Shown here in pieces: positions 1-59,326 of a stretch of 59,326 nt of DNA. Every line of letters starts with the position of its first letter. The stretch's first letter is position 1. This stretch comes from Opitutus sp. GAS368 (GTDB lineage: Bacteria; Verrucomicrobiota; Verrucomicrobiia; Opitutales; Opitutaceae). Below the pieces are notes generated by a model that was given only the letters and a program-made list of their open reading frames with translations, ran no database searches and was not told where the DNA came from. The translations under genes were made by a program, and so were the position numbers. Location of the stretch: positions 1 through 59,326 of the forward strand of contig CAMBVX010000003.1 of NCBI GenBank assembly GCA_945871085.1, in the 5' to 3' direction.

Positions 1-236
1 GACTCGTAGTAGAGTTCGCGCGTGGTGCCCGTGTGGTCGGTGAGACGGAAATTGGGGATGAAGCTGCCGGGGGCCAGGCCGTCGGGCGACGCGGTGGTGG
101 CAAACACGCGCGGATCGAAGGCGCGAGCGCCCGAGTGATCCATGGCGCGAAGCGAGGGCGTCGCGAGGGCGAGCAACGAGCCGAGCGGAAGGAGGCGGCG
201 CAAGAGCGCGAAAAGGGCGAGGAGAAGAGGACGCAC
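1..236 (-). CDS. Redoxin / thioredoxin-fold exported protein, N-terminal part only
   Basis: Reading the minus strand from a GTG at 236-234 gives an open frame to the window edge. It begins VRPLLLALFALL, a hydrophobic signal-like stretch, and continues through SLRAMDHSGARAF to a segment containing GSFIPNFRLTDHTG near residue 55. That segment matches the opening strand of redoxin, AhpC/TSA and SCO-type thioredoxin folds, where G..hPdF.L.D..G precedes the active-site helix. The cysteine region lies beyond the edge, so peroxiredoxin, TlpA-like and SCO-like identities cannot be separated. An internal ATG at 143 would remove the signal peptide and is less likely. The fold call is moderately sure; the function is inference. 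Confidence 0.6.
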   Translation of the reverse strand, partial: MRPLLLALFALLRRLLPLGSLLALATPSLRAMDHSGARAFDPRVFATTASPDGLAPGSFIPNFRLTDHTGTTRELYYE

Positions 237-351
237 GGGGCGGAGGTTAGGAGGACGAAAGCGGCCTTGCCAAATACGGAATGGCGGGCGCGAGGGATGG
301 GCCAATTTTATTTGGGCGCCGCCGCCGGGCGGGGTGCGGGTGGGACGGTGG

Positions 352-399
352 CCAATCACCAAGGACCCAGGACCAAGGATCAATGACCAAGGGCCACGG
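352..399. repeat. Degenerate 7-nt array (CCAAGGA-type)
   Basis: Successive heptamers read CCAATCA, CCAAGGA, CCCAGGA, CCAAGGA, TCAATGA, CCAAGGG, CCACGGA. The array lies in the spacer between the truncated redoxin gene and the 3' end of the next minus-strand gene. It resembles the arrays at 17364-17397 and 17447-17487, which also use a CAAT/TAAT-type word. Confidence 0.75.
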
Positions 400-422
400 A
401 CTGGGCCGATCCGGAATGCGCC

Positions 423-3332
423 TTACGGGACCTCGTAGACTTCGACGATGACGGTGCCGGTGGCGTTGACCGGGGCGGCGTTGGGATTCACGGGAGCGTT
501 TGGATTGATGGGCGCGGCGCCGGCTTGCAGGGTGTAGTTGCCGGCGGTGATGGCGGTGACCAACGCGGCATCGCCGGGATTCGTGGTCTTCAGGGGGAAC
601 GCGCCGACGGCGGGGAAGACGGCGGTGAGGGTGGCCGCGCCGCCTTGGGTCCAATTATTATTGGTGTCGACGGTATTGCCGGCGGCGTTGAGGACGGAGA
701 CGAGGGGATCGGTGACGACGGCGTTGGCGGGGATGCCAAAATCGCTGAGGCCGGGGCCGACGGCGCGCACGAGCAAGGTGCGCGGCGCGGTACCCTGAAT
801 CACGATACCGGGAATGAGGAGGTCGCCGGGGTTGGCGATCTGGGCGATTGTCGAGAGGTTGGTCAGACGGGTAGAGTTTTTCGAGACGTCGTAGACTTCG
901 GCGAGGACATCGCCGGTCGAGCCGTTGACGCCTTTGACGGTGGCCGTGTAGCTGCCGGGGGCGAGGTTGGTGAGGAGGACGGCGGCATCGAGATCGCCGG
1001 GGGCAAGCGCAAAGGCGCCGACGCCAGCGGCCGCGGCGGTGATCTGCGCAGCCGTGACGGAGCCGCCGGGGGCGTCCCAGCGTTCATTGGACGCGATGAG
1101 CCGGCCGGTGTTGTCGTTGACCTCGAGGCGGGGGGCGGAAATTGCGGTGTCGACGCCGAACTTGGCGAGGGCGGGGCCGATGCCGCGGATGAGAAGGGTC
1201 GCGCGCTCGGTGCCGCCGCCGATATTGAAGCCGAGGGCGAAACTATCGCCGACGTAAGAGATTTTGGTGCGGGTCGAGAGGTTGGCGAGCCGGCCCGGGG
1301 TCGCGCCGGGAGTGCCGGCGACGCGGGCGTTGAGGAAGGCGATGACGCGGGCGTTGGCGTCGCTGTAGAATTCATGGGAAGCGTTGGCGACGGCGAGCTG
1401 GGCGGCGACGTCGGCGGTGCGGGCGGCGTAGGCGGCGGGGAGCGCGGCGGTGAGAGCGGCGGTGGACGGGAGCGCGGTGACGTAGTTGTTAACATCGAGG
1501 AGTGACGCGGTCTTCAGGGCGGTGTGGATGGCCGTGGCATCGGCGGCGGTGAAGGTCGGGTCGGTGACACTGAGCGCGCGGAAGCGACCGGCGGGAACCG
1601 GAGAGAAGGCGTTGGTGAAGGTGGCGGTGGGCAGACCGCGGCCGGCCATGAGTTGGGAATTGGCGCGGGCGGCGGTGAGACCGACGGGACCGAGGGCTGC
1701 GTCGTTGGCGGCGTTCGCGTAGTATTGAGGGATCTTGGACGTGACGGCGAGGGTCTCATCGCCGTCGGTGCCGTAGAGGATGGCCCCGCGGACGGGGCGC
1801 GCCGGGGTGGCGGTCGCAAGGGCGTTGGCGTAGCGGTTGGCGGCATCGGCGCCGGCGGCGAAGCCGAGAAAGAAAACGGGTTTCGTCGCGGTGAACGTGC
1901 CGTCTTGGATAAATTTGTTCAGAGCGGCGACGTGGTTCTGGACGTCCAAATTATTGGCGAGGACGGTCTGCGCTGACCACGTGCCGGCGTTGCGATTGAC
2001 ACTGTTGAGGGCGGCGACGCCGTAGCCAGCGGCGACAAGGTCGCGGGTGAGGAGGGCTGCTTCCGGGGTGTTGAACCAGGCCCCGGCATTTGAGCCGTTT
2101 TCGTGGAGGAGGAAGACGAGGCCGGTCACATTGGCAGGTAGGTAGGAGACGAGCGAAGTCGTGACGGTGGCGGGAGTGGGGTTATTGGGGGTCGCCGCGG
2201 GGGTGATTGGGTTGAACGCAGGGGTCTGGACAGGTGTCCAGACCGGGGCGGCTTTGTAGGTGGCTGTCAGGGTGACAGGAGTGGCGGGCATGGTCAGCAC
2301 GAGATGGCTGACGAAAGGGGCGACGAGAGCGTTGGCGCCGAAAGCGGCGACGTCGCCGGTCCAGCGGTCGAAGACTTGGCCGGCGAGGGGCGGATTGGCG
2401 AAGATGTCGACGCGGGAGTTGGCGGTGTAGGTGCCGCCGCCGGTGCCGTTGGCGATGGCGAGGGCGGTGGGCGGGCCGTCGCCATTCACGACGACGTAGG
2501 TCGTGAGAGGGACGTTAACGAGGCGCTGCAGGGTGACGGTGCAGGTGACGAGTTTTACGCCGGGAGTGCCGGGGCGGAGGGTGATTTTGTCGGTGCCTTG
2601 GCCGGTGGTGATTGCGGCGTCGCCGGTGACGGTCCAGCGGAAGGTGCGGTCGGCGCTCACGGCGGGAGGAACGGAAATAGTGACGGTCGCCGCCGTGGCG
2701 TTGGGCGTGCCGGCCGGGGTGGCGGCGGCGGTGGCCGGGGCCGTCATCACGCCGGCGAGGCTGGCGGAAATCGCCGTGACGTTGGCGGTGGCCGTGGTGG
2801 TGATGCCGTTGTCGGTGATGGCGACGCTGAGGGCGACGGTGCCCGAGGCATCGGCCACGTAGGAGATGTTGGCGACGGTGGCGGAACCGACGATGCGACC
2901 GCCGGCGATGGTCCACAGGAACGTGGCGGTGGGGGTGGTGACGGCACCGCCGCCACCGCCGCCGGCCGGTGCCGTGATGGTTTGGTTCGGGGCGATGGCG
3001 ATGGCTTGGACTTGGTCGCCGACGAGGACGCCGGTCGCAGCAACGATGCGGCCCGTGGCGGCGTTGCCGCCCGCGTTAGCGCCGCCACCTGGGAGAAAGC
3101 CCGCGCCGCCGTTGATGCCGGGAATGGTGATCCCGCCGCCCGCGCCGGCACCACCGCCACCCGGAATGCCGGGGATGACGACGGCACCGCCGCCAGCACC
3201 GGGAACGGTCGGGCGGACCGCGCCGCCACCGGCGCCGCCACCGCCGGCTTGGGCGAAGGAGGCTGTTGTGCTGAGAGCGGTGAGGGAAAAAACGAGAGCG
3301 GCGGAGCAGAGGGGACGGAAGGAGGAGTGCAT
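423..3332 (-). CDS. Large exported protein: Gly-rich N-terminus, InlB-like and hydrolase-like domains, EVYEVP C-terminal module
   Basis: About 969 residues from the ATG at 3332, chosen because it opens a signal peptide (MHSSFRPLC to FAQA). The frame stays open upstream, but that part is low-complexity antisense sequence. Residues about 30-90 are extremely Gly-rich. Ig-like stretches follow, then a segment with FDRWTGD and TLTATYKA typical of divergent InlB B-repeats. Next is a region resembling an alpha/beta hydrolase (LVFLLHENGSNAGAWF, FFLGFAAGAD). The last 260 residues hold two copies of a module with RLxNLST, LLxRxxGPxLxxFG and AEVYDV/VEVYEVP. The gene at 4630-7260 ends in the same module, so it is probably a shared surface, sorting or adhesion domain. 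Substrate and enzymatic activity are unknown. Confidence 0.75.
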   Translation of the reverse strand: MHSSFRPLCSAALVFSLTALSTTASFAQAGGGGAGGGAVRPTVPGAGGGAVVIPGIPGGGGAGAGGGITIPGINGGAGFLPGGGANAGGNAATGRIVAATGVLVGDQVQAIAIAPNQTITAPAGGGGGGAVTTPTATFLWTIAGGRIVGSATVANISYVADASGTVALSVAITDNGITTTATANVTAISASLAGVMTAPATAAATPAGTPNATAATVTISVPPAVSADRTFRWTVTGDAAITTGQGTDKITLRPGTPGVKLVTCTVTLQRLVNVPLTTYVVVNGDGPPTALAIANGTGGGTYTANSRVDIFANPPLAGQVFDRWTGDVAAFGANALVAPFVSHLVLTMPATPVTLTATYKAAPVWTPVQTPAFNPITPAATPNNPTPATVTTSLVSYLPANVTGLVFLLHENGSNAGAWFNTPEAALLTRDLVAAGYGVAALNSVNRNAGTWSAQTVLANNLDVQNHVAALNKFIQDGTFTATKPVFFLGFAAGADAANRYANALATATPARPVRGAILYGTDGDETLAVTSKIPQYYANAANDAALGPVGLTAARANSQLMAGRGLPTATFTNAFSPVPAGRFRALSVTDPTFTAADATAIHTALKTASLLDVNNYVTALPSTAALTAALPAAYAARTADVAAQLAVANASHEFYSDANARVIAFLNARVAGTPGATPGRLANLSTRTKISYVGDSFALGFNIGGGTERATLLIRGIGPALAKFGVDTAISAPRLEVNDNTGRLIASNERWDAPGGSVTAAQITAAAAGVGAFALAPGDLDAAVLLTNLAPGSYTATVKGVNGSTGDVLAEVYDVSKNSTRLTNLSTIAQIANPGDLLIPGIVIQGTAPRTLLVRAVGPGLSDFGIPANAVVTDPLVSVLNAAGNTVDTNNNWTQGGAATLTAVFPAVGAFPLKTTNPGDAALVTAITAGNYTLQAGAAPINPNAPVNPNAAPVNATGTVIVEVYEVP

Positions 3333-3504
3333 AGGCGGAAGGAGGCGATGAATTATGTCCAACGAGGGACGGCGAGTTTGGTCGGATGTTACACGATTTT
3401 TTGGCGCGGACAAGCTGCGGGATTGGACCGAGTAGCACCGAATGGGGATTAAATCGTGAAAGGAGCGACGGAGCGCGGGAGAGGAGCGCGGGAGAGCCCG
3501 CGGC

Positions 3505-3594
3505 CTACGGGACCTCGTAGACTTCGACGAGGGCGACGCCGGTGACTTGAGCAGGGCCGGGCGAGGAGACCGAAAGCGGGGTGGCGATGCTCGA
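3505..3594 (-). pseudogene. Orphan 3' tail of an EVYEVP-module protein
   Basis: Directly after the glycosyltransferase stop (TAG at 3597-3595), the same minus-strand frame stays open for 29 codons, reads VTGVALVEVYEVP and stops at 3505. This is the exact ending of the 4630-7260 protein (TTGVALVEVYEVP). A 39-nt stretch at 3506-3544 is identical to 4631-4669. It looks like the last codons of a lost surface-protein gene. Translation would need readthrough of the TAG, for which there is no evidence. Confidence 0.7.
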
Positions 3595-4332
3595 CTAGCG
3601 GGTAGGGCGGCGGGAGAATTGTTGGCGCGCGAAGCGCAGGAGCGAGAGGGCGTCCCAGACCAGGCAGCGGAAAAACGGGAAGTAGCGGTGGCGGACGGCG
3701 ATTTCTTCGCGGTAGCCTTGCCAACGGCCCGAGTCGCTGCGGCCGCCGGCGCCACAGGCGGCGATGCGGAGGGGGATGGGCTTGAAGCGCACGCGGTTTT
3801 TCCAGAGGCGGACGTTGAAGTCGTAGTCGGCCATGACGGCGAGCGCGGGGTCGAAGCCGTCGTTTTCGGCGAACAAGGACCGACGATAGAATGTGCCTTG
3901 GTGGCGCACGAAGTTGCGGGCGCAGGGATTCACATGGGAGCGGAGTTTGTAGATGCGGCCGTCGTCGTAGGCGACTTCACCGGCGGCGACCCCGGCCTCG
4001 GTTTTTTTCATCCAATTGACCGACTCGCTGAGGACCATGTCGCCCACAAGGCGGTCATCGGCGCCGAGGAAAAGGATCCAGTCACCGGTGGCGCGGGCGA
4101 CACCCTTGTTCATGGCGGGGTAAATCCCGGCGTCGGGCTCGGAGATTAGCGTGGTGAGACGCTCACGCTGCGATTCGAGCCACGCACGGGAGCCGTCGGT
4201 GGAGCCGCCATCGACGACGATGATTTCGGGATGGACGTGGAGTTGTTGCCAGATGCTGCCGAGGGCGGCTTTGACGCGGGGCCCGGGGTTTTTGCAGACG
4301 AGAATGACGCTGATGGAGGGCGCGGCGGGCAT
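3595..4332 (-). CDS. Family 2 glycosyltransferase
   Basis: Transfers a sugar from an activated nucleotide donor, probably to an envelope or exopolysaccharide acceptor. About 245 residues from the ATG at 4332. That start is chosen because the GT-A fold begins there (SISVILVCKNPGP); the longer open frame upstream is low complexity. Visible GT2 features are the nucleotide-binding strand IIVVDGGSTDGS, SEPDAGIYPAMNKGVARATGDWILFLGADD with its DxD-like end, and FVRHQGTFYRRSLF followed by MADYDFNVRLW in the acceptor half. No membrane segment is seen. It stands alone between two surface-protein genes, flanked by a 39-nt direct repeat from their shared 3' end, so modification of envelope material is plausible but not shown. 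Confidence 0.88.
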   Translation of the reverse strand: MPAAPSISVILVCKNPGPRVKAALGSIWQQLHVHPEIIVVDGGSTDGSRAWLESQRERLTTLISEPDAGIYPAMNKGVARATGDWILFLGADDRLVGDMVLSESVNWMKKTEAGVAAGEVAYDDGRIYKLRSHVNPCARNFVRHQGTFYRRSLFAENDGFDPALAVMADYDFNVRLWKNRVRFKPIPLRIAACGAGGRSDSGRWQGYREEIAVRHRYFPFFRCLVWDALSLLRFARQQFSRRPTR

Positions 4333-4470
4333 GGCGTGCGCGCGAGCATCGCGGAGGGCGAGGGGGTGTCCATGCCGGAGTTTGGGAGCGGGGAACGGCG
4401 GGGAGTGACTGCCAGTGGGTGGGTGGGCGGGGCATACGCTGGGCAAGCGCCCGGCTTGACGGCCGACGCA

Positions 4471-4612
4471 GCGGCGGTTGGGAAACCGCCGTTCCGTCGA
4501 GAGCACGGCGGCTGGAAAGCCGCCGGTCCGGTGGACGCGTGGTCGCGGCGAAGATTGATCTGAGGCGAGGACGAAGCCTGGGGATTCCGCCTGAAGGCGG
4601 GACTACGAACTC
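4471..4612. repeat. Cluster of short stem-loop repeats in the 4333-4629 spacer
   Basis: Three elements follow one another. 4471-4495 has arms GGCGGTT/AACCGCC. 4505-4529 has the related arms GGCGGCT/AGCCGCC around GGAA. 4581-4612 contains the stem CCGCC-TGAA-GGCGG followed by GACTACGAAC. A diverged copy of the third lies inside ybeY at 12567-12600. The rest of the spacer between the glycosyltransferase start and the next gene shows no gene. Confidence 0.65.
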
Positions 4613-4629
4613 GGAGGGGAGGACGGGGG

Positions 4630-7260
4630 TTACGGGACCTCGTAGACTTCGACGAGGGCGACGCCGGTGGTGGTGGCGACGCCGGAAACCTGGACGGTGT
4701 AGCCGCCGGGGGTGAGCGTCGCGAGGAGGGCGGCGTCGCGGGAGGTGGCGGGGAGGGCGAAGGCACCCACTTGGCCGAAGGCGGCGGTGAGCGCGGTGGT
4801 CCCGCCCCAATTATTGTTTTCGCCGATTTGAGAAGAGGCGCTGTTGAAGAGCTTGAGTTGGGGATCGACGACGGTGCCCGGGACGCCGAAGTCGCCGAGG
4901 GTGGGGCCGATGGCACGGATGAGAATGGTCTTCGAGCCGGTGCCGCCGACGACGAAGCCCATGGTCACGCCGGCGCCGAGGTGTTTGCGGACGGAGACGT
5001 TGAGGAGGCGCGGCGTGGCAGGGGTGTAAGCGGCGGTGGAGGTGGCGTCGTAGATTTCGGCGATGACCGCGCCGGTGCCGCGGTTGGCGGAGGAGACGGA
5101 GACGGAGTTGTCGCGAGTGGTGATGCTGGCGGAGAGCGCGGCGTCCTTGGAGTTTGGTGACGCGTAAGCAAAGGCGCCGACGGCCGCGAGGTCCGCCGTG
5201 AGGGCGGAGCTGCCGCCCCAGTTGTCGTTTTCACCGGTTTTGGTCGAACCGGCGAAGAGTTCGAATTTCGGATCTTCGAGGGTGCCGGGGACGCCGAGGG
5301 CACCGAGGGAGGGGCCGGCGGCGCGGATGACGAGAGGTTTGGCGGTGCCGGGAGCGCCGCCGCCGAGGACGTAGCCGAGGGTGAAATTGTCGCCGGGTTC
5401 AGTGAGGTCGGTGAGGATGGAGAGATTTATCAGGCGGGCGGGGTTGGCGGGATTGCCGGCGATGATCGCGTTGAATTGAGCGACGGGGCCCCATTCGAGT
5501 GGATACGCACCGAAGAGCACGCCGCGGGCTTGCAGGCCGACGGCGCCGGAGGTGGTGGGGGAGAACGAAAATGTGCTGCCGGCGGCGACGGAGAGCGGGG
5601 TGGCGGTGGTGGCGGTTTGCACGCCAGTGAGGGTGAGATTGTCGATGAACCAGCCGACTAGGTTGGAGGGCTCGGGGGTGACGAAGGCGAGGCCGGTGAG
5701 GGGAATGGTGAAGGCCAGGCGAACCCGCAGGGAGCGTCCGGAGAAGGCCCCCAGAGAAACGGTGCGCAAGGTGAAAGCGGGATCCGTGGGGGCTTGCGTT
5801 GCATCGGTGGCCGAGGTGCCGTCCTGGGAGAACACGTCGACCCAGGAGACACCATCGTCGGCGGAGACTTGGACGCGGGCAGTCTGAACAGCAGAGGCGA
5901 GGCCGAGGCGGCTGAGGAAAGAGACGGTCGCGCCGCTGCCGATGAGAAAGGTTTCGGGGAGGGTGAGGGTTTGGGGGGCGCGGGGGTTGACGTGGGAAAG
6001 CCGGTAGACGGCAGTGGCGGAGCCGGCGGTGTTGGGCTGGATCACCGGGGCGGTGCCGGTCGTGGTGCTGGCGACGAGGCCATTGAGCCCAGTCTCGGCA
6101 TCGTAGGATTTGGAGAAATTGCTGAGGGCGACGGTGCGCCACTCGAAGCCGGCGGCGTAGGCCGGTTTGGCGACGGTGAAGTTACTGGATACGCCGACGC
6201 TGACGGAAGCCGGACCGTTAATGGCGACGGGGACGACGTCGGGGCCAGCGACGTCCGGATCGAACACCGTGACCGAGTAGGTTACCGGCGGGATGATGGA
6301 CCCGCTCACGCGGATGCCCGTGACGGTGACGCGGTAGGTGACGTCGGACGAAGGGCGCGGATGACCATCGGTCGCGGCGGTGGCGAGGTTGTCGTAAACC
6401 CAGACGAGCGTATTCTCTCCGGCGATGGTGGCGGGGTCTTGGGTTTCGAGGCGGACCGGGATGCTTCCGCCGTCGCGGGTCATCGTCACAGTCGTGCCGA
6501 CGAAGGAAGCGCCGGGGTAGGAGAGCGACCAGCGGGGGAAAACGAGTTGATAAGGTGAGAAACCGGGAGCGGGAAAAGCGACGTAAGGTTCACGCGTGGC
6601 GGGGCGGGTGGGCAGGGCGTTGGCATCGACGATCCAGTTGGTGTGGATGGGAGGGAAATTTCCCCCATTGCCGGGGACGTCGCCCACACCCATTTCGCGC
6701 GTGTACGGGTAGAGTAGCCAGCGGCGGTGACCGACCCGGAAATTTACGCCGAGGTTGACGGTGCCGCGGCCGTCATCGTCCTGCATGAGAGAGGTGATGG
6801 CGGCGGCACCGTTGAGGCCTTGGGCGAGGTTAGAGGCGGCGGCGGCGTCCTTGCCGTCGACGGTGTAGAACGACCACGTAGTGGGAATCCCCGTGTGGCG
6901 GAGTTCGCGATTTACGCTCATCATGAGCGCGGCCTGTTGGTTTTTGGTTGAGTAGGTGGGATTGAGGGTGATGGCGGCGGGGACGCCGGCCATTGCGCGG
7001 AAGAAATTAATCCGGAGGAGCGCGGCGTCTTTGGACGCGGTGGAGATGTCACCGGCAGCGGTGGTCGCGCTGGCGCCGGTGTAGCTGCCGGTCCAGCCCA
7101 AGGGGACGTTTTCCGAGGCGGAATAAATCGTGCGATAAAACTGGCGGACTTCTTCGCGGGAGGCCGGGTTGACCGTCAGGGGAGTCGCAGCGGACGAAAG
7201 TCCGGCGGTCGCGCAGGATGCAAGGGCGGCGAGGAGCGAGTGAAGGCGGGTGAGGCGCAT
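4630..7260 (-). CDS. Exported CAP (SCP/PR1)-domain protein with EVYEVP C-terminal module
   Basis: 876 residues with a signal peptide (MRLTRLHSLLAALASCATAG to SSAA). Residues about 30-200 form a CAP domain: REEVRQFYRTIY, LLRINFFRAMAGVP, AALMMSVNRELRHTG and GHRRWLLYPYTREMGVGDV. The middle carries Ig-like sequence, then a jelly-roll-like stretch (VQVSADDGVSWVDVF, LVGWFIDNLTLTG). The last 260 residues are two copies of the module RLxNxS..GxxxxLxIRAxGPxLxxxGVPG..NDNWGG ending in VEVYEVP. The same module ends the 423-3332 protein. CAP domains occur in secreted proteins of varied roles, so a precise function is not offered. The ATG at 7260 immediately precedes the signal peptide. Confidence 0.82.
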   Translation of the reverse strand: MRLTRLHSLLAALASCATAGLSSAATPLTVNPASREEVRQFYRTIYSASENVPLGWTGSYTGASATTAAGDISTASKDAALLRINFFRAMAGVPAAITLNPTYSTKNQQAALMMSVNRELRHTGIPTTWSFYTVDGKDAAAASNLAQGLNGAAAITSLMQDDDGRGTVNLGVNFRVGHRRWLLYPYTREMGVGDVPGNGGNFPPIHTNWIVDANALPTRPATREPYVAFPAPGFSPYQLVFPRWSLSYPGASFVGTTVTMTRDGGSIPVRLETQDPATIAGENTLVWVYDNLATAATDGHPRPSSDVTYRVTVTGIRVSGSIIPPVTYSVTVFDPDVAGPDVVPVAINGPASVSVGVSSNFTVAKPAYAAGFEWRTVALSNFSKSYDAETGLNGLVASTTTGTAPVIQPNTAGSATAVYRLSHVNPRAPQTLTLPETFLIGSGATVSFLSRLGLASAVQTARVQVSADDGVSWVDVFSQDGTSATDATQAPTDPAFTLRTVSLGAFSGRSLRVRLAFTIPLTGLAFVTPEPSNLVGWFIDNLTLTGVQTATTATPLSVAAGSTFSFSPTTSGAVGLQARGVLFGAYPLEWGPVAQFNAIIAGNPANPARLINLSILTDLTEPGDNFTLGYVLGGGAPGTAKPLVIRAAGPSLGALGVPGTLEDPKFELFAGSTKTGENDNWGGSSALTADLAAVGAFAYASPNSKDAALSASITTRDNSVSVSSANRGTGAVIAEIYDATSTAAYTPATPRLLNVSVRKHLGAGVTMGFVVGGTGSKTILIRAIGPTLGDFGVPGTVVDPQLKLFNSASSQIGENNNWGGTTALTAAFGQVGAFALPATSRDAALLATLTPGGYTVQVSGVATTTGVALVEVYEVP

Positions 7261-7433
7261 GGCAGGACAGTGGAAGAGAGATTAAATCCGGCGCAAGTTG
7301 CCGGGGCTCTCAATGCGTCGAAAACCCGGGAAAAGGGCCAGCGAACTGGGAGTTGGAGAGAAATTAATCGGGTCGAGTGAACCGGCCGGAGCAGCGAAAT
7401 CGAAGCGGCGCGCAAAAAAAGGGGCGAGGGAGT

Positions 7434-9962
7434 TTAGCGTGCGAGCCAAGCGGTGAGGTCGGAGTCGGCGAGGAGGTTGGCACCGAGTTGGTATTCGGGG
7501 GCGAGGAGGCTCGCGTAGCTGGGTTCGAGGAAGCGTTGGCAGTGGAGGATCACGCGGGCGTGTTGACCGGGGGCGCGCACGAGGCGGCCAAGGGCTTGGT
7601 TGACGCGGGTGATACCGGGAATCTGATACACGCGGCGAAAGGCTTGCTCGCGGGTGAGTCCGGCGCGGGTGGCTTCGTCGAGGCGGGCGCGCTGGAGGGC
7701 GTTGACCTCGGGGAGCGCGGGGCCGACGACCATGGCGTGGGTGATGCGGCCACCGAGTGAGTCGATGCTTTCAGCGAAACTGGAACCGAGGACGAGGAAG
7801 AGGGCGTCGGCGAAGGCGAGGGATTCGTCGACCCAGGCGGATTGCGCGGCGAGGTCGCGGAGTTTGGGTTGGACGGCGATACGGAGAGGGAAGCCTGCGG
7901 TGAGGAGGCGGGCGATGGTTTCGGCGTAGGCGTAGGAGGGGAAGAAGACGGCGACGCACGATGCGGCGGAGGCGTGGAGGGCGGCGATGGTGGCGGTGGT
8001 GGTGGCGAAGTGGCGCGAGCGATGGTGGAAGGTGGTGTCGACGCGGGCGTCGACGGCGAGGTCGTAGGCGGCGTCGCGCCACGGAGTGTGGGCGCGGAGG
8101 TGGGTGGGGGAGGTGGCGGCGAGGCCGATGGCACTCGTGAAAGCGTCGATGGGGGTGAGCGTGGCGCTCGCGAAGACGGCGCCGCCGAAGGTGCGGAGGG
8201 TTTCGCCGATAGTGTCAGCCGCGTCGATACAGGTGAAATGGAGTTCGGCGGCGCGCGGAGTCCAGAGAAGTTTTTTCAACGCGGGGTCGGCGAGCCACGC
8301 GGCGAGTTGGGGCGCTTGCCAGAGAATGGCGGAGAGGGTCGGGCCGAGGGCGGAGGGATCGGGGGGGGAGAGGGCGAGTTGGTCGGCGAGCTTCGCGAGG
8401 GTGTCAGCGGCGTCGGCTTCGAGGGCGTGGTCGAGCAGCCCGACGGGTTGGAGGGCGCCGACGAGGAGCGTCCAAGATTCCCAAGCACGGACGAGGGCGG
8501 CGGGTGAGCGGAGGTGGTCGAGTTCGGCGAGGACGGCGCGGACATCGTCGGCGCGGACGACGTGCGAGTGAGCGTCGGCCACGCGGGAGGGGAGGTTGTG
8601 GGCTTCGTCGAGGAGGAGGAGAGTGCGGGCGGGATTCCAGCCGGGTTGGTTATAGAAGAGAGTGCGGTTGGCGGGAGCGAAGACGTAGTTGTAGTCGCCG
8701 ATCCAGACATCGTTGAAGGCGAGGGCAGCGCGGGTGATTTCGTAGGGGCAGAGACGGGCGTCACGGCCGGCGGCGCGGAGGGTCGCGAGGTCGCGCGCGT
8801 GGTGTTCGTCGAGGTAGAAACGGGCGAGACCGCTGGTGGGCCAGCGCGTGGCGAGGTGGTCGAGGTAGGAGCAGGATTCGCGGACGCAGTGGTAGACGGA
8901 GTTGATGCAATGTTCGGATTTATTACGGACGTGCCAGGCCGCGACGGCTGGCGCAGCCGAGGAGACAGGGGACAGGAGGTGGGCGTCGCGGGGTGCCGGA
9001 GAATTTTGCTGTCTCCCGTCTCCTGTCTCCTGTCGCCCGCCGTCGGTCATCGACGCGAGGGTGCGGACGACCTGGAGCTGGCCGGTGGCTTTGCTGGTGA
9101 GGTAGAGGGCGCGGTCGAAGTGGCCGGAGCGGAGTTGGCCGAGGGCGAATTCGAGGAGGACGCCGGTCTTGCCGAAGCCGGTGGGGGCTTCGAAGAGGAC
9201 GAGCGGGTGGCGCTCGAAGGTGGCGGTGAGATCGCGTTGGGTGGTCTCTTGGCCGGGGCGCGGCGTGGCGAAGGGCGGGCGGAAACGGAGGTGGCGGAGG
9301 CGTTCGCGGGCGCGGTGGCGGAGGGTGAGGAACTCGGCGACGCGTTCGAGTTGGGCGCGGAACAGGGCGTCGTCGGCGGAGGTGAGGACGACGGTTTGGG
9401 CCAGGCCGGATTGGGCTTCGACGAAGCACAGTTGAGAGTGGAGAGCGGAAAGCTGAGAGTGCGGGGCAGAAGGGAGGCCGAGGCGCCAAAGGGTGGCGTA
9501 GGTGGCGAGCTGGACGAAATACTCTGGGTAGTCGCGGCGGAGTTCAGATTCATCGACGGGGAGCGCGCGCGTGACGGTCTTGATTTCGCGAAGGGTTGTC
9601 GGGGCGAACAGAGGAGGCGCTTTGTCACTTAATAAGTGACAAGTTTCCGGGGGTGGCATCGAGGGGTTGTCACTTAATACGTGACAAATGGCGGCGGAGG
9701 AGCGGAGGAGTTGGTCGATGCGACCGGTGAGGGTGAGGGTCCAGCCGCGGTGGACGATGGAGCCGGCGATGGGGACTTCGAATTCGGTCGCGGGCGCGGA
9801 GACGGTGGCTTGGGCGCGGAGTTCGTTGTGCCAGTGGGTGCCGAGCTGCGCGCGCCAGAGGCCGGCGGAGCCGCCGGCGCCCACGTCGTGCGGGCCGACG
9901 GTGAAGGCGGAAAACTCACCGACGCTCAGGCGGGCGGTGCGGGCATCGAGGGAAAATTCCAT
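7434..9962 (-). CDS. XPD/DinG-like superfamily 2 helicase with N-terminal PD-(D/E)XK nuclease
   Basis: 842 residues from the ATG at 9962. The N-terminus carries a RecB/Cas4-type nuclease signature: GRID (D83), REIK (E126, K128) and QLATY (Q151, Y155). The helicase follows: Walker A APTGFGKTG (K265), cysteines C352, C359, C364 and C405 placed like the XPD Fe-S cluster, DEAH (452-455), and a late motif ITRVNQALGRLVRAPG resembling motif VI of XPD/DinG. It probably unwinds damaged or branched DNA and may also cut it. Three repeat-derived stretches lie in frame at residues about 91-118, 164-178 and 306-335. The upstream neighbour is the VTT protein gene, 71 nt away. Helicase assignment is strong; nuclease activity is inferred from motifs. 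Confidence 0.85.
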   Translation of the reverse strand: MEFSLDARTARLSVGEFSAFTVGPHDVGAGGSAGLWRAQLGTHWHNELRAQATVSAPATEFEVPIAGSIVHRGWTLTLTGRIDQLLRSSAAICHVLSDNPSMPPPETCHLLSDKAPPLFAPTTLREIKTVTRALPVDESELRRDYPEYFVQLATYATLWRLGLPSAPHSQLSALHSQLCFVEAQSGLAQTVVLTSADDALFRAQLERVAEFLTLRHRARERLRHLRFRPPFATPRPGQETTQRDLTATFERHPLVLFEAPTGFGKTGVLLEFALGQLRSGHFDRALYLTSKATGQLQVVRTLASMTDGGRQETGDGRQQNSPAPRDAHLLSPVSSAAPAVAAWHVRNKSEHCINSVYHCVRESCSYLDHLATRWPTSGLARFYLDEHHARDLATLRAAGRDARLCPYEITRAALAFNDVWIGDYNYVFAPANRTLFYNQPGWNPARTLLLLDEAHNLPSRVADAHSHVVRADDVRAVLAELDHLRSPAALVRAWESWTLLVGALQPVGLLDHALEADAADTLAKLADQLALSPPDPSALGPTLSAILWQAPQLAAWLADPALKKLLWTPRAAELHFTCIDAADTIGETLRTFGGAVFASATLTPIDAFTSAIGLAATSPTHLRAHTPWRDAAYDLAVDARVDTTFHHRSRHFATTTATIAALHASAASCVAVFFPSYAYAETIARLLTAGFPLRIAVQPKLRDLAAQSAWVDESLAFADALFLVLGSSFAESIDSLGGRITHAMVVGPALPEVNALQRARLDEATRAGLTREQAFRRVYQIPGITRVNQALGRLVRAPGQHARVILHCQRFLEPSYASLLAPEYQLGANLLADSDLTAWLAR
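8961..9038. repeat. Paired GTCTCCT heptamer arrays inside the helicase gene
   Basis: 8961-8983 reads GGAGACA, GGGGACA, GGAGGTG. 9009-9038 reads CTGTCTC, CCGTCTC, CTGTCTC, CTGTCGC. The two are inverted relative to each other and could form a hairpin. In the minus-strand frame they encode GGRQETGDGRQQ and LLSPVSS, stretches absent from the conserved core between helicase motifs. Confidence 0.75.
9429..9464. repeat. GCTGAGA heptamer array inside the helicase gene
   Basis: Reads GTTGAGA, GTGGAGA, GCGGAAA, GCTGAGA, GTGCGG. Translated, it gives PHSQLSALHSQL, a seven-residue periodicity produced by three 7-nt units per seven codons. Related arrays lie in ybeY (12517-12545) and, in the opposite orientation, in the pdhA-pdhB spacer (42178-42214). 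Confidence 0.75.
9623..9686. repeat. Two copies of a 19-nt palindrome (TGTCACTT..AAGTGACA) inside the helicase gene
   Basis: 9623-9641 reads TGTCACTTAATAAGTGACA. 9668-9686 reads TGTCACTTAATACGTGACA. They sit 26 nt apart and encode CHVLSDN and CHLLSDK in the minus frame. A third copy lies in the spacer at 36898-36916. The pair falls between the nuclease residues D83 and E126. Confidence 0.85.
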
Positions 9963-10033
9963 GCGGGGGCGAAGGAATACCGGATGGTCGGAGCGGAAAA
10001 AGGGGAATCGGCCGATGGGCGGGGCCGCTCGCG

Positions 10034-10783
10034 TCAGAGGCGGGCGGGGCTGGCGGACATCGCGCGGATGGCGCGATTGGCCAAGGCGCCGAGCACGAGG
10101 CAGACACCGAGAGTGACAACGATCCCGGCGAGGACGGTCCAACGATCGGAGATGTTTTCAAAGCGGAGTTGTTCAAGGCGGGCGGCGGCGTAAGCGGCGA
10201 CCGCGGTGCGCGGAGCGATGCCGACGCAGGTGCCAATGATGTAGTGGCGCAAGGGCACGCGGGTGGCGGCCAAGACCAAATTGATGATGGCGAACGGGGA
10301 AAAGGGCGGGACACGGAGGAGCGTGACGACGAGCAGGGTGCGCGGAGAAGCTCCACCGAGGAGGGACTGTTGAACGGCGTACCACCGGGGATTTTCCGCG
10401 ACGAGGACGAGGACGCGATCCCGGGCGATCCAACGGCCGATGGCATAGGCGATGACCGATGCCACGGTGATTGCGGCCATAGCGACGGGCCAGCCGACGC
10501 CAAAGCCAAAGGCCCAGCCGGCGAGAATGGCGGCGGAATAGGTCGGGAGGAACGAGACACCGATGAGGAGAGACGTGACGACAAAATAGATCAGCAGACC
10601 GAGTTCCGCATGGCTACGGAGCCAGGGTCCGAGCGTCGTAAGTACGGCAAATAGAATAAAACTCCCCAGCGGTGGCCAGAAGGAGAGCATGATCGCAAAG
10701 GGACCGGCGGCGCCGAGGCGGCGGAAAACACCCGGCTTGGCAGCACGGGGTTTGGTGTTGGGAGAGGGAGCGGCGGTGGGCAC
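10034..10783 (-). CDS. VTT-domain (TVP38/TMEM64, DedA-like) membrane protein
   Basis: 249 residues from a GTG at 10783; no ATG gives the full first membrane segment. At least five hydrophobic segments are visible, starting with FAIMLSFWPPLGSFILFAVL. The conserved VTT region includes FLPTYSAAILAGWAFGFGVGW, an R..P.SPFAIINL stretch (LLRVPPFSPFAIINLVLAA) and GTCVGIAPRTAVAAYA. The family is tied to membrane lipid or small-molecule transport; the substrate here is unknown. It lies 73 nt downstream of recO on the same strand and may be cotranscribed. Confidence 0.83.
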   Translation of the reverse strand: MPTAAPSPNTKPRAAKPGVFRRLGAAGPFAIMLSFWPPLGSFILFAVLTTLGPWLRSHAELGLLIYFVVTSLLIGVSFLPTYSAAILAGWAFGFGVGWPVAMAAITVASVIAYAIGRWIARDRVLVLVAENPRWYAVQQSLLGGASPRTLLVVTLLRVPPFSPFAIINLVLAATRVPLRHYIIGTCVGIAPRTAVAAYAAARLEQLRFENISDRWTVLAGIVVTLGVCLVLGALANRAIRAMSASPARL

Positions 10784-10856
10784 GGAGAGGCGAAGACAGA
10801 CGAACGGAAGCGCAGGAGACGGGAGGACGGAAAGTTGCGGGGCAACGCTGAAAGCT

Positions 10857-11474
10857 TCAATCGAGCAGGATGTCCGTGTGGCGGCGCAGATAATCCTCCA
10901 AGCCGCGTTGCAGGTGGAGCACCACGGACGCGGGCTCAGTTTGGAGGGAAAGGGGGAGGTTCAGGAGCGGCGCGACGGCCTGGCGGTCGGGGTCAGTGAG
11001 CTGGGGAAACCAGTGTTGCTTGAGCGGGTAGCCCTCGTCGCGGGCGAAGCAGTAGAGGGATTTGAAATACACGATATCGGGGCGGGCACCGGTGGCGAGA
11101 GCGGTGAAGGCGGTGCGGAGCAGCAGGGCGACGGCGAGGCGGCTTTCCTCGTGCACGGGGTTGCGGACGACGAGGGAGGCGAGGGCGGAGGCGGCGACGA
11201 GCGTTTCGTAGCTGCGACCGAGATCGGCGTGGCGCGTGACGAGGCGCGTTTCTTTCACGAACCACGTGCGACCTTGGTTGGATGATTCGAGGAAAAGAGA
11301 GGCTTCGTCGAAGAGATCGAGAGCAACGGTGGTCGCGGCGGATTTTTTAGGGAGGCGCTGGAGAATGAGCAACGCGCCGTGTTCGGCGGAGAAGACGTTA
11401 AACGTCTGAAACGTATCGGCGGGCGGACGTTTCGAAAGGACGAAGGCGTCGGTCTGGAGCGGAAGGCCGGGCAC
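10857..11474 (-). CDS. recO: DNA repair protein RecO
   Basis: RecO helps RecR load RecA on SSB-coated single-stranded DNA in the RecFOR gap-repair pathway. 205 residues from a GTG at 11474. The N-terminal OB-fold signature is LQTDAFVLSKRPPADTFQTFNVFSAEHGALLIL. The C-terminal helical half includes SYETLVAASALASLV and YFKSLYCFARDEGYPLKQHW. The usual C-terminal zinc cysteines are missing, as in many RecO homologues, and the protein is slightly shorter than the 240-residue norm. It follows ybeY and DUF502 on the same strand. Confidence 0.78.
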   Translation of the reverse strand: MPGLPLQTDAFVLSKRPPADTFQTFNVFSAEHGALLILQRLPKKSAATTVALDLFDEASLFLESSNQGRTWFVKETRLVTRHADLGRSYETLVAASALASLVVRNPVHEESRLAVALLLRTAFTALATGARPDIVYFKSLYCFARDEGYPLKQHWFPQLTDPDRQAVAPLLNLPLSLQTEPASVVLHLQRGLEDYLRRHTDILLD

Positions 11475-11521
11475 GGGGCGGGAGAAGGGGCGGGGGGGGG
11501 CGGAGAGCTGGGCAGCGGAGG

Positions 11522-11555
11522 GAGAACGATTAAGAGAAAGAGGAAAGAGAAAGAT
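11522..11555. repeat. GAGAAAGA-type hexamer array
   Basis: The spacer between recO and the DUF502 stop contains GAACGATTAAGAGAAAG followed by AGGAAAGAGAAAGATTC, repeating a purine hexamer with substitutions. It begins with the GAACGATT word of the larger arrays at 12994-13160 and 20256-20350. Confidence 0.55.
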
Positions 11556-12218
11556 TCATTGAGCGGGAGGCTTGGGGACCGGCCACGGGGGGACGACGGC
11601 GCCGCCGGAGATGATCATTTTCATGCCGTCGCCCACGCTCATTTCGAGCTCGATGACTTCGCTGGGCGGAAACATGAGCAGGTAGCCACCGGTGGGGTTG
11701 GGCGTGGTGGGCACGAAGATCGTCCAGAGTTCGCCGACACCGGCTTTGAGCTGGGCTTCGCTTTGCGTTTTGTTGGTGAGGAAGCCGAGGGTCCACGTGC
11801 CGGCGCGGGGGAACTGCACCAGGACGACTTGGTTGTAGAGGTTGCGGTTCTTGGTGCCGAATGTGGCGACGATTTGGCGGACGGAATTGTAGACGGCGCT
11901 GACGCCGGGGATGGTCTGGACGGAGCGCTCAAGGATCTGGAGGAAGAGACGGCCGAAGACGTAGCGGGAGAAAAATCCCAGCGCAGTGACGAGCGCGAAG
12001 ATGACCACGGTCGCGACGATATCCCAGAGGAGGGCGAGGCCTTGAAGCGAGGCGGGCAGGTGGGATTCGAAGAGCGGACGAAAGGTGCCGCCGACGACAT
12101 CGATGACTTTGCCCAGAGCCCAGAGGGTGACGACGAGGGGAGCGACCAAGAGCGCTCCGGTGAAAAAAGCGTTGCGGATCGCGGCGAGGCGAGAAGTGGG
12201 CGGCGGAGCGTCAGACAT
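11556..12218 (-). CDS. DUF502 family membrane protein
   Basis: 220 residues from the ATG at 12218, the start that brings the DUF502 opening (RLAAIRNAFFTGALLVAPLVVTLW) near the N-terminus. Two membrane segments are visible (FFTGALLVAPLVVTLWALG and LLWDIVATVVIFALVTALGF). They are followed by the soluble region typical of the family: IPGVSAVYNSVRQIVATF, VVLVQFPRAGTWTLGFLT, TIFVPTTPNPTGGYLLMFP. No reaction is established for the family. It lies between ybeY and recO with short spacers, so it is probably in the same transcript. Confidence 0.85.
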   Translation of the reverse strand: MSDAPPPTSRLAAIRNAFFTGALLVAPLVVTLWALGKVIDVVGGTFRPLFESHLPASLQGLALLWDIVATVVIFALVTALGFFSRYVFGRLFLQILERSVQTIPGVSAVYNSVRQIVATFGTKNRNLYNQVVLVQFPRAGTWTLGFLTNKTQSEAQLKAGVGELWTIFVPTTPNPTGGYLLMFPPSEVIELEMSVGDGMKMIISGGAVVPPWPVPKPPAQ

Positions 12219-12303
12219 GGAGCGAGGACGGTAGAGGCGACGCAGGCGTTGGCACGGAAAATTTGCAGGGTTTCGGGCGGAGAACACTCGCGGGCGCTCG
12301 CGG

Positions 12304-12939
12304 CTACGACGAGGTGGGGGCGCGGCGTGGTCTGGAGCGGGGCAGGGCGAAACGGGGCACGGCACCGTGTTGGCGTAAGAGGGCCAGCGCGCGGGCTTCG
12401 GCGCGGCGCATGGCGCGCTTTTTTTGAGGGACGAGGTCGTCGTAGCCGGCGAGGTGGAGCCAGCCATGCACGAGGTAGAGCGTGAGTTCGGTGCTGAAGG
12501 CCGCGGAATCGGAGGGGCTGAGAGTCAGGCGCTGAGAGCTGAGCGACGGAGCGCGGGACGGACGTCGGATTCCGGCTGACGCCGGGACGGCGAACGAAGT
12601 CACGTGGCGGAGGGCGGCGGCGGCGGAGATGCAAATTTCTCCAGCGGTGCCGAGCGCGGGATCGCCGGCAAAGGTGATGACGTCGGTGGGCGTCGGATCA
12701 TCGAGGAAGTCAGCGTGGAGTTGGGCGAGGGCGGTGTCGGTGAGGAAGACGAGGGAGAGTTCGCCGGGGGGGACGGACGGAGCGAGCGGGGGCGATTTTC
12801 GATTTGTGATTTTCGATTTTCGACTCGCCGGGGTTTTTGAAAAATAGGCGTCGAGGGTGTGGACCACGCGGGCGACAGCGCGGCGGTCGAGGCGCAGGCG
12901 CGGGTGGCGATTGGCGATGGAGATTTCGCGGGCGGGCAT
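12304..12939 (-). CDS. ybeY: Endoribonuclease YbeY, enlarged by repeat-derived insertions
   Basis: YbeY is a metal-dependent RNase needed for 16S rRNA 3'-end maturation and ribosome quality control. 211 residues from the ATG at 12939. Core motifs are PTDVITF, GEICIS and the metal site HGWLHLAGYDD: H158 and H162 are present, while the third ligand position is D168 rather than His, a known variant. Residues about 35-52 (SKTPASRKSKITNRKSPP) and 115-150 (TSFAVPASAGIRRPS to RLTLSPSD) are encoded by repeat arrays and break otherwise conserved spacing, explaining why it exceeds the usual 150-170 residues. Both fall in loop positions. It sits downstream of the PgpH-like gene, the usual phoH-pgpH-ybeY order. 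Confidence 0.88.
   Translation of the reverse strand: MPAREISIANRHPRLRLDRRAVARVVHTLDAYFSKTPASRKSKITNRKSPPLAPSVPPGELSLVFLTDTALAQLHADFLDDPTPTDVITFAGDPALGTAGEICISAAAALRHVTSFAVPASAGIRRPSRAPSLSSQRLTLSPSDSAAFSTELTLYLVHGWLHLAGYDDLVPQKKRAMRRAEARALALLRQHGAVPRFALPRSRPRRAPTSS
12517..12600. repeat. GCTGAGA heptamers plus CCGGC-hairpin element inside ybeY
   Basis: 12517-12545 reads GCTGAGA, GTCAGGC, GCTGAGA, GCTGAGC, the family also present at 9429-9464. 12567-12600 reads GGATTCCGGCTGACGCCGG then GACGGCGAACGAAGT, a diverged relative of the element at 4581-4612. Together they encode the 115-150 insertion of YbeY. Confidence 0.72.
12793..12829. repeat. CGATTTT heptamer array inside ybeY
   Basis: A clean run of CGATTTT, CGATTTG, TGATTTT, CGATTTT, CGACTCG. 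On the coding strand it gives SRKSKITNRKS. Relatives are at 19482-19503 in lpd and 29019-29036 in a spacer. Confidence 0.85.
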
Positions 12940-12993
12940 GGATAGCGGGCGAGGAGAGAGGGGGAAAGGAAGGCGGGCGGGAGTCTTGCGGGT

Positions 12994-13160
12994 GCTCGTA
13001 ATCGAAATCGTTCTCATTCTCATTCTCGTAATCGTTCTCTCGCGGATGGGGGGTTTTTTGGCGTTCGTTTTTCGGAGGAGAACGAGGAACGATTACGAAG
13101 AACGAGAACGATTGTTTCGGAGGAGAACGAAGAACGAGAACGAAGGACGAGAACGATTTT
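12994..13160. repeat. Long GTTCTC/GTAATC hexamer array with inverted arms
   Basis: The left part (12994-13040) repeats TCGTAA, TCGAAA, TCGTTC, TCATTC, TCATTC, TCGTAA, TCGTTC. After about 30 nt the right part (13075-13156) carries the complement (GAGAACGA, GAACGATTACGA, AGAACGAGAACGATT and more). The two halves could pair into a long imperfect hairpin. The array fills the spacer between ybeY and the HD gene upstream of it. A second copy with the same architecture is at 20256-20350. Confidence 0.85.
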
Positions 13161-13165
13161 TGGGG

Positions 13166-15685
13166 TTACGCCTTGGCGGCGCTGACAGGCTGCTCGCCGG
13201 CGGGATAGGCGATGCGCGCGTGAAGCATGTTGAGCAGCGTGAATTGAAAACTATTTTTGATTTTGGTGATTTCCTCGAAGGTGAGCGGAGCTTCGTCGAG
13301 CTGGCCGTCGGCGATGCGATCATTAACGACGCGTGCGATGAGGTCGTGGAGGGCGGCGGGAGTGGCTTGGCGGAGCGAGCGCGAGGCGGCTTCGAGCCCA
13401 TCGGCGAGGGAGATGATCGCGCTTTCCTTGAACTGGGGACGCGGACCCTCGTAACGGAAATTTGCCTCGATGACGGACGGTGGGCGATTCGCGAGGTCCG
13501 AGTTGGAGAGCTTGGGGCTCGATGGCGGGATTTTGGACGAGGACGAGCGGGGGGGCGAAGTGAACGGCGCGCGCGATTGATCGACGGCGAGCTGATAAAA
13601 ATAGCGGACCAAGCTCGTGCCGTGGTGCTGGCGAATGACGTCCACGACGGCGCGCGGGAGATTGTGTTCGAAGGCGAGGGTGACGCCGTCCGGGACGTGT
13701 TGTTTGATGATCCGGGCCGACTCGGCGGGATCACGGGCGTCGTGCGGATTGAGGCCGTCGCGCTGGTTTTCGGCGAAGTCGGCGGCGTGAGCGGTCTTGC
13801 CGACGTCGTGGAACAAGGCACAGACGCGGGCGAGGAGGGGATTGGCGCCGATGGCGTTGCAGGCGTTTTCGGAGAGTTGGGCGACGACGAGGGAGTGATG
13901 ATACGTGCCGGGCGCATCGAGCTGCATGCGGCGGAGGAGCGGGTGATTGTAATCGGTGAGCTCGAGGAGCGTGATGTCGGTGGTGCGCTTGAAGAGAGAT
14001 TCGAGGATGGGGAGGAGGCCGACGACGGCGACGCCGGTGAGGAGGCCGGTGGCGAGTCCGGCGGTCATCTGGCGGGCGAGGATGTCGACGGGGGTCTGGT
14101 CAGCGATGCCGATGAGTGCCGCGAAAGCGGCGACGGTGAGACCGCCGGCACCGGCGGCGCGGACGACGCGGGCGCGGCGGCGGGCGTCGCGGCCGATGTA
14201 GATCGCGACGAGGGAGGCGAGGAAGGTCAGGACGAGGAGGTCGAGGCGATTGCCGTAGATCACGCCGGTGAAGATCGAGATCAGCAGGGCCATAAAAATC
14301 CCGGAGCCGGCGTCGATCAGAATGGCGACGATGAGCGGCGCGAGGGCGGTCGGAGCGACATACGGCAGCGTGCTGGCCCAAGAGCCGTCGCGCACAAAAA
14401 ATTCGGCGCCGCCGAGAGAATAGTTGGCGCGGACGAGGGCGAGGTTGGCGATGACGACGAGGGCGAGGAGGCCGCAGCGGACGTTGGAGCGGAGCGTCTC
14501 GGGGTCCTCGATACGGATGTAGATGAGGGAGGCGAGGACCATGGCGAGCACGAGGAGGACGCGACCGAAGAGAGTGAGGCCCTCGTTGAGTTCGGTATCG
14601 CCATGATCGAGCAGGTAGCGGCGGTGGGCCTGAAACATTTCGTGTTGCTCGGGTGTCACGCGGTCGCCGGGTTCGATGATGGATTGGCCGCGAGCGACGT
14701 TGATCGAAACGGGTTTGAGCGTGCGCGTGGCCGCGGTGACGCGGGCTTGAGTGGCCGCGCGGTCGAAGACCACGTTAGGGACGAGGCCGAAACGGAACAC
14801 GCGGAAGACGGACTGAGTGGAGGGGCGCGAGACCCCGTCGGTGGCGAGGCTCACGCGGAGGAGGGTGAGGGCGTCTTCCATGGTCTGCACGGAGCGGGGG
14901 GCGGAATCACCGGTCGGTCGGGTGATTTGAAAGACGACGGCGGTGCCGGCGCCGGTGCCGGCGAGCGTAGAGTCGGTCACGCCCTGAGCATAAATATCGC
15001 GGAGGGTGGCGAGGCCATTTTCGAAGAGTGCGGTGCGGGCCTTGGGGTCGCCGCTGGCGAGGAGGGCGGCGATATCCTCGGCGGTCGCGTGGTAGGGACC
15101 GCGGACGTTGAAGGCCTCGGCGATGGCGGTGAATTCGGTGGGTCGGGCAGCGAAGACGTTGAAAGGCGCGGGTGGAGGCGCGGGCGTGAGGGACGTGCTG
15201 GGGGCGGAGAGGGCGGCGCCGCTGGCAACGGGCGTGGCGGGCGGGTGGGCGGCGTCGTAGGCGTCGAGTTGCGTGAGGAGGGCGCGGGCGGCGAGTTCGA
15301 AACGGCGGAACGGCTCGGTTTCGAGGCGATAGACGGGGGGTACGCGGTCGAGGAATTGAGCGCGCTCGGCGCTGGTTTTTTCGGCGCTCTCGTAGGCGAA
15401 CGCAGCGTTGGCCGTGACACGGACGGTGGCGAGTTGGTTGGGGAGGACCGCGAAGTTGGACGTGGTCATGCCGGCCGAGCTGATGAGCACGATGGCGACG
15501 ACGGTGAAGACGAAGATGGCTGCCGAAACGAGACGGTTGCGATCGAGGAAATCGCGCGTGGCGGAGTGTGCGGCGTTGTCGCCGGGACCGGAGGCAGGGT
15601 GAGGCGGGTGGCCGGGCGCAGACTCACCCGTGCGGCGGGCGTTGAGGCCGCCGAGGAGGAGTTTGAGTTGGTGGCGGACGGACAT
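13166..15685 (-). CDS. PgpH-like 7TM-HD family phosphohydrolase
   Basis: Homologues of this architecture hydrolyse cyclic di-AMP. 839 residues from the ATG at 15685. One membrane helix (LVSAAIFVFTVVAIVLISSA) precedes a long extracytoplasmic domain. A multi-helix 7TM region follows (VLLVLAMVLASLIYI through AGGLTVAAFAALIGIA). The C-terminal HD domain has YHHSLVVAQLSENA, LFHDVGKTAHAADF (metal-binding HD), EHNLPRAVVDVIRQHHG and NFRYEGPRPQFKESAIISLADGLEAASRSL. Between SRAPF and NFRYEGP is a 35-residue Ser/Pro-rich stretch longer than in typical members. It starts 3 nt after the stop of the small gene upstream, which itself overlaps phoH, so translational coupling is likely. Confidence 0.87.
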   Translation of the reverse strand: MSVRHQLKLLLGGLNARRTGESAPGHPPHPASGPGDNAAHSATRDFLDRNRLVSAAIFVFTVVAIVLISSAGMTTSNFAVLPNQLATVRVTANAAFAYESAEKTSAERAQFLDRVPPVYRLETEPFRRFELAARALLTQLDAYDAAHPPATPVASGAALSAPSTSLTPAPPPAPFNVFAARPTEFTAIAEAFNVRGPYHATAEDIAALLASGDPKARTALFENGLATLRDIYAQGVTDSTLAGTGAGTAVVFQITRPTGDSAPRSVQTMEDALTLLRVSLATDGVSRPSTQSVFRVFRFGLVPNVVFDRAATQARVTAATRTLKPVSINVARGQSIIEPGDRVTPEQHEMFQAHRRYLLDHGDTELNEGLTLFGRVLLVLAMVLASLIYIRIEDPETLRSNVRCGLLALVVIANLALVRANYSLGGAEFFVRDGSWASTLPYVAPTALAPLIVAILIDAGSGIFMALLISIFTGVIYGNRLDLLVLTFLASLVAIYIGRDARRRARVVRAAGAGGLTVAAFAALIGIADQTPVDILARQMTAGLATGLLTGVAVVGLLPILESLFKRTTDITLLELTDYNHPLLRRMQLDAPGTYHHSLVVAQLSENACNAIGANPLLARVCALFHDVGKTAHAADFAENQRDGLNPHDARDPAESARIIKQHVPDGVTLAFEHNLPRAVVDVIRQHHGTSLVRYFYQLAVDQSRAPFTSPPRSSSSKIPPSSPKLSNSDLANRPPSVIEANFRYEGPRPQFKESAIISLADGLEAASRSLRQATPAALHDLIARVVNDRIADGQLDEAPLTFEEITKIKNSFQFTLLNMLHARIAYPAGEQPVSAAKA

Positions 15686-15688
15686 GGA

Positions 15689-16348
15689 TTAGAGTGCTTT
15701 TTTTAGGCCACGCTCTGGAAAGAACTGGTCGAGTTCGGCTTTAGCCGAGGAACTGATGGAGCATTCAACCTCCGACTGAAGATCATCCCCAAGTCGAAAA
15801 TAGCCGTGGGTGCATTCGAAACAAATGACCACGGTGAACCGCCCTAGCTGTTTGGTCGAAAAGCGGAACGCGGGGTGCGGGACAAAGCACTCCGCGCTTT
15901 GCCCGTCGCTGGATCGCACGGCGGATTCGAAGGCCGACGCAAAGCGAATAATTGTCTCGCGCGAAGATATTTTTGAGCCACTCAGCACGATGAAGTTATC
16001 GATTATTTCCGACGGCTGAGCGGAGGTTCTCACTACGGGTGCTGAGTTGGACTGCTGCTGCGGATCAAGTGATATTAACTCGATGTCGGGCGCCGTGCGA
16101 AAAGCATGAAACATGGCTGTGGCCCGAAGTCCGGCATCAATTGACACACGTTTGAACATAACTTCGAAGTCCACCTCCTCCTTGGCGATGTTCGCTGCGG
16201 CGGCCTGGGATTGTGAGGGAGGAAGGCTCACCCGTCTTTCGAAGGCGATATGGCGGGGGCTGAATATGCCCTCTTTTGTTTCGGCTCCCTGGCAAACGCC
16301 CAGTGAGCCGACCAAGAATGCTAGCGGAATCAGACCCCTTGTTTTCAT
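15689..16348 (-). CDS. Small exported protein of unknown function between phoH and the 7TM-HD gene
   Basis: 219 residues with a signal peptide (MKTRGLIPLAFLVGSLGVCQGAET). No family recognised. The C-terminal half has TKQLGRFTVVICFECTHGYFRLGDD and ends SSAKAELDQFFPERGLKKAL. Its ATG overlaps the phoH stop as ATGA (16345-16348), and its stop is 3 nt before the next start. A good ribosome binding site (GGAGGAGAAACG) precedes the ATG, unlike most genes here. Its bases look less GC-biased at third positions than the neighbours, which suggests later acquisition into a conserved gene pair. Being exported while both flanking proteins act at or inside the membrane, it need not share their pathway. Confidence 0.75.
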   Translation of the reverse strand: MKTRGLIPLAFLVGSLGVCQGAETKEGIFSPRHIAFERRVSLPPSQSQAAAANIAKEEVDFEVMFKRVSIDAGLRATAMFHAFRTAPDIELISLDPQQQSNSAPVVRTSAQPSEIIDNFIVLSGSKISSRETIIRFASAFESAVRSSDGQSAECFVPHPAFRFSTKQLGRFTVVICFECTHGYFRLGDDLQSEVECSISSSAKAELDQFFPERGLKKAL

Positions 16349-17355
16349 CGTTTCTCCTCCGCGCCGTTACCGCTCGTGATCGGGTTCCGGTAGTTTTCGT
16401 AGGCTTCGATAATTTTGCCGACTAGCGGGTGGCGGACGACGTCGCTGCCGCTGAAGGTGTGAAAATCGATGCCGGGGATGTCGGACAAAATGTGGCGGAC
16501 TTCGAGGAGGCCGCTTTGCTTCGAGCGCGGGAGGTCGATTTGCGTGATGTCGCCGGTCACGACCATGCGGCTGTTTTCGCCGAGGCGGGTGAGGAACATC
16601 ATCATCTGCTCGGGCGTGGTGTTTTGCGCTTCGTCCAAGACGACGAAGGCGTGCGAGAGCGTGCGGCCGCGCATGTAGGCGAGCGGGGCGATTTCGATCA
16701 CGCCTTTCTCGGTGAGGCGGCTGATGTCCTCGGCGTCGAGCATGTCGTTGAGCGCGTCGTAGAGCGGGCGGAGGTAGGGGAGGATTTTTTCCCGGAGGTC
16801 GCCGGGGAGGAAGCCGAGGGTCTCGCCGGCTTCGACGGCGGGGCGGGTGAGAATGATGCGTTCGACTTCGTTTTTGAGGAGGGCGGAGACGGCGGCGGCC
16901 ATCGCGAGGTAGGTCTTGCCCGTGCCGGCGGGGCCGATGCCGAAGACAACCGGGTGCGCGAGCATCGACTGGAGGTAGAGTTTTTGGCCGAGGGTTTTCG
17001 GCACGATCGTTTTGCGGTTGGTCGCGATGACGAGCGGTTCAGTGACGAGGGCGCGCATTTGTTCGCCCTCGCCGCGGGCGAAGCCGTCGGTGATGCGGTG
17101 GAAATCGGGGGTGCGGATCGTCATGCCCTGAGAGCGGGCTTCGTTGAGGAAGTTGAAGAGCGACTCGGCGCAGGCGATGGCGGGCGCGGCGGCAGCGGCG
17201 CTGGTGCCGGTAGGCGGTTCGATCTTCAGCCAGTCGTCGCGAGTGATGAGTTTGACGCCGAGAGTGCGCTCGGCGTGAGCGAGGTTTTCCTCGCGGCCCG
17301 CGTAGAGAGCGCTGAGGTGTCGGGGACTAGGGAAGTGGAGGGTGCGGGAGGGCAC
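16345..17355 (-). CDS. phoH: PhoH-family ATPase
   Basis: Cytoplasmic P-loop ATPase linked to RNA metabolism; commonly encoded next to ybeY. 336 residues from a GTG at 17355 (no upstream ATG in frame before the repeats). Walker A is FGIGPAGTGKTYLAM, and Walker B/sensor is HAFVVLDEAQNTTPEQMMMFLTR. Further PhoH hallmarks are LTRPAVEAGETLGFLPGDL, RGRTLSHAF and VVTGDITQIDLP. The N-terminal 110 residues include the HERTLG-like segment AHAERTLGVKLITRDDWLKIE typical of the family. It is the first gene of the phoH, orphan, 7TM-HD, ybeY run. Confidence 0.93.
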   Translation of the reverse strand: MPSRTLHFPSPRHLSALYAGREENLAHAERTLGVKLITRDDWLKIEPPTGTSAAAAAPAIACAESLFNFLNEARSQGMTIRTPDFHRITDGFARGEGEQMRALVTEPLVIATNRKTIVPKTLGQKLYLQSMLAHPVVFGIGPAGTGKTYLAMAAAVSALLKNEVERIILTRPAVEAGETLGFLPGDLREKILPYLRPLYDALNDMLDAEDISRLTEKGVIEIAPLAYMRGRTLSHAFVVLDEAQNTTPEQMMMFLTRLGENSRMVVTGDITQIDLPRSKQSGLLEVRHILSDIPGIDFHTFSGSDVVRHPLVGKIIEAYENYRNPITSGNGAEEKR

Positions 17356-17363
17356 GGGTGGAA

Positions 17364-17397
17364 AATGACCAATGACTAATGTCTAATGACTAACTTA
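17364..17397. repeat. AATGACT heptamer array upstream of phoH
   Basis: Units AATGACC, AATGACT, AATGTCT, AATGACT, AACTTA lie immediately upstream of the phoH start, where its promoter or leader should be. Same word family as 17447-17487. Confidence 0.85.
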
Positions 17398-17446
17398 GGG
17401 AAGGTGGAGGTGTCGGGGGCGGCAGCGAATGAGTGCTGGGGCGAGT

Positions 17447-17487
17447 GAATTAGTAATTAGACGGTAGGCATTAGGCATTGGTCATTG
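17447..17487. repeat. CATTAG heptamer array overlapping the HIT gene 3' end
   Basis: Units GAATTAG, TAATTAG, ACGGTAG, GCATTAG, GCATTGG, TCATTGC. The last units supply the final codons (MTNA) and the stop codon of the HIT protein on the minus strand. Confidence 0.85.
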
Positions 17488-17971
17488 CCGCCGCGGCGGC
17501 CGCGAGGCGTTCCCAGGTGGCGGCGAGGGATTGGGGGAGGATACGGGTGGAGCCGATCACGGGCATAAAATTATTGTCGCCGTTCCAACGCGGGACGATG
17601 TGGCCGTGCAGGTGGTCGATGCTGCCGCCGGCGACTGGACCGCCGAGGTTGAAGCCGAGGTTGAAGGCGTCGGGTTTCAACGCGGCCGTGAGGAGGCGTT
17701 TGCCGAAGGTGAGTTCTTCGAACAGGTCGGCGCGCTCTGGGACCGTGAGGTCGTCGAGATCGGAAACTTCGCGGAAGGGGACAGCGAGGAGGTGGCCGGG
17801 ATTATAGGGGAAGCGATTGAGGATCAGGTAGGACAACGGGCTGCGGTGGATAATGAGTGCGGCGCGGTCGTCGCCGAGGGCGGGCAAATCCGAGAAGGGA
17901 CGTTTCATCGCCGCCGGATAACGCGGCGCTTCGATGTATTCCATGCGCCAGTGAGGGTGTAGCTGTTGCAT
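17471..17971 (-). CDS. HIT-family nucleotide hydrolase/phosphorylase
   Basis: 166 residues from the ATG at 17971. Contains the HIT signature SIDHLHGHIVPRW (His triad), preceded by NRFPYNPGHLLAVPFREV and FNLGFNLGGPVAGG. The N-terminal HWRMEYIEAP and the overall length match bacterial Ap4A-phosphorylase-like HIT proteins, which degrade dinucleoside polyphosphates; the precise substrate is not determinable. Its last four residues and stop codon lie inside a heptamer array, so the native C-terminus may have been replaced. It is upstream of phoH on the same strand. Confidence 0.85.
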   Translation of the reverse strand: MQQLHPHWRMEYIEAPRYPAAMKRPFSDLPALGDDRAALIIHRSPLSYLILNRFPYNPGHLLAVPFREVSDLDDLTVPERADLFEELTFGKRLLTAALKPDAFNLGFNLGGPVAGGSIDHLHGHIVPRWNGDNNFMPVIGSTRILPQSLAATWERLAAAAAAMTNA

Positions 17972-18029
17972 GTGCGGTGGGCGAAAAGGAGCGAAGGAAA
18001 GTGGGTGAGCGGAGCGAAGTCAAAGCCGC

Positions 18030-18320
18030 ACGGTTAGGGCAGACGAGCGCGGTACGCGACGGAGGCGATCAGCCACGGCTTAAGATCGACGACATCGAGA
18101 GCGCGGACGTTCGACGTACGACGATGAACGGCTCGCGGCGCATGAAGCGCTCGACCGGTTTGCCGTCGTCGAAGCGAAAAAAGCCGAGCGCGTGAAGCTC
18201 CGCGATTTCGCGGATCTGACGCTCGCCGACGCAGTCGGGGCGATGGGCATCCTGACGGGCACGGTCCAGCATTGGTAGATGTCCTCGCGCGCGTGGCTTT
18301 TTCACGCGATTAGTTCCTGA
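18030..18320 (+). pseudogene. Remnant of an ECF-type sigma factor (C-terminal region 4)
   Basis: One plus frame reads GGDQPRLKIDDIESADV. It then shifts to a second frame reading DDERLAAHEALDRF, AKKAERVKLRDFADLTLADA and VGAMGILTGTVQHW, a TAG at 18276, and SRAWLFHAIS up to a TGA at 18318. This order matches region 4 of the ECF-like sigma factors common in planctomycetes and verrucomicrobia (xxALDxAL..LxxxxPRKAELVKLRYFAGLTxEEAAxxLGIS..TxKRxWxxARAWL). At least one frameshift and one nonsense codon are present, and the N-terminal half is missing. The family match is from recalled patterns, not a search. Confidence 0.7.
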
Positions 18321-18360
18321 CCCACGCGATGCTTGGTTCGCTGCTCAAGCGACCTTTTCC

Positions 18361-18770
18361 ATGATTTTCTCCTCTGATCCCGCCGGCCAGGCTTGGCTCG
18401 AACTGCCCGACGGCAAGTCGTTTTACCTCCGGGAGCGCAGTACGGTCGGCCGCCAGCCGGGCAGCGATCTCGTCTTGAACGGGGAGACGCTTTCCCGCCA
18501 ACACGCGGTCATCACGATCGGTGCCACGGGTTATGTGATCACAGACCAACAAAGCCGCAACGGCACCTACGTCGCGGGGCAGTTGGTGCCCCGGCCGACC
18601 CCGCTGCGCGAGAGTGACGAGATCAAGTTTGGCGATGTCGCCGTCCGTTTTCGCCGCCAACGAAGCCTCAACCTTCCCGTAACGACCGGCGATGCGTTGC
18701 AAACCACGATGATGATCAACCAAGTGCAGAGCCGGGACTGCTGGCTACTCGTCGCCGACGTCGAGGGCGC
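18361..18770 (+). pseudogene. FHA-domain protein, truncated near the start of a possible cyclase domain
   Basis: From the ATG at 18361 the frame encodes an FHA domain, a phosphothreonine-binding fold. It contains STVGRQPGSDLVLNGETLSRQHAVI (GR and SRxH) and DQQSRNGTYVAGQL (NGT). It then reads TTMMINQVQSRDCWLLVADVEG, resembling the first strand of a class III nucleotidyl cyclase, and homology ends near 18770. The frame stays open to 19497, but that part is antisense to lpd and low complexity, so the gene is probably cut off by a deletion. The cyclase suggestion rests on a few residues. It lies 40 nt after the sigma remnant and may be part of the same decayed locus. Confidence 0.62.
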
Positions 18771-18810
18771 GGATGAGGCGCGCGCCGACGGGGATCGAAG
18801 CAGCGAAGAA

Positions 18811-20250
18811 TCAGAGCGCGTGGAGCGCGCGCTTGCTCACGGCGAGGGCGGCTTCTTTGACGGCTTCGCTCATCGTGGGGTGCGCGTGGATCGTGCGGGC
18901 GAGGTCTTCGGCGCTGCCGCCGTATTCCATGTGCGTCACGATCTCGCTGATGAGTTCGCCGGCATTGCGACCGAGGATTTGCGCGCCGAGGATTTTGTCG
19001 GTCTTGGCGTCGGCGATGATTTTCACGAAGCCGTCGGTGGCGTCGGCGGCGAGGGCGCGGCCGTTGGCGGCGAAGTTGAACTTGCCGATGTTGATCGCAA
19101 GGCCAGCGGCTTTGGCGGCGTCTTCACCGAGGCCGACACTGGCGACTTCGGGGTCGGTGTAGACGACGCCGGGGACGAGTGCCCAATTCACGTGGCCATG
19201 TTGGCCGGCGATCCACTCGGCGACGGCGACACCGTCTTCCTCGGCCTTGTGGGCGAGCATGGGGCCGGCGACGACGTCACCGATCGCCCACACTCCGGGG
19301 GCGGTGGTCTTGAGGTGGGCGTCAACTTTGATGCGTTTTTTGTCGTCGAGCTGGACGCCGGCGGCAGCGAGGTTGAGCGTATCGGTAAAGGGGCGACGAC
19401 CGACGGCGACGAGGACTTTGTCGGCGGGGAACGAGAGTTTTTCGGTGCCGCGTTCGGCCAGCAGCGTGCCCGCGGCACTGGTCGATTTTTGATTTGAAAT
19501 TGGCGCAGGGAGGAACCCGGTGACTTTGGCACCGAGTTCGAACTTCAGGCCCTGCTTTTGGAGCAGGCGGGTGAAATTGCGGATGATGTCGGCGTCGTAG
19601 GTCGCGACGATCTGGGGGAGGAACTCGACGATGGTGACGTCGGCACCGAGACGGGACCAGACGGAGCCAAGCTCCAGGCCGATGGCACCGCCGCCGACGA
19701 CCACGAGTTTTTTCGGGACACTGGTAAAATTGATGGCGTGGTCGGACGAGACGATCGTCTCGCCGTCGAATTTCATGAAAGGGAGTTCGACCGGAGCGGA
19801 GCCGGTGGCGATGACGATGTTTTTGGCGGTGAGTTCGGTCGGCTCGCTGGCGCTCGCCGCTACCCGGAGGGTGTGGGCGGAGACGAAGGAGGCGGTGCCG
19901 GTGATGACCGTGATTTTGCGAGCTTTTGCGAGTTGGGCGACGCCGACGACGAGCTTGGTGACGACGGTGTCCTTCTTTTGGAGCAGAGTGGCGAGGTCGA
20001 GTTCGACGGAGCCGAGTTTGACGCCGTGTTCTGCGGCGTGATTTTTCGCGAAGACGTAGTGCTCGGAGGAGGCGAGGAGGGCTTTGCTCGGGATACAGCC
20101 GACGTTGAGGCACGTGCCGCCGAGGGTGGGGCGTTTCTCGATGAGCGCGACCTTGAGGCCGAGTTGAGCGGCGCGGAAGGCGCAGACGTAGCCGCCGGGG
20201 CCGGCGCCGATTACGATGAGGTCGAAGGAGGAGGGAGTGGAGGAAGACAT
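18811..20250 (-). CDS. lpdA: Dihydrolipoyl dehydrogenase (E3)
   Basis: Flavoprotein that reoxidises dihydrolipoamide with NAD+ in the 2-oxoglutarate and pyruvate dehydrogenase complexes. 479 residues. FAD-binding IGAGPGGYVCAFRAAQLG, redox disulfide GGTCLNVGCIPSK (C47, C52), NAD-binding VVVGGGAIGLELG, second FAD motif GVWAIGDVVAGPMLAHKA and catalytic HAHPTMSEAVKEA are all present. Two repeat-derived loops are in frame: VAASASEP near residue 132 and PISNQKSTSAAG near residue 250. It is the last gene of sucA-sucB-lpd and is separated from sucB by a hexamer array. No other E3 gene is in the window, so it may also serve the pdh complex. Confidence 0.96.
   Translation of the reverse strand: MSSSTPSSFDLIVIGAGPGGYVCAFRAAQLGLKVALIEKRPTLGGTCLNVGCIPSKALLASSEHYVFAKNHAAEHGVKLGSVELDLATLLQKKDTVVTKLVVGVAQLAKARKITVITGTASFVSAHTLRVAASASEPTELTAKNIVIATGSAPVELPFMKFDGETIVSSDHAINFTSVPKKLVVVGGGAIGLELGSVWSRLGADVTIVEFLPQIVATYDADIIRNFTRLLQKQGLKFELGAKVTGFLPAPISNQKSTSAAGTLLAERGTEKLSFPADKVLVAVGRRPFTDTLNLAAAGVQLDDKKRIKVDAHLKTTAPGVWAIGDVVAGPMLAHKAEEDGVAVAEWIAGQHGHVNWALVPGVVYTDPEVASVGLGEDAAKAAGLAINIGKFNFAANGRALAADATDGFVKIIADAKTDKILGAQILGRNAGELISEIVTHMEYGGSAEDLARTIHAHPTMSEAVKEAALAVSKRALHAL
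19482..19503. repeat. CGATTTT-type heptamers inside lpd
   Basis: Reads TCGATTT, TTGATTT, GAAATTG. On the coding strand it produces SNQKS within a loop of the central domain. Same word family as 12793-12829. Confidence 0.65.
19839..19863. repeat. 25-nt VAASASEP element, copy in lpd
   Basis: Core TCGCTGGCGCTCGCCGCTAC on the plus strand, containing a spaced direct repeat GCGAGC-GCCA-GCGAGC on the coding strand. Encodes VAASASEP in a loop just before the second FAD-domain strand NIVIATGSAP. Other copies: 21134, 21299, 21975, 22005, 25985 (inverted) and 26016. Confidence 0.85.
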
Positions 20251-20255
20251 GATTG

Positions 20256-20350
20256 GATCGTTCTCTTTCTCATAATCGTTCTCGTTCTCTTCGTGGTTGG
20301 GATTCGTTCAGGAGAGAACGATTACGAGAACGAGGAGCGAGAACGATTGA
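20256..20350. repeat. GTTCTC/GTAATC hexamer array with inverted arms, second copy
   Basis: The left arm reads TCGTTCTCTTTCTCATAATC then GTTCTCGTTCTC. The right arm reads GAGAACGATTACGAGAACGA then GGAGCGAGAACGATT. It fills the sucB-lpd spacer and can fold back on itself, so the lpd part of the transcript would carry a stem-loop directly upstream. Same word and architecture as 12994-13160. Confidence 0.85.
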
Positions 20351-20351
20351 G

Positions 20352-21575
20352 TTAGACGCCGAGGATGAGGCGGGTCGGGTCTTCGATCGCCTGTTTTACT
20401 TTTACGAGGAAGGTGACGGCTTGTTTGCCGTCGACGAGGCGGTGGTCGTAACTGAGCGCCAGATACATCATGGGGCGGATGACGACCTGCCCGTTGACGG
20501 CGATGGGGCGGTCGTTGATCGCGTGCATGCCGAGGATTGCGGCTTGCGGCGGGTTGATAATTGGCGTGGAGAGGAGCGAGCCGAACGTGCCGCCGTTGGT
20601 AATCGTGAAGACGCCGCCTTCGAGATCGGCGAGGGTGATCTTGCTTTCGCGGGCGCGTTTGGCGGCGTCAGCAATTTTGGCTTCGACGGCGGCCATACCG
20701 AGGGCGTCGCAATCCTTGATGACGGGAACCATGAGGCCTTTGTCGGTGGAGACCGCCACGCCGATGTCGTAGTAGTGGTTTTCGACGATCGAATCGCCGT
20801 CGATCTGCGCGTTGACGCCGGGGACTGCTTTGAGGGCGTGGACGACCGCCTTCACGAAGAAGGACATGAAGCCCAGCTTCAGACCGTGCTGTTTGACGAA
20901 GTCGTCTTGGTATTTGGCGCGAAGAGCCATGACCGCAGACATGTCGACCTCGTTAAAGGTCGTGAGCATGGCGGCTTCGTGCTGGGCAGAGACGAGGCGC
21001 TGGGCGATTTTGGCGCGGAGCGGGGTCATCTTGCGGCGCGTCTGACGCGAGCCGGCGGCGATGGGGGCGACCAAGGCGGTGAGGGTGGATGGAGGCGATG
21101 GGGGCGTCGCAGCCCCAGCAACGGAGGCGGCTTTCGGCTCGCTGGCGCTCGCCGCGACGGGAGCAGTGGCGGCGAGCATGTCGCCCTTGGTGACGCGGCC
21201 GGCTTTACCGGTGCCGATGAGGGTGGACGGATCGAGGTTGGTCGCGGCGGCGAGGCGGCGGACGGCGGGGGATGGAGTCGAGTCCTTTGCGGCAGACTTC
21301 GGCTCGCTGGCGCCCGCCGCTACGGGAGTGGAGGATGCGGCGGAGTCGATGGTGGCGACCACTTGGCCGATTTTGACTTCGTCACCGGCGGCGGCCTTGA
21401 AGGTGATTTTCCCGGCGGATTCGGCGGTGCCTTCGCTGGTGATTTTGTCGGTCTCAAGCTCGAAGAGCGGTTGGTCTTTTTTGACGACGTCGCCGTCTTT
21501 GACGTGCCACTTGGCGAGGATACCGGAGGCGATGGATTCGCCCATCGGTGGGATTTTGACTTCGAGGAGGGACAT
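20352..21575 (-). CDS. sucB: 2-oxoglutarate dehydrogenase E2 (dihydrolipoyl succinyltransferase)
   Basis: Transfers succinyl from E1 through lipoate to CoA. 407 residues from the ATG at 21575, where the lipoyl domain begins ([18 protein letters not shown]). Lipoylation site [11 protein letters not shown]; peripheral-subunit-binding domain [33 protein letters not shown]; catalytic domain with [39 protein letters not shown] and the active-site [14 protein letters not shown]. The two interdomain linkers each contain a VAA(S/G)ASEP element, so both are repeat-derived. The longer open frame upstream overlaps sucA and is an artefact. It follows sucA by 43 nt. Confidence 0.95.
21134..21323. repeat. 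Two VAASASEP elements in the sucB linkers
   Basis: Copies at 21134-21158 (VAASASEP) and 21299-21323 (VAAGASEP, one base different). They occupy the two flexible linkers on either side of the peripheral-subunit-binding domain. Confidence 0.85.
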
Positions 21576-21578
21576 GGG

Positions 21579-21610
21579 AGTGAAAGGGAGAGTGAAAGTG
21601 AAAGTTAAGG
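21579..21610. repeat. GTGAAA hexamer array in the sucA-sucB spacer
   Basis: Units GTGAAA, GGGAGA, GTGAAA, GTGAAA, GTTAAG, GCGAGA fill most of the 43-nt gap between the sucA stop and the sucB start. Confidence 0.75.
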
Positions 21611-21618
21611 CGAGAGGG

Positions 21619-24450
21619 TCAGAGGGAGAAGGCGTCTTGGAGGAGGGCGGCGTGTTCGAAGCGGTGGAGCGCGAGGGCGCCGACGGCGGGAGAGGCGGCG
21701 GCGTCGCGACCGGCATAGAGCGGAAGGAAGCCGAGGATTTCGGAGAGCTGGGGAGCGATGTAGCTCCACGCACCCATGTTCTGGGACTCCTCCTGACACC
21801 AGATGACGCGGGTGCCGGTGTAGTGGTCGGCGAGTTTCGTGAGGGCGTTTTTGTGCAGCGGATAGAGCTGCTCAATGCGCACGATGGCGGTATCCGTGAT
21901 CTGGTGTTTAGCGCGGTAGTCGCAGAGGTCGTAGTAGACTTTGCCGGAGCAGAAGATGAGACGCTGGGCTTTGGTCGGCTCACTGGCGCTCGCCGCTGCA
22001 CCGTTCGGCTTGCTCGCGCTCGCCGTGACGCCGAATTCGGAGTCGTCGATGACTTCTTGGAATCCACCGGTGGTAAATTCGGTGAGTTTCGAGACGGCGG
22101 CGGGGTGGCGGAGGAGCGACTTGGGCGACATCACGATGAGCGGCTTCTTGACGTCGCGGAGCACCTGGCGGCGGAGGGCGTGAAAGAAGTTGGCGGGCGT
22201 CGTGATGTTGGCGACCTGGATATTATCCTCGGCACAGAGCTGGAGGAAACGTTCGAGGCGGGCGGAGGAATGCTCGGGGCCTTGGCCTTCGTAGCCGTGG
22301 GGGAGGAGGAGCACGAGGCCGCTGGTGCGGTGCCATTTCGATTCGCCGGCGGCGAGGAACTGGTCGATGACGACTTGGGCGCCGTTGGCGAAATCGCCGA
22401 ACTGAGCTTCCCAGATGCAGAGCATGTCAGGGTAGTCGAGCGAGTAGCCGTAGTCGAAACCGAGGACGGCGGCTTCGGAGAGGAGGGAGTTATAAACGCA
22501 GAAGCGGGCCTGCTGCGGATCGAGGTTCTTCAGGGGCGCGTAGGTCGCATTGGTCTCCATGTCATGGAGCACGGCGTGGCGGTGGCTGAAGGTGCCGCGT
22601 TCGCAGTCCTGACCGCTGAGACGGATGGGTTTGTCTTGGAGGACGAGGGTGCCAAAGGCGAGGGCTTCACCGAAACCCCAGTCGATGGGGCCGCCGTCTT
22701 GGTGGGCGGTGACGCGAGCGTCGAGGAAACGTTTGATTTTCGGATTGGGTTTGAAGCCCACAGGGAGGGTGGCGAGACCGCGCACGACGCGGTCGATCAG
22801 TTCGGAGGAGACGCCGGTGGCGACCTTTTTGAAATGGAAGTCGGGCTGAAAGACGGCGGTCGAGCCCGCGAATTTTTTGGTTTCGGCAGCCGCGGCGCGC
22901 TTGGCGGATTTCGCCGTCTCGGAGGCCTTGGCTTTTTCGAGATTCTTTTCGAGGGCATCGCTGTATTCGGCTTTGATCGCGTCGGCTTGGGCCTCGGTGA
23001 TGGTGCCCTCGGCGACGAGCTTGCGGGTCAGCACGGCGGAAACCTGCGGATGGGTGGCGATTTTCCGGTAGAGCAGCGGCTGAGTGAAGGCGGGCTCGTC
23101 GGTCTCGTTATGGCCGTGTTTGCGGTAGCAATACATGTCGATGACGACGTCGCGGGCCCACTGGGCGCGGAACTCCAGGGCGAGTTGCGCGACCATACAG
23201 ACGGCCTCGGGGTCATCACCGTTCACATGAAAAATGGGAGCTTCGATCATCTTGGCGACATCGGTGCAGTAGCGCGTGGAGCGAGAGTCGTGGGGCTCGG
23301 TGGTGAAGCCGATCTGGTTATTGATGACGAAGTGGAGGGTGCCGCCGGTCTGGTAGCCAGGGAGCTGGGAGAACTGGAGCGTCTCGGCGACGACGCCCTG
23401 ACCGGCGAACGCAGCGTCGCCGTGAATGAGGAGCGGAAGGACGCGGTTGCGGTCTTCCATGGCGCCGCGGATGCGTTGGCGGGCGCGGGCTTTGCCCTCG
23501 ACGACGGGATTGACGATCTCGAGATGAGAGGGGTTGGCGGCGAGGCGGACCTCGACAGGTTTGCCGGCGGCGGTGGCGAGGATGGCCTCGTAGCCGAGAT
23601 GGTATTTTACATCGCCGTCGCCCCCGACGGTTTCGGGGAGGTAGTTCTCGGAAAACTGTTCGAAGAGGACGTCGAAGTTTTTCCGCATGACGCTCGTCAA
23701 GATGTTGAGCCGGCCGCGGTGGGCCATGCCCATGACGACTTCTTCGACGCCGACGTGCGGGCAGTGCTCAATGATGGAGTCGACGGCGGCCACCATAGTC
23801 TCGCCGCCCTCGAGGGAGAAGCGTTTCTGGCCGACGGATTTGGTGTGGAGGAAACGTTCGAAGAGTTCGGCCTTGTGGACGCGGCGCAGGATACGAATTT
23901 TTTCGGCGGTGGAAAAATTGGGTTGGTTGCGGGTGGACTCAATTTTATCCTGGAGCCATTGGCGAACGTCGACGTCGGTGATGTGCGTATACTCGACCCC
24001 GATGTGGTCGCAATAGGTAGCGCGCAGCGACACGAGGATGGCGCGCAGTTTCATCTGGCCGCCGCCGAGGTAGGTGCCGAGGTCGAAGGAGGTCTCGAGG
24101 TCTGCGTCGGAGAGCTGGAAGTGCGCGAGGGAAAGTTTCGGGTGGGGTGCGGGCGACTCGGCCAGCGGGTCGAGGTGGGCCTCGAAGTGGCCGATCGCGC
24201 GGTAGGTGTTGATGAGATGGTGGACGCGCGACTGCTTCAGGCTGTCGATGATCGGGGTGGTGGCGGCGGCCGAGGTGTCGCCCGTGGCGGCGGCCGGGGA
24301 GGTCCCGTTGCTGCCGAGGGTAAAGCCTTGGAAGAAGGCGCGCCACGTCGGATCGACGGAGTCAGGGTTTTGGAGCCACGATTCATAGGCCGCCTCGATG
24401 ACGGCGGAATTGGCGTGGGTGGAAAGGCTGGAAGAAGAAACGCGGGACAT
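21619..24450 (-). CDS. sucA: 2-oxoglutarate dehydrogenase E1
   Basis: Thiamine-diphosphate enzyme that decarboxylates 2-oxoglutarate and succinylates the E2 lipoate. 943 residues from the ATG at 24450. The start is set by the conserved N-terminal segment ([21 protein letters not shown]) that binds the complex. Further hallmarks are [48 protein letters not shown] with [10 protein letters not shown] (ThDP and metal), [36 protein letters not shown] and [24 protein letters not shown]. Two tandem repeat elements encode [18 protein letters not shown] in a loop before the conserved [12 protein letters not shown]. It is first in the sucA-sucB-lpd operon. Confidence 0.96.
21975..22029. repeat. Two adjacent VAASASEP elements in sucA
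   Basis: Copies at 21975-21999 and 22005-22029, five nucleotides apart in the same orientation. The second is more diverged (CTTGCTCGCGCTCGCCGTGAC). In-frame, in a loop of the C-terminal domain. Confidence 0.82.
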
Positions 24451-24604
24451 GGTGAGAGCCGACGGTGAAGACGGCGTTGAGAGAAAAGGAAGGAGCAACG
24501 AAACAGGGCGCGACGGGAAATTCAAGCGCGGGGCGGACCGGGAGAGAGATTGCAATGGCGCTTAAGGTCGGTAACTCCGGGATTAGATTTAACGCCTGAT
24601 ACCT
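24451..24604. promoter_or_regulatory. Divergent intergenic region between sucA and the 24605 gene
   Basis: A 154-nt spacer must hold promoters for both the suc operon (minus) and the small-protein/SUI1 pair (plus). No clear -35/-10 pair or operator is recognisable. Placement follows only from gene orientation. Confidence 0.35.
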
Positions 24605-24877
24605 ATGGAAACCCAGATCAAAGAATCCCTCATCGCGCTCCTCGCCGGCATTAAGGCCGGTGACGGACAGGTGATTGCGCAGGAAATGGTGAGGTTGGAT
24701 GGATATCTGGAGCGGGGCAGGGCTTCGGGGGAATTGCACCCGCAGCTCGGGCATTTTTTACAGAACCGCAGCTACGCGAAGGCCGTGATGTTCTTGGGCG
24801 GAGAGACCCTCATTCCGGTGGGAGCGTGCGGTGGGCGGGCAGGACAGACGGCCGGAGCGGCGGAAGGGAGGGTTTGA
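24605..24877 (+). CDS. Small conserved protein of unknown function
   Basis: 90 residues from the ATG at 24605. The N-terminus is helical (ESLIALLAGIKAGDGQVIAQEMVRLDGYLERG). The conserved-looking core is LHPQLGHFLQNRSYAKAVMFLGG, followed by a Gly/Ala tail with a CGG. No cysteine pair, membrane segment or catalytic motif stands out. It is separated by only 3 nt from the downstream SUI1/YciH gene and likely shares its transcript. Similar small proteins occur in verrucomicrobia as far as I recall, but no function is known to me. Confidence 0.75.
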   Translation: METQIKESLIALLAGIKAGDGQVIAQEMVRLDGYLERGRASGELHPQLGHFLQNRSYAKAVMFLGGETLIPVGACGGRAGQTAGAAEGRV

Positions 24878-24880
24878 GGT

Positions 24881-25324
24881 ATGGCCAGTGGGGATAAAGT
24901 TTCGACGCTGGGTGGGCAGGGCTTGGGGCAGAATCCGTTCGCGGGGCTAAGCGGAGTGGGCCTGCCGGTGGCACCGGCAATCAGGTTAGAACAGGCAGCG
25001 GCGGCGTTGGCGGCGAAGCCGGGCGGCGGTGCGGGCGCGGGTCGCACAGGCCAAGACGCGAAGTCCGCACCGGAGAAAAATCGCGGGCGCGTGGAAATTC
25101 GTCGAGAGACGGGTGGGCGCGGGGGAAAAACGGTGACGACCGTCAGCGGTTTTGTCGGGATTGGCTTGCCGGAAAAGGAACAGCTGACGAAAAAAATGCG
25201 TGGAGCATGCGGCTGCGGGGGGACCGTCAAGGATGGGACGATCGAAATTCAGGGAGATCAGCGGGAGACGATTGCGAAGATTTTGAGGGAAGCGGGATTT
25301 CGTCCGGTGATGGCGGGTGGATGA
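24881..25324 (+). CDS. SUI1/YciH-family translation initiation factor
   Basis: 147 residues. The C-terminal SUI1/eIF1-like domain includes GRGGKTVTTVSGFVGIGL, LTKKMRGACGCGGTVKDGTI and EIQGDQRETIAKILREAGF, the standard order of the bacterial YciH family. The N-terminal 60 residues are Gly/Ala-rich linker. A GGAGGG sequence 8 nt before the ATG gives it one of the few clear Shine-Dalgarno sites in the window. Bacterial members can influence start-codon fidelity; the role in this organism is inferred. Confidence 0.9.
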   Translation: MASGDKVSTLGGQGLGQNPFAGLSGVGLPVAPAIRLEQAAAALAAKPGGGAGAGRTGQDAKSAPEKNRGRVEIRRETGGRGGKTVTTVSGFVGIGLPEKEQLTKKMRGACGCGGTVKDGTIEIQGDQRETIAKILREAGFRPVMAGG

Positions 25325-26102
25325 ATTAAGCCTGTGAGGTGGGGCGTGTTTCGCGCCATCTTTCACGTCTGGTGGATCACCTAGATGGCCGGAAGACCAC
25401 CACGGTCGGGTCGGCAGGCGCGATGGGGCGCCGGGTGTTCACGGGCTGCCGGTCACGGTAGCCGTGCGGCTCGATTATTTACCGGCGGACCTGACGTGAG
25501 GGGGCGGTGTTCGACGCGGTCGAAGTCGGCAGCGAGGCAGAGCCGGACGATTCCGAGCACAGAAATTTGCAGGCGGTTGGGGCGGGTGCGGTCGGTGGCT
25601 GATTTGCAGGCGAGGCGGAGACCGGTGAGAAGTGCGAAAATTTCTGGCCTCAGGTTCGGGTGCGTCCAGATCCTCTGTGGGTCGGCGAGGAACGGCGGAA
25701 AACCGTGGCGGCAGTCAAGTGAGCGGATGATTTTTGGTCGCACCTCCGCGGTTTGCGTTGGGTAAACCCGACCACCGACACGCTCCGATCCCCTCGCAAT
25801 TATGGGAGGCCATGGAGTTCTTCAGTTCGGTGTAGAGGCAGGCGTCTCTGCCGCGCCCCCCAGGCACGGAGGCCGGTGGCTACCGCTGGGCAAATCGCCA
25901 ACCCAACGGGAAACAGCAGGGACGGTGATTTGACGCGTTTTAGCGTTATGCCGCAGCGTTAGTTTTTTGACTTCGCCTCTGGGTGTGGCCGCGAGCGCCA
26001 GCGAGTGGATGATGGTCGGCATGCTGGCGCTCGCCGCTACCAGGGGCAAAAACTCCACGGACTGCGATCGGCGGTGCGCGAGCGCCGCGCCCGACCGAAG
26101 TG
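25325..26102. other. Spacer of about 780 nt without a supported gene
   Basis: Several weak frames cross this stretch (for example minus 25743-25453), but none has a recognisable domain or a supported start. The last 130 nt carry two VAASASEP elements in opposite orientations. The stretch may contain decayed coding sequence. No tRNA or hairpin terminator was recognised. Confidence 0.5.
25985..26040. repeat. Inverted pair of VAASASEP elements in a spacer
   Basis: 25985-26008 is the complement-orientation copy (GCGAGCGCCAGCGAG core) and 26016-26040 the forward copy (GCTGGCGCTCGCCGCTAC). Seven nucleotides separate them, so they can pair as a hairpin. These are the only non-coding copies in the window. 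Confidence 0.85.
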
Positions 26103-28895
26103 CTACTGCGTCTTGAGGTAGGCGACGATGTCGGCGACGTCCTGCGGCGAGAGGCCCAATTGCTCGGCGCTCAGCATGAGCGAACGGCCGAGGGGCTGGC
26201 GGTTGCGGATTTTCGCGGCGGGCACCATCTGCGTGAGGCCACCAGTGGATTGGATGATCGTGGGATCGCCCGCACTCAGGACGAGGCCGTGAATCATGCT
26301 GCCGTCGCGGAGGTTAACTTGCGTGCCATCGAAGCCGTGGGAGATTTCGGCGGAGGGATTCACGATGGCGTTGATCACGACCTCGGTCGTCTGAGCTTTG
26401 GCAAAACCGCCCAGCGCGGGGCCGTAGTCCTGGCCCTTGCCGTTGAGGTTGTGGCAGAGGAAGCAGGCCTGGGCGGTGTTCGCGCCCTTCGTGGCGTCGC
26501 CTTTGAGTTTGGCGATCACGGCGACGGCGGGGAACTTCGACTCGGCGGGCGGCTCCGGCACGAGGCTTGGGCTGATGCTCACGGTCGCGGGATCGAAGAG
26601 GCCGCGGTCTTTGAGCGCGGCATCGATGCCGGCGTCGGGCCAGCGGGAATTTTTGTAATTCATCAGCCACCAGAAGGCATGGGCTTTGGTGAGGCCCGAG
26701 GCTTTTTGCGCGATGTCGAGGAGTGCGGCGGCGGCGGCCTTGGTTGGGATAAAACCGAGAGCGGTGACGGCGGCGAGGCGATCTTTTTCGGGGAGCGCGG
26801 CGGCGTTGGCGCGAGCGGCGAAGGCGCTTTCGGAGCCGACGGGGGTGAGGCGCCAGATCAAGTTGGCGTAGCTGGCGGGCCACTTCGCGGCGTCGTTGCC
26901 GGGCGCTTGCGCGGCGAGGGCGGTGTAGATCTGGGCTTCCTTGCCCGTGCAGCCGGTGCCCCACGCTTCGAGATAGGCGCGGTCTTTGCCGTCGTAGCCT
27001 TTGGCGAGGGTGAGGAGGAGGTCGCGGGTCGCGTCGAGCGGGAGATCGCGGAGCGCAATGGCGACGTCGCGGCGGACGGCGGGTGACGGGTCGTTGGCGA
27101 GGGCTTTGGCGTGTTCGAGGACGCGGTGGTTCGCGCGGCGCAGGGCGCGGAAGGCGGCGATGCGCAGGAGCGGATTCGCGTTCTTCAACTGCTCTTCGGT
27201 TTTCGCGAGACCGGCGGGGCCGAGGTGGGCGAGGAGGAAAACGGCGCGGCCGCGGATGTAGGGGTTGCTGTCGTTGAGGAGCGCGGAAACGGGCGCGATG
27301 GAGGCGGCACCGGCGGCGCGGAGCTTCATGAAACCGAGAGCGCGGACGTTGACGGCGGGGCTCTTGAGCGCGGCGATTTGGCCGGAGGTGGTGCTCACGT
27401 CGATTTTTGGTGTGGTGAGTTTTTTGCCCTTCGGGGTGATGCGGTAGATCGCGCCGGCGAAGCTGCTGTCGAGGGCGGCGTGGCCACCGGTGCGGGGATC
27501 AAACCAATCGGCGACGTAGATCGCGCCATCGGGACCCACGGCAACATCGGAGGGGCGGAACCACGTCTTCAAATCGGTGGCACGGAGTTTGCCCGCCATG
27601 CCGTCGATGCCGGCGAGGTCCTGCGTCTTGTTGGTCGTCAGAAACTGCATACGGTCGAGCTTGTAGCCGGCGCCGTCGGGCTGCGGGAGGTAGCCGAAGA
27701 CGACGTTGCGCGAGGTCTCGCAGCTGAGGAGGAGGCCGCGCCATTTGTCGCCGAAGGCATCGCCTTCGTAGAACACGATGCCGGTGGGCGCGCCGTTGCC
27801 GTAAACGTCGCCCGCTGGGACGGTGCCGGGATCGTCTTGGCGCCACTCGGCGACTTGCGTGGTCTGGCCGGGCCGGCGGTCGGCACTCCAGCTGCGTTTG
27901 CCGTCGCGGGAGTTGAAGCCGAGATTGCCGTATTCTTGGAGGTAGGACGTGCGGGCGGCGGGCGGATCGTCGTTGTCGTTATGGAAGACATCGCCGAAGG
28001 AGGTCACGGTCTGCTCGTAGCTGTTGCGGAAGTTGAAGCCGATGGGCTCGACCTGCGTGCCGTCGGGATTCATGCGGAAGGCGGTGCCCCCGACGTAGAC
28101 GTGGCCGTCGTCGCTCTTCTCGCCGGCGTAATCGGGCGGACGGCGCTCGCCGGTCGGGATGCCACCACCGCTCTTCGCGGGATCGTAGTGGCTGCCGTCG
28201 CGGAAGGTGCGGCCGGATTTGTCGGTGAAGAAGGCCCCGGCGTTGCCGTGGTTGAAGTAGAGTTTGCCGTCGGGGCCAAAGGTGACGGCGTGCAGCGAGT
28301 GGTCGTGATTGCGGCCGTCGAAGCCGGTGAGGAGCACCTCGCGTTTGTCGATGGCGGGGTCAAATTTCAGGTTTCGGTCAACGTCGGTGTAGACGATGAT
28401 TTCGGGGGCGCAGGAGACGTAGATTTTGTTATCGATGACGGCGATGCCGAGCGGGGCGAGGAGGGCTTCCTCCTGCACGAAGACGTGGCTCTTGTCGGCG
28501 ACGCCGTCGCCGTTGGTGTCTTCGAGGACCATGATGCGGTCGCCGGCGGGGTCTTTGCCTTTGTGGCGGCGGTAATTGTAGGCCTCGGTCACCCAGATGC
28601 GGCCGGCGGAATCGATGTCCATGTTGGACGGGTTGCGGAAATCCGGGGTCTTCGACCAAAGGGTGACTTCGAGGCCATCGGGCACCGCCAACATGTCCAA
28701 GGGGATGTAGGGTGCAGGCGGGTCGATCGGGACTTGGGCGGCCTGTTTCTTAGTCGCGGGCGCCTCGGCCTTGGAGGCGGAGTTGGCGGCGGATTTGGTG
28801 GAGGACGGCTGGGCGAACAGCGCTAGACCCGTGAGGGCGAAGAGCGCAAGGGAGACAGCCGCAGGGAACCGGGTGGGGGCGGGGAGGGGACGCAT
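26103..28895 (-). CDS. PVC-type beta-propeller / heme-binding CxxCH protein
   Basis: About 930 residues from the ATG at 28895, which opens a signal peptide (AAVSLALFALTGLALFAQ). An N-terminal six-bladed propeller of the planctomycete membrane-bound dehydrogenase type follows (FRNPSNMDIDSAGRIWVTEAYNY, HDHSLHAVTFGPDGKLYF, RPSDVAVGPDGAIYVADWFDPR). HEAT-like repeats occupy the middle. The end is a PVC cytochrome domain with ACFLCHN near residue 808 and FDGTQVNLRDGSMIHGLVL. Members are thought to oxidise sugars or alcohols in the periplasm and pass electrons to a c-heme; the substrate is unknown. It stands alone on the minus strand. Confidence 0.85.
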   Translation of the reverse strand: MRPLPAPTRFPAAVSLALFALTGLALFAQPSSTKSAANSASKAEAPATKKQAAQVPIDPPAPYIPLDMLAVPDGLEVTLWSKTPDFRNPSNMDIDSAGRIWVTEAYNYRRHKGKDPAGDRIMVLEDTNGDGVADKSHVFVQEEALLAPLGIAVIDNKIYVSCAPEIIVYTDVDRNLKFDPAIDKREVLLTGFDGRNHDHSLHAVTFGPDGKLYFNHGNAGAFFTDKSGRTFRDGSHYDPAKSGGGIPTGERRPPDYAGEKSDDGHVYVGGTAFRMNPDGTQVEPIGFNFRNSYEQTVTSFGDVFHNDNDDPPAARTSYLQEYGNLGFNSRDGKRSWSADRRPGQTTQVAEWRQDDPGTVPAGDVYGNGAPTGIVFYEGDAFGDKWRGLLLSCETSRNVVFGYLPQPDGAGYKLDRMQFLTTNKTQDLAGIDGMAGKLRATDLKTWFRPSDVAVGPDGAIYVADWFDPRTGGHAALDSSFAGAIYRITPKGKKLTTPKIDVSTTSGQIAALKSPAVNVRALGFMKLRAAGAASIAPVSALLNDSNPYIRGRAVFLLAHLGPAGLAKTEEQLKNANPLLRIAAFRALRRANHRVLEHAKALANDPSPAVRRDVAIALRDLPLDATRDLLLTLAKGYDGKDRAYLEAWGTGCTGKEAQIYTALAAQAPGNDAAKWPASYANLIWRLTPVGSESAFAARANAAALPEKDRLAAVTALGFIPTKAAAAALLDIAQKASGLTKAHAFWWLMNYKNSRWPDAGIDAALKDRGLFDPATVSISPSLVPEPPAESKFPAVAVIAKLKGDATKGANTAQACFLCHNLNGKGQDYGPALGGFAKAQTTEVVINAIVNPSAEISHGFDGTQVNLRDGSMIHGLVLSAGDPTIIQSTGGLTQMVPAAKIRNRQPLGRSLMLSAEQLGLSPQDVADIVAYLKTQ

Positions 28896-28998
28896 CGTGG
28901 GCAAGACAAGACGAGTGGAACCGACCAAGGCAACGGTGAGTTTTGGGAAAACGGAGAAACCGGTGAGGTCGAGGCGGTCTGGCGGCGGGAGGGCGGGA

Positions 28999-29088
28999 AA
29001 CGCTCAACGTTCAGGTCTTTGATTTTCGAATTTCAGCACGCGCCGCACTTGAGCGTTAAAAGTTAAACGTTGAGCGTTCGCGCGCAGC
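28999..29088. repeat. ACGTTCA / GAGCGTT heptamer arrays
   Basis: 28999-29036 begins ACGCTCA, ACGTTCA and runs into TTGATTT, TCGAATT words. 29051-29078 reads GAGCGTT, AAAAGTT, AAACGTT, GAGCGTT. The arrays lie between the PVC protein start and the downstream pseudogene. Confidence 0.8.
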
Positions 29089-29097
29089 GCTGGCTGC

Positions 29098-31015
29098 TCA
29101 CTTCAACGGGTCGGCGGCGAGGCCGGGCTTGCGGAGGAAGGCGGGCCAGCGGGGATCGGTGTGGAGGGGGCGCCAAAATGGGTCTTGCCTGGTGCACAGG
29201 AGCCCCGAGTCGCGTTGACAGAGGGCGCGCTCCAGCCAGCCGAAGGCGTGATCGAGGTCGCCTCGGTAACCGTAAACTTGGGCAATCTGGTAGGCGGCTG
29301 TTTCGCGGATGTCGCGCTCAACTCGTTCAGGTCGGCGTTGGATTCAGCCCGATCGTTGCGAGCACGGTGGACGAGGGAGAGCACGAACAACTTCGCTCAA
29401 CGGGAAGACGCCGTTTGGGCGAACTCCACCGCGTCGTCGTGGCGATTATATTGCAGGCGCAAAAGCGGGCTTCTCGGGTCCAGCGCTATAGCTATTGTCA
29501 GAGGAGATTCGCCCGTGCTGTGTCGCCGAACGCGCCGGCGAGCATGATGGCACCGGCGAGCATGGCGGGGTCGTTGGGTGCGAGCTGCTGAGCCCTGGCC
29601 ATCGATGCGGCGGAGCCTTTCCAGTCGAAGTCAGAGGTGCATTGCACGGGGCCGAGGGCCACGTGGCCTTCGGCGAGATCGGGCACGAGCGCAAGGGCTC
29701 GCTCGGCGGCCTCGCCTGCTAGCCGGTAGCCCTCGTCAAAGTCGCGTTTCGTGTTTCCGAAGCTACCGTGCACTTGGCCGGCGCGGGACAAGGCAACCCA
29801 GGCTAACGCGAATTGCGGATCGAAATCCACTGCGCGCCGCAAGAGCTCAATCGCGCACATCGCGGATTCGAACGAGAGTTGGTGGGCGCGAAATTCCCCC
29901 TGCAAGTAAAGCTGGTGTGCCTCGGCGTTTTCATACCGCCTTTCGTCGCCGCCTACACCTGCACCTTGATCCCGGCTTGCACGGCTGCGGCGGCGGTCGC
30001 GTTCGCTGTCGTCTCGCCCGTGAGCTGCCCGCGCAACCCCGCCACGACCTTATGCGCGATCTCGCTTTGCGTGGCGAAGACGTCGGTCAACTCCAGCGGG
30101 CCGCAGCTCTCCGAGCAGATTTCCTCGTTGGTGGCTGCGCGGCTGAGGCGGGCGGTGATTTTTATGTGTTTACCGGATTGCTGGATGCTGCCTTCGACGA
30201 CGTGGGCCGTGTTGAGTTTCTCGCCGACTTCTTTCGCCGAGTCATTCTTGCCCTTGAAGGAAAACGCCGAGGTCTGCGCGGCGACGCGCAAGCCGGGGAT
30301 TTTCCGGAGGCCGGTGAGCAGTTCGCCGGCGATGCCGCAGAGAAGTATTCGTTCTCCGGGTCGTTGCTCAAATTGGCGAAGGCGAGGACGGAGAGGGAAT
30401 TGGGGTCGGGGGCGGGGGTGGCGGGCGTAGAGTGCTTCGCTGTGTCGGGCGAGAGCCGCGATTCGGCAGCGACGCGTGCAAGCAGGGCTTGAAAGCCAGG
30501 ACGACCACGCCCGCGTCGGGGCGATTTTCGGCGGCGGGCGCAGGGCCGGCGAGATAGCCGGTCGGTTCATCAGCAACGAGCGCAATGAAGTCCCCGTCTG
30601 GGGCGAAAAAGTGAGACTGTCGAGAGTGTGTTCCTTTACGACTTTGCTGCAGCCGCTTCCGTGCGCCCCCCGGGTTAAGCGAATCCGTGATCGATCGCCC
30701 AATAAGCGGCTTGGGAACCACGCGGCCCAGGCGGACGCGTCGTTGGGATCGGCGGAGGTGGCACGCTTACCGAGGTCGTCAGCGGTTTCGAGTTTCGCGC
30801 GGTCCAGTGAAGCGTCGTTCAGCAGCGTCCAGATTTTGGCGACGAGCTGCTGCGCTTTGGCGGGGGTGCGGCGGGTTTTTCGGTGGTGGACGGGAGCGTC
30901 CCTGCGCCCGCCTGTAGCGGAAAGGCGGCGCGGACTCCCCAGGACGTTTTGCAAGAAAACATCCGCCGGCGATGAGTGCGAGGGTGGCAGCCACGCTCAA
31001 TGTCGCCGCGGGGAC
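29098..31015 (-). pseudogene. Frameshifted TolB-like/TPR signalling protein
   Basis: Fragments in different minus frames give the order of a known verrucomicrobial architecture. A membrane helix (ATLSVAATLALIAGGCFLA, near 30980) comes first. Then a TPR-like stretch (AKAQQLVAKIWTLLNDASLDRAKLETADDLGKRA), then LAFANLSNDPENEYFS, then after a shift near 30340 IAGELLTGLRKIPGLRVAAQ and TSAFSFKGKN. TPRs (FALAWVALSRAGQVHG, AEGHVALGPVQCTSDFDWKG) follow. The C-terminus (YQIAQVYGYRGDLDHAFGWL, DPFWRPLHTDPRWPAFLRK) stops at 29098. At least three frame changes and a large TPR deletion are evident. The N-terminal effector or receptor part is not recognisable. The intact family probably acts in signalling through TPR-mediated protein contacts. 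Confidence 0.8.
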
Positions 31016-31229
31016 GGGGCGGCCTGCATCGAGTGGATTGGTGGGGGACGCGACTGCAGCGGGGGCGGGTTCGTGGAGCCGGCCGCCTGCGCGGCGATGC
31101 CGTTGACGGAACCTGCGCCGAGCGACAAAGGGCTGGTTAAATTTTTTATTGGTTGGCGTGCGGCGTCCCAACGTTTCTGCTGTGGAGCCCTCGGACCACA
31201 CTGGTTCGTATTTTCCGCTGAGCCCTTCC

Positions 31230-32474
31230 ATGACGATGACTTCCCCCGCTTCCTTGAGCGCGCCCGTGCGCTGCTTTCTGCTCTCAATCGCACTCGTGCT
31301 CGTGGCATTCGCTCGAGCTGCCGCTCCGAGCGCGCCCGACACTACGGCCTATAAAAAACTGACGCTCGCGAAGGAGTTTTTCTGCGAGGGCGCGGCGTTT
31401 GGCGACTTCAACAAGGATGGCCAACTTGATGTCGTCTCCGGCCCTTATTGGTATGCGGGGCCGGACTTCACGAAGCGGCACGAGCTGTTTACTCCGTTCG
31501 TCTTCGATCCGCTGAAATACTCCGACAATTTTTTCGCGTTCGCGCACGACTTCAATGCCGACGGTTGGCCCGACGTGCTCGTATTGGGGTTTCCCGGCGT
31601 CGACGCCTCGTGGTATCAGAATCCCGGAGCCAAGGGTGGCCCGTGGCGCCGCTACGTGGCCGCGCTGCCCGTGGACAACGAGTCGCCGACCTTCGGGCAA
31701 CTGCTCGCCAAGGGCCCGCCGTCGATCGTGTGTATGAGTGCGGGCCGGCTCGGCTACTTCACACCCGAGCCTAAGGACCCGGCGCGCCCATGGACGTTTC
31801 GGGCGGTCTCGCCGGTGATGCCCGGCTGGCAACGCTTCACGCACGGCCTAGGTTTTGGGGATGTGAACGGCGACGGGCGCAATGACATTTTGGAAAAAGA
31901 CGGTTGGTGGGAGCAGCCCGCGTCGCTCGCGGGCGATCCGGTGTGGAAGCGGCATACGTTTCCCTTCAGCGCAAAGGGCGGTGCGCAAATGGTCGTGATG
32001 GATGTGAACGCTGATGGCGTGCCCGACGTGATCACCAGCAAGGCTGCGCACGGCTACGGGCTCTCGTGGTTCGAGCAGGTGCGGGCGGTCGACGGCGGCG
32101 GAAGCAGCTTCAAGGAACACGTGATTCTCGCGGAGAAGCCCGAGGAGAAAGTCGGCGGCGTGCAGTTTTCCCAGCTCCATGCGCTTGCGTTGAGCGATGT
32201 CGATGGGGACGGCCTGCCCGATATCGTGACGGGCAAACGGTGGTGGGCGCACGGGCCGACCGGTGATGCCGATCCGTCGGGCACGCCGGTGCTCTACGCG
32301 TTGCTCCTGCGCCGGGGAGCAAACCACACCGCCACCTACGAGCCGCGTCTGCTAGAAGCCACGACGGGCGTCGGCACGCAGCTCGTCGCGGCCGATGTGA
32401 ATGGCGACGGTCGCCCGGATTTTGTCGTGGGTAACAAGCGCGGCACAGCCGTGCTGCTGTCGCAGAAAAAATAA
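31230..32474 (+). CDS. Exported FG-GAP/VCBS-repeat propeller protein
   Basis: 414 residues from the ATG at 31230, which precedes a signal peptide (APVRCFLLSIALVLVAFARAAA). Repeated FG-GAP calcium-binding loops are visible: GDFNKDGQLDVVSG, HDFNADGWPDVLVLG, GDVNGDGRNDILEKDGWWEQP, DVNADGVPDVITSK, SDVDGDGLPDIVTG and ADVNGDGRPDFVVG. Such propellers bind ligands or proteins outside the cell. It is 61 nt upstream of a DUF1080/PVC protein on the same strand, so both probably handle the same extracellular substrate. Catalytic residues are not apparent. Confidence 0.85.
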   Translation: MTMTSPASLSAPVRCFLLSIALVLVAFARAAAPSAPDTTAYKKLTLAKEFFCEGAAFGDFNKDGQLDVVSGPYWYAGPDFTKRHELFTPFVFDPLKYSDNFFAFAHDFNADGWPDVLVLGFPGVDASWYQNPGAKGGPWRRYVAALPVDNESPTFGQLLAKGPPSIVCMSAGRLGYFTPEPKDPARPWTFRAVSPVMPGWQRFTHGLGFGDVNGDGRNDILEKDGWWEQPASLAGDPVWKRHTFPFSAKGGAQMVVMDVNADGVPDVITSKAAHGYGLSWFEQVRAVDGGGSSFKEHVILAEKPEEKVGGVQFSQLHALALSDVDGDGLPDIVTGKRWWAHGPTGDADPSGTPVLYALLLRRGANHTATYEPRLLEATTGVGTQLVAADVNGDGRPDFVVGNKRGTAVLLSQKK

Positions 32475-32535
32475 TCCCTCCGACCCGGAGTCTTTCCGCT
32501 GGACGCTCCACCGTTTGAATCACCCCCACGCTGCC

Positions 32536-35500
32536 ATGCCACGCCTTCACTGGTCTTCATTTTGCGTCGTAGTCGCCTGCGGCGTCGTTTCATCCGCGCC
32601 CGCCACTGCGCTCGCTGCCGCGCCTGCACCGCAGGCGATCTTCGATGGTAAAACGCTCGCCGGCTGGTCGGGTGGCGCCGAGTGGCGCGTCGAGGAGGGG
32701 GCGATCACCGGCGAGATCGCTGCGGGTGCGAAGCTCGCGAAAAACGAATTTCTTTACTGGCAGGGCGAGGTCGCCGACTTTGAACTCACGGCGGAGTTTC
32801 GCCTGACGGGGCCGGCCGATGCCAACTCCGGCATTTTATTTCGTTGCGAGCGCCTGCCCGACGGACTCGCCAAGGGGTATCAGGCCGACATCGATCTCGG
32901 AGCGCGTTATCTCGGAAACATCCATGAAGAGCGCGGGCGCAGCACGCTGGCACCCCGTGGCACGCGCCTTTCAGTCGCACCCGACGGCCGCCGTTGGACA
33001 GAAAAATTTGGCGAACCCGATGACTATCGCTCACTCGTCCGTCCGGCGCCGGCGTGGAATCACTACCGCGTCGTCGCCAGCGGCTCGCACGTTGAAGTGT
33101 GGCTGAATGGCACCCGAGTTTCCGTGATGGACGATCACCAAGCGGGTGCGGCGCGCCGCGCCGGCTTGCTCGCGCTCCAACTCCACCGTGGTGACGGCCC
33201 GATGAAGATTCAGTTTCGTAGTTTGCGGCTCACCCAACTGGGGCGCTCCGAACTGCCCGCAGTCGCCGTGAAGTCCCCGACCGCTCCCGTCGCGCCGCCC
33301 GTCATCGCGGCCCCGACGAATGCCGCCGACATCGGCAACTATCGCCGCAACGGCGATCCTCCGCTCAAGCGCGTCACCGGCGTCGATGACGTAACGCGCC
33401 TCATCTCGAGCCCGGTCCTTTGGCATCTGCGCGACAATCCTGCGAAACCCACAACGGTCGCCAACCCCGCCGCCCAGAAAGTTGTCCGTGGCATGAAGCT
33501 GGTGCACGGTTTCCAAGCCGAACTCATCGCCGCCGAACCCGAGCTCCACCAGCCCGTGGCGATGGCCATCGATGAGCGCGGTCGGCTCTGGGTGGCGGAG
33601 GCTTACGGCTATCCGAACCGCCAGCCGGAAGGGCAGGGGAAGGACCGCATCATTATCTTTGAGGACAAGGATGGTGACGGCGTTTTTGAAACGAAAAAAG
33701 TGTTCGTCGAAAAATTGAATCTTGTGAGCGGACTTGAGCTCGGGTTTGGCGGCGTGTGGGTCGGCGCTGCGCCGCATCTGTTATTCATTCCGGATGCGAA
33801 CCACGACGACGTGCCCGATGGCCCGCCGCAAGTGCTCCTCGATGGTTGGGGATTTCAGGATACGCACGAGACGCTCAATAGTTTCACGTGGGGACCCGAC
33901 GGCTGGCTCTACGGCTGCCATGGCGTATTCAGTCACGCGCTCGTCGGGAAGCCGGGCACGCCGGCGGCCGCACGTACGCCAGTGCGGGCGGCGGTGTGGC
34001 GCTACCATCCGACACGCCACGAATTTGAAGTCTTCGCGGCGGGCGGGAGCAACCAATGGGGCCTGGATTTCAACAGTGCGGGCCACCTGTTCATGACGCA
34101 TTGCCGAAGTTTCCACGGTGGCGGTGGCACGAGCTACGTGGTGCGCAATGGCCACTACTGGAATCAAGCGAACAATAGTTTCGCGCCGTTCATCTCGAAT
34201 CGCGGGCCCGACTTCGCGCCCGAGTTGAAAAACTTTCTCATGGCCTCCGCGCGTTACGACAGCGGCGAAGGCGGTGCCGGCAAACCTGGCACGACGGCGG
34301 TCTACGGCGGGCACTCGCACGTCGGCACGATGATTTACCTCGGCGACAACTGGCCCGACACGTATCGCGACCACCTCTTTACGCACAATCTCCACGGCCA
34401 TCAACTCAACCATCAGGTGAACGTCCGCATGGGCTCGGCTTACGAAACGTTTCACGCCGGCTACGATCTGCTCTTCGCGCCCGACCCGACCTACATGGCA
34501 GTCGACATCCAATACGGCCCCGATGGTGCCGCCTACGTGATCGATTGGGTCGACACGCAACATTGTCACAACCCGCGCGACGAACTCTGGGATCGCAGCA
34601 ACGGCCGCCTCTACCGCGTGGCGTGGGCCGCCACCTACAAGCCGACGAAAGTCGATCTCGCGGCGAAGTCCGACGCCGAACTTGCCGCGCTCCACACGCA
34701 CAAGAGCGAATGGTATGTACGCACCGCGCGGCGGCTGCTGCAGGAGCGGGCGGCGGGCCGGGCGCTCGATGCGGCGGCGCTCACTGCGCTGCGTGTCCAG
34801 GCGGGAGAAAAGTCCGGTGGTGATGTCGCGCAGCTCCGCGCGCTGTGGACGCTCCACGTCACGGCAAACCTGACACCGATCCAGCTCGCGGCCGCTCTCG
34901 CTCATTCGTCGGAAACGGTCCGGGCGTGGGCCGTCCAGCTCGGCACCGACGTGGGTGGAGCGCGACCGCCCTCGGTCGCAACCACCAACCAGCGACCGGG
35001 GGCGGTCGCGGTCCCAGCGGCCGATCTGCTACGGCTCGCTCAAAATGATCCATCCGCCCACGTCCGTCTCGCCATCGCGAGTGCCGTCCCGGCGCTGCCG
35101 CTCGCCGAGCGTTGGCCCGTGGTCGCGGCGCTTGCGAATCACCGCGAAGATGCCGCCGACCGCTATTTGCCGAAGATGACCTGGTTCGCCGCTGCACCTG
35201 CGGTCGCGAGCGATGTTCCCCGGGCGCTCGCATTGGCGGCGACGACGGCGCTGCCCACGCTCGCCGACTCCATTCGCTGGTTGGTTGCGCGCACACCGGC
35301 GGGACGTGACCAACTGGTGGCGAGCATGACGGGTCTCACCGAAGTGGCCGCGGCGCGCACGCTGCGGGTTCTGGCCTTTTCGCTAGAGAGCGAGGCGGGC
35401 TTGAAAATGCCGGCTGGTTGGGCGCAGATCGCGGCGCGTTTTTCCGCCGCGGGCGATCCGGCCTTGCGCGGCGCCTACGAACAACTCGCTGCGCTCTTCG

Positions 35501-36408
35501 GCGACAAGACCGTGCTGGTCGCAATTCGCAGCCGGCTGGCCGACACGGCGACGCCCCTCGTCGAACGCCGTCGGGCGCTCGACCTGCTCAAACGCGCGGG
35601 AGATACCGAATCCACGGCTGTGCTCGTGCGCCTCTTGGACGATAAAGATCTGCGCACGGCGGTGATTCCCCTTCTAGGAACAGCGGCCGATTCCGCAGCC
35701 GCGGCCGCAGGCCTGATCTCGCATTTCGCCGCGCTCAACGCCGCTGATCGCACGGCCGCGCTCGCTACGCTCACGAGCCGCCCGGTGCTGGCGCTGCCGC
35801 TGCTCCGCGCAGTTGCGGCCGGAGCGTTCGATAAGAACGTTCTCACCGCGCTGCACGCCCGTCAGCTCCGTAACTTGCAGAATGCGGAAGTGACTGCGCT
35901 GCTCGATCGCGTCTGGGGTAAGACGGCCGAGTCCTCCGCTGACCTGAAGACGACCGTGGCTCGACTGCGCCGGACCTACAACGAAGCGCCAGTTTGGTCC
36001 TACGATGTCGCCGCAGGTAAAAAAGTTTTCGAGCGCACCTGTGTGGCCTGCCATGCGAGCGAGGGTGCCACCGTCGGCAAACTCGGCCCGAACCTCAGCG
36101 GGACTTGGCGCAACGGTCTGGATTATTTTCTCGAAAATATTGTCGATCCCAACGCGGTGGTCGGTGCGGACTACCAACTCAATCTGATCACCAAGCGCGA
36201 TGGCACGGTGATCTCAGGGATGTTGGACAAGGAAACCGAGACGGCTTTGGTCGTCCGAACCATGGCCGAGACCGTCACTATTCCGAAGGCGGAGATCAAA
36301 GCTCGCGCGGTCACGCCGCAATCGCTGATGCCGCCCGGCTTGCTCGAAACGCTCCCCGAGCGCGAGGCCGTGGAGCTGTTGAAGTTTCTGACGACGGAAG
36401 TAAAGTAG
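32536..36408 (+). CDS. DUF1080 plus PVC-type propeller, HEAT repeats and CxxCH heme domain
   Basis: 1290 residues from the ATG at 32536 with a signal peptide (FCVVVACGVVSSAPATALA). Residues about 30-235 are a DUF1080 jelly-roll fold (AIFDGKTLAGWSGGAEWRV, NSGILFR, WNHYRVVASG). Some DUF1080 proteins act on 3-keto disaccharides. A PVC dehydrogenase propeller follows (MAIDERGRLWVAEAYGYPNR, FTWGPDGWLYGCHGVF, DIQYGPDGAAYVIDWVDTQH). HEAT-like repeats come next, then a C-terminal heme domain with CVACHASEG near residue 1170 and LNLITKRDGTVISGM. Fusing the two activities suggests coupled sugar oxidation and cleavage, which is inference. A short stretch near 34960-35020 looks repetitive. Confidence 0.88.
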   Translation: MPRLHWSSFCVVVACGVVSSAPATALAAAPAPQAIFDGKTLAGWSGGAEWRVEEGAITGEIAAGAKLAKNEFLYWQGEVADFELTAEFRLTGPADANSGILFRCERLPDGLAKGYQADIDLGARYLGNIHEERGRSTLAPRGTRLSVAPDGRRWTEKFGEPDDYRSLVRPAPAWNHYRVVASGSHVEVWLNGTRVSVMDDHQAGAARRAGLLALQLHRGDGPMKIQFRSLRLTQLGRSELPAVAVKSPTAPVAPPVIAAPTNAADIGNYRRNGDPPLKRVTGVDDVTRLISSPVLWHLRDNPAKPTTVANPAAQKVVRGMKLVHGFQAELIAAEPELHQPVAMAIDERGRLWVAEAYGYPNRQPEGQGKDRIIIFEDKDGDGVFETKKVFVEKLNLVSGLELGFGGVWVGAAPHLLFIPDANHDDVPDGPPQVLLDGWGFQDTHETLNSFTWGPDGWLYGCHGVFSHALVGKPGTPAAARTPVRAAVWRYHPTRHEFEVFAAGGSNQWGLDFNSAGHLFMTHCRSFHGGGGTSYVVRNGHYWNQANNSFAPFISNRGPDFAPELKNFLMASARYDSGEGGAGKPGTTAVYGGHSHVGTMIYLGDNWPDTYRDHLFTHNLHGHQLNHQVNVRMGSAYETFHAGYDLLFAPDPTYMAVDIQYGPDGAAYVIDWVDTQHCHNPRDELWDRSNGRLYRVAWAATYKPTKVDLAAKSDAELAALHTHKSEWYVRTARRLLQERAAGRALDAAALTALRVQAGEKSGGDVAQLRALWTLHVTANLTPIQLAAALAHSSETVRAWAVQLGTDVGGARPPSVATTNQRPGAVAVPAADLLRLAQNDPSAHVRLAIASAVPALPLAERWPVVAALANHREDAADRYLPKMTWFAAAPAVASDVPRALALAATTALPTLADSIRWLVARTPAGRDQLVASMTGLTEVAAARTLRVLAFSLESEAGLKMPAGWAQIAARFSAAGDPALRGAYEQLAALFGDKTVLVAIRSRLADTATPLVERRRALDLLKRAGDTESTAVLVRLLDDKDLRTAVIPLLGTAADSAAAAAGLISHFAALNAADRTAALATLTSRPVLALPLLRAVAAGAFDKNVLTALHARQLRNLQNAEVTALLDRVWGKTAESSADLKTTVARLRRTYNEAPVWSYDVAAGKKVFERTCVACHASEGATVGKLGPNLSGTWRNGLDYFLENIVDPNAVVGADYQLNLITKRDGTVISGMLDKETETALVVRTMAETVTIPKAEIKARAVTPQSLMPPGLLETLPEREAVELLKFLTTEVK

Positions 36409-36723
36409 GGTGGTTTTTCGCGGTTTTCTGTGGGCGCCGGGAACGGTTAAAGTGAAGAAGGTCCCTAATTCCGATTCCCCGGTGTTGCCCGAGCGCGATG
36501 GGGCGCACGCTCATGTGCTTCATCGCGAGCCCGGGGGAACGAGGGCGGGGCGATCCAACTCGCTGGCTTGCTTCGTCGCTGTGCGCCGCGCTACTGAACA
36601 CAGAGGGTTTGTCCTCGCGAAGGAGCCGAAGCGCCTGCGGTAATCCACGGCGCACAGCCAGATGGATTGCCGTAGTATTACTCTCTTCTGTTGTGCCCGG
36701 AATCACCCGCCGATTTGAGATTA

Positions 36724-36746
36724 AGTGTAACCTATTGGGTTACACT
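36724..36746. repeat. Perfect 9-bp inverted repeat AGTGTAACC/GGTTACACT
   Basis: Arms AGTGTAACC (36724-36732) and GGTTACACT (36738-36746) surround TATTG. No T-tract follows, so it is unlikely to be an intrinsic terminator. Confidence 0.85.
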
Positions 36747-36897
36747 CCGTGCCGAGCTATTTTCGCGAGGCAAGTGACAGCGTAATACTAGTCGGCAAGC
36801 CTTCTTCGCCAGGACAAGCGGTGAAGCGTTCATGGCTCCTCCTGCTTTAGTATTACGCTATTATTTTTCTGCCAAAAAAGCGTTTTTTCATAGAAAG

Positions 36898-36916
36898 TGT
36901 CACGTATTAAGTGATA
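36898..36916. repeat. Third copy of the TGTCAC..GTGACA palindrome
   Basis: Reads TGTCACGTATTAAGTGATA. It matches the reverse complement of the helicase-gene copy at 9668-9686 at all but one position. Confidence 0.85.
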
Positions 36917-37243
36917 CTAGAGTTTGAGCGCTTTTTACAGGGACGTAAAAGAGTAATACGAGCGCGGACATTTCACACCGAGCAGAGATTCCATTCCAAG
37001 GGGCCGCGGCGTTGGTCTGTGGTTGCGCGGTGCTTTACTCGGCGGACGGAATTTGCCGCGGTAATGGAACGCGGGCTAAAGCCTTGCGCGGCCGCGTGCG
37101 TAGCCGGAGCGTGAAACGTCCGTATCGGTAGGCGCCGTGCCTTGGTCGAGCTCTCGCAATGACAAACCCGGAAAGTGAAGAACAGTGCGGAACCTCAATC
37201 CTCGCCCTAACCGAACAGCCGTTGATTCGCACGTGGGGCGGGA

Positions 37244-39082
37244 TCAGTCGAAGGCCTGCTTCGAGTTGGTCTGGAGGAAGAGGAAGATTTCGTTGGCGAA
37301 GAGTTCGCCAAATTCAGCGCGTTTCTTTTCGCCCATGCCGGGGATGCCTTCCATGCGCTCGACGCGGTCGGGGTAACTGCGGGCCATCGCACGGAGCGTC
37401 GTGTCACCGAAAATAATATACGCGGGCACGCTGCGTTCGTCGGCGAGTTGACGGCGGAGCGCGCGCAGACGGTCAAAGAGAATTTCGTCGCACTCGACGT
37501 CGCCCTCGCGGCGCGTGACGCGTTTCGCTTTCGGGAGGTCGAGGGTTTTTGTTAGCGTGATCGGCGTGCGGGCACGGAGGATGGCCATGCCGGACTCGCT
37601 GACGTTGAGCGTGGCGTATTCGCCTTCGTCGATGCCGATGTAGCCGAGGCGCATGAGCTCGCGGCCGACGGAGGCCCAGGTGGGGCGTGAGACGTCTTTG
37701 CCGATGCCGTAGGTGGAGAGCTGCTGGTGCCCCCAGCGCGTGATCTTCTCGGTGTCGGCGCCGACGAGCACTTCGATGACGTGATTCAGACCGACGCCGA
37801 AGCGACTATTTTGCCGGATGCGGAAAACGCAGGAGAGGAATTTCTGCGCGACGAGGGTGCCGTCGTAGGTCTCGCGGGGCTCGGAGCAGTTGTCGCAGGC
37901 GGCGCAGTTATCGAGCGGAAACTTTTCTCCGAAATAGGTGAGCAGTTCGCCGCGGCGGCAGCCGGAGCTCTCGGCGTAGTGGACGATTTGGCGGAGCTGG
38001 GCGCGGGCGATATCCTGCTCCTGCTTGTTCGTGATTTCATCGAGGAAGTGCGTCTGCTTCGCGATGTCGCCGCCGCTAAAGAGGAGCAGGCAATCGCCGG
38101 GCAGGCCGTCGCGGCCGGCGCGGCCGGTTTCCTGATAGTAGCCCTCGATGTTTTTGGGGAGGTCGTGGTGGATGACCCAGCGGACGTTGGGTTTGTTGAT
38201 ACCCATACCGAAGGCGATCGTCGCGCAGATGATGCGAGTGTCATCGCGCAGAAACTGTTCCTGGTTTTCAGCGCGCTCGGTGGCAGTGAGGCCGGCGTGG
38301 TAGGGGCGCGCGGAAAAGCCGCGACCGGCGAGGGCTTCGGCGACACGTTCGGCGGTGGCGCGGCTGGCGCAATAGATGATGCCGCTCTCGGATTCGCGCT
38401 TGCGGACAAAATCGATGATCTGTTTTGCGGGCTGATCTTTCGGAATGACGCGGTAGGTGAGATTCGGACGGTTGAAGCTAGCGACGAAGGTCTGCGGGTT
38501 TTCCAACTTAAGGTGTTTGATGATATCGGTGCGGACGCGGCCCGTGGCGGTGGCGGTGAGCGCCATCATGGGAATGCCGGGGAGGGCGGTGCGGAGCTTC
38601 GCGAGCTGGCGATACTCGGGGCGGAAATCGTGCCCCCACTCGGAGACGCAATGCGCCTCGTCGATGGCGATGCACGTGACGTTCCACGTTTTTAAGTTCT
38701 CGACCCAGCCATCCAGCAGGAGGCGTTCGGGAGCGGCGTAGAGGAGTTTGTATTGGCCGCGATGGAGGCCGGAGAGACGCGCGCGGGCTTCTTTTTCTCC
38801 GAGCGTGGAGTTGAGAAACGTGGCGGCGACACCACTGGCTTGGAGTTGGTCGACTTGGTCCTTCATCAACGCGATCAACGGCGAGACCACGACCGTAAGA
38901 CCGGGGCGGGCGAGAGCCGGGAGCTGGAAACAAAGGGATTTACCGCCGCCGGTGGGTAGGAGGGCGAACACGTCTTTGCCTGCGAGGGTGGCGTCGATGA
39001 TGTCGCGCTGGAGGGGGCGAAATGTGGAGTAGCCGAAGGTGCGCTTCAGGAGCGCGGCGAGATCGGGCGTGGCGGCGGGCAT
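37244..39082 (-). CDS. recQ: ATP-dependent DNA helicase RecQ
   Basis: 3'-5' helicase acting in recombination and replication-fork repair. 612 residues from the ATG at 39082. Motifs: FRPLQRDII (motif 0), LLPTGGGKSLCFQLPAL (Walker A), AIDEAHCVSEWGHDFRPEY (DEAH plus aromatic loop), ALTATATGRVRTDII, ICATIAFGMGINKPNVR, and YYQETGRAGRDGLPG (motif VI). The zinc site uses CRRGELLTYFGE and CAACDNC. RQC follows (GHQQLSTYGIGKD) and a C-terminal HRDC domain (LRALRRQLADERSVPAYIIF). Complete, with no inserted repeats. Confidence 0.97.
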   Translation of the reverse strand: MPAATPDLAALLKRTFGYSTFRPLQRDIIDATLAGKDVFALLPTGGGKSLCFQLPALARPGLTVVVSPLIALMKDQVDQLQASGVAATFLNSTLGEKEARARLSGLHRGQYKLLYAAPERLLLDGWVENLKTWNVTCIAIDEAHCVSEWGHDFRPEYRQLAKLRTALPGIPMMALTATATGRVRTDIIKHLKLENPQTFVASFNRPNLTYRVIPKDQPAKQIIDFVRKRESESGIIYCASRATAERVAEALAGRGFSARPYHAGLTATERAENQEQFLRDDTRIICATIAFGMGINKPNVRWVIHHDLPKNIEGYYQETGRAGRDGLPGDCLLLFSGGDIAKQTHFLDEITNKQEQDIARAQLRQIVHYAESSGCRRGELLTYFGEKFPLDNCAACDNCSEPRETYDGTLVAQKFLSCVFRIRQNSRFGVGLNHVIEVLVGADTEKITRWGHQQLSTYGIGKDVSRPTWASVGRELMRLGYIGIDEGEYATLNVSESGMAILRARTPITLTKTLDLPKAKRVTRREGDVECDEILFDRLRALRRQLADERSVPAYIIFGDTTLRAMARSYPDRVERMEGIPGMGEKKRAEFGELFANEIFLFLQTNSKQAFD

Positions 39083-39259
39083 GGACCGGAGAACCTAGGC
39101 GTGCGAGTGCGGCGAGCGCACGGAAAAATTTTGCGGCATGGAGCGGAAGGTCGGGCGAGGCGAAAGTCCGTTCGAATGGCGTTGGGATAAGCCGAGAAAA
39201 GATGCCGGGCGCGCAGCTTGGCGTTGCCAATTCGGTGGGTGTGGCCGATGTAGAATGAC

Positions 39260-40675
39260 GTGGCTTCATTTCCTCCCTGCTCATTTCTGACCGGACGAAC
39301 TCTGCGGGTGGCGTGGTTGAGATGGTGGATATGCGGGTTGTTCGCGACGAGTGGAGTGATGGCCGCAGATTCGCGGCCGGTGGTAGGACCGGGGGCAACC
39401 AAGGAGGAAGTCCTCGATGCGTATGGTTGGCCGACCGGGCAAACGCAGGCGGGTGCGAAAGAGATTCTCACGTATCCGCAAGGCCGCGTGATTCTGGACA
39501 AAGGACGCGTCGAAGTCGTGGAATTTTCCATGAAGGTGCCGTGGCCGGCAGCGAAAGCACGGCCGGGCACCGCCGGCATTCCCAGCAGTGGAGATTCGTG
39601 GTTCACGAGTTGGCCGGAGGTTTTGCGCGAGGCGCAGCGACGGCAGGTGAGAATCTTGGCCGTGTTTACCGGTTCGGACTGGTCGCCACCGAGCAAGCAG
39701 TTTTTGACCGAGGTGGCCGAGGCCCCGGATTTCCTGACGGCGTTTTTAGGGAGTTTTGTGTTGTTAAAAATCGACTTTCCGACGCGGATCACGCAGCTGA
39801 AGGATTTGCGCGATCAGAATGCGGAGTTGCGGGAACGTTTTGAGGTGACGACGTATCCGGCGCTAGTCGTGCTGGAGTCCAACGGAGCCTTGGCGGCGCG
39901 GGTGGATTTGAATAAACTGCGGGCCGGCGATTCTTATCTTGTGCAGGTGGTGAGAGCAGTGCGCGAGGTCCGCAGCAGCTTGAGCCCTTCTCCCGGAGGG
40001 GGCCATGGAGCGCCCGGATTGGGTGCGGACAGCAAAGCCACCCCGTTGACGTTGAACGCCAAGGTTCTCGTACCGACGCCACCAGCTTCGGCTGCGGTCG
40101 GCAGCGCGACCGCAGCATCGCTGTCGTCGGCGGGGTTTGCGCTGACGTGGGGGCTAGGTGGAGGGTCGTTTTTGGCAGTGGTGTTGCTGTGGTTTTTTTG
40201 GCGGAAGCGGGCGACTGTGGTGAGTGACGTGACCACGGCGGCCCAGCGCGTCGCGGATGCGGCCAGCGGGGTGCCGTCCGTCGTGGATCTCGCCGAATGG
40301 TCACATGGTCGATTGCGTGCGGTCGTGGGGGCGCTGGCGCAGACCGATGGTTATCAGGTCGTCGTGAGGGCGGGCGGGAGTGAAGGCGATTTGTCGCTGG
40401 TGCGCACAAGCGAGGAGCGCGTGAGCGTGATTGTGATGTGTGCAGTTGCTGCTGCCGGACCGGTTTCGGCGAAGCGGCTGCGCGAGTTGTATGGCACGAT
40501 CACACTCGAGGAAGTGGGCACCGGGTGGTTTGTCGCGGTAGGAGGGTTTTCGGCGGAAGCGCGGGTCTATGCGCAAGAGCACGGCTTGTCGTTGATCGGC
40601 AAAGAGGGACTGAGGGAGCAATTGCGGGCGTTGACCGAGCGCGACCTCGCCCACGTCCTTGCGCGCAGAAAGTGA
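39260..40675 (+). CDS. Membrane protein: SmpA-like, degenerate thioredoxin and degenerate Mrr-like domains
   Basis: 471 residues. The GTG at 39260 is one possible start; a GTG at 39308 would begin nearer the signal segment (WWICGLFATSGVMA). Residues about 45-90 resemble an SmpA/BamE-type fold (GATKEEVLDAYGWP, GRVEVVEFS). Residues 130-220 are a thioredoxin-like domain (ILAVFTGSDWSPPSKQF, FEVTTYPALVVLESNG) whose CxxC is replaced by S-P-P-S. A membrane helix lies near 293-313. The cytoplasmic end (about 345-460) resembles an Mrr-type endonuclease fold (GDLSLVRTSEERVSVIVMC, GWFVAVGGFSAEARVYAQ), but the usual QxK is absent. Both catalytic sites look dead, so a binding or sensing role is more likely. 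Domain calls are by pattern only. Confidence 0.65.
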   Translation: MASFPPCSFLTGRTLRVAWLRWWICGLFATSGVMAADSRPVVGPGATKEEVLDAYGWPTGQTQAGAKEILTYPQGRVILDKGRVEVVEFSMKVPWPAAKARPGTAGIPSSGDSWFTSWPEVLREAQRRQVRILAVFTGSDWSPPSKQFLTEVAEAPDFLTAFLGSFVLLKIDFPTRITQLKDLRDQNAELRERFEVTTYPALVVLESNGALAARVDLNKLRAGDSYLVQVVRAVREVRSSLSPSPGGGHGAPGLGADSKATPLTLNAKVLVPTPPASAAVGSATAASLSSAGFALTWGLGGGSFLAVVLLWFFWRKRATVVSDVTTAAQRVADAASGVPSVVDLAEWSHGRLRAVVGALAQTDGYQVVVRAGGSEGDLSLVRTSEERVSVIVMCAVAAAGPVSAKRLRELYGTITLEEVGTGWFVAVGGFSAEARVYAQEHGLSLIGKEGLREQLRALTERDLAHVLARRK

Positions 40676-41048
40676 GGCGTGCCTTTTGTGGCCCCCCGCC
40701 GCGGACATAATTCCGCGCCGAAAATATCCAAGAACACCACGGGACAGCCCTGCCGAACTGCTTGTTTCAGTCTGGGGCCACCGAATTCTAATAGCTTGGT
40801 TTGGCGCAACATGGACACGTTCTTCTTCCCGCATACTAAGCCCAAGGGACAATCGCACAATAAACAATATGTTAAATACTTGCTTTCACTTTTACTCCCG
40901 CCACGAGCGGAATGGGTGCAGCGAGAAAGATCGCGCAATTGCGTTACCTATCAATCTGAACCTTCCCTGCGTCACATTTCGAATCCACGCTTGATTTCAC
41001 CGCTATCCGCCGAACACTTTCCCTTTTCCTAAAACCGCACCACCTTCC
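40676..41048. promoter_or_regulatory. Spacer upstream of pdhA, AT-rich, likely promoter region
   Basis: A 373-nt spacer with no supported gene. The stretch 40855-40900 is the most AT-rich in the area (ACAATAAACAATATGTTAAA). A TTGTTT about 18 nt before TTCTAAT near 40770-40800 could be a -35/-10 pair, but this is weak. The pdh operon must start here because the upstream gene faces the same way without a close fit. Confidence 0.35.
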
Positions 41049-42164
41049 GTGAGCAAGAAACCCAGCGCCATCGCCGACAAAAAAGCCGAGTCTGCCGTCA
41101 AGGCCACCGACTACGCCCTAGCGCCCATCAACGCCTCGCTCTCACCTACGCAAAGGATCGAGCTTTATAGGACGATGCTCCGGATCCGACGGTTTGAGGA
41201 GCGTTCGTTGCGTGCTTATCAGGGCAAAAACTCGACCGGCGGCACCAACATCGGTGGGTTTCTTCACCTCTACATTGGTCAGGAAGCTGTGGCTGTCGGT
41301 TGCTGCTCATTGATGGGCAAAAACGACCACGTGATCACGGCTTATCGTGATCACGGCCACGCCATCGCTGTCGGCATGGACACGAAACCGCTTATGGCCG
41401 AACTCTTCGGCAAAATCACCGGCTGCTCCAAGGGCAAAGGCGGCTCGATGCATTATTTCGCGCCCGACAAAAATTTCTGGGGTGGTCACGGTATCGTTGG
41501 TGGTCAGATCCCGCTCGGCACCGGACTTGCCTACGCGCTGAAATATCAGGGCAAGAAAGGTGCCGCTATGGCCTTCATGGGCGACGGAGCTGTTAACCAA
41601 GGTGCTGTGCATGAGGCCTACAATCTAGCCTCCCTGTGGAACCTTCCCGTCGTCTTCGTCATCGAAAACAACGGCTACTCGATGGGCACGAGCCAAGAGC
41701 GCTCCTCCGCCGGTGAACTGGCCAAACGTGCCGAAGGCTACGACATGGCCTGGGGGCAATGCAACGGTCACGACGTCTACGAAGTGCGCGCGACGATGGA
41801 CAAACATTTGACGCTCGCCCGCGAAAAATCCCGCCCCAGCACGGTCGAGATCGACACGTATCGCTACCGCGGACACTCCGTCGCCGATCCCGACAACACC
41901 TATCGCACCAAGGCAGAAGTCGAAGAGTATCGGAACAACAAGGATCCGATCCAGGTTTCCCTGCACAAACTCCTCGCCGAGGGCGTCCTCACCGAAGCCC
42001 TAGTTGAAAAGATCGACGCTGAAGCCCGGGCCGAAGCCGAAAGCGCCGCAGAGTTCGCGGATGCGAGTCCTTACCCCACACCCGACGATATCCAAAAGGA
42101 CGTTTATTGGGAGAGCGATCATCCTTCCGAGCGCAAATCGGAAGGCCGCCTTTTCTTCGACTGA
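41049..42164 (+). CDS. pdhA: Pyruvate dehydrogenase E1 alpha subunit
   Basis: With PdhB forms the ThDP-dependent E1 that decarboxylates pyruvate. 371 residues from a GTG at 41049 (SKKPSAIADKK follows; no in-frame ATG). ThDP/metal motif GDGAVNQGAVHEAYNLASLW to VFVIENN is intact, as are RMLRIRRFEER-like MLRIRRFEERSLRAYQ, AYRDHGHAI, GKGGSMHYF and YRYRGHSVADPD with its regulatory-loop equivalent. It is the first gene of pdhA-pdhB-pdhC and 60 nt from pdhB. The split alpha/beta form is shared with alphaproteobacteria and many gram-positives. Confidence 0.95.
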   Translation: MSKKPSAIADKKAESAVKATDYALAPINASLSPTQRIELYRTMLRIRRFEERSLRAYQGKNSTGGTNIGGFLHLYIGQEAVAVGCCSLMGKNDHVITAYRDHGHAIAVGMDTKPLMAELFGKITGCSKGKGGSMHYFAPDKNFWGGHGIVGGQIPLGTGLAYALKYQGKKGAAMAFMGDGAVNQGAVHEAYNLASLWNLPVVFVIENNGYSMGTSQERSSAGELAKRAEGYDMAWGQCNGHDVYEVRATMDKHLTLAREKSRPSTVEIDTYRYRGHSVADPDNTYRTKAEVEEYRNNKDPIQVSLHKLLAEGVLTEALVEKIDAEARAEAESAAEFADASPYPTPDDIQKDVYWESDHPSERKSEGRLFFD

Positions 42165-42177
42165 GCTCGCCCCTGTC

Positions 42178-42214
42178 CGGCTCTCCACCCTCAACTCACA
42201 AGCTCTCAACTTTC
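42178..42214. repeat. GCTCTCA-type heptamer array in the pdhA-pdhB spacer
   Basis: Reads CTCTCC, ACCCTCA, ACTCACA, AGCTCTC, AACTTTC. It is the complement-strand version of the words in the nuclease-helicase gene (9429-9464) and occupies nearly the whole leader of pdhB. Confidence 0.75.
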
Positions 42215-42223
42215 CGCCGTCCG

Positions 42224-43201
42224 ATGCCTCAGATTACTTACCGCGAAGCTATCCGCCACGCCCTCGCCGAGGAACTCACCCGCGACCCTAACGTTGTCGT
42301 GATGGGCGAGGAAGTCGCCCAGTTTAACGGGGCCTACAAAGTCACCGAAGGCCTGCTCGCGAAATTCGGGCCAACGCGCATCGTGGACACGCCCATCTCT
42401 GAAGCTGGCTTCATTGGTCTCGGTGTCGGAGCGTCGATGCTCGGTATCCGCCCCGTGATGGAGCTGATGTTCTGGTCGTTCTACTCCGTCGCGTTTGACC
42501 AAATCCTGAACAACGCCGCCAACGTCCGCTATATGAGCGGTGGCCAGATCAACTGCCCAATTGTCATCCGCGGCCCGGCCAATGGCGGCACCAACGTCGG
42601 TGCCACTCACTCGCACACCCCGGAAAACGTTCTCGCGAACCACCCCGGCGTGAAGGTCGTCGTGCCTGCCACCGCCTACGATGCGAAGGGCCTGCTGAAG
42701 TCCGCCATCCGCGACAATGATCCAGTCTTCTTCCTCGAGAATACCATTCTCTACGGTGACAAGGGCGAGGTCCCCGAAGGCGAATACGTCATCCCACTCG
42801 GCAAGGCCGATGTGAAACGCGTCGGCCAGGACATCACGATAGTGACCTATGGACGCTGTGTAATCCATTCCCTGAAGGCCGCCGAAGTGCTCGAAAAAGA
42901 ACACCGGATCTCGGTTGAGGTTATTGATCTCCGCACGATTCGTCCCCTCGATTTCGATACCGTCCTCGCCTCGGTCAAGAAAACGAATCGCGTCCTCATC
43001 GTCGAAGAACAGAAGCCCTTCGCCAGCGTCGGCACGCAACTCGCCTACATGATCCAGCGCGAAGCTTTCGACGACCTCGACGGCCCGATCCACCGTCTCG
43101 CCACCGTTGACGCGCCCGCGATCTACAGCCCGCCCGTCGAAACCGAGCAGCTCCCAAACCCCGGTCGCGTTATCAAGGCCGTCCTCGCCGCAATGGCGTA
43201 A
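42224..43201 (+). CDS. pdhB: Pyruvate dehydrogenase E1 beta subunit
   Basis: 325 residues from the ATG at 42224, where the conserved N-terminus begins (MPQITYREAIRHALAEEL). The family signature runs VVVMGEEVAQFNGAYKVTEG, VDTPISEAGFIGLGVGASM, RPVMELMFWSF, RGPANGGTNVGATHSH, VVPATAYDAKGLLKSAIRD, and EVIDLRTIRPLDFDTV with VLIVEEQ. This subunit completes the ThDP site and docks on the E2. The frame is open further upstream but overlaps pdhA. No Shine-Dalgarno site is visible; the leader is a repeat array. Confidence 0.95.
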   Translation: MPQITYREAIRHALAEELTRDPNVVVMGEEVAQFNGAYKVTEGLLAKFGPTRIVDTPISEAGFIGLGVGASMLGIRPVMELMFWSFYSVAFDQILNNAANVRYMSGGQINCPIVIRGPANGGTNVGATHSHTPENVLANHPGVKVVVPATAYDAKGLLKSAIRDNDPVFFLENTILYGDKGEVPEGEYVIPLGKADVKRVGQDITIVTYGRCVIHSLKAAEVLEKEHRISVEVIDLRTIRPLDFDTVLASVKKTNRVLIVEEQKPFASVGTQLAYMIQREAFDDLDGPIHRLATVDAPAIYSPPVETEQLPNPGRVIKAVLAAMA

Positions 43202-43279
43202 ATCGTCACGACCATCTCGCACGCTTCACCGGCTTTCCGACTCACTGCACGCGATCCACTACTAGCCACTTTTTTTCCC

Positions 43280-44560
43280 ATGGCCCAACTCATCGACATG
43301 CCAAAACTCAGCGACACCATGACGGTGGGCACGCTGGTCAAGTGGCTGAAAAAGGAAGGCGACGTCATCAAAGCTGGTGATATGCTCGCCGAGGTTGAAA
43401 CCGACAAAGCCACGATGGAGTTGGAGAGTTTCTTCTCCGGCACGCTGCTGAAAATATTTTCCGCCGCCGGCGCCCAAGTCGCCATTGGTGATCCGCTCTG
43501 TGCGATCGGCAAGCCCGGCGAGATCGTCACCGCTCCCGAACCAAAGACCGCTGCCCCAACTGCCGCCGCGCCCGCTGCCGTCGCGCCAGGTCCGATGCCA
43601 AGTTCCGCGCCAGCGCCCGTGCCATTCTCCAAACCGCAACCCCTGGTCCCCATCCCCTCCCAGCCGGACTCCGGTCGGGTGCGCATCTCACCGCTCGCCC
43701 GAAAGCTCGCCGCGGAAAAGAAGATCGATGTTACTCGCGTCACGGGCACTGGTCCAGGTGGTCGCATCGTCCGCGCCGACATCCTCGCCGCAGAGCTCAA
43801 CCCTCCGGCTGCGAAAACCGAGGCGGGTCGCACCTTCACCGGCGGCAACCTCTCAGCCCGCGGCCCCGTGCAAGAAGAACGCCTCGTTCCTGTTTCCACC
43901 ATGCGCGGCGTTATTGCCAAGCGTATGCTCGAATCGACGACCCAGATTCCCTACGTCTACCTCGACATTGAGCTGGATGCTGGCCCGCTCATGGCCCTCC
44001 GCGAGCAGCTCAACACCGGCCTTGAAAAAGACGGCGTCAAACTCTCCGTTAACGATTTTATCCTAAAGGCCTGCGCCGACGCCTTGCGCCGCGTGCCCGC
44101 CGTCAACGCCTCGTGGGAAGCCACGCACCTCCGCCACCATAGTGCTGCTCACGTCGCGTTTGCCGTGGCCATGGAAGACGGTCTCATCACCCCCGTGATC
44201 CGTGACGCGCATCTTAAGAGCATATTCCAGATCAGCACCGAGGCGAAATCGCTCGGTAAGAAAGCCAAGGAGAAAAAACTCGTGCCCGCCGAATTTACCG
44301 GTGGCACATTCTGCGTTTCCAATCTCGGCATGATGGGCATCCCGAAATTCACCGCCATCATCAACCCGCCTAATGCGGCCATCCTCGCGGTGGGCACGAC
44401 CGTGACCAAACCGGTCGTGAAAAATGGCCAGATCGTTATCGGTCAGACGCTCACAGTCACGCTTTCGTGCGACCACCGCGTCTTCGACGGCGCTGTTGGC
44501 GCTCGATTCCTCGGCGCGCTCAAGACGCTCTTGGAGTCGCCCGCGTTGCTCTTGGTCTGA
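43280..44560 (+). CDS. pdhC: Pyruvate dehydrogenase E2 (dihydrolipoyl acetyltransferase)
   Basis: 426 residues from the ATG at 43280. One lipoyl domain (IDMPKLSDTMTVGTLVKWLK with lipoyl lysine in VETDKATMELE). Ala/Pro linker, peripheral-subunit-binding domain (RISPLARKLAAEKKIDVTRV then GTGPGGRIVRADIL). Acetyltransferase domain with MRGVIAKRMLESTTQIPYVY, VNDFILKACADALRRVP, FCVSNLGMMGIPKFTAIINP and the active-site SCDHRVFDGAVGARFL. It lies 78 nt after pdhB; no E3 gene follows, so the complex probably uses the suc operon lpd. Confidence 0.95.
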   Translation: MAQLIDMPKLSDTMTVGTLVKWLKKEGDVIKAGDMLAEVETDKATMELESFFSGTLLKIFSAAGAQVAIGDPLCAIGKPGEIVTAPEPKTAAPTAAAPAAVAPGPMPSSAPAPVPFSKPQPLVPIPSQPDSGRVRISPLARKLAAEKKIDVTRVTGTGPGGRIVRADILAAELNPPAAKTEAGRTFTGGNLSARGPVQEERLVPVSTMRGVIAKRMLESTTQIPYVYLDIELDAGPLMALREQLNTGLEKDGVKLSVNDFILKACADALRRVPAVNASWEATHLRHHSAAHVAFAVAMEDGLITPVIRDAHLKSIFQISTEAKSLGKKAKEKKLVPAEFTGGTFCVSNLGMMGIPKFTAIINPPNAAILAVGTTVTKPVVKNGQIVIGQTLTVTLSCDHRVFDGAVGARFLGALKTLLESPALLLV

Positions 44561-44790
44561 ACGCTGGCACACACGACGCCATTTCCGCCGAACCGATGGC
44601 CTTCCGTGGCGTAGTCGGGCCGCGGCCGCTTCCAGCGGGCCGCACTGGGTTCTCCAACGGTTGTTTCACGCGCGAATTTCGGGTACTGATCTCGGCCACC
44701 GATTGCTGCCAAAGGCGATTAAACGCCAGGCTGTCCGAGGTTTCATTTCGCCTCATCGGCGAATCCCTATCGCGCCCCGGTTGATGCTCA

Positions 44791-45741
44791 TCACCGCCGC
44801 GCTTGCCCCCACGCGAGCAAACCACACAGCCCGAAACCCACCGCGTTGATCGTGCCGTGCACGGCGCGCATCCATGGCGCCGTCAACCACCCCATCGTCG
44901 CTCCCGAAAGCCCGGGCGCCGCGTAAGCCGCCGCCAGCGCCATCCCGAAAAAAAGCGCGACGCCCGCGACGAAAAACAGCCCGCGTTGCACCATCGCACC
45001 ATTCGCGTTTCCGTTGGCTTCGAGCGCGAGTCGCACGTGCAGCACCGCCACGGCGCTGCCCGCCAGCGCCAGTCCACATCCGGCCGCCCCTTCGAACGCC
45101 GGCCCCCAACCCAGCTGTTTCGCGGTGATACCCGCTGCCACCGCCGGCACCCCCAAGAGCACCCCGACTGCCGCGCGAGTGGCGAACCGCGACTCCGGAA
45201 ACGCCCGCACCGTCAGCCCGGCTAACAACGGCAGCAATAATCCCGCGAAATGAAAATGCACCGCCGTCAGCGTCACGATAGCCTCGTCAAACCCGAGCGG
45301 TCGATACCCCGCCCGATCCGCAAAAACCCACGTTCCGCCTACGCCCAGAAAGATGAACGCGAGGTCGCCGCACACCCGATCGAAAGATCGCCGCCATCCC
45401 CCGTGCCGCGCGCGCAGCCAACCCGCCGTCGCAATCATTCCGCACACGACCACCCACGGCAACGCCGCGAGCGCCGCCACTCCACCCGCCGGCAATCCAC
45501 AAGCCCACGCGAGCAACAGGGCCGCTGGCAATTGCGCCACCCGCGTCCAAGCCACCCACCATACCGCCCGGTCGGCCTCGTCCTGATCGTCCGTCAGTTC
45601 CAACGCGAGCGGCACCAAGACGAGCGCGGCGAACAGCAACATCGCTTGCGCCCACGCCCCATGCTGAAAACTCGGCACGCGCCACGCAGTCCACGCCGCC
45701 CACACCACTCCGCCGGCCACGGCCCGTTGGTGGGCATTCAT
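44791..45741 (-). CDS. YndJ-like multi-pass membrane protein
   Basis: 316 residues from the ATG at 45741; the longer open frame upstream is antisense to the nucleosidase gene and low in meaning. Nine or ten hydrophobic segments are visible. The family-typical stretch is EAIVTLTAVHFHFAGLLLPLLAGL, with histidines in a membrane segment, followed by GITAKQLGWGPAFE and near the end GWLTAPWMRAVHGTINAVGFGLCGLLAW. YndJ proteins are annotated as transporter-like but have no established substrate. The gene is convergent with pdhC and divergent from the nucleosidase gene. Confidence 0.75.
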   Translation of the reverse strand: MNAHQRAVAGGVVWAAWTAWRVPSFQHGAWAQAMLLFAALVLVPLALELTDDQDEADRAVWWVAWTRVAQLPAALLLAWACGLPAGGVAALAALPWVVVCGMIATAGWLRARHGGWRRSFDRVCGDLAFIFLGVGGTWVFADRAGYRPLGFDEAIVTLTAVHFHFAGLLLPLLAGLTVRAFPESRFATRAAVGVLLGVPAVAAGITAKQLGWGPAFEGAAGCGLALAGSAVAVLHVRLALEANGNANGAMVQRGLFFVAGVALFFGMALAAAYAAPGLSGATMGWLTAPWMRAVHGTINAVGFGLCGLLAWGQARR

Positions 45742-45869
45742 GTTCGATTTCCTTTCCGGCCTCCAGTGCGCACTAAAATCATTCGTCCCATCGAGCCGCG
45801 CGCGCCGCCGCTCTGCAAGCTCTGCCCATTCCGTCGTCTCCTCCCCTCTCCTTTCGCCCGGCCTCATCT

Positions 45870-45901
45870 TTTTCGTGTGTTTCGGGTGTTTCGTGATTTC
45901 C
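45870..45901. repeat. TTTCGTGTG 9-nt array upstream of the AMP nucleosidase gene
   Basis: Units TTTTTCGTG, TGTTTCGGG, TGTTTCGTG, ATTTCC end 8 nt before the ATG at 45910. This is the only array here with a 9-nt unit. Confidence 0.75.
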
Positions 45902-45909
45902 TCCACTGC

Positions 45910-46680
45910 ATGAAATCGCGCAAAGACATCGTCGAAAACTGGCTGCCCCGTTACACCGGCGTGCCTCTTAAGGAATTCGGCGAATACATTCTCCTGACCA
46001 ATTTCGATCGTTACGTCCACCTCTTCGCCCAGTGGCACCGCGTGCCGATTCGCGGTAGAGATAAACCGATGCCTAGTGCCACGGCCGGCGATATCACGAT
46101 CATCAATTTCGGCATGGGCAGCGCCACTGCCGCCACCGTGATGGACCTCCTCAGTGCGATCAAACCCAAGGCGGTCCTCTTCCTTGGTAAATGCGGGGGC
46201 CTGAAACATCGCGCCGAACTCGGCGATCTCATCCTCCCCATCGCGGCCATCCGCGGCGAGGGCACGAGCAACGACTACTTCCCTCCCGAGGTGCCCTCGC
46301 TCCCGGCCTTCGCACTTCAGAAAGCGATCTCGACCACGATCCGCGACTTCGCCCGCGATTACTGGACCGGCACCGTTTACACCACCAACCGCCGCGTCTG
46401 GGAACACGACGAAGTCTTCAAAAAATATCTTAAAAAAATCCGCGCTCTCGCGATCGACATGGAGACCGCCACGATCTTCATCACCGGTTTCTACAACGAA
46501 ATCACCACCGGCGCACTCCTGCTCGTTTCCGACCAACCGATGACGCCCGACGGCATCAAGACCGCCGAAAGCGACAAACAGATCGATGAAACCTACGTCA
46601 ACGATCACCTCAAGATCGGCATCGCCTCGCTCAAGCAGCTCATCAACAAGGGCGTCACCGTAAAGCACCTGAAGTTCTGA
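45910..46680 (+). CDS. amn: AMP nucleosidase, short form
   Basis: Cleaves the N-glycosidic bond of AMP to adenine and ribose 5-phosphate, tuning the adenylate pool. 256 residues from the ATG at 45910. It opens RKDIVENWLPRYTGVPLKEFGEYILLTNF and carries the nucleoside-phosphorylase fold: TIINFGMGSATAATVMDLL, VLFLGKCGGLKHRAELGDLI, EGTSNDYFP, VYTTNRRVWEHDEVF, AIDMETATIFITGF and LVSDQPMTPDGIKT. It lacks the extra N-terminal domain of the 484-residue E. coli enzyme, matching the short form known from Bacteroidetes. A purine phosphorylase role cannot be excluded. Confidence 0.85.
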   Translation: MKSRKDIVENWLPRYTGVPLKEFGEYILLTNFDRYVHLFAQWHRVPIRGRDKPMPSATAGDITIINFGMGSATAATVMDLLSAIKPKAVLFLGKCGGLKHRAELGDLILPIAAIRGEGTSNDYFPPEVPSLPAFALQKAISTTIRDFARDYWTGTVYTTNRRVWEHDEVFKKYLKKIRALAIDMETATIFITGFYNEITTGALLLVSDQPMTPDGIKTAESDKQIDETYVNDHLKIGIASLKQLINKGVTVKHLKF

Positions 46681-46771
46681 ACGCCCGTCGCCCTTTGTAG
46701 GCGCGGCCGGTGGCCAGGTATTCCGCCTCTCCGGTCGGTTGTCGGCCCGGCCAGCGGTCGCGAACTCCGCC

Positions 46772-47710
46772 TCAGTTTACCACCTGAAACTCAAACGGCG
46801 TGAACACTTCGCTGCCCCCCAAGTTTACCTGCGCCCAGATAACATACCTCCCCGCGCGGGGAATGGTGATTTTGAAATTCAACTCCGGGCGCAACGCATC
46901 CGGTTTTTTATCCAAATCAACCTCGGCGGGATGCAAGTGCGCGAAGCCACTCCGCACCTCGTCAAACGCCACGAGATGCGCCAACGCACCCATCACCGGT
47001 TCCATCGGCACAGCCCCGCCGTCCGCGCGGGTCACCGAGAATTTCAAATCCGTCGGTTGCCCCGCTCGCAACGGTGCCACCACGGGGACCAATTCAAACG
47101 CATAAGTCCGCCGCTCGTCGTCGGACCACCCCAGCCCGTTCGCACCACGTTCCGCGGCCACCCCAGCGACCACCGCGTCGGCGCTCGCGTACAATCCCCG
47201 TCCCGTCGCCAGCGGGGTGAAGTCAGCAAACACCCGATACGCCCCGCCCAACCGCGGCGTCCACGTCACGGTCCACTCACCTCGCGTCCGCCCCGGCTCG
47301 GGATGCACGTGCTGGTAGTCGGTCAACGAAGGATCGACGATTAACAGGTGCAGCTTTCGCGTGTGCGCCACAAGCAGATCCTGCGGTTCGATGAATTTCC
47401 CGCTCGACGTTTGTAATACCACCACCCCCGTGGCCTCGCGGCCGGCCATCGGAGCCACCTCCCAGCGCGTGGTCATCGCGACTGGCGACGGCACCGCCAC
47501 CACCGGGATGAACTGCGGATTTGACGGATCGCAAAATTCGATCGCGTTCTGCCCACCCACGCGAAAATCCATGTGATTCAGATTCGTGCCCGTCGGCAGG
47601 AATCGCATGCCCCAAAACACCGCGAGCGCCCCCGACGTGATCCACGCAATTTGCTTCCATTGTTTTGATTCCAGCGCCGCCGTCGCTGTCGTCACCTTCG
47701 CTGCGCTCAC
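46772..47710 (-). CDS. Membrane-anchored protein with HxHPE and HLHP motifs, possible copper-site protein
   Basis: 312 residues from a GTG at 47710 that overlaps the SCO gene's TGA as GTGA, so the two are translationally coupled. One N-terminal membrane helix (IAWITSGALAVFWGMRFL) precedes a beta-rich exported region. Visible are KLHLLIVDPSLTDYQHVHPEP, MGALAHLVAFDEVRSGFAHLHP and VIWAQVNLGGSEVFTPFEFQV, an Ig-like ending. The paired His motifs (HVHPE, HLHP) resemble metal ligands. Position beside CusF-SCO and the oxidase genes suggests copper handling in oxidase assembly; this is inference. No named family recognised. Confidence 0.7.
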   Translation of the reverse strand: MSAAKVTTATAALESKQWKQIAWITSGALAVFWGMRFLPTGTNLNHMDFRVGGQNAIEFCDPSNPQFIPVVAVPSPVAMTTRWEVAPMAGREATGVVVLQTSSGKFIEPQDLLVAHTRKLHLLIVDPSLTDYQHVHPEPGRTRGEWTVTWTPRLGGAYRVFADFTPLATGRGLYASADAVVAGVAAERGANGLGWSDDERRTYAFELVPVVAPLRAGQPTDLKFSVTRADGGAVPMEPVMGALAHLVAFDEVRSGFAHLHPAEVDLDKKPDALRPELNFKITIPRAGRYVIWAQVNLGGSEVFTPFEFQVVN

Positions 47711-48678
47711 TTCCGCATCCTCGCTACAAATTCCTTCGGCTCCCACGCACTGCCGTCTGCGCGGTGCACGATCTTTCCGTCTGGTCCGATCAGCAACGTC
47801 GTGAGCGTGTGTTGCAAGAGGTCGCCCTTGAGTTCCGCGATCACTCCAAACTGCGTCAGTAAATCCCGCACCGCCGCCTCCGGTCCGGTGAGCAATGAAA
47901 AATTCTCCGTGTCGATCCCTCGCGCCACCGCGTACTCCTTCAAGACTCCGGGCGTATCGTAGGCCGGCTCGAGCGTGATCGATACAAATTCAATTTCCTT
48001 GGCCTCCGCTTCTGCCGCCATTTTCTGCGCGGCGATCATCTTGGTGGTCGAAGCCGGGCACATCGTCACGACCGGACAACGGGTGAAAATGAAATTCATC
48101 AGCACCATCTTCCCGCGAAACCGCCCGCTCTGCACCACGCGTCCCTCTTGGTCGAACAGCGCGAAATCCGGGATCGCCTCGCCCACCTCGCGATACGCAT
48201 TTTTGCCGCGCGTAAACGTATCTTGCCGCAACTGCATCGCACCGGCCGCGACCGCCGACGTCGTCGCGGTGTCGTTTGGCCAGATTTTCTCCAAGCGAAA
48301 ATCGCCGTCCTTGCTCGGGATCATCTCTGCCCGGATTTTCTGCCCCGGCTTCGCCCCGGCCGCATCGCCGCTCGAAACCAAAAACTCCATCGTAATCGCC
48401 GGCATGTAGCCCTTGATCTCGTCATGAAACACGACGAGCACTTTTTTCGCCAAGTCCACCGAGACGATCTCTCCGGTTAGCGCATAACGTTCCGCCGCCA
48501 CCACCTTTACCGTCGTTGCCCCCTCCGTCTCCCCCTGACCCGGGACCGACGACACCGGCGCAGTCGTGGTTGTCTTGCCCACGTCTTTCACCTGCACCGA
48601 CTTTTCCGCTGGTGAGCAGGCCACGAGGCCGAGCGACCATGTCGCACCGACCCAGATGACGGCAGCATAAGATTTCAT
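47707..48678 (-). CDS. CusF-like / SCO1-SenC fusion lipoprotein
   Basis: 323 residues from the ATG at 48678 with a lipobox (LGLVAC, C21). Residues about 60-130 resemble a CusF-type periplasmic copper-binding domain (YALTGEIVSVDLAKKVLVVF, KGYMPAITMEF). The rest is SCO1/SenC: IPDFALFDQEGRVVQ, MNFIFTRCPVVTMCPAS (two Cys separated by five residues, a longer spacing than the usual CxxxC) and DLLQHTLTTLLIGPDG with the copper-binding His. It should deliver copper to the CuA site of CoxB. The two modules joined in one protein could hand copper directly from storage to insertion. It is divergent from ctaA. Confidence 0.85.
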   Translation of the reverse strand: MKSYAAVIWVGATWSLGLVACSPAEKSVQVKDVGKTTTTAPVSSVPGQGETEGATTVKVVAAERYALTGEIVSVDLAKKVLVVFHDEIKGYMPAITMEFLVSSGDAAGAKPGQKIRAEMIPSKDGDFRLEKIWPNDTATTSAVAAGAMQLRQDTFTRGKNAYREVGEAIPDFALFDQEGRVVQSGRFRGKMVLMNFIFTRCPVVTMCPASTTKMIAAQKMAAEAEAKEIEFVSITLEPAYDTPGVLKEYAVARGIDTENFSLLTGPEAAVRDLLTQFGVIAELKGDLLQHTLTTLLIGPDGKIVHRADGSAWEPKEFVARMRK

Positions 48679-48764
48679 CACACTACGGATTCGCTCGCAG
48701 ATAACTTTGTCAAAGGGTTTGCGGACGACAGTTCCCGACCTTCTTCTGACCGGTCAACTTACTC

Positions 48765-49748
48765 ATGGCCTCGTCCTCCCACGCTCCACTCACTGCCACC
48801 CACCAGCCTCGGCTCGCGCTCTTTGCCGCCTGCGCCAGCATTTGGGTTTTTGTGCTGGTTGCGTTGGGCGCGTTCACCACGAGCATTGGTGCCGGGATGG
48901 CCTTCGTCGACTGGCCGCTTTCGAATGGCTCGGTCAACCCCGCCGGTTGGCTCACCGACATCGCGATGTTTGCCGAACATTCACATCGGCTCTCGGGCGC
49001 GACGATGGGGCTCATCGCCATCGCCCTCGCAATTTGGCTTTACCGCACGGAATCCCGGGCGTGGTTGCGCCGCCTCGGTTGGGTCGGCCTAGTCATCGTC
49101 GGCCTCCAAGGCTTTATCGGCGGCCAGCGCGTCTTGCTCGACGCCACGCACGTCCCGGGTTTCGAAATGTCGCTTGGCCAGATGCTCCGCGTGCCCCACG
49201 GAGTTCTGGCGCACATTTACGTCTGTCTCCTGATTGCGATCGCCGCCGCCTGCTCGAAGTCCTGGATTGAGCAACCGCACGCCAGCAGCCCCCGCGTTCG
49301 CCGCATCGCTGTCGTCTGCACTGCACTCCTGCTCGTGCAGCTAGTGATCGCGGTCTTCATTCGTCACAACGCGGCCGGCCTCGCCATCCCCTTCTTCCCC
49401 TACTCCACGGCGCAAAACGCTCTCTTGCCCCCCCAGTGGGATTTCCGCGTTGCACTCCAATTCGCTCACCGCGTCATGGCTCTTGTGCTCACCGTTGCGC
49501 TGCCCGCCCTCGTCATTTTCGTCCGTCGCGACCGCGCCTCGACGCTACCGATGCGCGCCGCCGCGTCCGCGCTGATCAGTCTCCTCACCCTGCAAATCTT
49601 CCTCGGTGCCCAGATTATCTGGACCTTCCGCCGCTCCGATGTGACCACCGCTCACGTCATCGTGGGTGCGCTCACCCTCGCTACGACTTTTTGGCTCACG
49701 TGGACGGCCCACCGCGATTCACTTGAGCAACGTTCTCTCGCACCATGA
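48765..49748 (+). CDS. ctaA: Heme A synthase
   Basis: Oxidises heme O to heme A for the oxidase. 327 residues from the ATG at 48765, eight hydrophobic segments. Conserved histidines appear in FAEHSHRLSGATMGLIAI, RVPHGVLAHIYVCLL, ALQFAHRVMALVL and TAHVIVGALT, the four positions of the COX15/CtaA heme ligands. The N-terminal GAFTTSIGAGMAFVDWPLSNG is also typical. Its stop overlaps the ctaB start (ATGA at 49745). Confidence 0.92.
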   Translation: MASSSHAPLTATHQPRLALFAACASIWVFVLVALGAFTTSIGAGMAFVDWPLSNGSVNPAGWLTDIAMFAEHSHRLSGATMGLIAIALAIWLYRTESRAWLRRLGWVGLVIVGLQGFIGGQRVLLDATHVPGFEMSLGQMLRVPHGVLAHIYVCLLIAIAAACSKSWIEQPHASSPRVRRIAVVCTALLLVQLVIAVFIRHNAAGLAIPFFPYSTAQNALLPPQWDFRVALQFAHRVMALVLTVALPALVIFVRRDRASTLPMRAAASALISLLTLQIFLGAQIIWTFRRSDVTTAHVIVGALTLATTFWLTWTAHRDSLEQRSLAP

Positions 49749-50635
49749 CCATCGAAGCCGCGCCCACCGCCTCCGCGAAATTGCGGGACTATCTCGAGCT
49801 CACGAAACCCCGGCTCAGCCTGCTCTCCGTGCTCACCGCGCTCGTCGGCTATTTGGCCACGCGCCCACCGTCTAATCCCTCCAAGCTATTCTTTTTACTG
49901 ATCGGCACCTCGCTCGCCGCCGGGGGCGTCGCCGCGCTAAATCAATGGCTGGAGAGCGACACCGATGCGCAAATGAAGCGCACCGCTGACCGCCCCATTC
50001 CCACCGGCAAAGTCGCCTCCGGCTCCGCATTCGTCCTCGGTGCGTTGATGTGCATCGCCTCGCTGTTTCTGCTCTTCGCGAAAGTAAACCTGCCCGCCTG
50101 CCTCTTCACGCTGCTCACCATTTTTTCGTATCTCGGCTGGTATACCCCGGCGAAACGCTGGTCCATTTGGAGCACCGAGATCGGGGCCATCGCCGGCGCG
50201 TTTCCTCCGCTCATCGGCTGGGCGGCCGGTGAAGGTCGCGTCACTACTCTTGGTTGGATTCTCTTCGGCATTCTCTTTTTTTGGCAAATTCCTCACTTCA
50301 TGGCGATCGCGTGGATTTACCGCCGCGACTATTCGGTCGTGCATTTTCCCATGCTCCCCGTGCGTGACGAAGCCGGCGGCAAAGTTGCCGCGTGGTCGCT
50401 CTTCAACACGCTCGCCCTGGTCGTGGTGAGTTTGCTCCCCGTCTACTGCGGATTCGCTTCCCTCGCTTATGGCCTGGCCGCCGCCGCCGGGGGCGCGTGG
50501 TTCGTCTGGCGCGCCGCCGTTTTCCTGCGGGCCGACGGTCGGGACGTCTCCGCCCGTAAACTTTTCCTGTGCTCGATCGCGTACCTCCCTCTTGTCTTGG
50601 GCGCACTCGTCGCCGACCGGATGATAAATTTCTGA
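49745..50635 (+). CDS. ctaB: Protoheme IX farnesyltransferase (heme O synthase)
   Basis: Adds the farnesyl group to heme B. 296 residues from the ATG at 49745. It shows DYLELTKPRLSLLSVLTALVGY and the prenyl-binding AALNQWLESDTDAQMKRTADRPIP (NxxxDxxxD type), then TPAKRWSIWSTEIGAIAGAF with PPLIGWAAGEG and FFWQIPHFMAIAWIYRRDY. About eight membrane segments. It overlaps ctaA by 4 nt and forms the heme A route with it. Confidence 0.95.
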   Translation: MTIEAAPTASAKLRDYLELTKPRLSLLSVLTALVGYLATRPPSNPSKLFFLLIGTSLAAGGVAALNQWLESDTDAQMKRTADRPIPTGKVASGSAFVLGALMCIASLFLLFAKVNLPACLFTLLTIFSYLGWYTPAKRWSIWSTEIGAIAGAFPPLIGWAAGEGRVTTLGWILFGILFFWQIPHFMAIAWIYRRDYSVVHFPMLPVRDEAGGKVAAWSLFNTLALVVVSLLPVYCGFASLAYGLAAAAGGAWFVWRAAVFLRADGRDVSARKLFLCSIAYLPLVLGALVADRMINF

Positions 50636-50728
50636 ACTGCCCCGCGAATAATCGACGGCGCACTGCAATCCATGCCGTTAAGTTGCGCCTGCCACTAATC
50701 TCTTCCTCGCCTCTTCGCCTGTTCCACC

Positions 50729-51163
50729 ATGACCGTCTCCGACATTCCTGCCATCAATGCCACGCTCAACGGCATCGCCTCGCTCCTGCTCACCGCCGGA
50801 TTCATTTTGATCAAGACTGGTCGTAAAGACGCGCACCGTCGCGTGATGATCTCGGCGTGCATCATCTCGGTGATTTTTCTCTTCGGGTATGTCTCCCACA
50901 AGATTCTCGTGCAGGGCGTGCACACGCCCTTCGGTGGTCACGGTCTCATCGCCAAAATTTACTACACGATGCTGATCTCGCACATTATTCTCGCCGCCAG
51001 CATTGGTTACCTTGTGCCCCGCACCTTTCTGTTTGCGATTCGTGGCGATTTTGAAAACCACAAACGTTGGGCGAAATTCACGTTCCCCATCTGGTATTAC
51101 GTCAGTGCCACCGGCGTCCTCGTCTATTTCTTCCTCTATCAGTGGTGGCCCGCCGCCCGCTGA
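50729..51163 (+). CDS. DUF420 (CtaM-like) membrane protein
   Basis: 144 residues with four hydrophobic segments (LNGIASLLLTAGFILI, ISACIISVIFLFGYVSHKIL, MLISHIILAASIGYLV, IWYYVSATGVLVYFFLY). Family hallmarks are KDAHRRVMISA, the HKILVQG segment, ISHIILA and HKRWAKFTFPIWYYVSATGV. DUF420 proteins accompany aa3/caa3 oxidases and are needed for their assembly in Bacillus (CtaM). It follows ctaB by 93 nt. Confidence 0.9.
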   Translation: MTVSDIPAINATLNGIASLLLTAGFILIKTGRKDAHRRVMISACIISVIFLFGYVSHKILVQGVHTPFGGHGLIAKIYYTMLISHIILAASIGYLVPRTFLFAIRGDFENHKRWAKFTFPIWYYVSATGVLVYFFLYQWWPAAR

Positions 51164-51430
51164 TCCGCGCGACTGCCGGCACCACACGCCTCGGTGCGCC
51201 GCAGCCCGCCCGACGTCGCTCCCTCCGAGAGTGTCGGCCGAGAGCGCTCTAACCCGTTGGCCCCGCCAGGTCCCTCCCCCTCCGTGCCTCCCCGCTATTT
51301 GGCAGGCACTTTTTGCCAGCCCAACTCGGCTTGCAGAAAAAATCTTCGCGCTCAAAAAGATTCTCGTCCGCCGACATTGTTCGCCAGCGCCGCCAAGCGA
51401 CGAGCATTCAAAGACGCGCAGGCAGAAGAC
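51164..51430. other. Spacer, no gene seen
   Basis: The 3' ends of the DUF420 gene and the azurin-like gene face each other across about 345 nt. This part shows no supported frame and no recognisable RNA. The terminator at 51431-51460 lies at its right side. Confidence 0.5.
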
Positions 51431-51460
51431 ATAAAAAAGCCGGGCGTGGCAGCCCGGCTT
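51431..51460 (-). terminator. Intrinsic terminator of the azurin-like gene
   Basis: Arms AAGCCGGGC (51437-51445) and GCCCGGCTT (52-60) around GTGGCA. Read on the minus strand it ends in TTTTTTAT, so it terminates the azurin-like gene. In the plus direction the T-run is absent. Confidence 0.88.
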
Positions 51461-51507
51461 CAGTGACTGGAGAACAGCGACGCCGTCGTCGTGTTTTCCC
51501 TGTCGTA

Positions 51508-52026
51508 TTATTTGACGATCAACACGCCCTTCATGCCGACGGCGAAATGCGCGGGAAACGAGCAAACATACGGATATTCGCCAGCCTTGAGATCCTTGAG
51601 GATGATCTCCTCGCTCTTGCGAGGCCCAAGCAGCGCAGTCGCCGCGACCACTTGGCCTTTCAGTGATTCAGGAATGTAGTCAGTGGCCTTCGCAGTCATG
51701 GCGGCAGCGCAAAATGCCCCGCCATCGGTGCCGGGCTTGAGCACGACGAGGTTGTGGCCCATCGCCTCTTTCGGAAGGGTGCCATTGTTGGTCAGCACTA
51801 TCTTGATCGTCTCACCGGCCTTGGCCTCGATCGTCGCGAGGCTGAATTTCATCGTGTCATTCGCCGTGATCTCAATCACCCGGGGAGCGGCGGCCGCCGG
51901 GGCAGCGACCGCAGCAGCCTTCACCGGAGCGGTCGACGTCGCCGCAGCAGGAGCGACGTCTTTCTGGCCGCAGCCAGAGAGAGCAATGGCGAGAAGAGAA
52001 ACAACGAAAGGGAAACGAATATTCAT
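51508..52026 (-). CDS. Azurin-like cupredoxin lipoprotein
   Basis: 172 residues from the ATG at 52026 with a lipobox (LSGC, C19). An Ala-rich linker precedes the cupredoxin fold: KPGTDGG, GHNLVVL (H91) and YPYVCSFPAHFAVGMKGVL (C155, H160, M165), spaced C-4-H-4-M as in azurin, with the loop PKEAMGHN. A type 1 copper electron carrier on the periplasmic side of a membrane is expected, and the likely partner is the adjacent caa3 oxidase, though this is inferred from position. It is divergent from coxB. Confidence 0.93.
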   Translation of the reverse strand: MNIRFPFVVSLLAIALSGCGQKDVAPAAATSTAPVKAAAVAAPAAAAPRVIEITANDTMKFSLATIEAKAGETIKIVLTNNGTLPKEAMGHNLVVLKPGTDGGAFCAAAMTAKATDYIPESLKGQVVAATALLGPRKSEEIILKDLKAGEYPYVCSFPAHFAVGMKGVLIVK

Positions 52027-52192
52027 GGGACGCGGAACGTGGGAGGCCGCCGGACAACTTGCAAACCAGAAGGCAAAGAAGCGCCCGGCGCTAATGTCGG
52101 ACGCAGCGCGGTTAATAATTTGGCGGTCATCGTGCTGAAGATTGCGCGCCGCACGTAGCACTGAAACAAAATCTCTGAATATGGCTTGAAAT

Positions 52193-52226
52193 GCCAAGGC
52201 GTTCGCAAACTCTCTTGCGCCTTGGC
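52193..52226 (+). promoter_or_regulatory. Inverted repeat in the coxB leader
   Basis: Arms GCCAAGGCG (52193-52201) and CGCCTTGGC (52218-52226) flank a 16-nt loop (TTCGCAAACTCTCTTG), 38 nt before the coxB start. There is no following T-run, so an operator or a leader hairpin is more likely than a terminator. The 237-nt divergent region with the azurin gene must contain both promoters. Confidence 0.6.
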
Positions 52227-52263
52227 GTCCACGCCCCACCACCTTTTCTCACGACAGCACATC

Positions 52264-53574
52264 ATGCGATTGACCACCCTCCTCCCGAAACTCGCCCACT
52301 GGGGCCGCGCGGCCGTCGCGTTTGGCGGCTTGTCCCTGCTCACCGGTTGCGATCTGAACTTCTGGCGGATGGACGGCCACCAATCGACCATGGTCGTCGA
52401 TGGGCCGGTAGCCAAATCGCAACTCGATGTGTTCATGGTCACGGTGTGGGTGACCCTCGTGGTCTTTATCATCGTCGGTGCAGTCCTCGCCTACGCGACG
52501 TGGAAATTCCGCGCCAAGACGGAGGCGGACGAGCATGCGGAGCCACCCCCGCAGAGTCACGGCAACCCCATGGTGGAGATCGGCCTCATTGCTGGATCGG
52601 TTTTCGCCCTCGTGATCATCGCCGTGCCCACGCTGAAATCGATCTGGTATACCTACGATATCCCCGGTGGAGAAACCCGTCCCCAGCTCGACGCACTCAT
52701 CAAAAAAGGCGAAGCCTACGAAGTCACCGCCACCGGCCTCCAGTGGTGGTTCAAGTTCGAATATCCGCTGGAGCAGATCAACGGTGTCGGTTCGCTCGTC
52801 ACCAGCAACGAGCTGGTGATTCCGACCAACCGCCCCGTGCGCATCAATCTTCGCACCTCGGATGTCATCCATTCGCTCTGGATCCCCAAGCTCGCCGGCA
52901 AGGTCGACATGATTCCGAACCGCGCGAACCACCTTTGGGTGCAGGCCGACAAGCCGGGTTATTTCTGGGGCCAGTGCGCCGAATATTGCGGTGATTCCCA
53001 CGCCGTGATGCGTTTTCGCGTCGTCGCCCTTGATCCGAAAGAATTCAACGAATGGCTCGAGGCTCAAAAACTCCCCGCCCGTGACGTCGCGCCGAAGCCA
53101 GCCATCGCCGGTGCACCAAAAACCCAGTTCGCCGCACTCCGCGCGTTCAAGCAAAACGAATACGGTTTTACCGATAAGTATGCCGAGATTCCGTCCCGCC
53201 CACCCTTGGATTCGTGGCGCGAGAAACAGAATCCCGAAAAAGGCGAAGACGCCGCGCTGGTTGCGAAAGGCAAAGCGCTCTTCACCGCCAAGACATGCTT
53301 GGGCTGTCACGCTGTGCGGGGCCACGGGGCAGCGGGTATCACCGGCCCGGACCTCACCCACGTCGGCGCACGCACCACGATTGCCGGCGGTCTCTTGGAG
53401 AATAATTCGGAGCAACTCCGTCGCTGGATCAACAATCCCGAGTCGGTAAAACCCGGCAACAAGATGGCCCTCAGCTACGCTCGCACGGACTACTACGGGA
53501 AACCGATCGACGGCATTAAACTCACGGCGGAGGACGAACTCGCCCTCGTCGCCTACCTCGAAAGCCTAAAATGA
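52264..53574 (+). CDS. ctaC: Cytochrome c oxidase subunit II with fused cytochrome c (caa3 type)
   Basis: Receives electrons from cytochrome c or another donor and passes them through CuA. 436 residues from the ATG at 52264, a lipobox (LLTGC, C29) and two membrane helices (VWVTLVVFIIVGAVLAY, LIAGSVFALVIIAVPTL). The CuA domain has WWFKFEYP, H203, C238, C242, H246 and M249 (GQCAEYCGDSHAVM). The C-terminus is a c-type cytochrome, CLGCH (C345, C348, H349) with NKMALSY supplying the Met. No Shine-Dalgarno site. First gene of ctaC-ctaD-ctaE-ctaF. Confidence 0.97.
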   Translation: MRLTTLLPKLAHWGRAAVAFGGLSLLTGCDLNFWRMDGHQSTMVVDGPVAKSQLDVFMVTVWVTLVVFIIVGAVLAYATWKFRAKTEADEHAEPPPQSHGNPMVEIGLIAGSVFALVIIAVPTLKSIWYTYDIPGGETRPQLDALIKKGEAYEVTATGLQWWFKFEYPLEQINGVGSLVTSNELVIPTNRPVRINLRTSDVIHSLWIPKLAGKVDMIPNRANHLWVQADKPGYFWGQCAEYCGDSHAVMRFRVVALDPKEFNEWLEAQKLPARDVAPKPAIAGAPKTQFAALRAFKQNEYGFTDKYAEIPSRPPLDSWREKQNPEKGEDAALVAKGKALFTAKTCLGCHAVRGHGAAGITGPDLTHVGARTTIAGGLLENNSEQLRRWINNPESVKPGNKMALSYARTDYYGKPIDGIKLTAEDELALVAYLESLK

Positions 53575-53632
53575 CCGGTCTCGACCGTTCACTCTGAGCC
53601 CCGCTCTCGCACCGCTTTACAAAAACATTCTC

Positions 53633-55609
53633 ATGGATCTGGCCCACTCTGCCCCTCTCACCAAAGACGATCACGCGCCCTCGGCGCAGCCCACAGTGCT
53701 GTGGATTCCTACTGCGAAGACGGGACTCATGATGTGGCTCACCACGGTTGACCACAAAAAGATCGGCTTCCTCTACGGATTCTTTGCGCTGATTTTCTTC
53801 ATCGTGGGCGGCTTTGAGGCGCTACTCATCCGCGCCCAGCTCATGTTCCCAAACGGCACCGTCCTCACCGCGCAGCAATACAACACTATGTTCACGATGC
53901 ACGGGACGACGATGATCTTCCTGGCCGTGATGCCGCTGTCGGCCGCGTTCTTTAATTTCATCATGCCGCTGCAAATCGGCGCGCGCGACGTCGCCTTCCC
54001 CCGCCTGAACGCCTTCTCGCTGTGGACCTTCGTCGCCGGTGCAATCATCCTGAACATCGGCTGGTTCATCCCCGGCCCCAACCACGGCGCCCCGGACGGC
54101 GGCTGGTTCGGCTACGCCCCCCTCACGTCCAAGACTTACATCCCCAAGCACTCGATCGATTATTGGGTCATGGGCCTACAGCTCCTCGGCGTCGCCTCCA
54201 TCGCGGCCTCGCTCAACTTTATTGTGACGATCATTAATATGCGCGCGCCGGGCATGACGATGATGCGGCTGCCTGTTTTCACGTGGATGACGCTGTTTAC
54301 CGCTTTCCTCCTGATCCTCTCGTTCCCTGCAATCACCATTGCGCTCGTCATGCTCATGATGGACCGGAATTTTTCCACGGTCTTCTTTGAGGTTTCCGGC
54401 GGCGGTATGCCCGTTCTCTGGCAACACTTGTTCTGGGTGTTCGGCCATCCGGAAGTTTACATTCTGATTCTTCCCGCGATGGGCATCGTCTCGGAGATTC
54501 TCCCTACCTTCTCGCGCAAACCCCTCTACGGCTACCCGATCGTAGTCTTCTCCGGTGCGTCCATCGGCTTTCTCGGGTTCGCTGTCTGGAGTCACCACAT
54601 GTTCACCACGGGCTTGGGTGCCGTCGCCACGGCCGCGTTCTCCCTCCTCACCATGTGCATCGCGGTGCCGACTGGAGTAAAGATGTTCAACTGGATCGGC
54701 ACACTCTGGAACGGTCGCTTGATGATGCGTACGCCCATGATGTTTGCCCTCGGGTTTGTCTGGATGTTTATGATCGGTGGATTCTCGGGTGTCATGCACT
54801 CGGCCGCTCCAGCCGATGCTCAACAGCAAGACAGTTATTTCGTCATCGCCCATTTCCACTACGTGCTCATCGGCGGGTCGATCTTCGGACTCCTCGCCGG
54901 CATCCACTACTGGTTCCCCCTCATGTTCGGCCGTCAAGTCAGCGAATTCTGGGGCAAGCTCTCTTTTTGGCTTATTTTCATCGGCTTTAACGTCACGTTT
55001 TTTCCGATGCACTTCCTCGGCCTGAACGGCATGCCCCGCCGAACTTTCACTTACGATGCCAACATGGGTTGGAACACCCCCAATTTCATCGCCTCGATCG
55101 GCGCGTTTGTCCTCGGCATCGGCATGTTCACTTACTTTGCCGTCATGGCCTACACGTTCTTCAAGGGGAAGAAGGTCGGCAAAGACGTGTGGGACGCCCG
55201 CACGCTGGAGTGGAGCCTGCCCAATCCCCCTCCCGAGTATAACTTTCGCGTCATACCAACCGTGCATGCCCGCGACGCATTTTGGTATGAGAAGCATCAC
55301 CAAGATGAAATTGCCAAAGAGCAGGCTGAACACGGCAAGGCGGAGGCCGATCACGGCGGAATCCATATGCCCAACCAGTCCATCTGGCCGTTCGTAGCGA
55401 GCTTCGGTCTGCTGATTGTAGGAGTTGGCGCGACCTATTTCGATTCCGATTGGTCGCCGGGTATCCACGCCAAACTCGGCACGGTTCTAGTGGGCGGTGC
55501 GGTGACCTTCATCGGCATCTATTTCTGGTCCATCGAAGGCAACGCCGGCTACCACCTGCACCTGGACGAGCACGGCAATCCCGTGGACGACAAACACGCC
55601 AATCACTGA
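53633..55609 (+). CDS. ctaD: Cytochrome c oxidase subunit I
   Basis: Catalytic subunit with low-spin heme a and the heme a3-CuB centre. 658 residues from the ATG at 53633. Ligands: FTMHGTTM (H90, heme a), HPEVYILILPAMGIVSE (H and Y of the CuB Tyr-His link), WSHHMFTTG (CuB) and FHYVLIGG with HFHYV (hemes a and a3). About 12 hydrophobic segments are followed by an extended C-terminus with two more (FVASFGLLIVGVGATYF and TVLVGGAVTFIGIYFW). The longer tail resembles caa3-type subunit I proteins. It lies 58 nt after ctaC. Confidence 0.97.
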   Translation: MDLAHSAPLTKDDHAPSAQPTVLWIPTAKTGLMMWLTTVDHKKIGFLYGFFALIFFIVGGFEALLIRAQLMFPNGTVLTAQQYNTMFTMHGTTMIFLAVMPLSAAFFNFIMPLQIGARDVAFPRLNAFSLWTFVAGAIILNIGWFIPGPNHGAPDGGWFGYAPLTSKTYIPKHSIDYWVMGLQLLGVASIAASLNFIVTIINMRAPGMTMMRLPVFTWMTLFTAFLLILSFPAITIALVMLMMDRNFSTVFFEVSGGGMPVLWQHLFWVFGHPEVYILILPAMGIVSEILPTFSRKPLYGYPIVVFSGASIGFLGFAVWSHHMFTTGLGAVATAAFSLLTMCIAVPTGVKMFNWIGTLWNGRLMMRTPMMFALGFVWMFMIGGFSGVMHSAAPADAQQQDSYFVIAHFHYVLIGGSIFGLLAGIHYWFPLMFGRQVSEFWGKLSFWLIFIGFNVTFFPMHFLGLNGMPRRTFTYDANMGWNTPNFIASIGAFVLGIGMFTYFAVMAYTFFKGKKVGKDVWDARTLEWSLPNPPPEYNFRVIPTVHARDAFWYEKHHQDEIAKEQAEHGKAEADHGGIHMPNQSIWPFVASFGLLIVGVGATYFDSDWSPGIHAKLGTVLVGGAVTFIGIYFWSIEGNAGYHLHLDEHGNPVDDKHANH

Positions 55610-55638
55610 TCCGACAGCTTAAACCTTTACCTTTCCAC

Positions 55639-56496
55639 ATGAGCAGCCACGCCGGCACCATCGACCACCATCACGACCCGAGCACGTCCACGGGCATTCC
55701 GAACAAGAAACTCCTGATGTGGGCGTTTCTCGCATCGGACTGCATGTTCTTTGCGGCGCTGATCTCGACCCATTTGATCTACCGTCTCCACCCGCCGGCC
55801 GGCGGCTTGGATCCCAAAATCGTCTTCAGTCCGGAGCTCACGTCATTCTCGACCTTTATCCTCCTGATGTCGTCGCTCATGATGGCGCTCGCCGTCACCG
55901 CGATTCAGAAAAACAACGTCAAGAGCTGCCGCTGGTCGCTCCTTGCGACCATTCTCTTCGGCATGATCTTCCTCGGGTGTCAGGTCTACGAATTCAACCA
56001 CTTCGTGATCGATAAGAAAATGACCCTCTCGAACAGCCTTCTCGGGACGACGTTCTACACCCTTACCGGGACCCACGGCTGTCACGTCGCGATCGGTGTA
56101 ATCTGGCTCAGCCTGATGTATGTGCGCTCGTTCAAACCTGCCCCGGTCGCCGGCCAGGCCCGGGCCTGGTTTAGCAAAAACCTCGTCCACGTGGTCGTTC
56201 TCTTCTCTCTGCTGCTCCTGTCCCTCAAAGCCACGCTGGGCCTCGTCCACGCCATCCAGGTCGAACCCACGCTCGGCGTCGCTTTCAGCCATTTCCTCAA
56301 AGCCGAGTATCTCGCGCTCCTCGGCTCGTTGGTCACCAGCGGCATTCTGATCAGCTTCGCCCGCGCCTCCGGTCCGGTCGATTTCAACGAGCACCATGCC
56401 ATCGACGTCGAAGGTATGGGCCTCTACTGGCACTTCGTCGACATCGTCTGGATCGTGATCTTCACGGCCGTCTACCTGCTCGAGTATCTGAAATAA
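55639..56496 (+). CDS. ctaE: Cytochrome c oxidase subunit III
   Basis: 285 residues from the ATG at 55639 (MSSHAGTIDHHHDP). The longer frame upstream overlaps ctaD. Features: LLMWAFLASDCMFFAALIST, TFILLMSSLMMALAV, FYTLTGTHGCHVAIGVIWL, and YWHFVDIVWIVIFTAVYLL at the end. About 75 residues separate the THGCHV helix from the final VEGMGLYWHFVD; they include an extra membrane segment (YLALLGSLVTSGILIS) not seen in the shortest subunit III proteins. Stabilises subunit I and proton uptake. Confidence 0.93.
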   Translation: MSSHAGTIDHHHDPSTSTGIPNKKLLMWAFLASDCMFFAALISTHLIYRLHPPAGGLDPKIVFSPELTSFSTFILLMSSLMMALAVTAIQKNNVKSCRWSLLATILFGMIFLGCQVYEFNHFVIDKKMTLSNSLLGTTFYTLTGTHGCHVAIGVIWLSLMYVRSFKPAPVAGQARAWFSKNLVHVVVLFSLLLLSLKATLGLVHAIQVEPTLGVAFSHFLKAEYLALLGSLVTSGILISFARASGPVDFNEHHAIDVEGMGLYWHFVDIVWIVIFTAVYLLEYLK

Positions 56497-56514
56497 ACCA
56501 TTACCGAATTCTTC

Positions 56515-56859
56515 ATGAGCGCATCCTCCTCCCACGCCCACGCTGCCGCGCACGACGATTCGCACGACGTCAGTAAATACCAAATCTACGTCCAAATCGC
56601 GATGCTCCTCGCCGTGATTACCGGCGTAGAAATCATCGGCGTCTATCTGCCTTTCGCGAAATGGCTGATCATCACGATGCTTGTCGTGCTCTCGACGGTG
56701 AAATTCATGTTCGTCATTTTCTACTTCATGCATCTGCGGTGGGACAAACCCTTCTGCACAATTCTGTTTTTCATCGGGCTGGTGCTGGCCGGCGGAACCA
56801 TGTGGGCGCTCCTCGCTCTCTTCGGGGTCGAGGCCAGCCTGCCTCTCCCTACCGCGTAA
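56515..56859 (+). CDS. ctaF: Cytochrome c oxidase subunit IV (CtaF-like)
   Basis: 114 residues from the ATG at 56515. A His/Ala-rich N-terminus precedes three membrane helices (IYVQIAMLLAVITGVEIIGVY, WLIITMLVVLSTVKFMFVIF, FCTILFFIGLVLAGGTMWALL) with the conserved STVKFMFVIFYFMHLRWD. Small accessory subunit, last gene before an intrinsic terminator. Confidence 0.88.
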   Translation: MSASSSHAHAAAHDDSHDVSKYQIYVQIAMLLAVITGVEIIGVYLPFAKWLIITMLVVLSTVKFMFVIFYFMHLRWDKPFCTILFFIGLVLAGGTMWALLALFGVEASLPLPTA

Positions 56860-56893
56860 TAATTTAAGCAGGTTGGCCTACGTCCCTTTTGAT

Positions 56894-56924
56894 CAGGCGG
56901 CCTCCGGGCCGCCTTTCTTTTTTC
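56894..56924 (+). terminator. Intrinsic terminator between ctaF and ctaG
   Basis: Stem AGGCGGCC/GGCCGCCT around TCCG is followed by TTCTTTTTTC. The ctaG start codon at 56927 lies directly after the T-run, so the terminator separates the oxidase operon from ctaG almost without a spacer. Confidence 0.9.
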
Positions 56925-56926
56925 AC

Positions 56927-57724
56927 ATGATCGACTGGAGCCACTGGCACAACGAACCCTACCTCGTCGGCGGGCTCGTCCTCTTGGGCTGGCTTTGGGC
57001 CGTGCTCGCCGGCCCACTGCGCGCGCGTTTCGCTCCAACCGGAGAACCTTTCCCGCGAGCTCAGGCTTGGTCGTTTTATACAGCCCTCGTTGTCTTCTAC
57101 CTCGCCGTGGGCTCACCCTTGGACCAAATCGGCGAACGGTTCTTGTTCAGCGCACACATGCTGCAGCACCAATTGCTCATTTACCCGGCCGCAATTTTTT
57201 TTCTGCTCGGTCTCCCTCATTGGATGGTCGATGCCGTGCTGAGCCGCCCCGCCTGTCTCAAACCGGGCCGCTTACTCACGCAACCGGTCATTTGCGCCGT
57301 TATCTATACTCTGGTCGTGAGCCTCTGGCACATGCCAACGCTCTATGACTGGGCGCTGCAAAACAAGCTCCTCCACGTCGTTGAGCACGTGACGTTTTTT
57401 TTGGCAGCGCTGTTCTACTGGTGGCCTTTGCTGAGTCCGTCGCGGATACTGCCTCCTATCAGCTACGCGGCCCAGATGCTTTACATGCTCGCTGTATTGA
57501 TCGGGATGACTCCGGTGTTTGCCTACATCACGTTCTCCAATGACATCCTCTACCCCACGTATGAATATGCCCCGCGCCTCTTCACCAATTTCACGGCGGG
57601 TGCCGATCAACTCTTGGCCGGCGTCGCCATGAAAACCGTCGGACTAGGCGTGGCCATAACGGCGTTTGCCGTGAGTTTTTTTCGCTGGTCCCACGCGACG
57701 CACGCGGCCGATACCAAGAGATAA
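56927..57724 (+). CDS. ctaG: CtaG-like (caa3 assembly) membrane protein
   Basis: 265 residues from the ATG at 56927. A TTG at 56873 keeps the frame open but would run through the terminator hairpin and is rejected. About seven hydrophobic segments. Family hallmarks: AVGSPLDQIGERFLFSAHMLQHQLLIYPA, GLPHW, VSLWHMPTLYDWALQN, HVVEHVTFFLAALFYWWPL. Bacillus CtaG is required for caa3 oxidase assembly and is thought to handle copper. It is not the ctaG/COX11 protein of proteobacteria. It ends next to a terminator. Confidence 0.88.
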   Translation: MIDWSHWHNEPYLVGGLVLLGWLWAVLAGPLRARFAPTGEPFPRAQAWSFYTALVVFYLAVGSPLDQIGERFLFSAHMLQHQLLIYPAAIFFLLGLPHWMVDAVLSRPACLKPGRLLTQPVICAVIYTLVVSLWHMPTLYDWALQNKLLHVVEHVTFFLAALFYWWPLLSPSRILPPISYAAQMLYMLAVLIGMTPVFAYITFSNDILYPTYEYAPRLFTNFTAGADQLLAGVAMKTVGLGVAITAFAVSFFRWSHATHAADTKR

Positions 57725-57790
57725 GAAGGCGGGCCGCCCGAGTAGCCCGCCTGAGTCTTTGGCCCCGCGCGCAATGGGCGCGGGCCTTAA
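57725..57790. terminator. Hairpins between ctaG and cysK
   Basis: GGCGGGC/GCCCGCC (about 57728-57751) and a second GC-rich hairpin (CCCCGCGCGC / GCGCGGG near 57762-57784) fill the convergent spacer. The T-rich runs are short, so termination efficiency is uncertain. Confidence 0.6.
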
Positions 57791-57792
57791 AA

Positions 57793-58785
57793 TCACGCTG
57801 TCGGTGCCACCACCGCTGGGAAAAGGTCGTCGAGCGAATCGCTCTCGGCGCTCACGTCGGCGAAGAGCCACGACGAGAGGTAGCGCTCGCTGCTGGAAGC
57901 GATGATCACGACGATCTGCTTGCCTTTGTTTTCCAGACGCTTGGCCAACTGGATGGCCGCCCAGACCGCTGCACCGGACGAGATACCGACCGCGATGCCA
58001 TCCAGCGAATTTACCTGCTTCGATACCGGGCCGGAGTCCGCTTCTTTCACGCGGATGACTTCATCGTAAATCTTGGTGTTCAACACGGCGGGAACAAATC
58101 CCGCTCCGATGCCCTGCAACTTGTGCGGTCCCGGTGCGCCACCCGACAACACCGGCGACGCATCCGGCTCGACCGCGACGATTTTCACCGCCGGCTTGCG
58201 GGCCTTGAGCACTTCACCGATGCCCGTGATCGTGCCACCGGTGCCAATACCCGAAACGACGATGTCGACCTTGCCGTCGGTATCGCGCCAAATTTCCTCG
58301 GCGGTCGTCCGGCGGTGCACTGCGGGGTTCGCTGGATTGGAGAATTGTTGGAGAATGAGGCCATGCGGAATTTTGGCTGCGAGTTCCTCCGCCTTCGCAA
58401 TGGCGCCTTTCATACCTTTCGGTCCTTCCGTGAGCACCACCCGCGCACCGAGGATCTTGAGCATCTTACGACGTTCGACCGTCATCGTTTCCGGCATCGT
58501 GAGGATCAACTTAATCCCTTTCGCGGCGGCGACGAATGCGAGCGCGATACCTGTATTGCCCGAGGTCGGCTCGATGAGGACGGTGTCCTTCGTGATTTTA
58601 CCGGAGCGAAGCCCGTCTTCGATCATCGCGTGTCCGATCCGGTCTTTCACGGACGATAGCGGGTTGAAGAACTCGAGCTTCAGGAGGATTTCCGCCTGCG
58701 CTCCGTGCGCGGCGGCAGTGCGATTGAGGCGCACGAGGGGGGTATTGCCGATCGTTTCAGTGATGTCGTTATAGATTTTGGCCAT
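57793..58785 (-). CDS. cysK: Cysteine synthase (O-acetylserine sulfhydrylase)
   Basis: PLP enzyme that makes cysteine from O-acetylserine and sulfide. 330 residues from the ATG at 58785 ([20 protein letters not shown]). PLP lysine in [35 protein letters not shown] for the substrate loop, [18 protein letters not shown] for the PLP phosphate, and [11 protein letters not shown] then [14 protein letters not shown]. The C-terminal [12 protein letters not shown] resembles the GERYLST.LF ending. A cystathionine beta-synthase-like member cannot be fully excluded. Confidence 0.95.
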
Positions 58786-58918
58786 GATGGGGGAATGATT
58801 GGCATCCAATCGAGCAGGTTGCCCGCAGCGACGCCGCTCAAAAACGTGGCATAAATTCAATGCACCCGCGAGTTCGATGATTTGGCCACAATCGTAGCTA
58901 TTACTGAAGTCCGTTGAG

Positions 58919-59326
58919 TTACCGCAAGAAGCCGCCGGCCGTATTCAATGTGAGGTTTTTCCAGAAATCCGACGAATCCGGCTTTTCGACTGTGCCGCCC
59001 AGCGCGAACGGCGTGGCCATGAGATAGTAGCCCTTGCCGTCGGTTTTTCCATCGAGTTGGCGTGCTTGATTGAGCCCGTTGGCGAGCTGCCCCTTGGCGG
59101 CGAGCTGAAGATTGAGCGCCAACGGGCTGGTCGCAAAAGGTACGCCTGGCTTCGCGTCAATGCGACCGGTGCCGGTCAGTCTCATCATGGGCGAGAGCAC
59201 CTCGATGGACTTCACCACAATCGCGGCGTCGGCACCACGCTCGACCTGCACCCCGATACCGTCAAAAGGCATATCCTTCAAAAGCTGGGCCAGTTCGGCG
59301 GCACTATTGAGACCTGCGGCCAGCTT
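58919..59326 (-). CDS. AsmA-like protein, C-terminal end only
   Basis: 136 residues read from the window edge, ending at a TAA (58921-58919). The frame runs [21 protein letters not shown], then [35 protein letters not shown] and [16 protein letters not shown], then [20 protein letters not shown] and GGFLR. The beta-strand-rich pattern with TGTGRID and [11 protein letters not shown] is typical of AsmA/TamB-like C-termini. The N-terminus is outside the window. Whether the protein acts in outer-membrane lipid handling is unknown. Confidence 0.7.

Follow-up and report, generated by a model that had tools for sequence, protein, structure and literature searches.

The chlamydial periplasmic oxidoreductase DsbH (2ju5) and the C-terminal domain of DsbD represent an exported thioredoxin fold of the DsbH/DsbD-gamma type, the Mrr_cat (PF04471) proteins, AF1548 and MspJI are restriction-endonuclease-like, and degenerate PD-(D/E)XK domains, which have the nuclease fold without its active site, presumably retain nucleic-acid binding according to PMC1189080. 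A gene in the window (the whole stretch of DNA analysed, 59,326 nucleotides from Opitutus sp. GAS368, family Opitutaceae) joins both folds in one membrane protein. Its thioredoxin part has the same fold as DsbH, but the protein differs from DsbH in lacking the active-site cysteines, in being fused to other domains and in its attachment to the membrane; the NCBIfam DsbH model NF043050 matches it with an E-value of 2.9e-14, but at 53.5 bits, below the equivalog cut-off of 190. The Mrr part has its fold in common with AF1548 and MspJI, whereas it lacks the QxK motif and is membrane-tethered, and in this respect it resembles the degenerate PD-(D/E)XK domains. Against the NACHT-associated inactive restriction endonuclease family (PF22722) the protein scores 21.2, below the cut-off of 27, and the partner domains differ.

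Two groups of proteins from the same bacterial family are also close. Membrane Mrr proteins (e.g. loci L045, L047 and L213) also carry the Mrr fold behind a helix, but have no thioredoxin domain; in L045 and L047 a Zn_ribbon_Top1 domain scores above its cut-off. The nearest thioredoxin relatives are exported SmpA-thioredoxin proteins encoded beside recQ (L109, L088, L089, L091, L093 and L135), and all six have intact cysteines, no helix after the thioredoxin part, no Mrr part and a gene convergent to recQ; the one at L135 (genome G030) reads in two frames. Literature searches found no published description of a fusion such as the one in the window.

Domain architecture and catalytic sites of the fused protein

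An earlier note on this DNA had described the gene product as a membrane fusion of a SmpA-like, a degenerate thioredoxin and a degenerate Mrr-like domain. The 471-residue open reading frame is present as first described, and Pfam matches, a hydrophobic helix and 18 full-length relatives all agree with a membrane fusion (Table 1); since these relatives have the same architecture, it is more than a product of chance. The GTG at 39260 is merely the first possible start of the gene. Alignment of R16 in 17 of the 18 relatives points to a start no later than codon 15, and the true start codon, although uncertain, probably lies between 39260 and 39302.

Table 1. Positions of the fused gene, its parts and the adjoining elements in the window
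Feature	Position	Strand	Remarks
Gene for the SmpA-like / pseudo-thioredoxin / transmembrane / pseudo-Mrr protein	39260..40675	+	471 aa counted from the first possible start
Signal peptide region, LRVAWLRWWICGLFATSGVMA	39302..39364	+	From sequence and R16 alignment; cleavage near residue 35 judged by eye
BamE/SmpA-like periplasmic domain, residues 40-96	39377..39547	+	Most conserved part; family support weak
DsbH/Thioredoxin_7-like fold, residues 111-236	39590..39967	+	Motif DWSPPS at residues 140-145; cis-Pro P200 retained
Former CxxC site, now S142-P-P-S145	39683..39694	+	From sequence and alignment of relatives
Transmembrane helix, residues 295-313	40142..40198	+	From hydropathy and charge only
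Mrr-type PD-(D/E)XK fold, residues 336-466	40265..40657	+	Catalytic Q and K lost, D377 retained
Promoter-like element	39218..39252	+	Palindrome TTGGCGTTGCCAA at 39218-39230; common to part of the clade only
recQ helicase gene	37244..39082	-	DEAD, Helicase_C, RecQ_Zn_bind, RQC and HRDC domains; divergent neighbour in most carriers

Both main folds remain recognisable, as the note had held. Pfam places Thioredoxin_7 at residues 114-205 (E-value 1e-8, 35.6 bits, cut-off 27) and Mrr_cat (PF04471) at residues 345-453 (E-value 2.5e-11, 44.2 bits, cut-off 21). Structure prediction of the two halves, for which AlphaFold2 was given 12 aligned sequences (the window protein and 11 relatives), returned each fold, with a mean pLDDT of 82.6 and a pTM of 0.60 for the periplasmic half and of 88.5 and 0.81, respectively, for the cytoplasmic half. 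In these predicted models, the best solved match of the thioredoxin part is DsbH (Z 17.8, rmsd 2.1 Å over 124 residues), and that of the Mrr part is AF1548 (1y88; Z 14.7, rmsd 2.5 Å over 111 residues), with MspJI (4f0p) matched at Z 12.4 and rmsd 3.7 Å over 141 residues.

The site of the thioredoxin part reads GSDWSPPSK, with SPPS standing for CxxC, and the absence of cysteine from this motif extends to all 18 full-length relatives. Serine occupies both former cysteine positions in 17 of them. Fifteen read DWSPxS and G108 reads DWSGPS; in G123 and G119 the decay of the motif has gone further. No periplasmic cysteine is conserved among the 18, and in 14 not a single one is left. The residues of the groove, by comparison, persist: W141 is found in 16 of 18 full-length relatives, and Y199 and P200 are found in all. 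The QxK positions of the Mrr part read M-C-A in the window protein, which keeps D377. The sequences read comprised all 18 full-length forms and that of genome G014, which has no thioredoxin part, and in these 19 rows the aspartate is present in 15, the glutamine in one and the lysine in none.

The helix that separates the two halves is preceded by no lysine or arginine within 15 residues and followed by three within the next 15, and since the positive charge sits behind it, an inside location of the C-terminus, i.e. of the Mrr part, is favoured. A helix after the thioredoxin part, or at the corresponding place, is predicted in all 19 rows, with more lysine and arginine behind it than before it in 17 and equal numbers in G104 and G123. 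With a median pI of 5.4 and a net charge of -2 (19 rows), the pseudo-Mrr domain is slightly acidic, and DNA binding is not favoured by its charge; the corresponding values are 5.65 and -2 for Mrr relatives with an intact site (10 rows) and 8.0 and +1 for other degenerate ones (21 rows).

The SmpA-like label of the N-terminal domain is the weaker one. The domain is modelled by AlphaFold2 as a helix followed by four strands, and the matches of a fold search with the periplasmic half were filled by the thioredoxin domain. The window's own segment has no Pfam match to BamE/SmpA (PF04355); among 16 family members this family was matched in five (best E-value 0.04) and DUF2845 in three. Comparison with PDB profiles gave weak matches to the beta-lactamase inhibitory protein and BamE (E-values 0.03-0.2) and to a designed-looking entry, BA5 (E-value 0.008). 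The sequence-based kinship of this domain to BamE/SmpA is weak.

Distribution and origin of the fusion

In a survey of 252 genomes of the window's family, in which the best four to six candidates per genome were scored, the full-length form was found in 18 genomes of six genera, with open frames of at least 441 amino acids, and in none of the other 234, many of which are drafts (among the matches listed). A scan of genome contigs with the single protein gave zero matches; the alignment-based scan yielded 12 loci, 11 full-length and one partial, all assigned to Opitutaceae, Opitutae or Verrucomicrobia. A viral origin was considered and set aside, as no relative was found in viral contigs. Among the matches listed for 384 genomes drawn evenly from the wider class, full-length forms all belong to the window's family, and what matches in rows from elsewhere is the thioredoxin part.

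The gene is patchily distributed even among close relatives. Genus mates G001, G003, G004 and G008 have recQ but no fused gene among the matches listed; in G001 the DNA similarity to the window stops at 39159, and the next 4.7 kb read contain no such gene. In G006 the fused gene lies in pieces, in three frames, beside recQ. The genome of the window itself holds a second copy (L043, 1-2290, contig C378), 80% identical over the C-terminal part, which begins inside the thioredoxin part and adjoins a DDE transposase gene. Retirement does occur in single genomes, as in G006 and in the C378 copy. The gene is thus dispensable, and its living copies look kept.

The search for homologues with intact residues, proposed in the earlier note, was successful for both halves. 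CPPC, CPAC, CGPC or CxWC is present in sixteen thioredoxin relatives that lack an Mrr part; the SmpA part is recognised in 14 of the 16 and a hydrophobic helix after the thioredoxin part in none. Thirty-one Mrr relatives were read: a hydrophobic helix precedes the Mrr part in 26, the SmpA part can be recognised in 21, and 23 carry a CxxC within the last 60 residues. The full D-QxK is retained in ten of the 31, which makes a nuclease ancestor likely, and the SmpA part is recognised in four of these ten (G012, G018, G133 and G239).

In the midpoint-rooted thioredoxin tree the fused proteins form one clade (support 99/98, 18 rows) within a group (100/100) that holds ten CPPC, CPAC or CGPC rows, and five CxWC rows and one CGPC row fall outside that group. 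The Mrr tree likewise unites them in one clade (100/99, 19 rows) and places G014 next to G114 (96/89), so that G014 has probably lost its thioredoxin part. The SmpA tree, at 56 columns too short to resolve, groups the fused rows with two SmpA-thioredoxin rows and one Mrr row (support 80). The fused clade has a single origin and, as each half has relatives whose residues are intact, it is read as the product of two lineages that were joined and both deactivated. In the simplest history, a SmpA-thioredoxin gene fused once with a transmembrane-Mrr tail; on the stem, cysteine changed to serine and QxK was lost, and a zinc ribbon was lost as well.

Another 16 rows of membrane Mrr proteins group in a clade of their own (100/100; L044, L049, L050, L052, L207 and others). 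It has H, N or Q for the aspartate and H, V, I or L for the lysine (e.g. PVHLNIS...VQCHA) and retains the C-terminal CxxC in 10 of 16 rows, its site being either dead or differently metal-binding; one of its members lies on contig C4 of the window's genome (L044, 8179-9864, minus strand). At L040 (9360-10574, minus strand), a relative without the thioredoxin domain keeps the SmpA part, the transmembrane helix and the Mrr part, and lies between alkZ and recQ.

Linkage to recQ and the shared intergenic region

In 17 of the 18 full-length carriers recQ shares the contig of the fused gene and lies no more than about 5.3 kb away, divergent from it in 16 and in tandem with it in one (G005); in G002 the two genes are on different contigs. 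Other neighbours recur in at most seven of 21 carrier loci, and the annotated neighbour genes differ between these loci. Missing neighbours are weak evidence at L121, L122, L123, L186 and similar loci, because these are short or end at contig ends. The CxxC thioredoxin relatives lie beside recQ in six of 16 cases, all convergent and all inside the group of ten nearest the fused clade. The genomes of the other four members of that group gave no recQ match (E-value 1e-150 with the window's RecQ, among the matches listed), and no recQ was found within the 3.6-19 kb read around the six outer CxxC rows; for the CxxC relatives of G085 and G158, the match lies 8.4 kb from recQ and on another contig, respectively (among the matches listed).

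The gene for an alkZ-like glycosylase (PF06224) served as a yardstick for this linkage. It is found upstream of recQ in 29 of 85 non-carrier loci, with a gap of at most 150 bases (open reading frames as extended) in 17 of the 29, and also in seven carrier loci (six full-length and G014), where the fused gene lies between alkZ and recQ, at L097 together with further open reading frames. Among the 18 carriers alkZ was found in 15 (E-value 1e-40) and lies with recQ in six of them, so that linkage to recQ is 17/18 for the fused gene versus 6/15 for alkZ (Fisher p 0.0015, in a sample of related genomes that are not independent). There is thus moderate evidence for a functional link of the fused gene to recQ; slow change of gene order explains a part of the association, which owes something to descent, as the genomes are related and 29 of 85 non-carrier loci preserve the order alkZ-recQ.

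The earlier note had also proposed a survey of the neighbourhood for defence genes. Apart from RecQ none was seen among eight neighbour proteins of the window and the carrier loci, seven of which had no PADLOC match at an E-value of 1e-3. RecQ matches 29 PADLOC models of RecQ-like helicases (best DpdF, E-value 3.7e-231); its RQC and HRDC domains, and the presence of a related gene in 198 of the 252 family genomes (E-value 1e-150, among the matches listed), are the grounds for reading it as an ordinary RecQ. The Mrr fold itself gave just weak matches to PDC-S02 (E-values 7e-4 and 3.5e-3) and no match to a known system. A defence island was rejected as the main reading, the neighbours annotated being recQ, pyruvate dehydrogenase, alkZ, GH127, a TonB-type receptor and an AraC-type regulator.

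Several neighbouring arrangements are recorded in their own right. An alkZ-like DNA glycosylase gene stands upstream of recQ in 36 of 106 loci (e.g. L128, L140 and L171), likely as a DNA-repair operon of the family; a literature search on AlkZ-RecQ found no mention of recQ among the papers listed. Proteins matched by the SmpA-part profile alone, with no Pfam domain, are encoded beside recQ in G181 (L138, 3968-4975, minus strand) and G089 (L187, 5926-6825, minus strand). Elsewhere in the window, a 1335-residue protein (32401-36408, plus strand) combines a 3-keto-disaccharide hydrolase domain, DUF7133 and a cytochrome c domain, and a gene at 47707-48681 (minus strand), which encodes a CusF copper-binding domain followed by a SCO1/SenC domain, adjoins COX15-CtaA and UbiA family genes.

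Between the starts of the fused gene and recQ lies a promoter-like element, in which a -35-like TTGCCA (39224-39229), overlapping a palindrome, is separated by a 17-base spacer from a -10-like GATGTA (39247-39252). Upstream of the 19 genes (the 18 and G014), GCGTTGCCAA was found in seven versus a mean of 0.01 in letter shuffles, GGCGTTG in ten versus 0.61, and TTGNNN-N17-GATN(T/A)A in six versus 0.03, all three patterns having been picked after inspection and the shuffles ignoring relatedness. The palindrome TTGGCNNNGCCAA is present exactly or with one mismatch in nine of 19, seven have nothing within two mismatches, and about half of the upstream stretches have either no such element or a poor one. 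As the operator of a regulon TTGGCNNNGCCAA was rejected: with 18 exact sites in the genome versus 13 for the reversed control it is not clearly enriched, and it is therefore retained only as a local part of the promoter-like element. The LexA box of Verrucomicrobia is a palindrome other than TTGGCNNNGCCAA. A literature search found no paper on the LexA motif of the window's family.

Selection on the gene and its possible role

The dN/dS ratio over all codons is 0.20-0.41 (Nei-Gojobori, 11 pairs); by part it is 0.03-0.26 for the SmpA-like domain and 0.11-0.38 for the thioredoxin part (eight pairs each), 0.14-0.42 for the Mrr part (11 pairs), 0.3-1.8 for the linker (one pair not computable) and an erratic 0-2.1 for the 25 codons of the transmembrane helix. 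All values are rough: dS, at 0.65-1.5, is near saturation, and the truncated or broken copies of C378 and G006 enter three of the 11 pairs, the G006 piece lying partly in another frame. Even so, they speak against drift. The combination of dead domains, apparent selection and adjacency to recQ suggests repurposing as a binding or signalling protein. We regard a maintained transmembrane pseudo-enzyme adaptor, which binds without catalysis and is linked to RecQ, as the leading reading, with a probability of roughly 0.45. On this reading, an exported SmpA-thioredoxin protein with a CPPC-type ancestor would have been joined, within the window's family, to the transmembrane-Mrr part of a membrane nuclease-like protein, with the loss of both active sites. 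The periplasmic half would most likely still bind a protein or peptide through the thioredoxin groove (W141, cis-P200), with no disulphide exchange, and the cytoplasmic half, no longer cutting, would most likely still bind DNA or a partner from DNA repair; the linkage suggests that this half is concerned with RecQ. In a process that also involves RecQ, the protein may act across the inner membrane as a tether, a recruiter or a signal transmitter; a sensor role, as put forward in the earlier note, is possible. We infer the ligands, the direction of signalling, any contact with RecQ or DNA and the lack of activity from these features.

The same note had offered a retired defence protein as its other suggestion, and as stated this finds no support. 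A one-time Mrr-type restriction protein, anchored in the membrane and now decaying into a pseudogene, would account for the missing catalytic residues, the broken copies in G006 and on C378, the patchy presence among the family genomes and the weak match to the candidate system PDC-S02 (E-value 7e-4). It is nevertheless improbable in view of the long open frames in 18 genomes of six genera, the low dN/dS of the Mrr part, the promoter-like element kept in part of the clade, the adjacency to recQ, eight neighbour proteins among which RecQ is the sole match to defence models, and a second domain in the same chain that was deactivated separately. Persisting enzyme activity is harder still to credit: other residues would have to stand in for QxK or CxxC, and D377 (15 of 19) and the conserved E361, R408 and E409 (16, 18 and 16 of 18) might offer a substitute site, but the glutamine survives in one of 19 rows, the lysine in none, and the periplasm-facing part has no conserved cysteine.

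That the envelope half alone matters, with the SmpA-pseudothioredoxin part acting as a redox-independent periplasmic chaperone or docking protein and the Mrr fold left as a vestigial cytoplasmic plug, is unlikely, although conservation is highest in the SmpA-like and thioredoxin parts (the mean frequency of the top residue is 0.74 and 0.64, versus 0.58 for the Mrr part) and the nearest CxxC relatives have neither a helix after the thioredoxin part nor an Mrr part. Against it, the Mrr part too has a dN/dS well below 1, with C394, R408, W423, F430 and A434 invariant in 18 of 18, and G014 has lost the thioredoxin part but retained the SmpA part, helix and Mrr part beside recQ. Regulation through hetero-oligomers is common among pseudo-enzymes, and the protein might so control a paralogous membrane Mrr protein: at least one further match to the Mrr part occurs in 15 of the 18 carriers among the matches listed (for example in G000 on C4 (L044), G002, G033, G066, G108 and G114). 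This proposal too has poor prospects, as none of the eight paralogues read (G000, G002, G011, G033, G066, G108 twice and G114) has the full D-QxK, one of those in G108 having D, Q and R for K, and G029, G065 and G155 match the gene itself only (E-value 1e-5, among the matches listed). A weightier objection, though in our judgement one that probably fails, concerns RecQ: the linkage could be no more than gene order passed on by descent together with a common intergenic region, without any functional tie to DNA repair. Gene order is slow to change here, the alkZ-recQ pair being kept in 29 of 85 non-carrier loci, and the gene is divergent from recQ with the promoter-like element between the two starts; yet in the same genomes it stays with recQ more often than alkZ does (17/18 against 6/15), and one tandem and, in the CxxC relatives, six convergent arrangements exist too.

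The pseudo-enzyme adaptor invites a more specific view, which we hold as doubtful, that the double pseudo-enzyme couples the envelope to RecQ-dependent DNA repair. The redox-dead DsbH-like domain would sense or hold an envelope protein, and at the membrane the cutting-dead Mrr domain would hold DNA or repair proteins. Enzymes that have lost their activity are usually noticed singly; here two unrelated ones stand in one membrane-spanning chain, and because living relatives exist for each half, the order in which catalysis was lost can be tested. If the coupling is true, the state of the envelope and the repair of the chromosome would be linked through two deactivated enzymes, and if the link to recQ is functional, it would become testable in bacteria whether the envelope positions or informs DNA-repair proteins, a question that is rarely asked.
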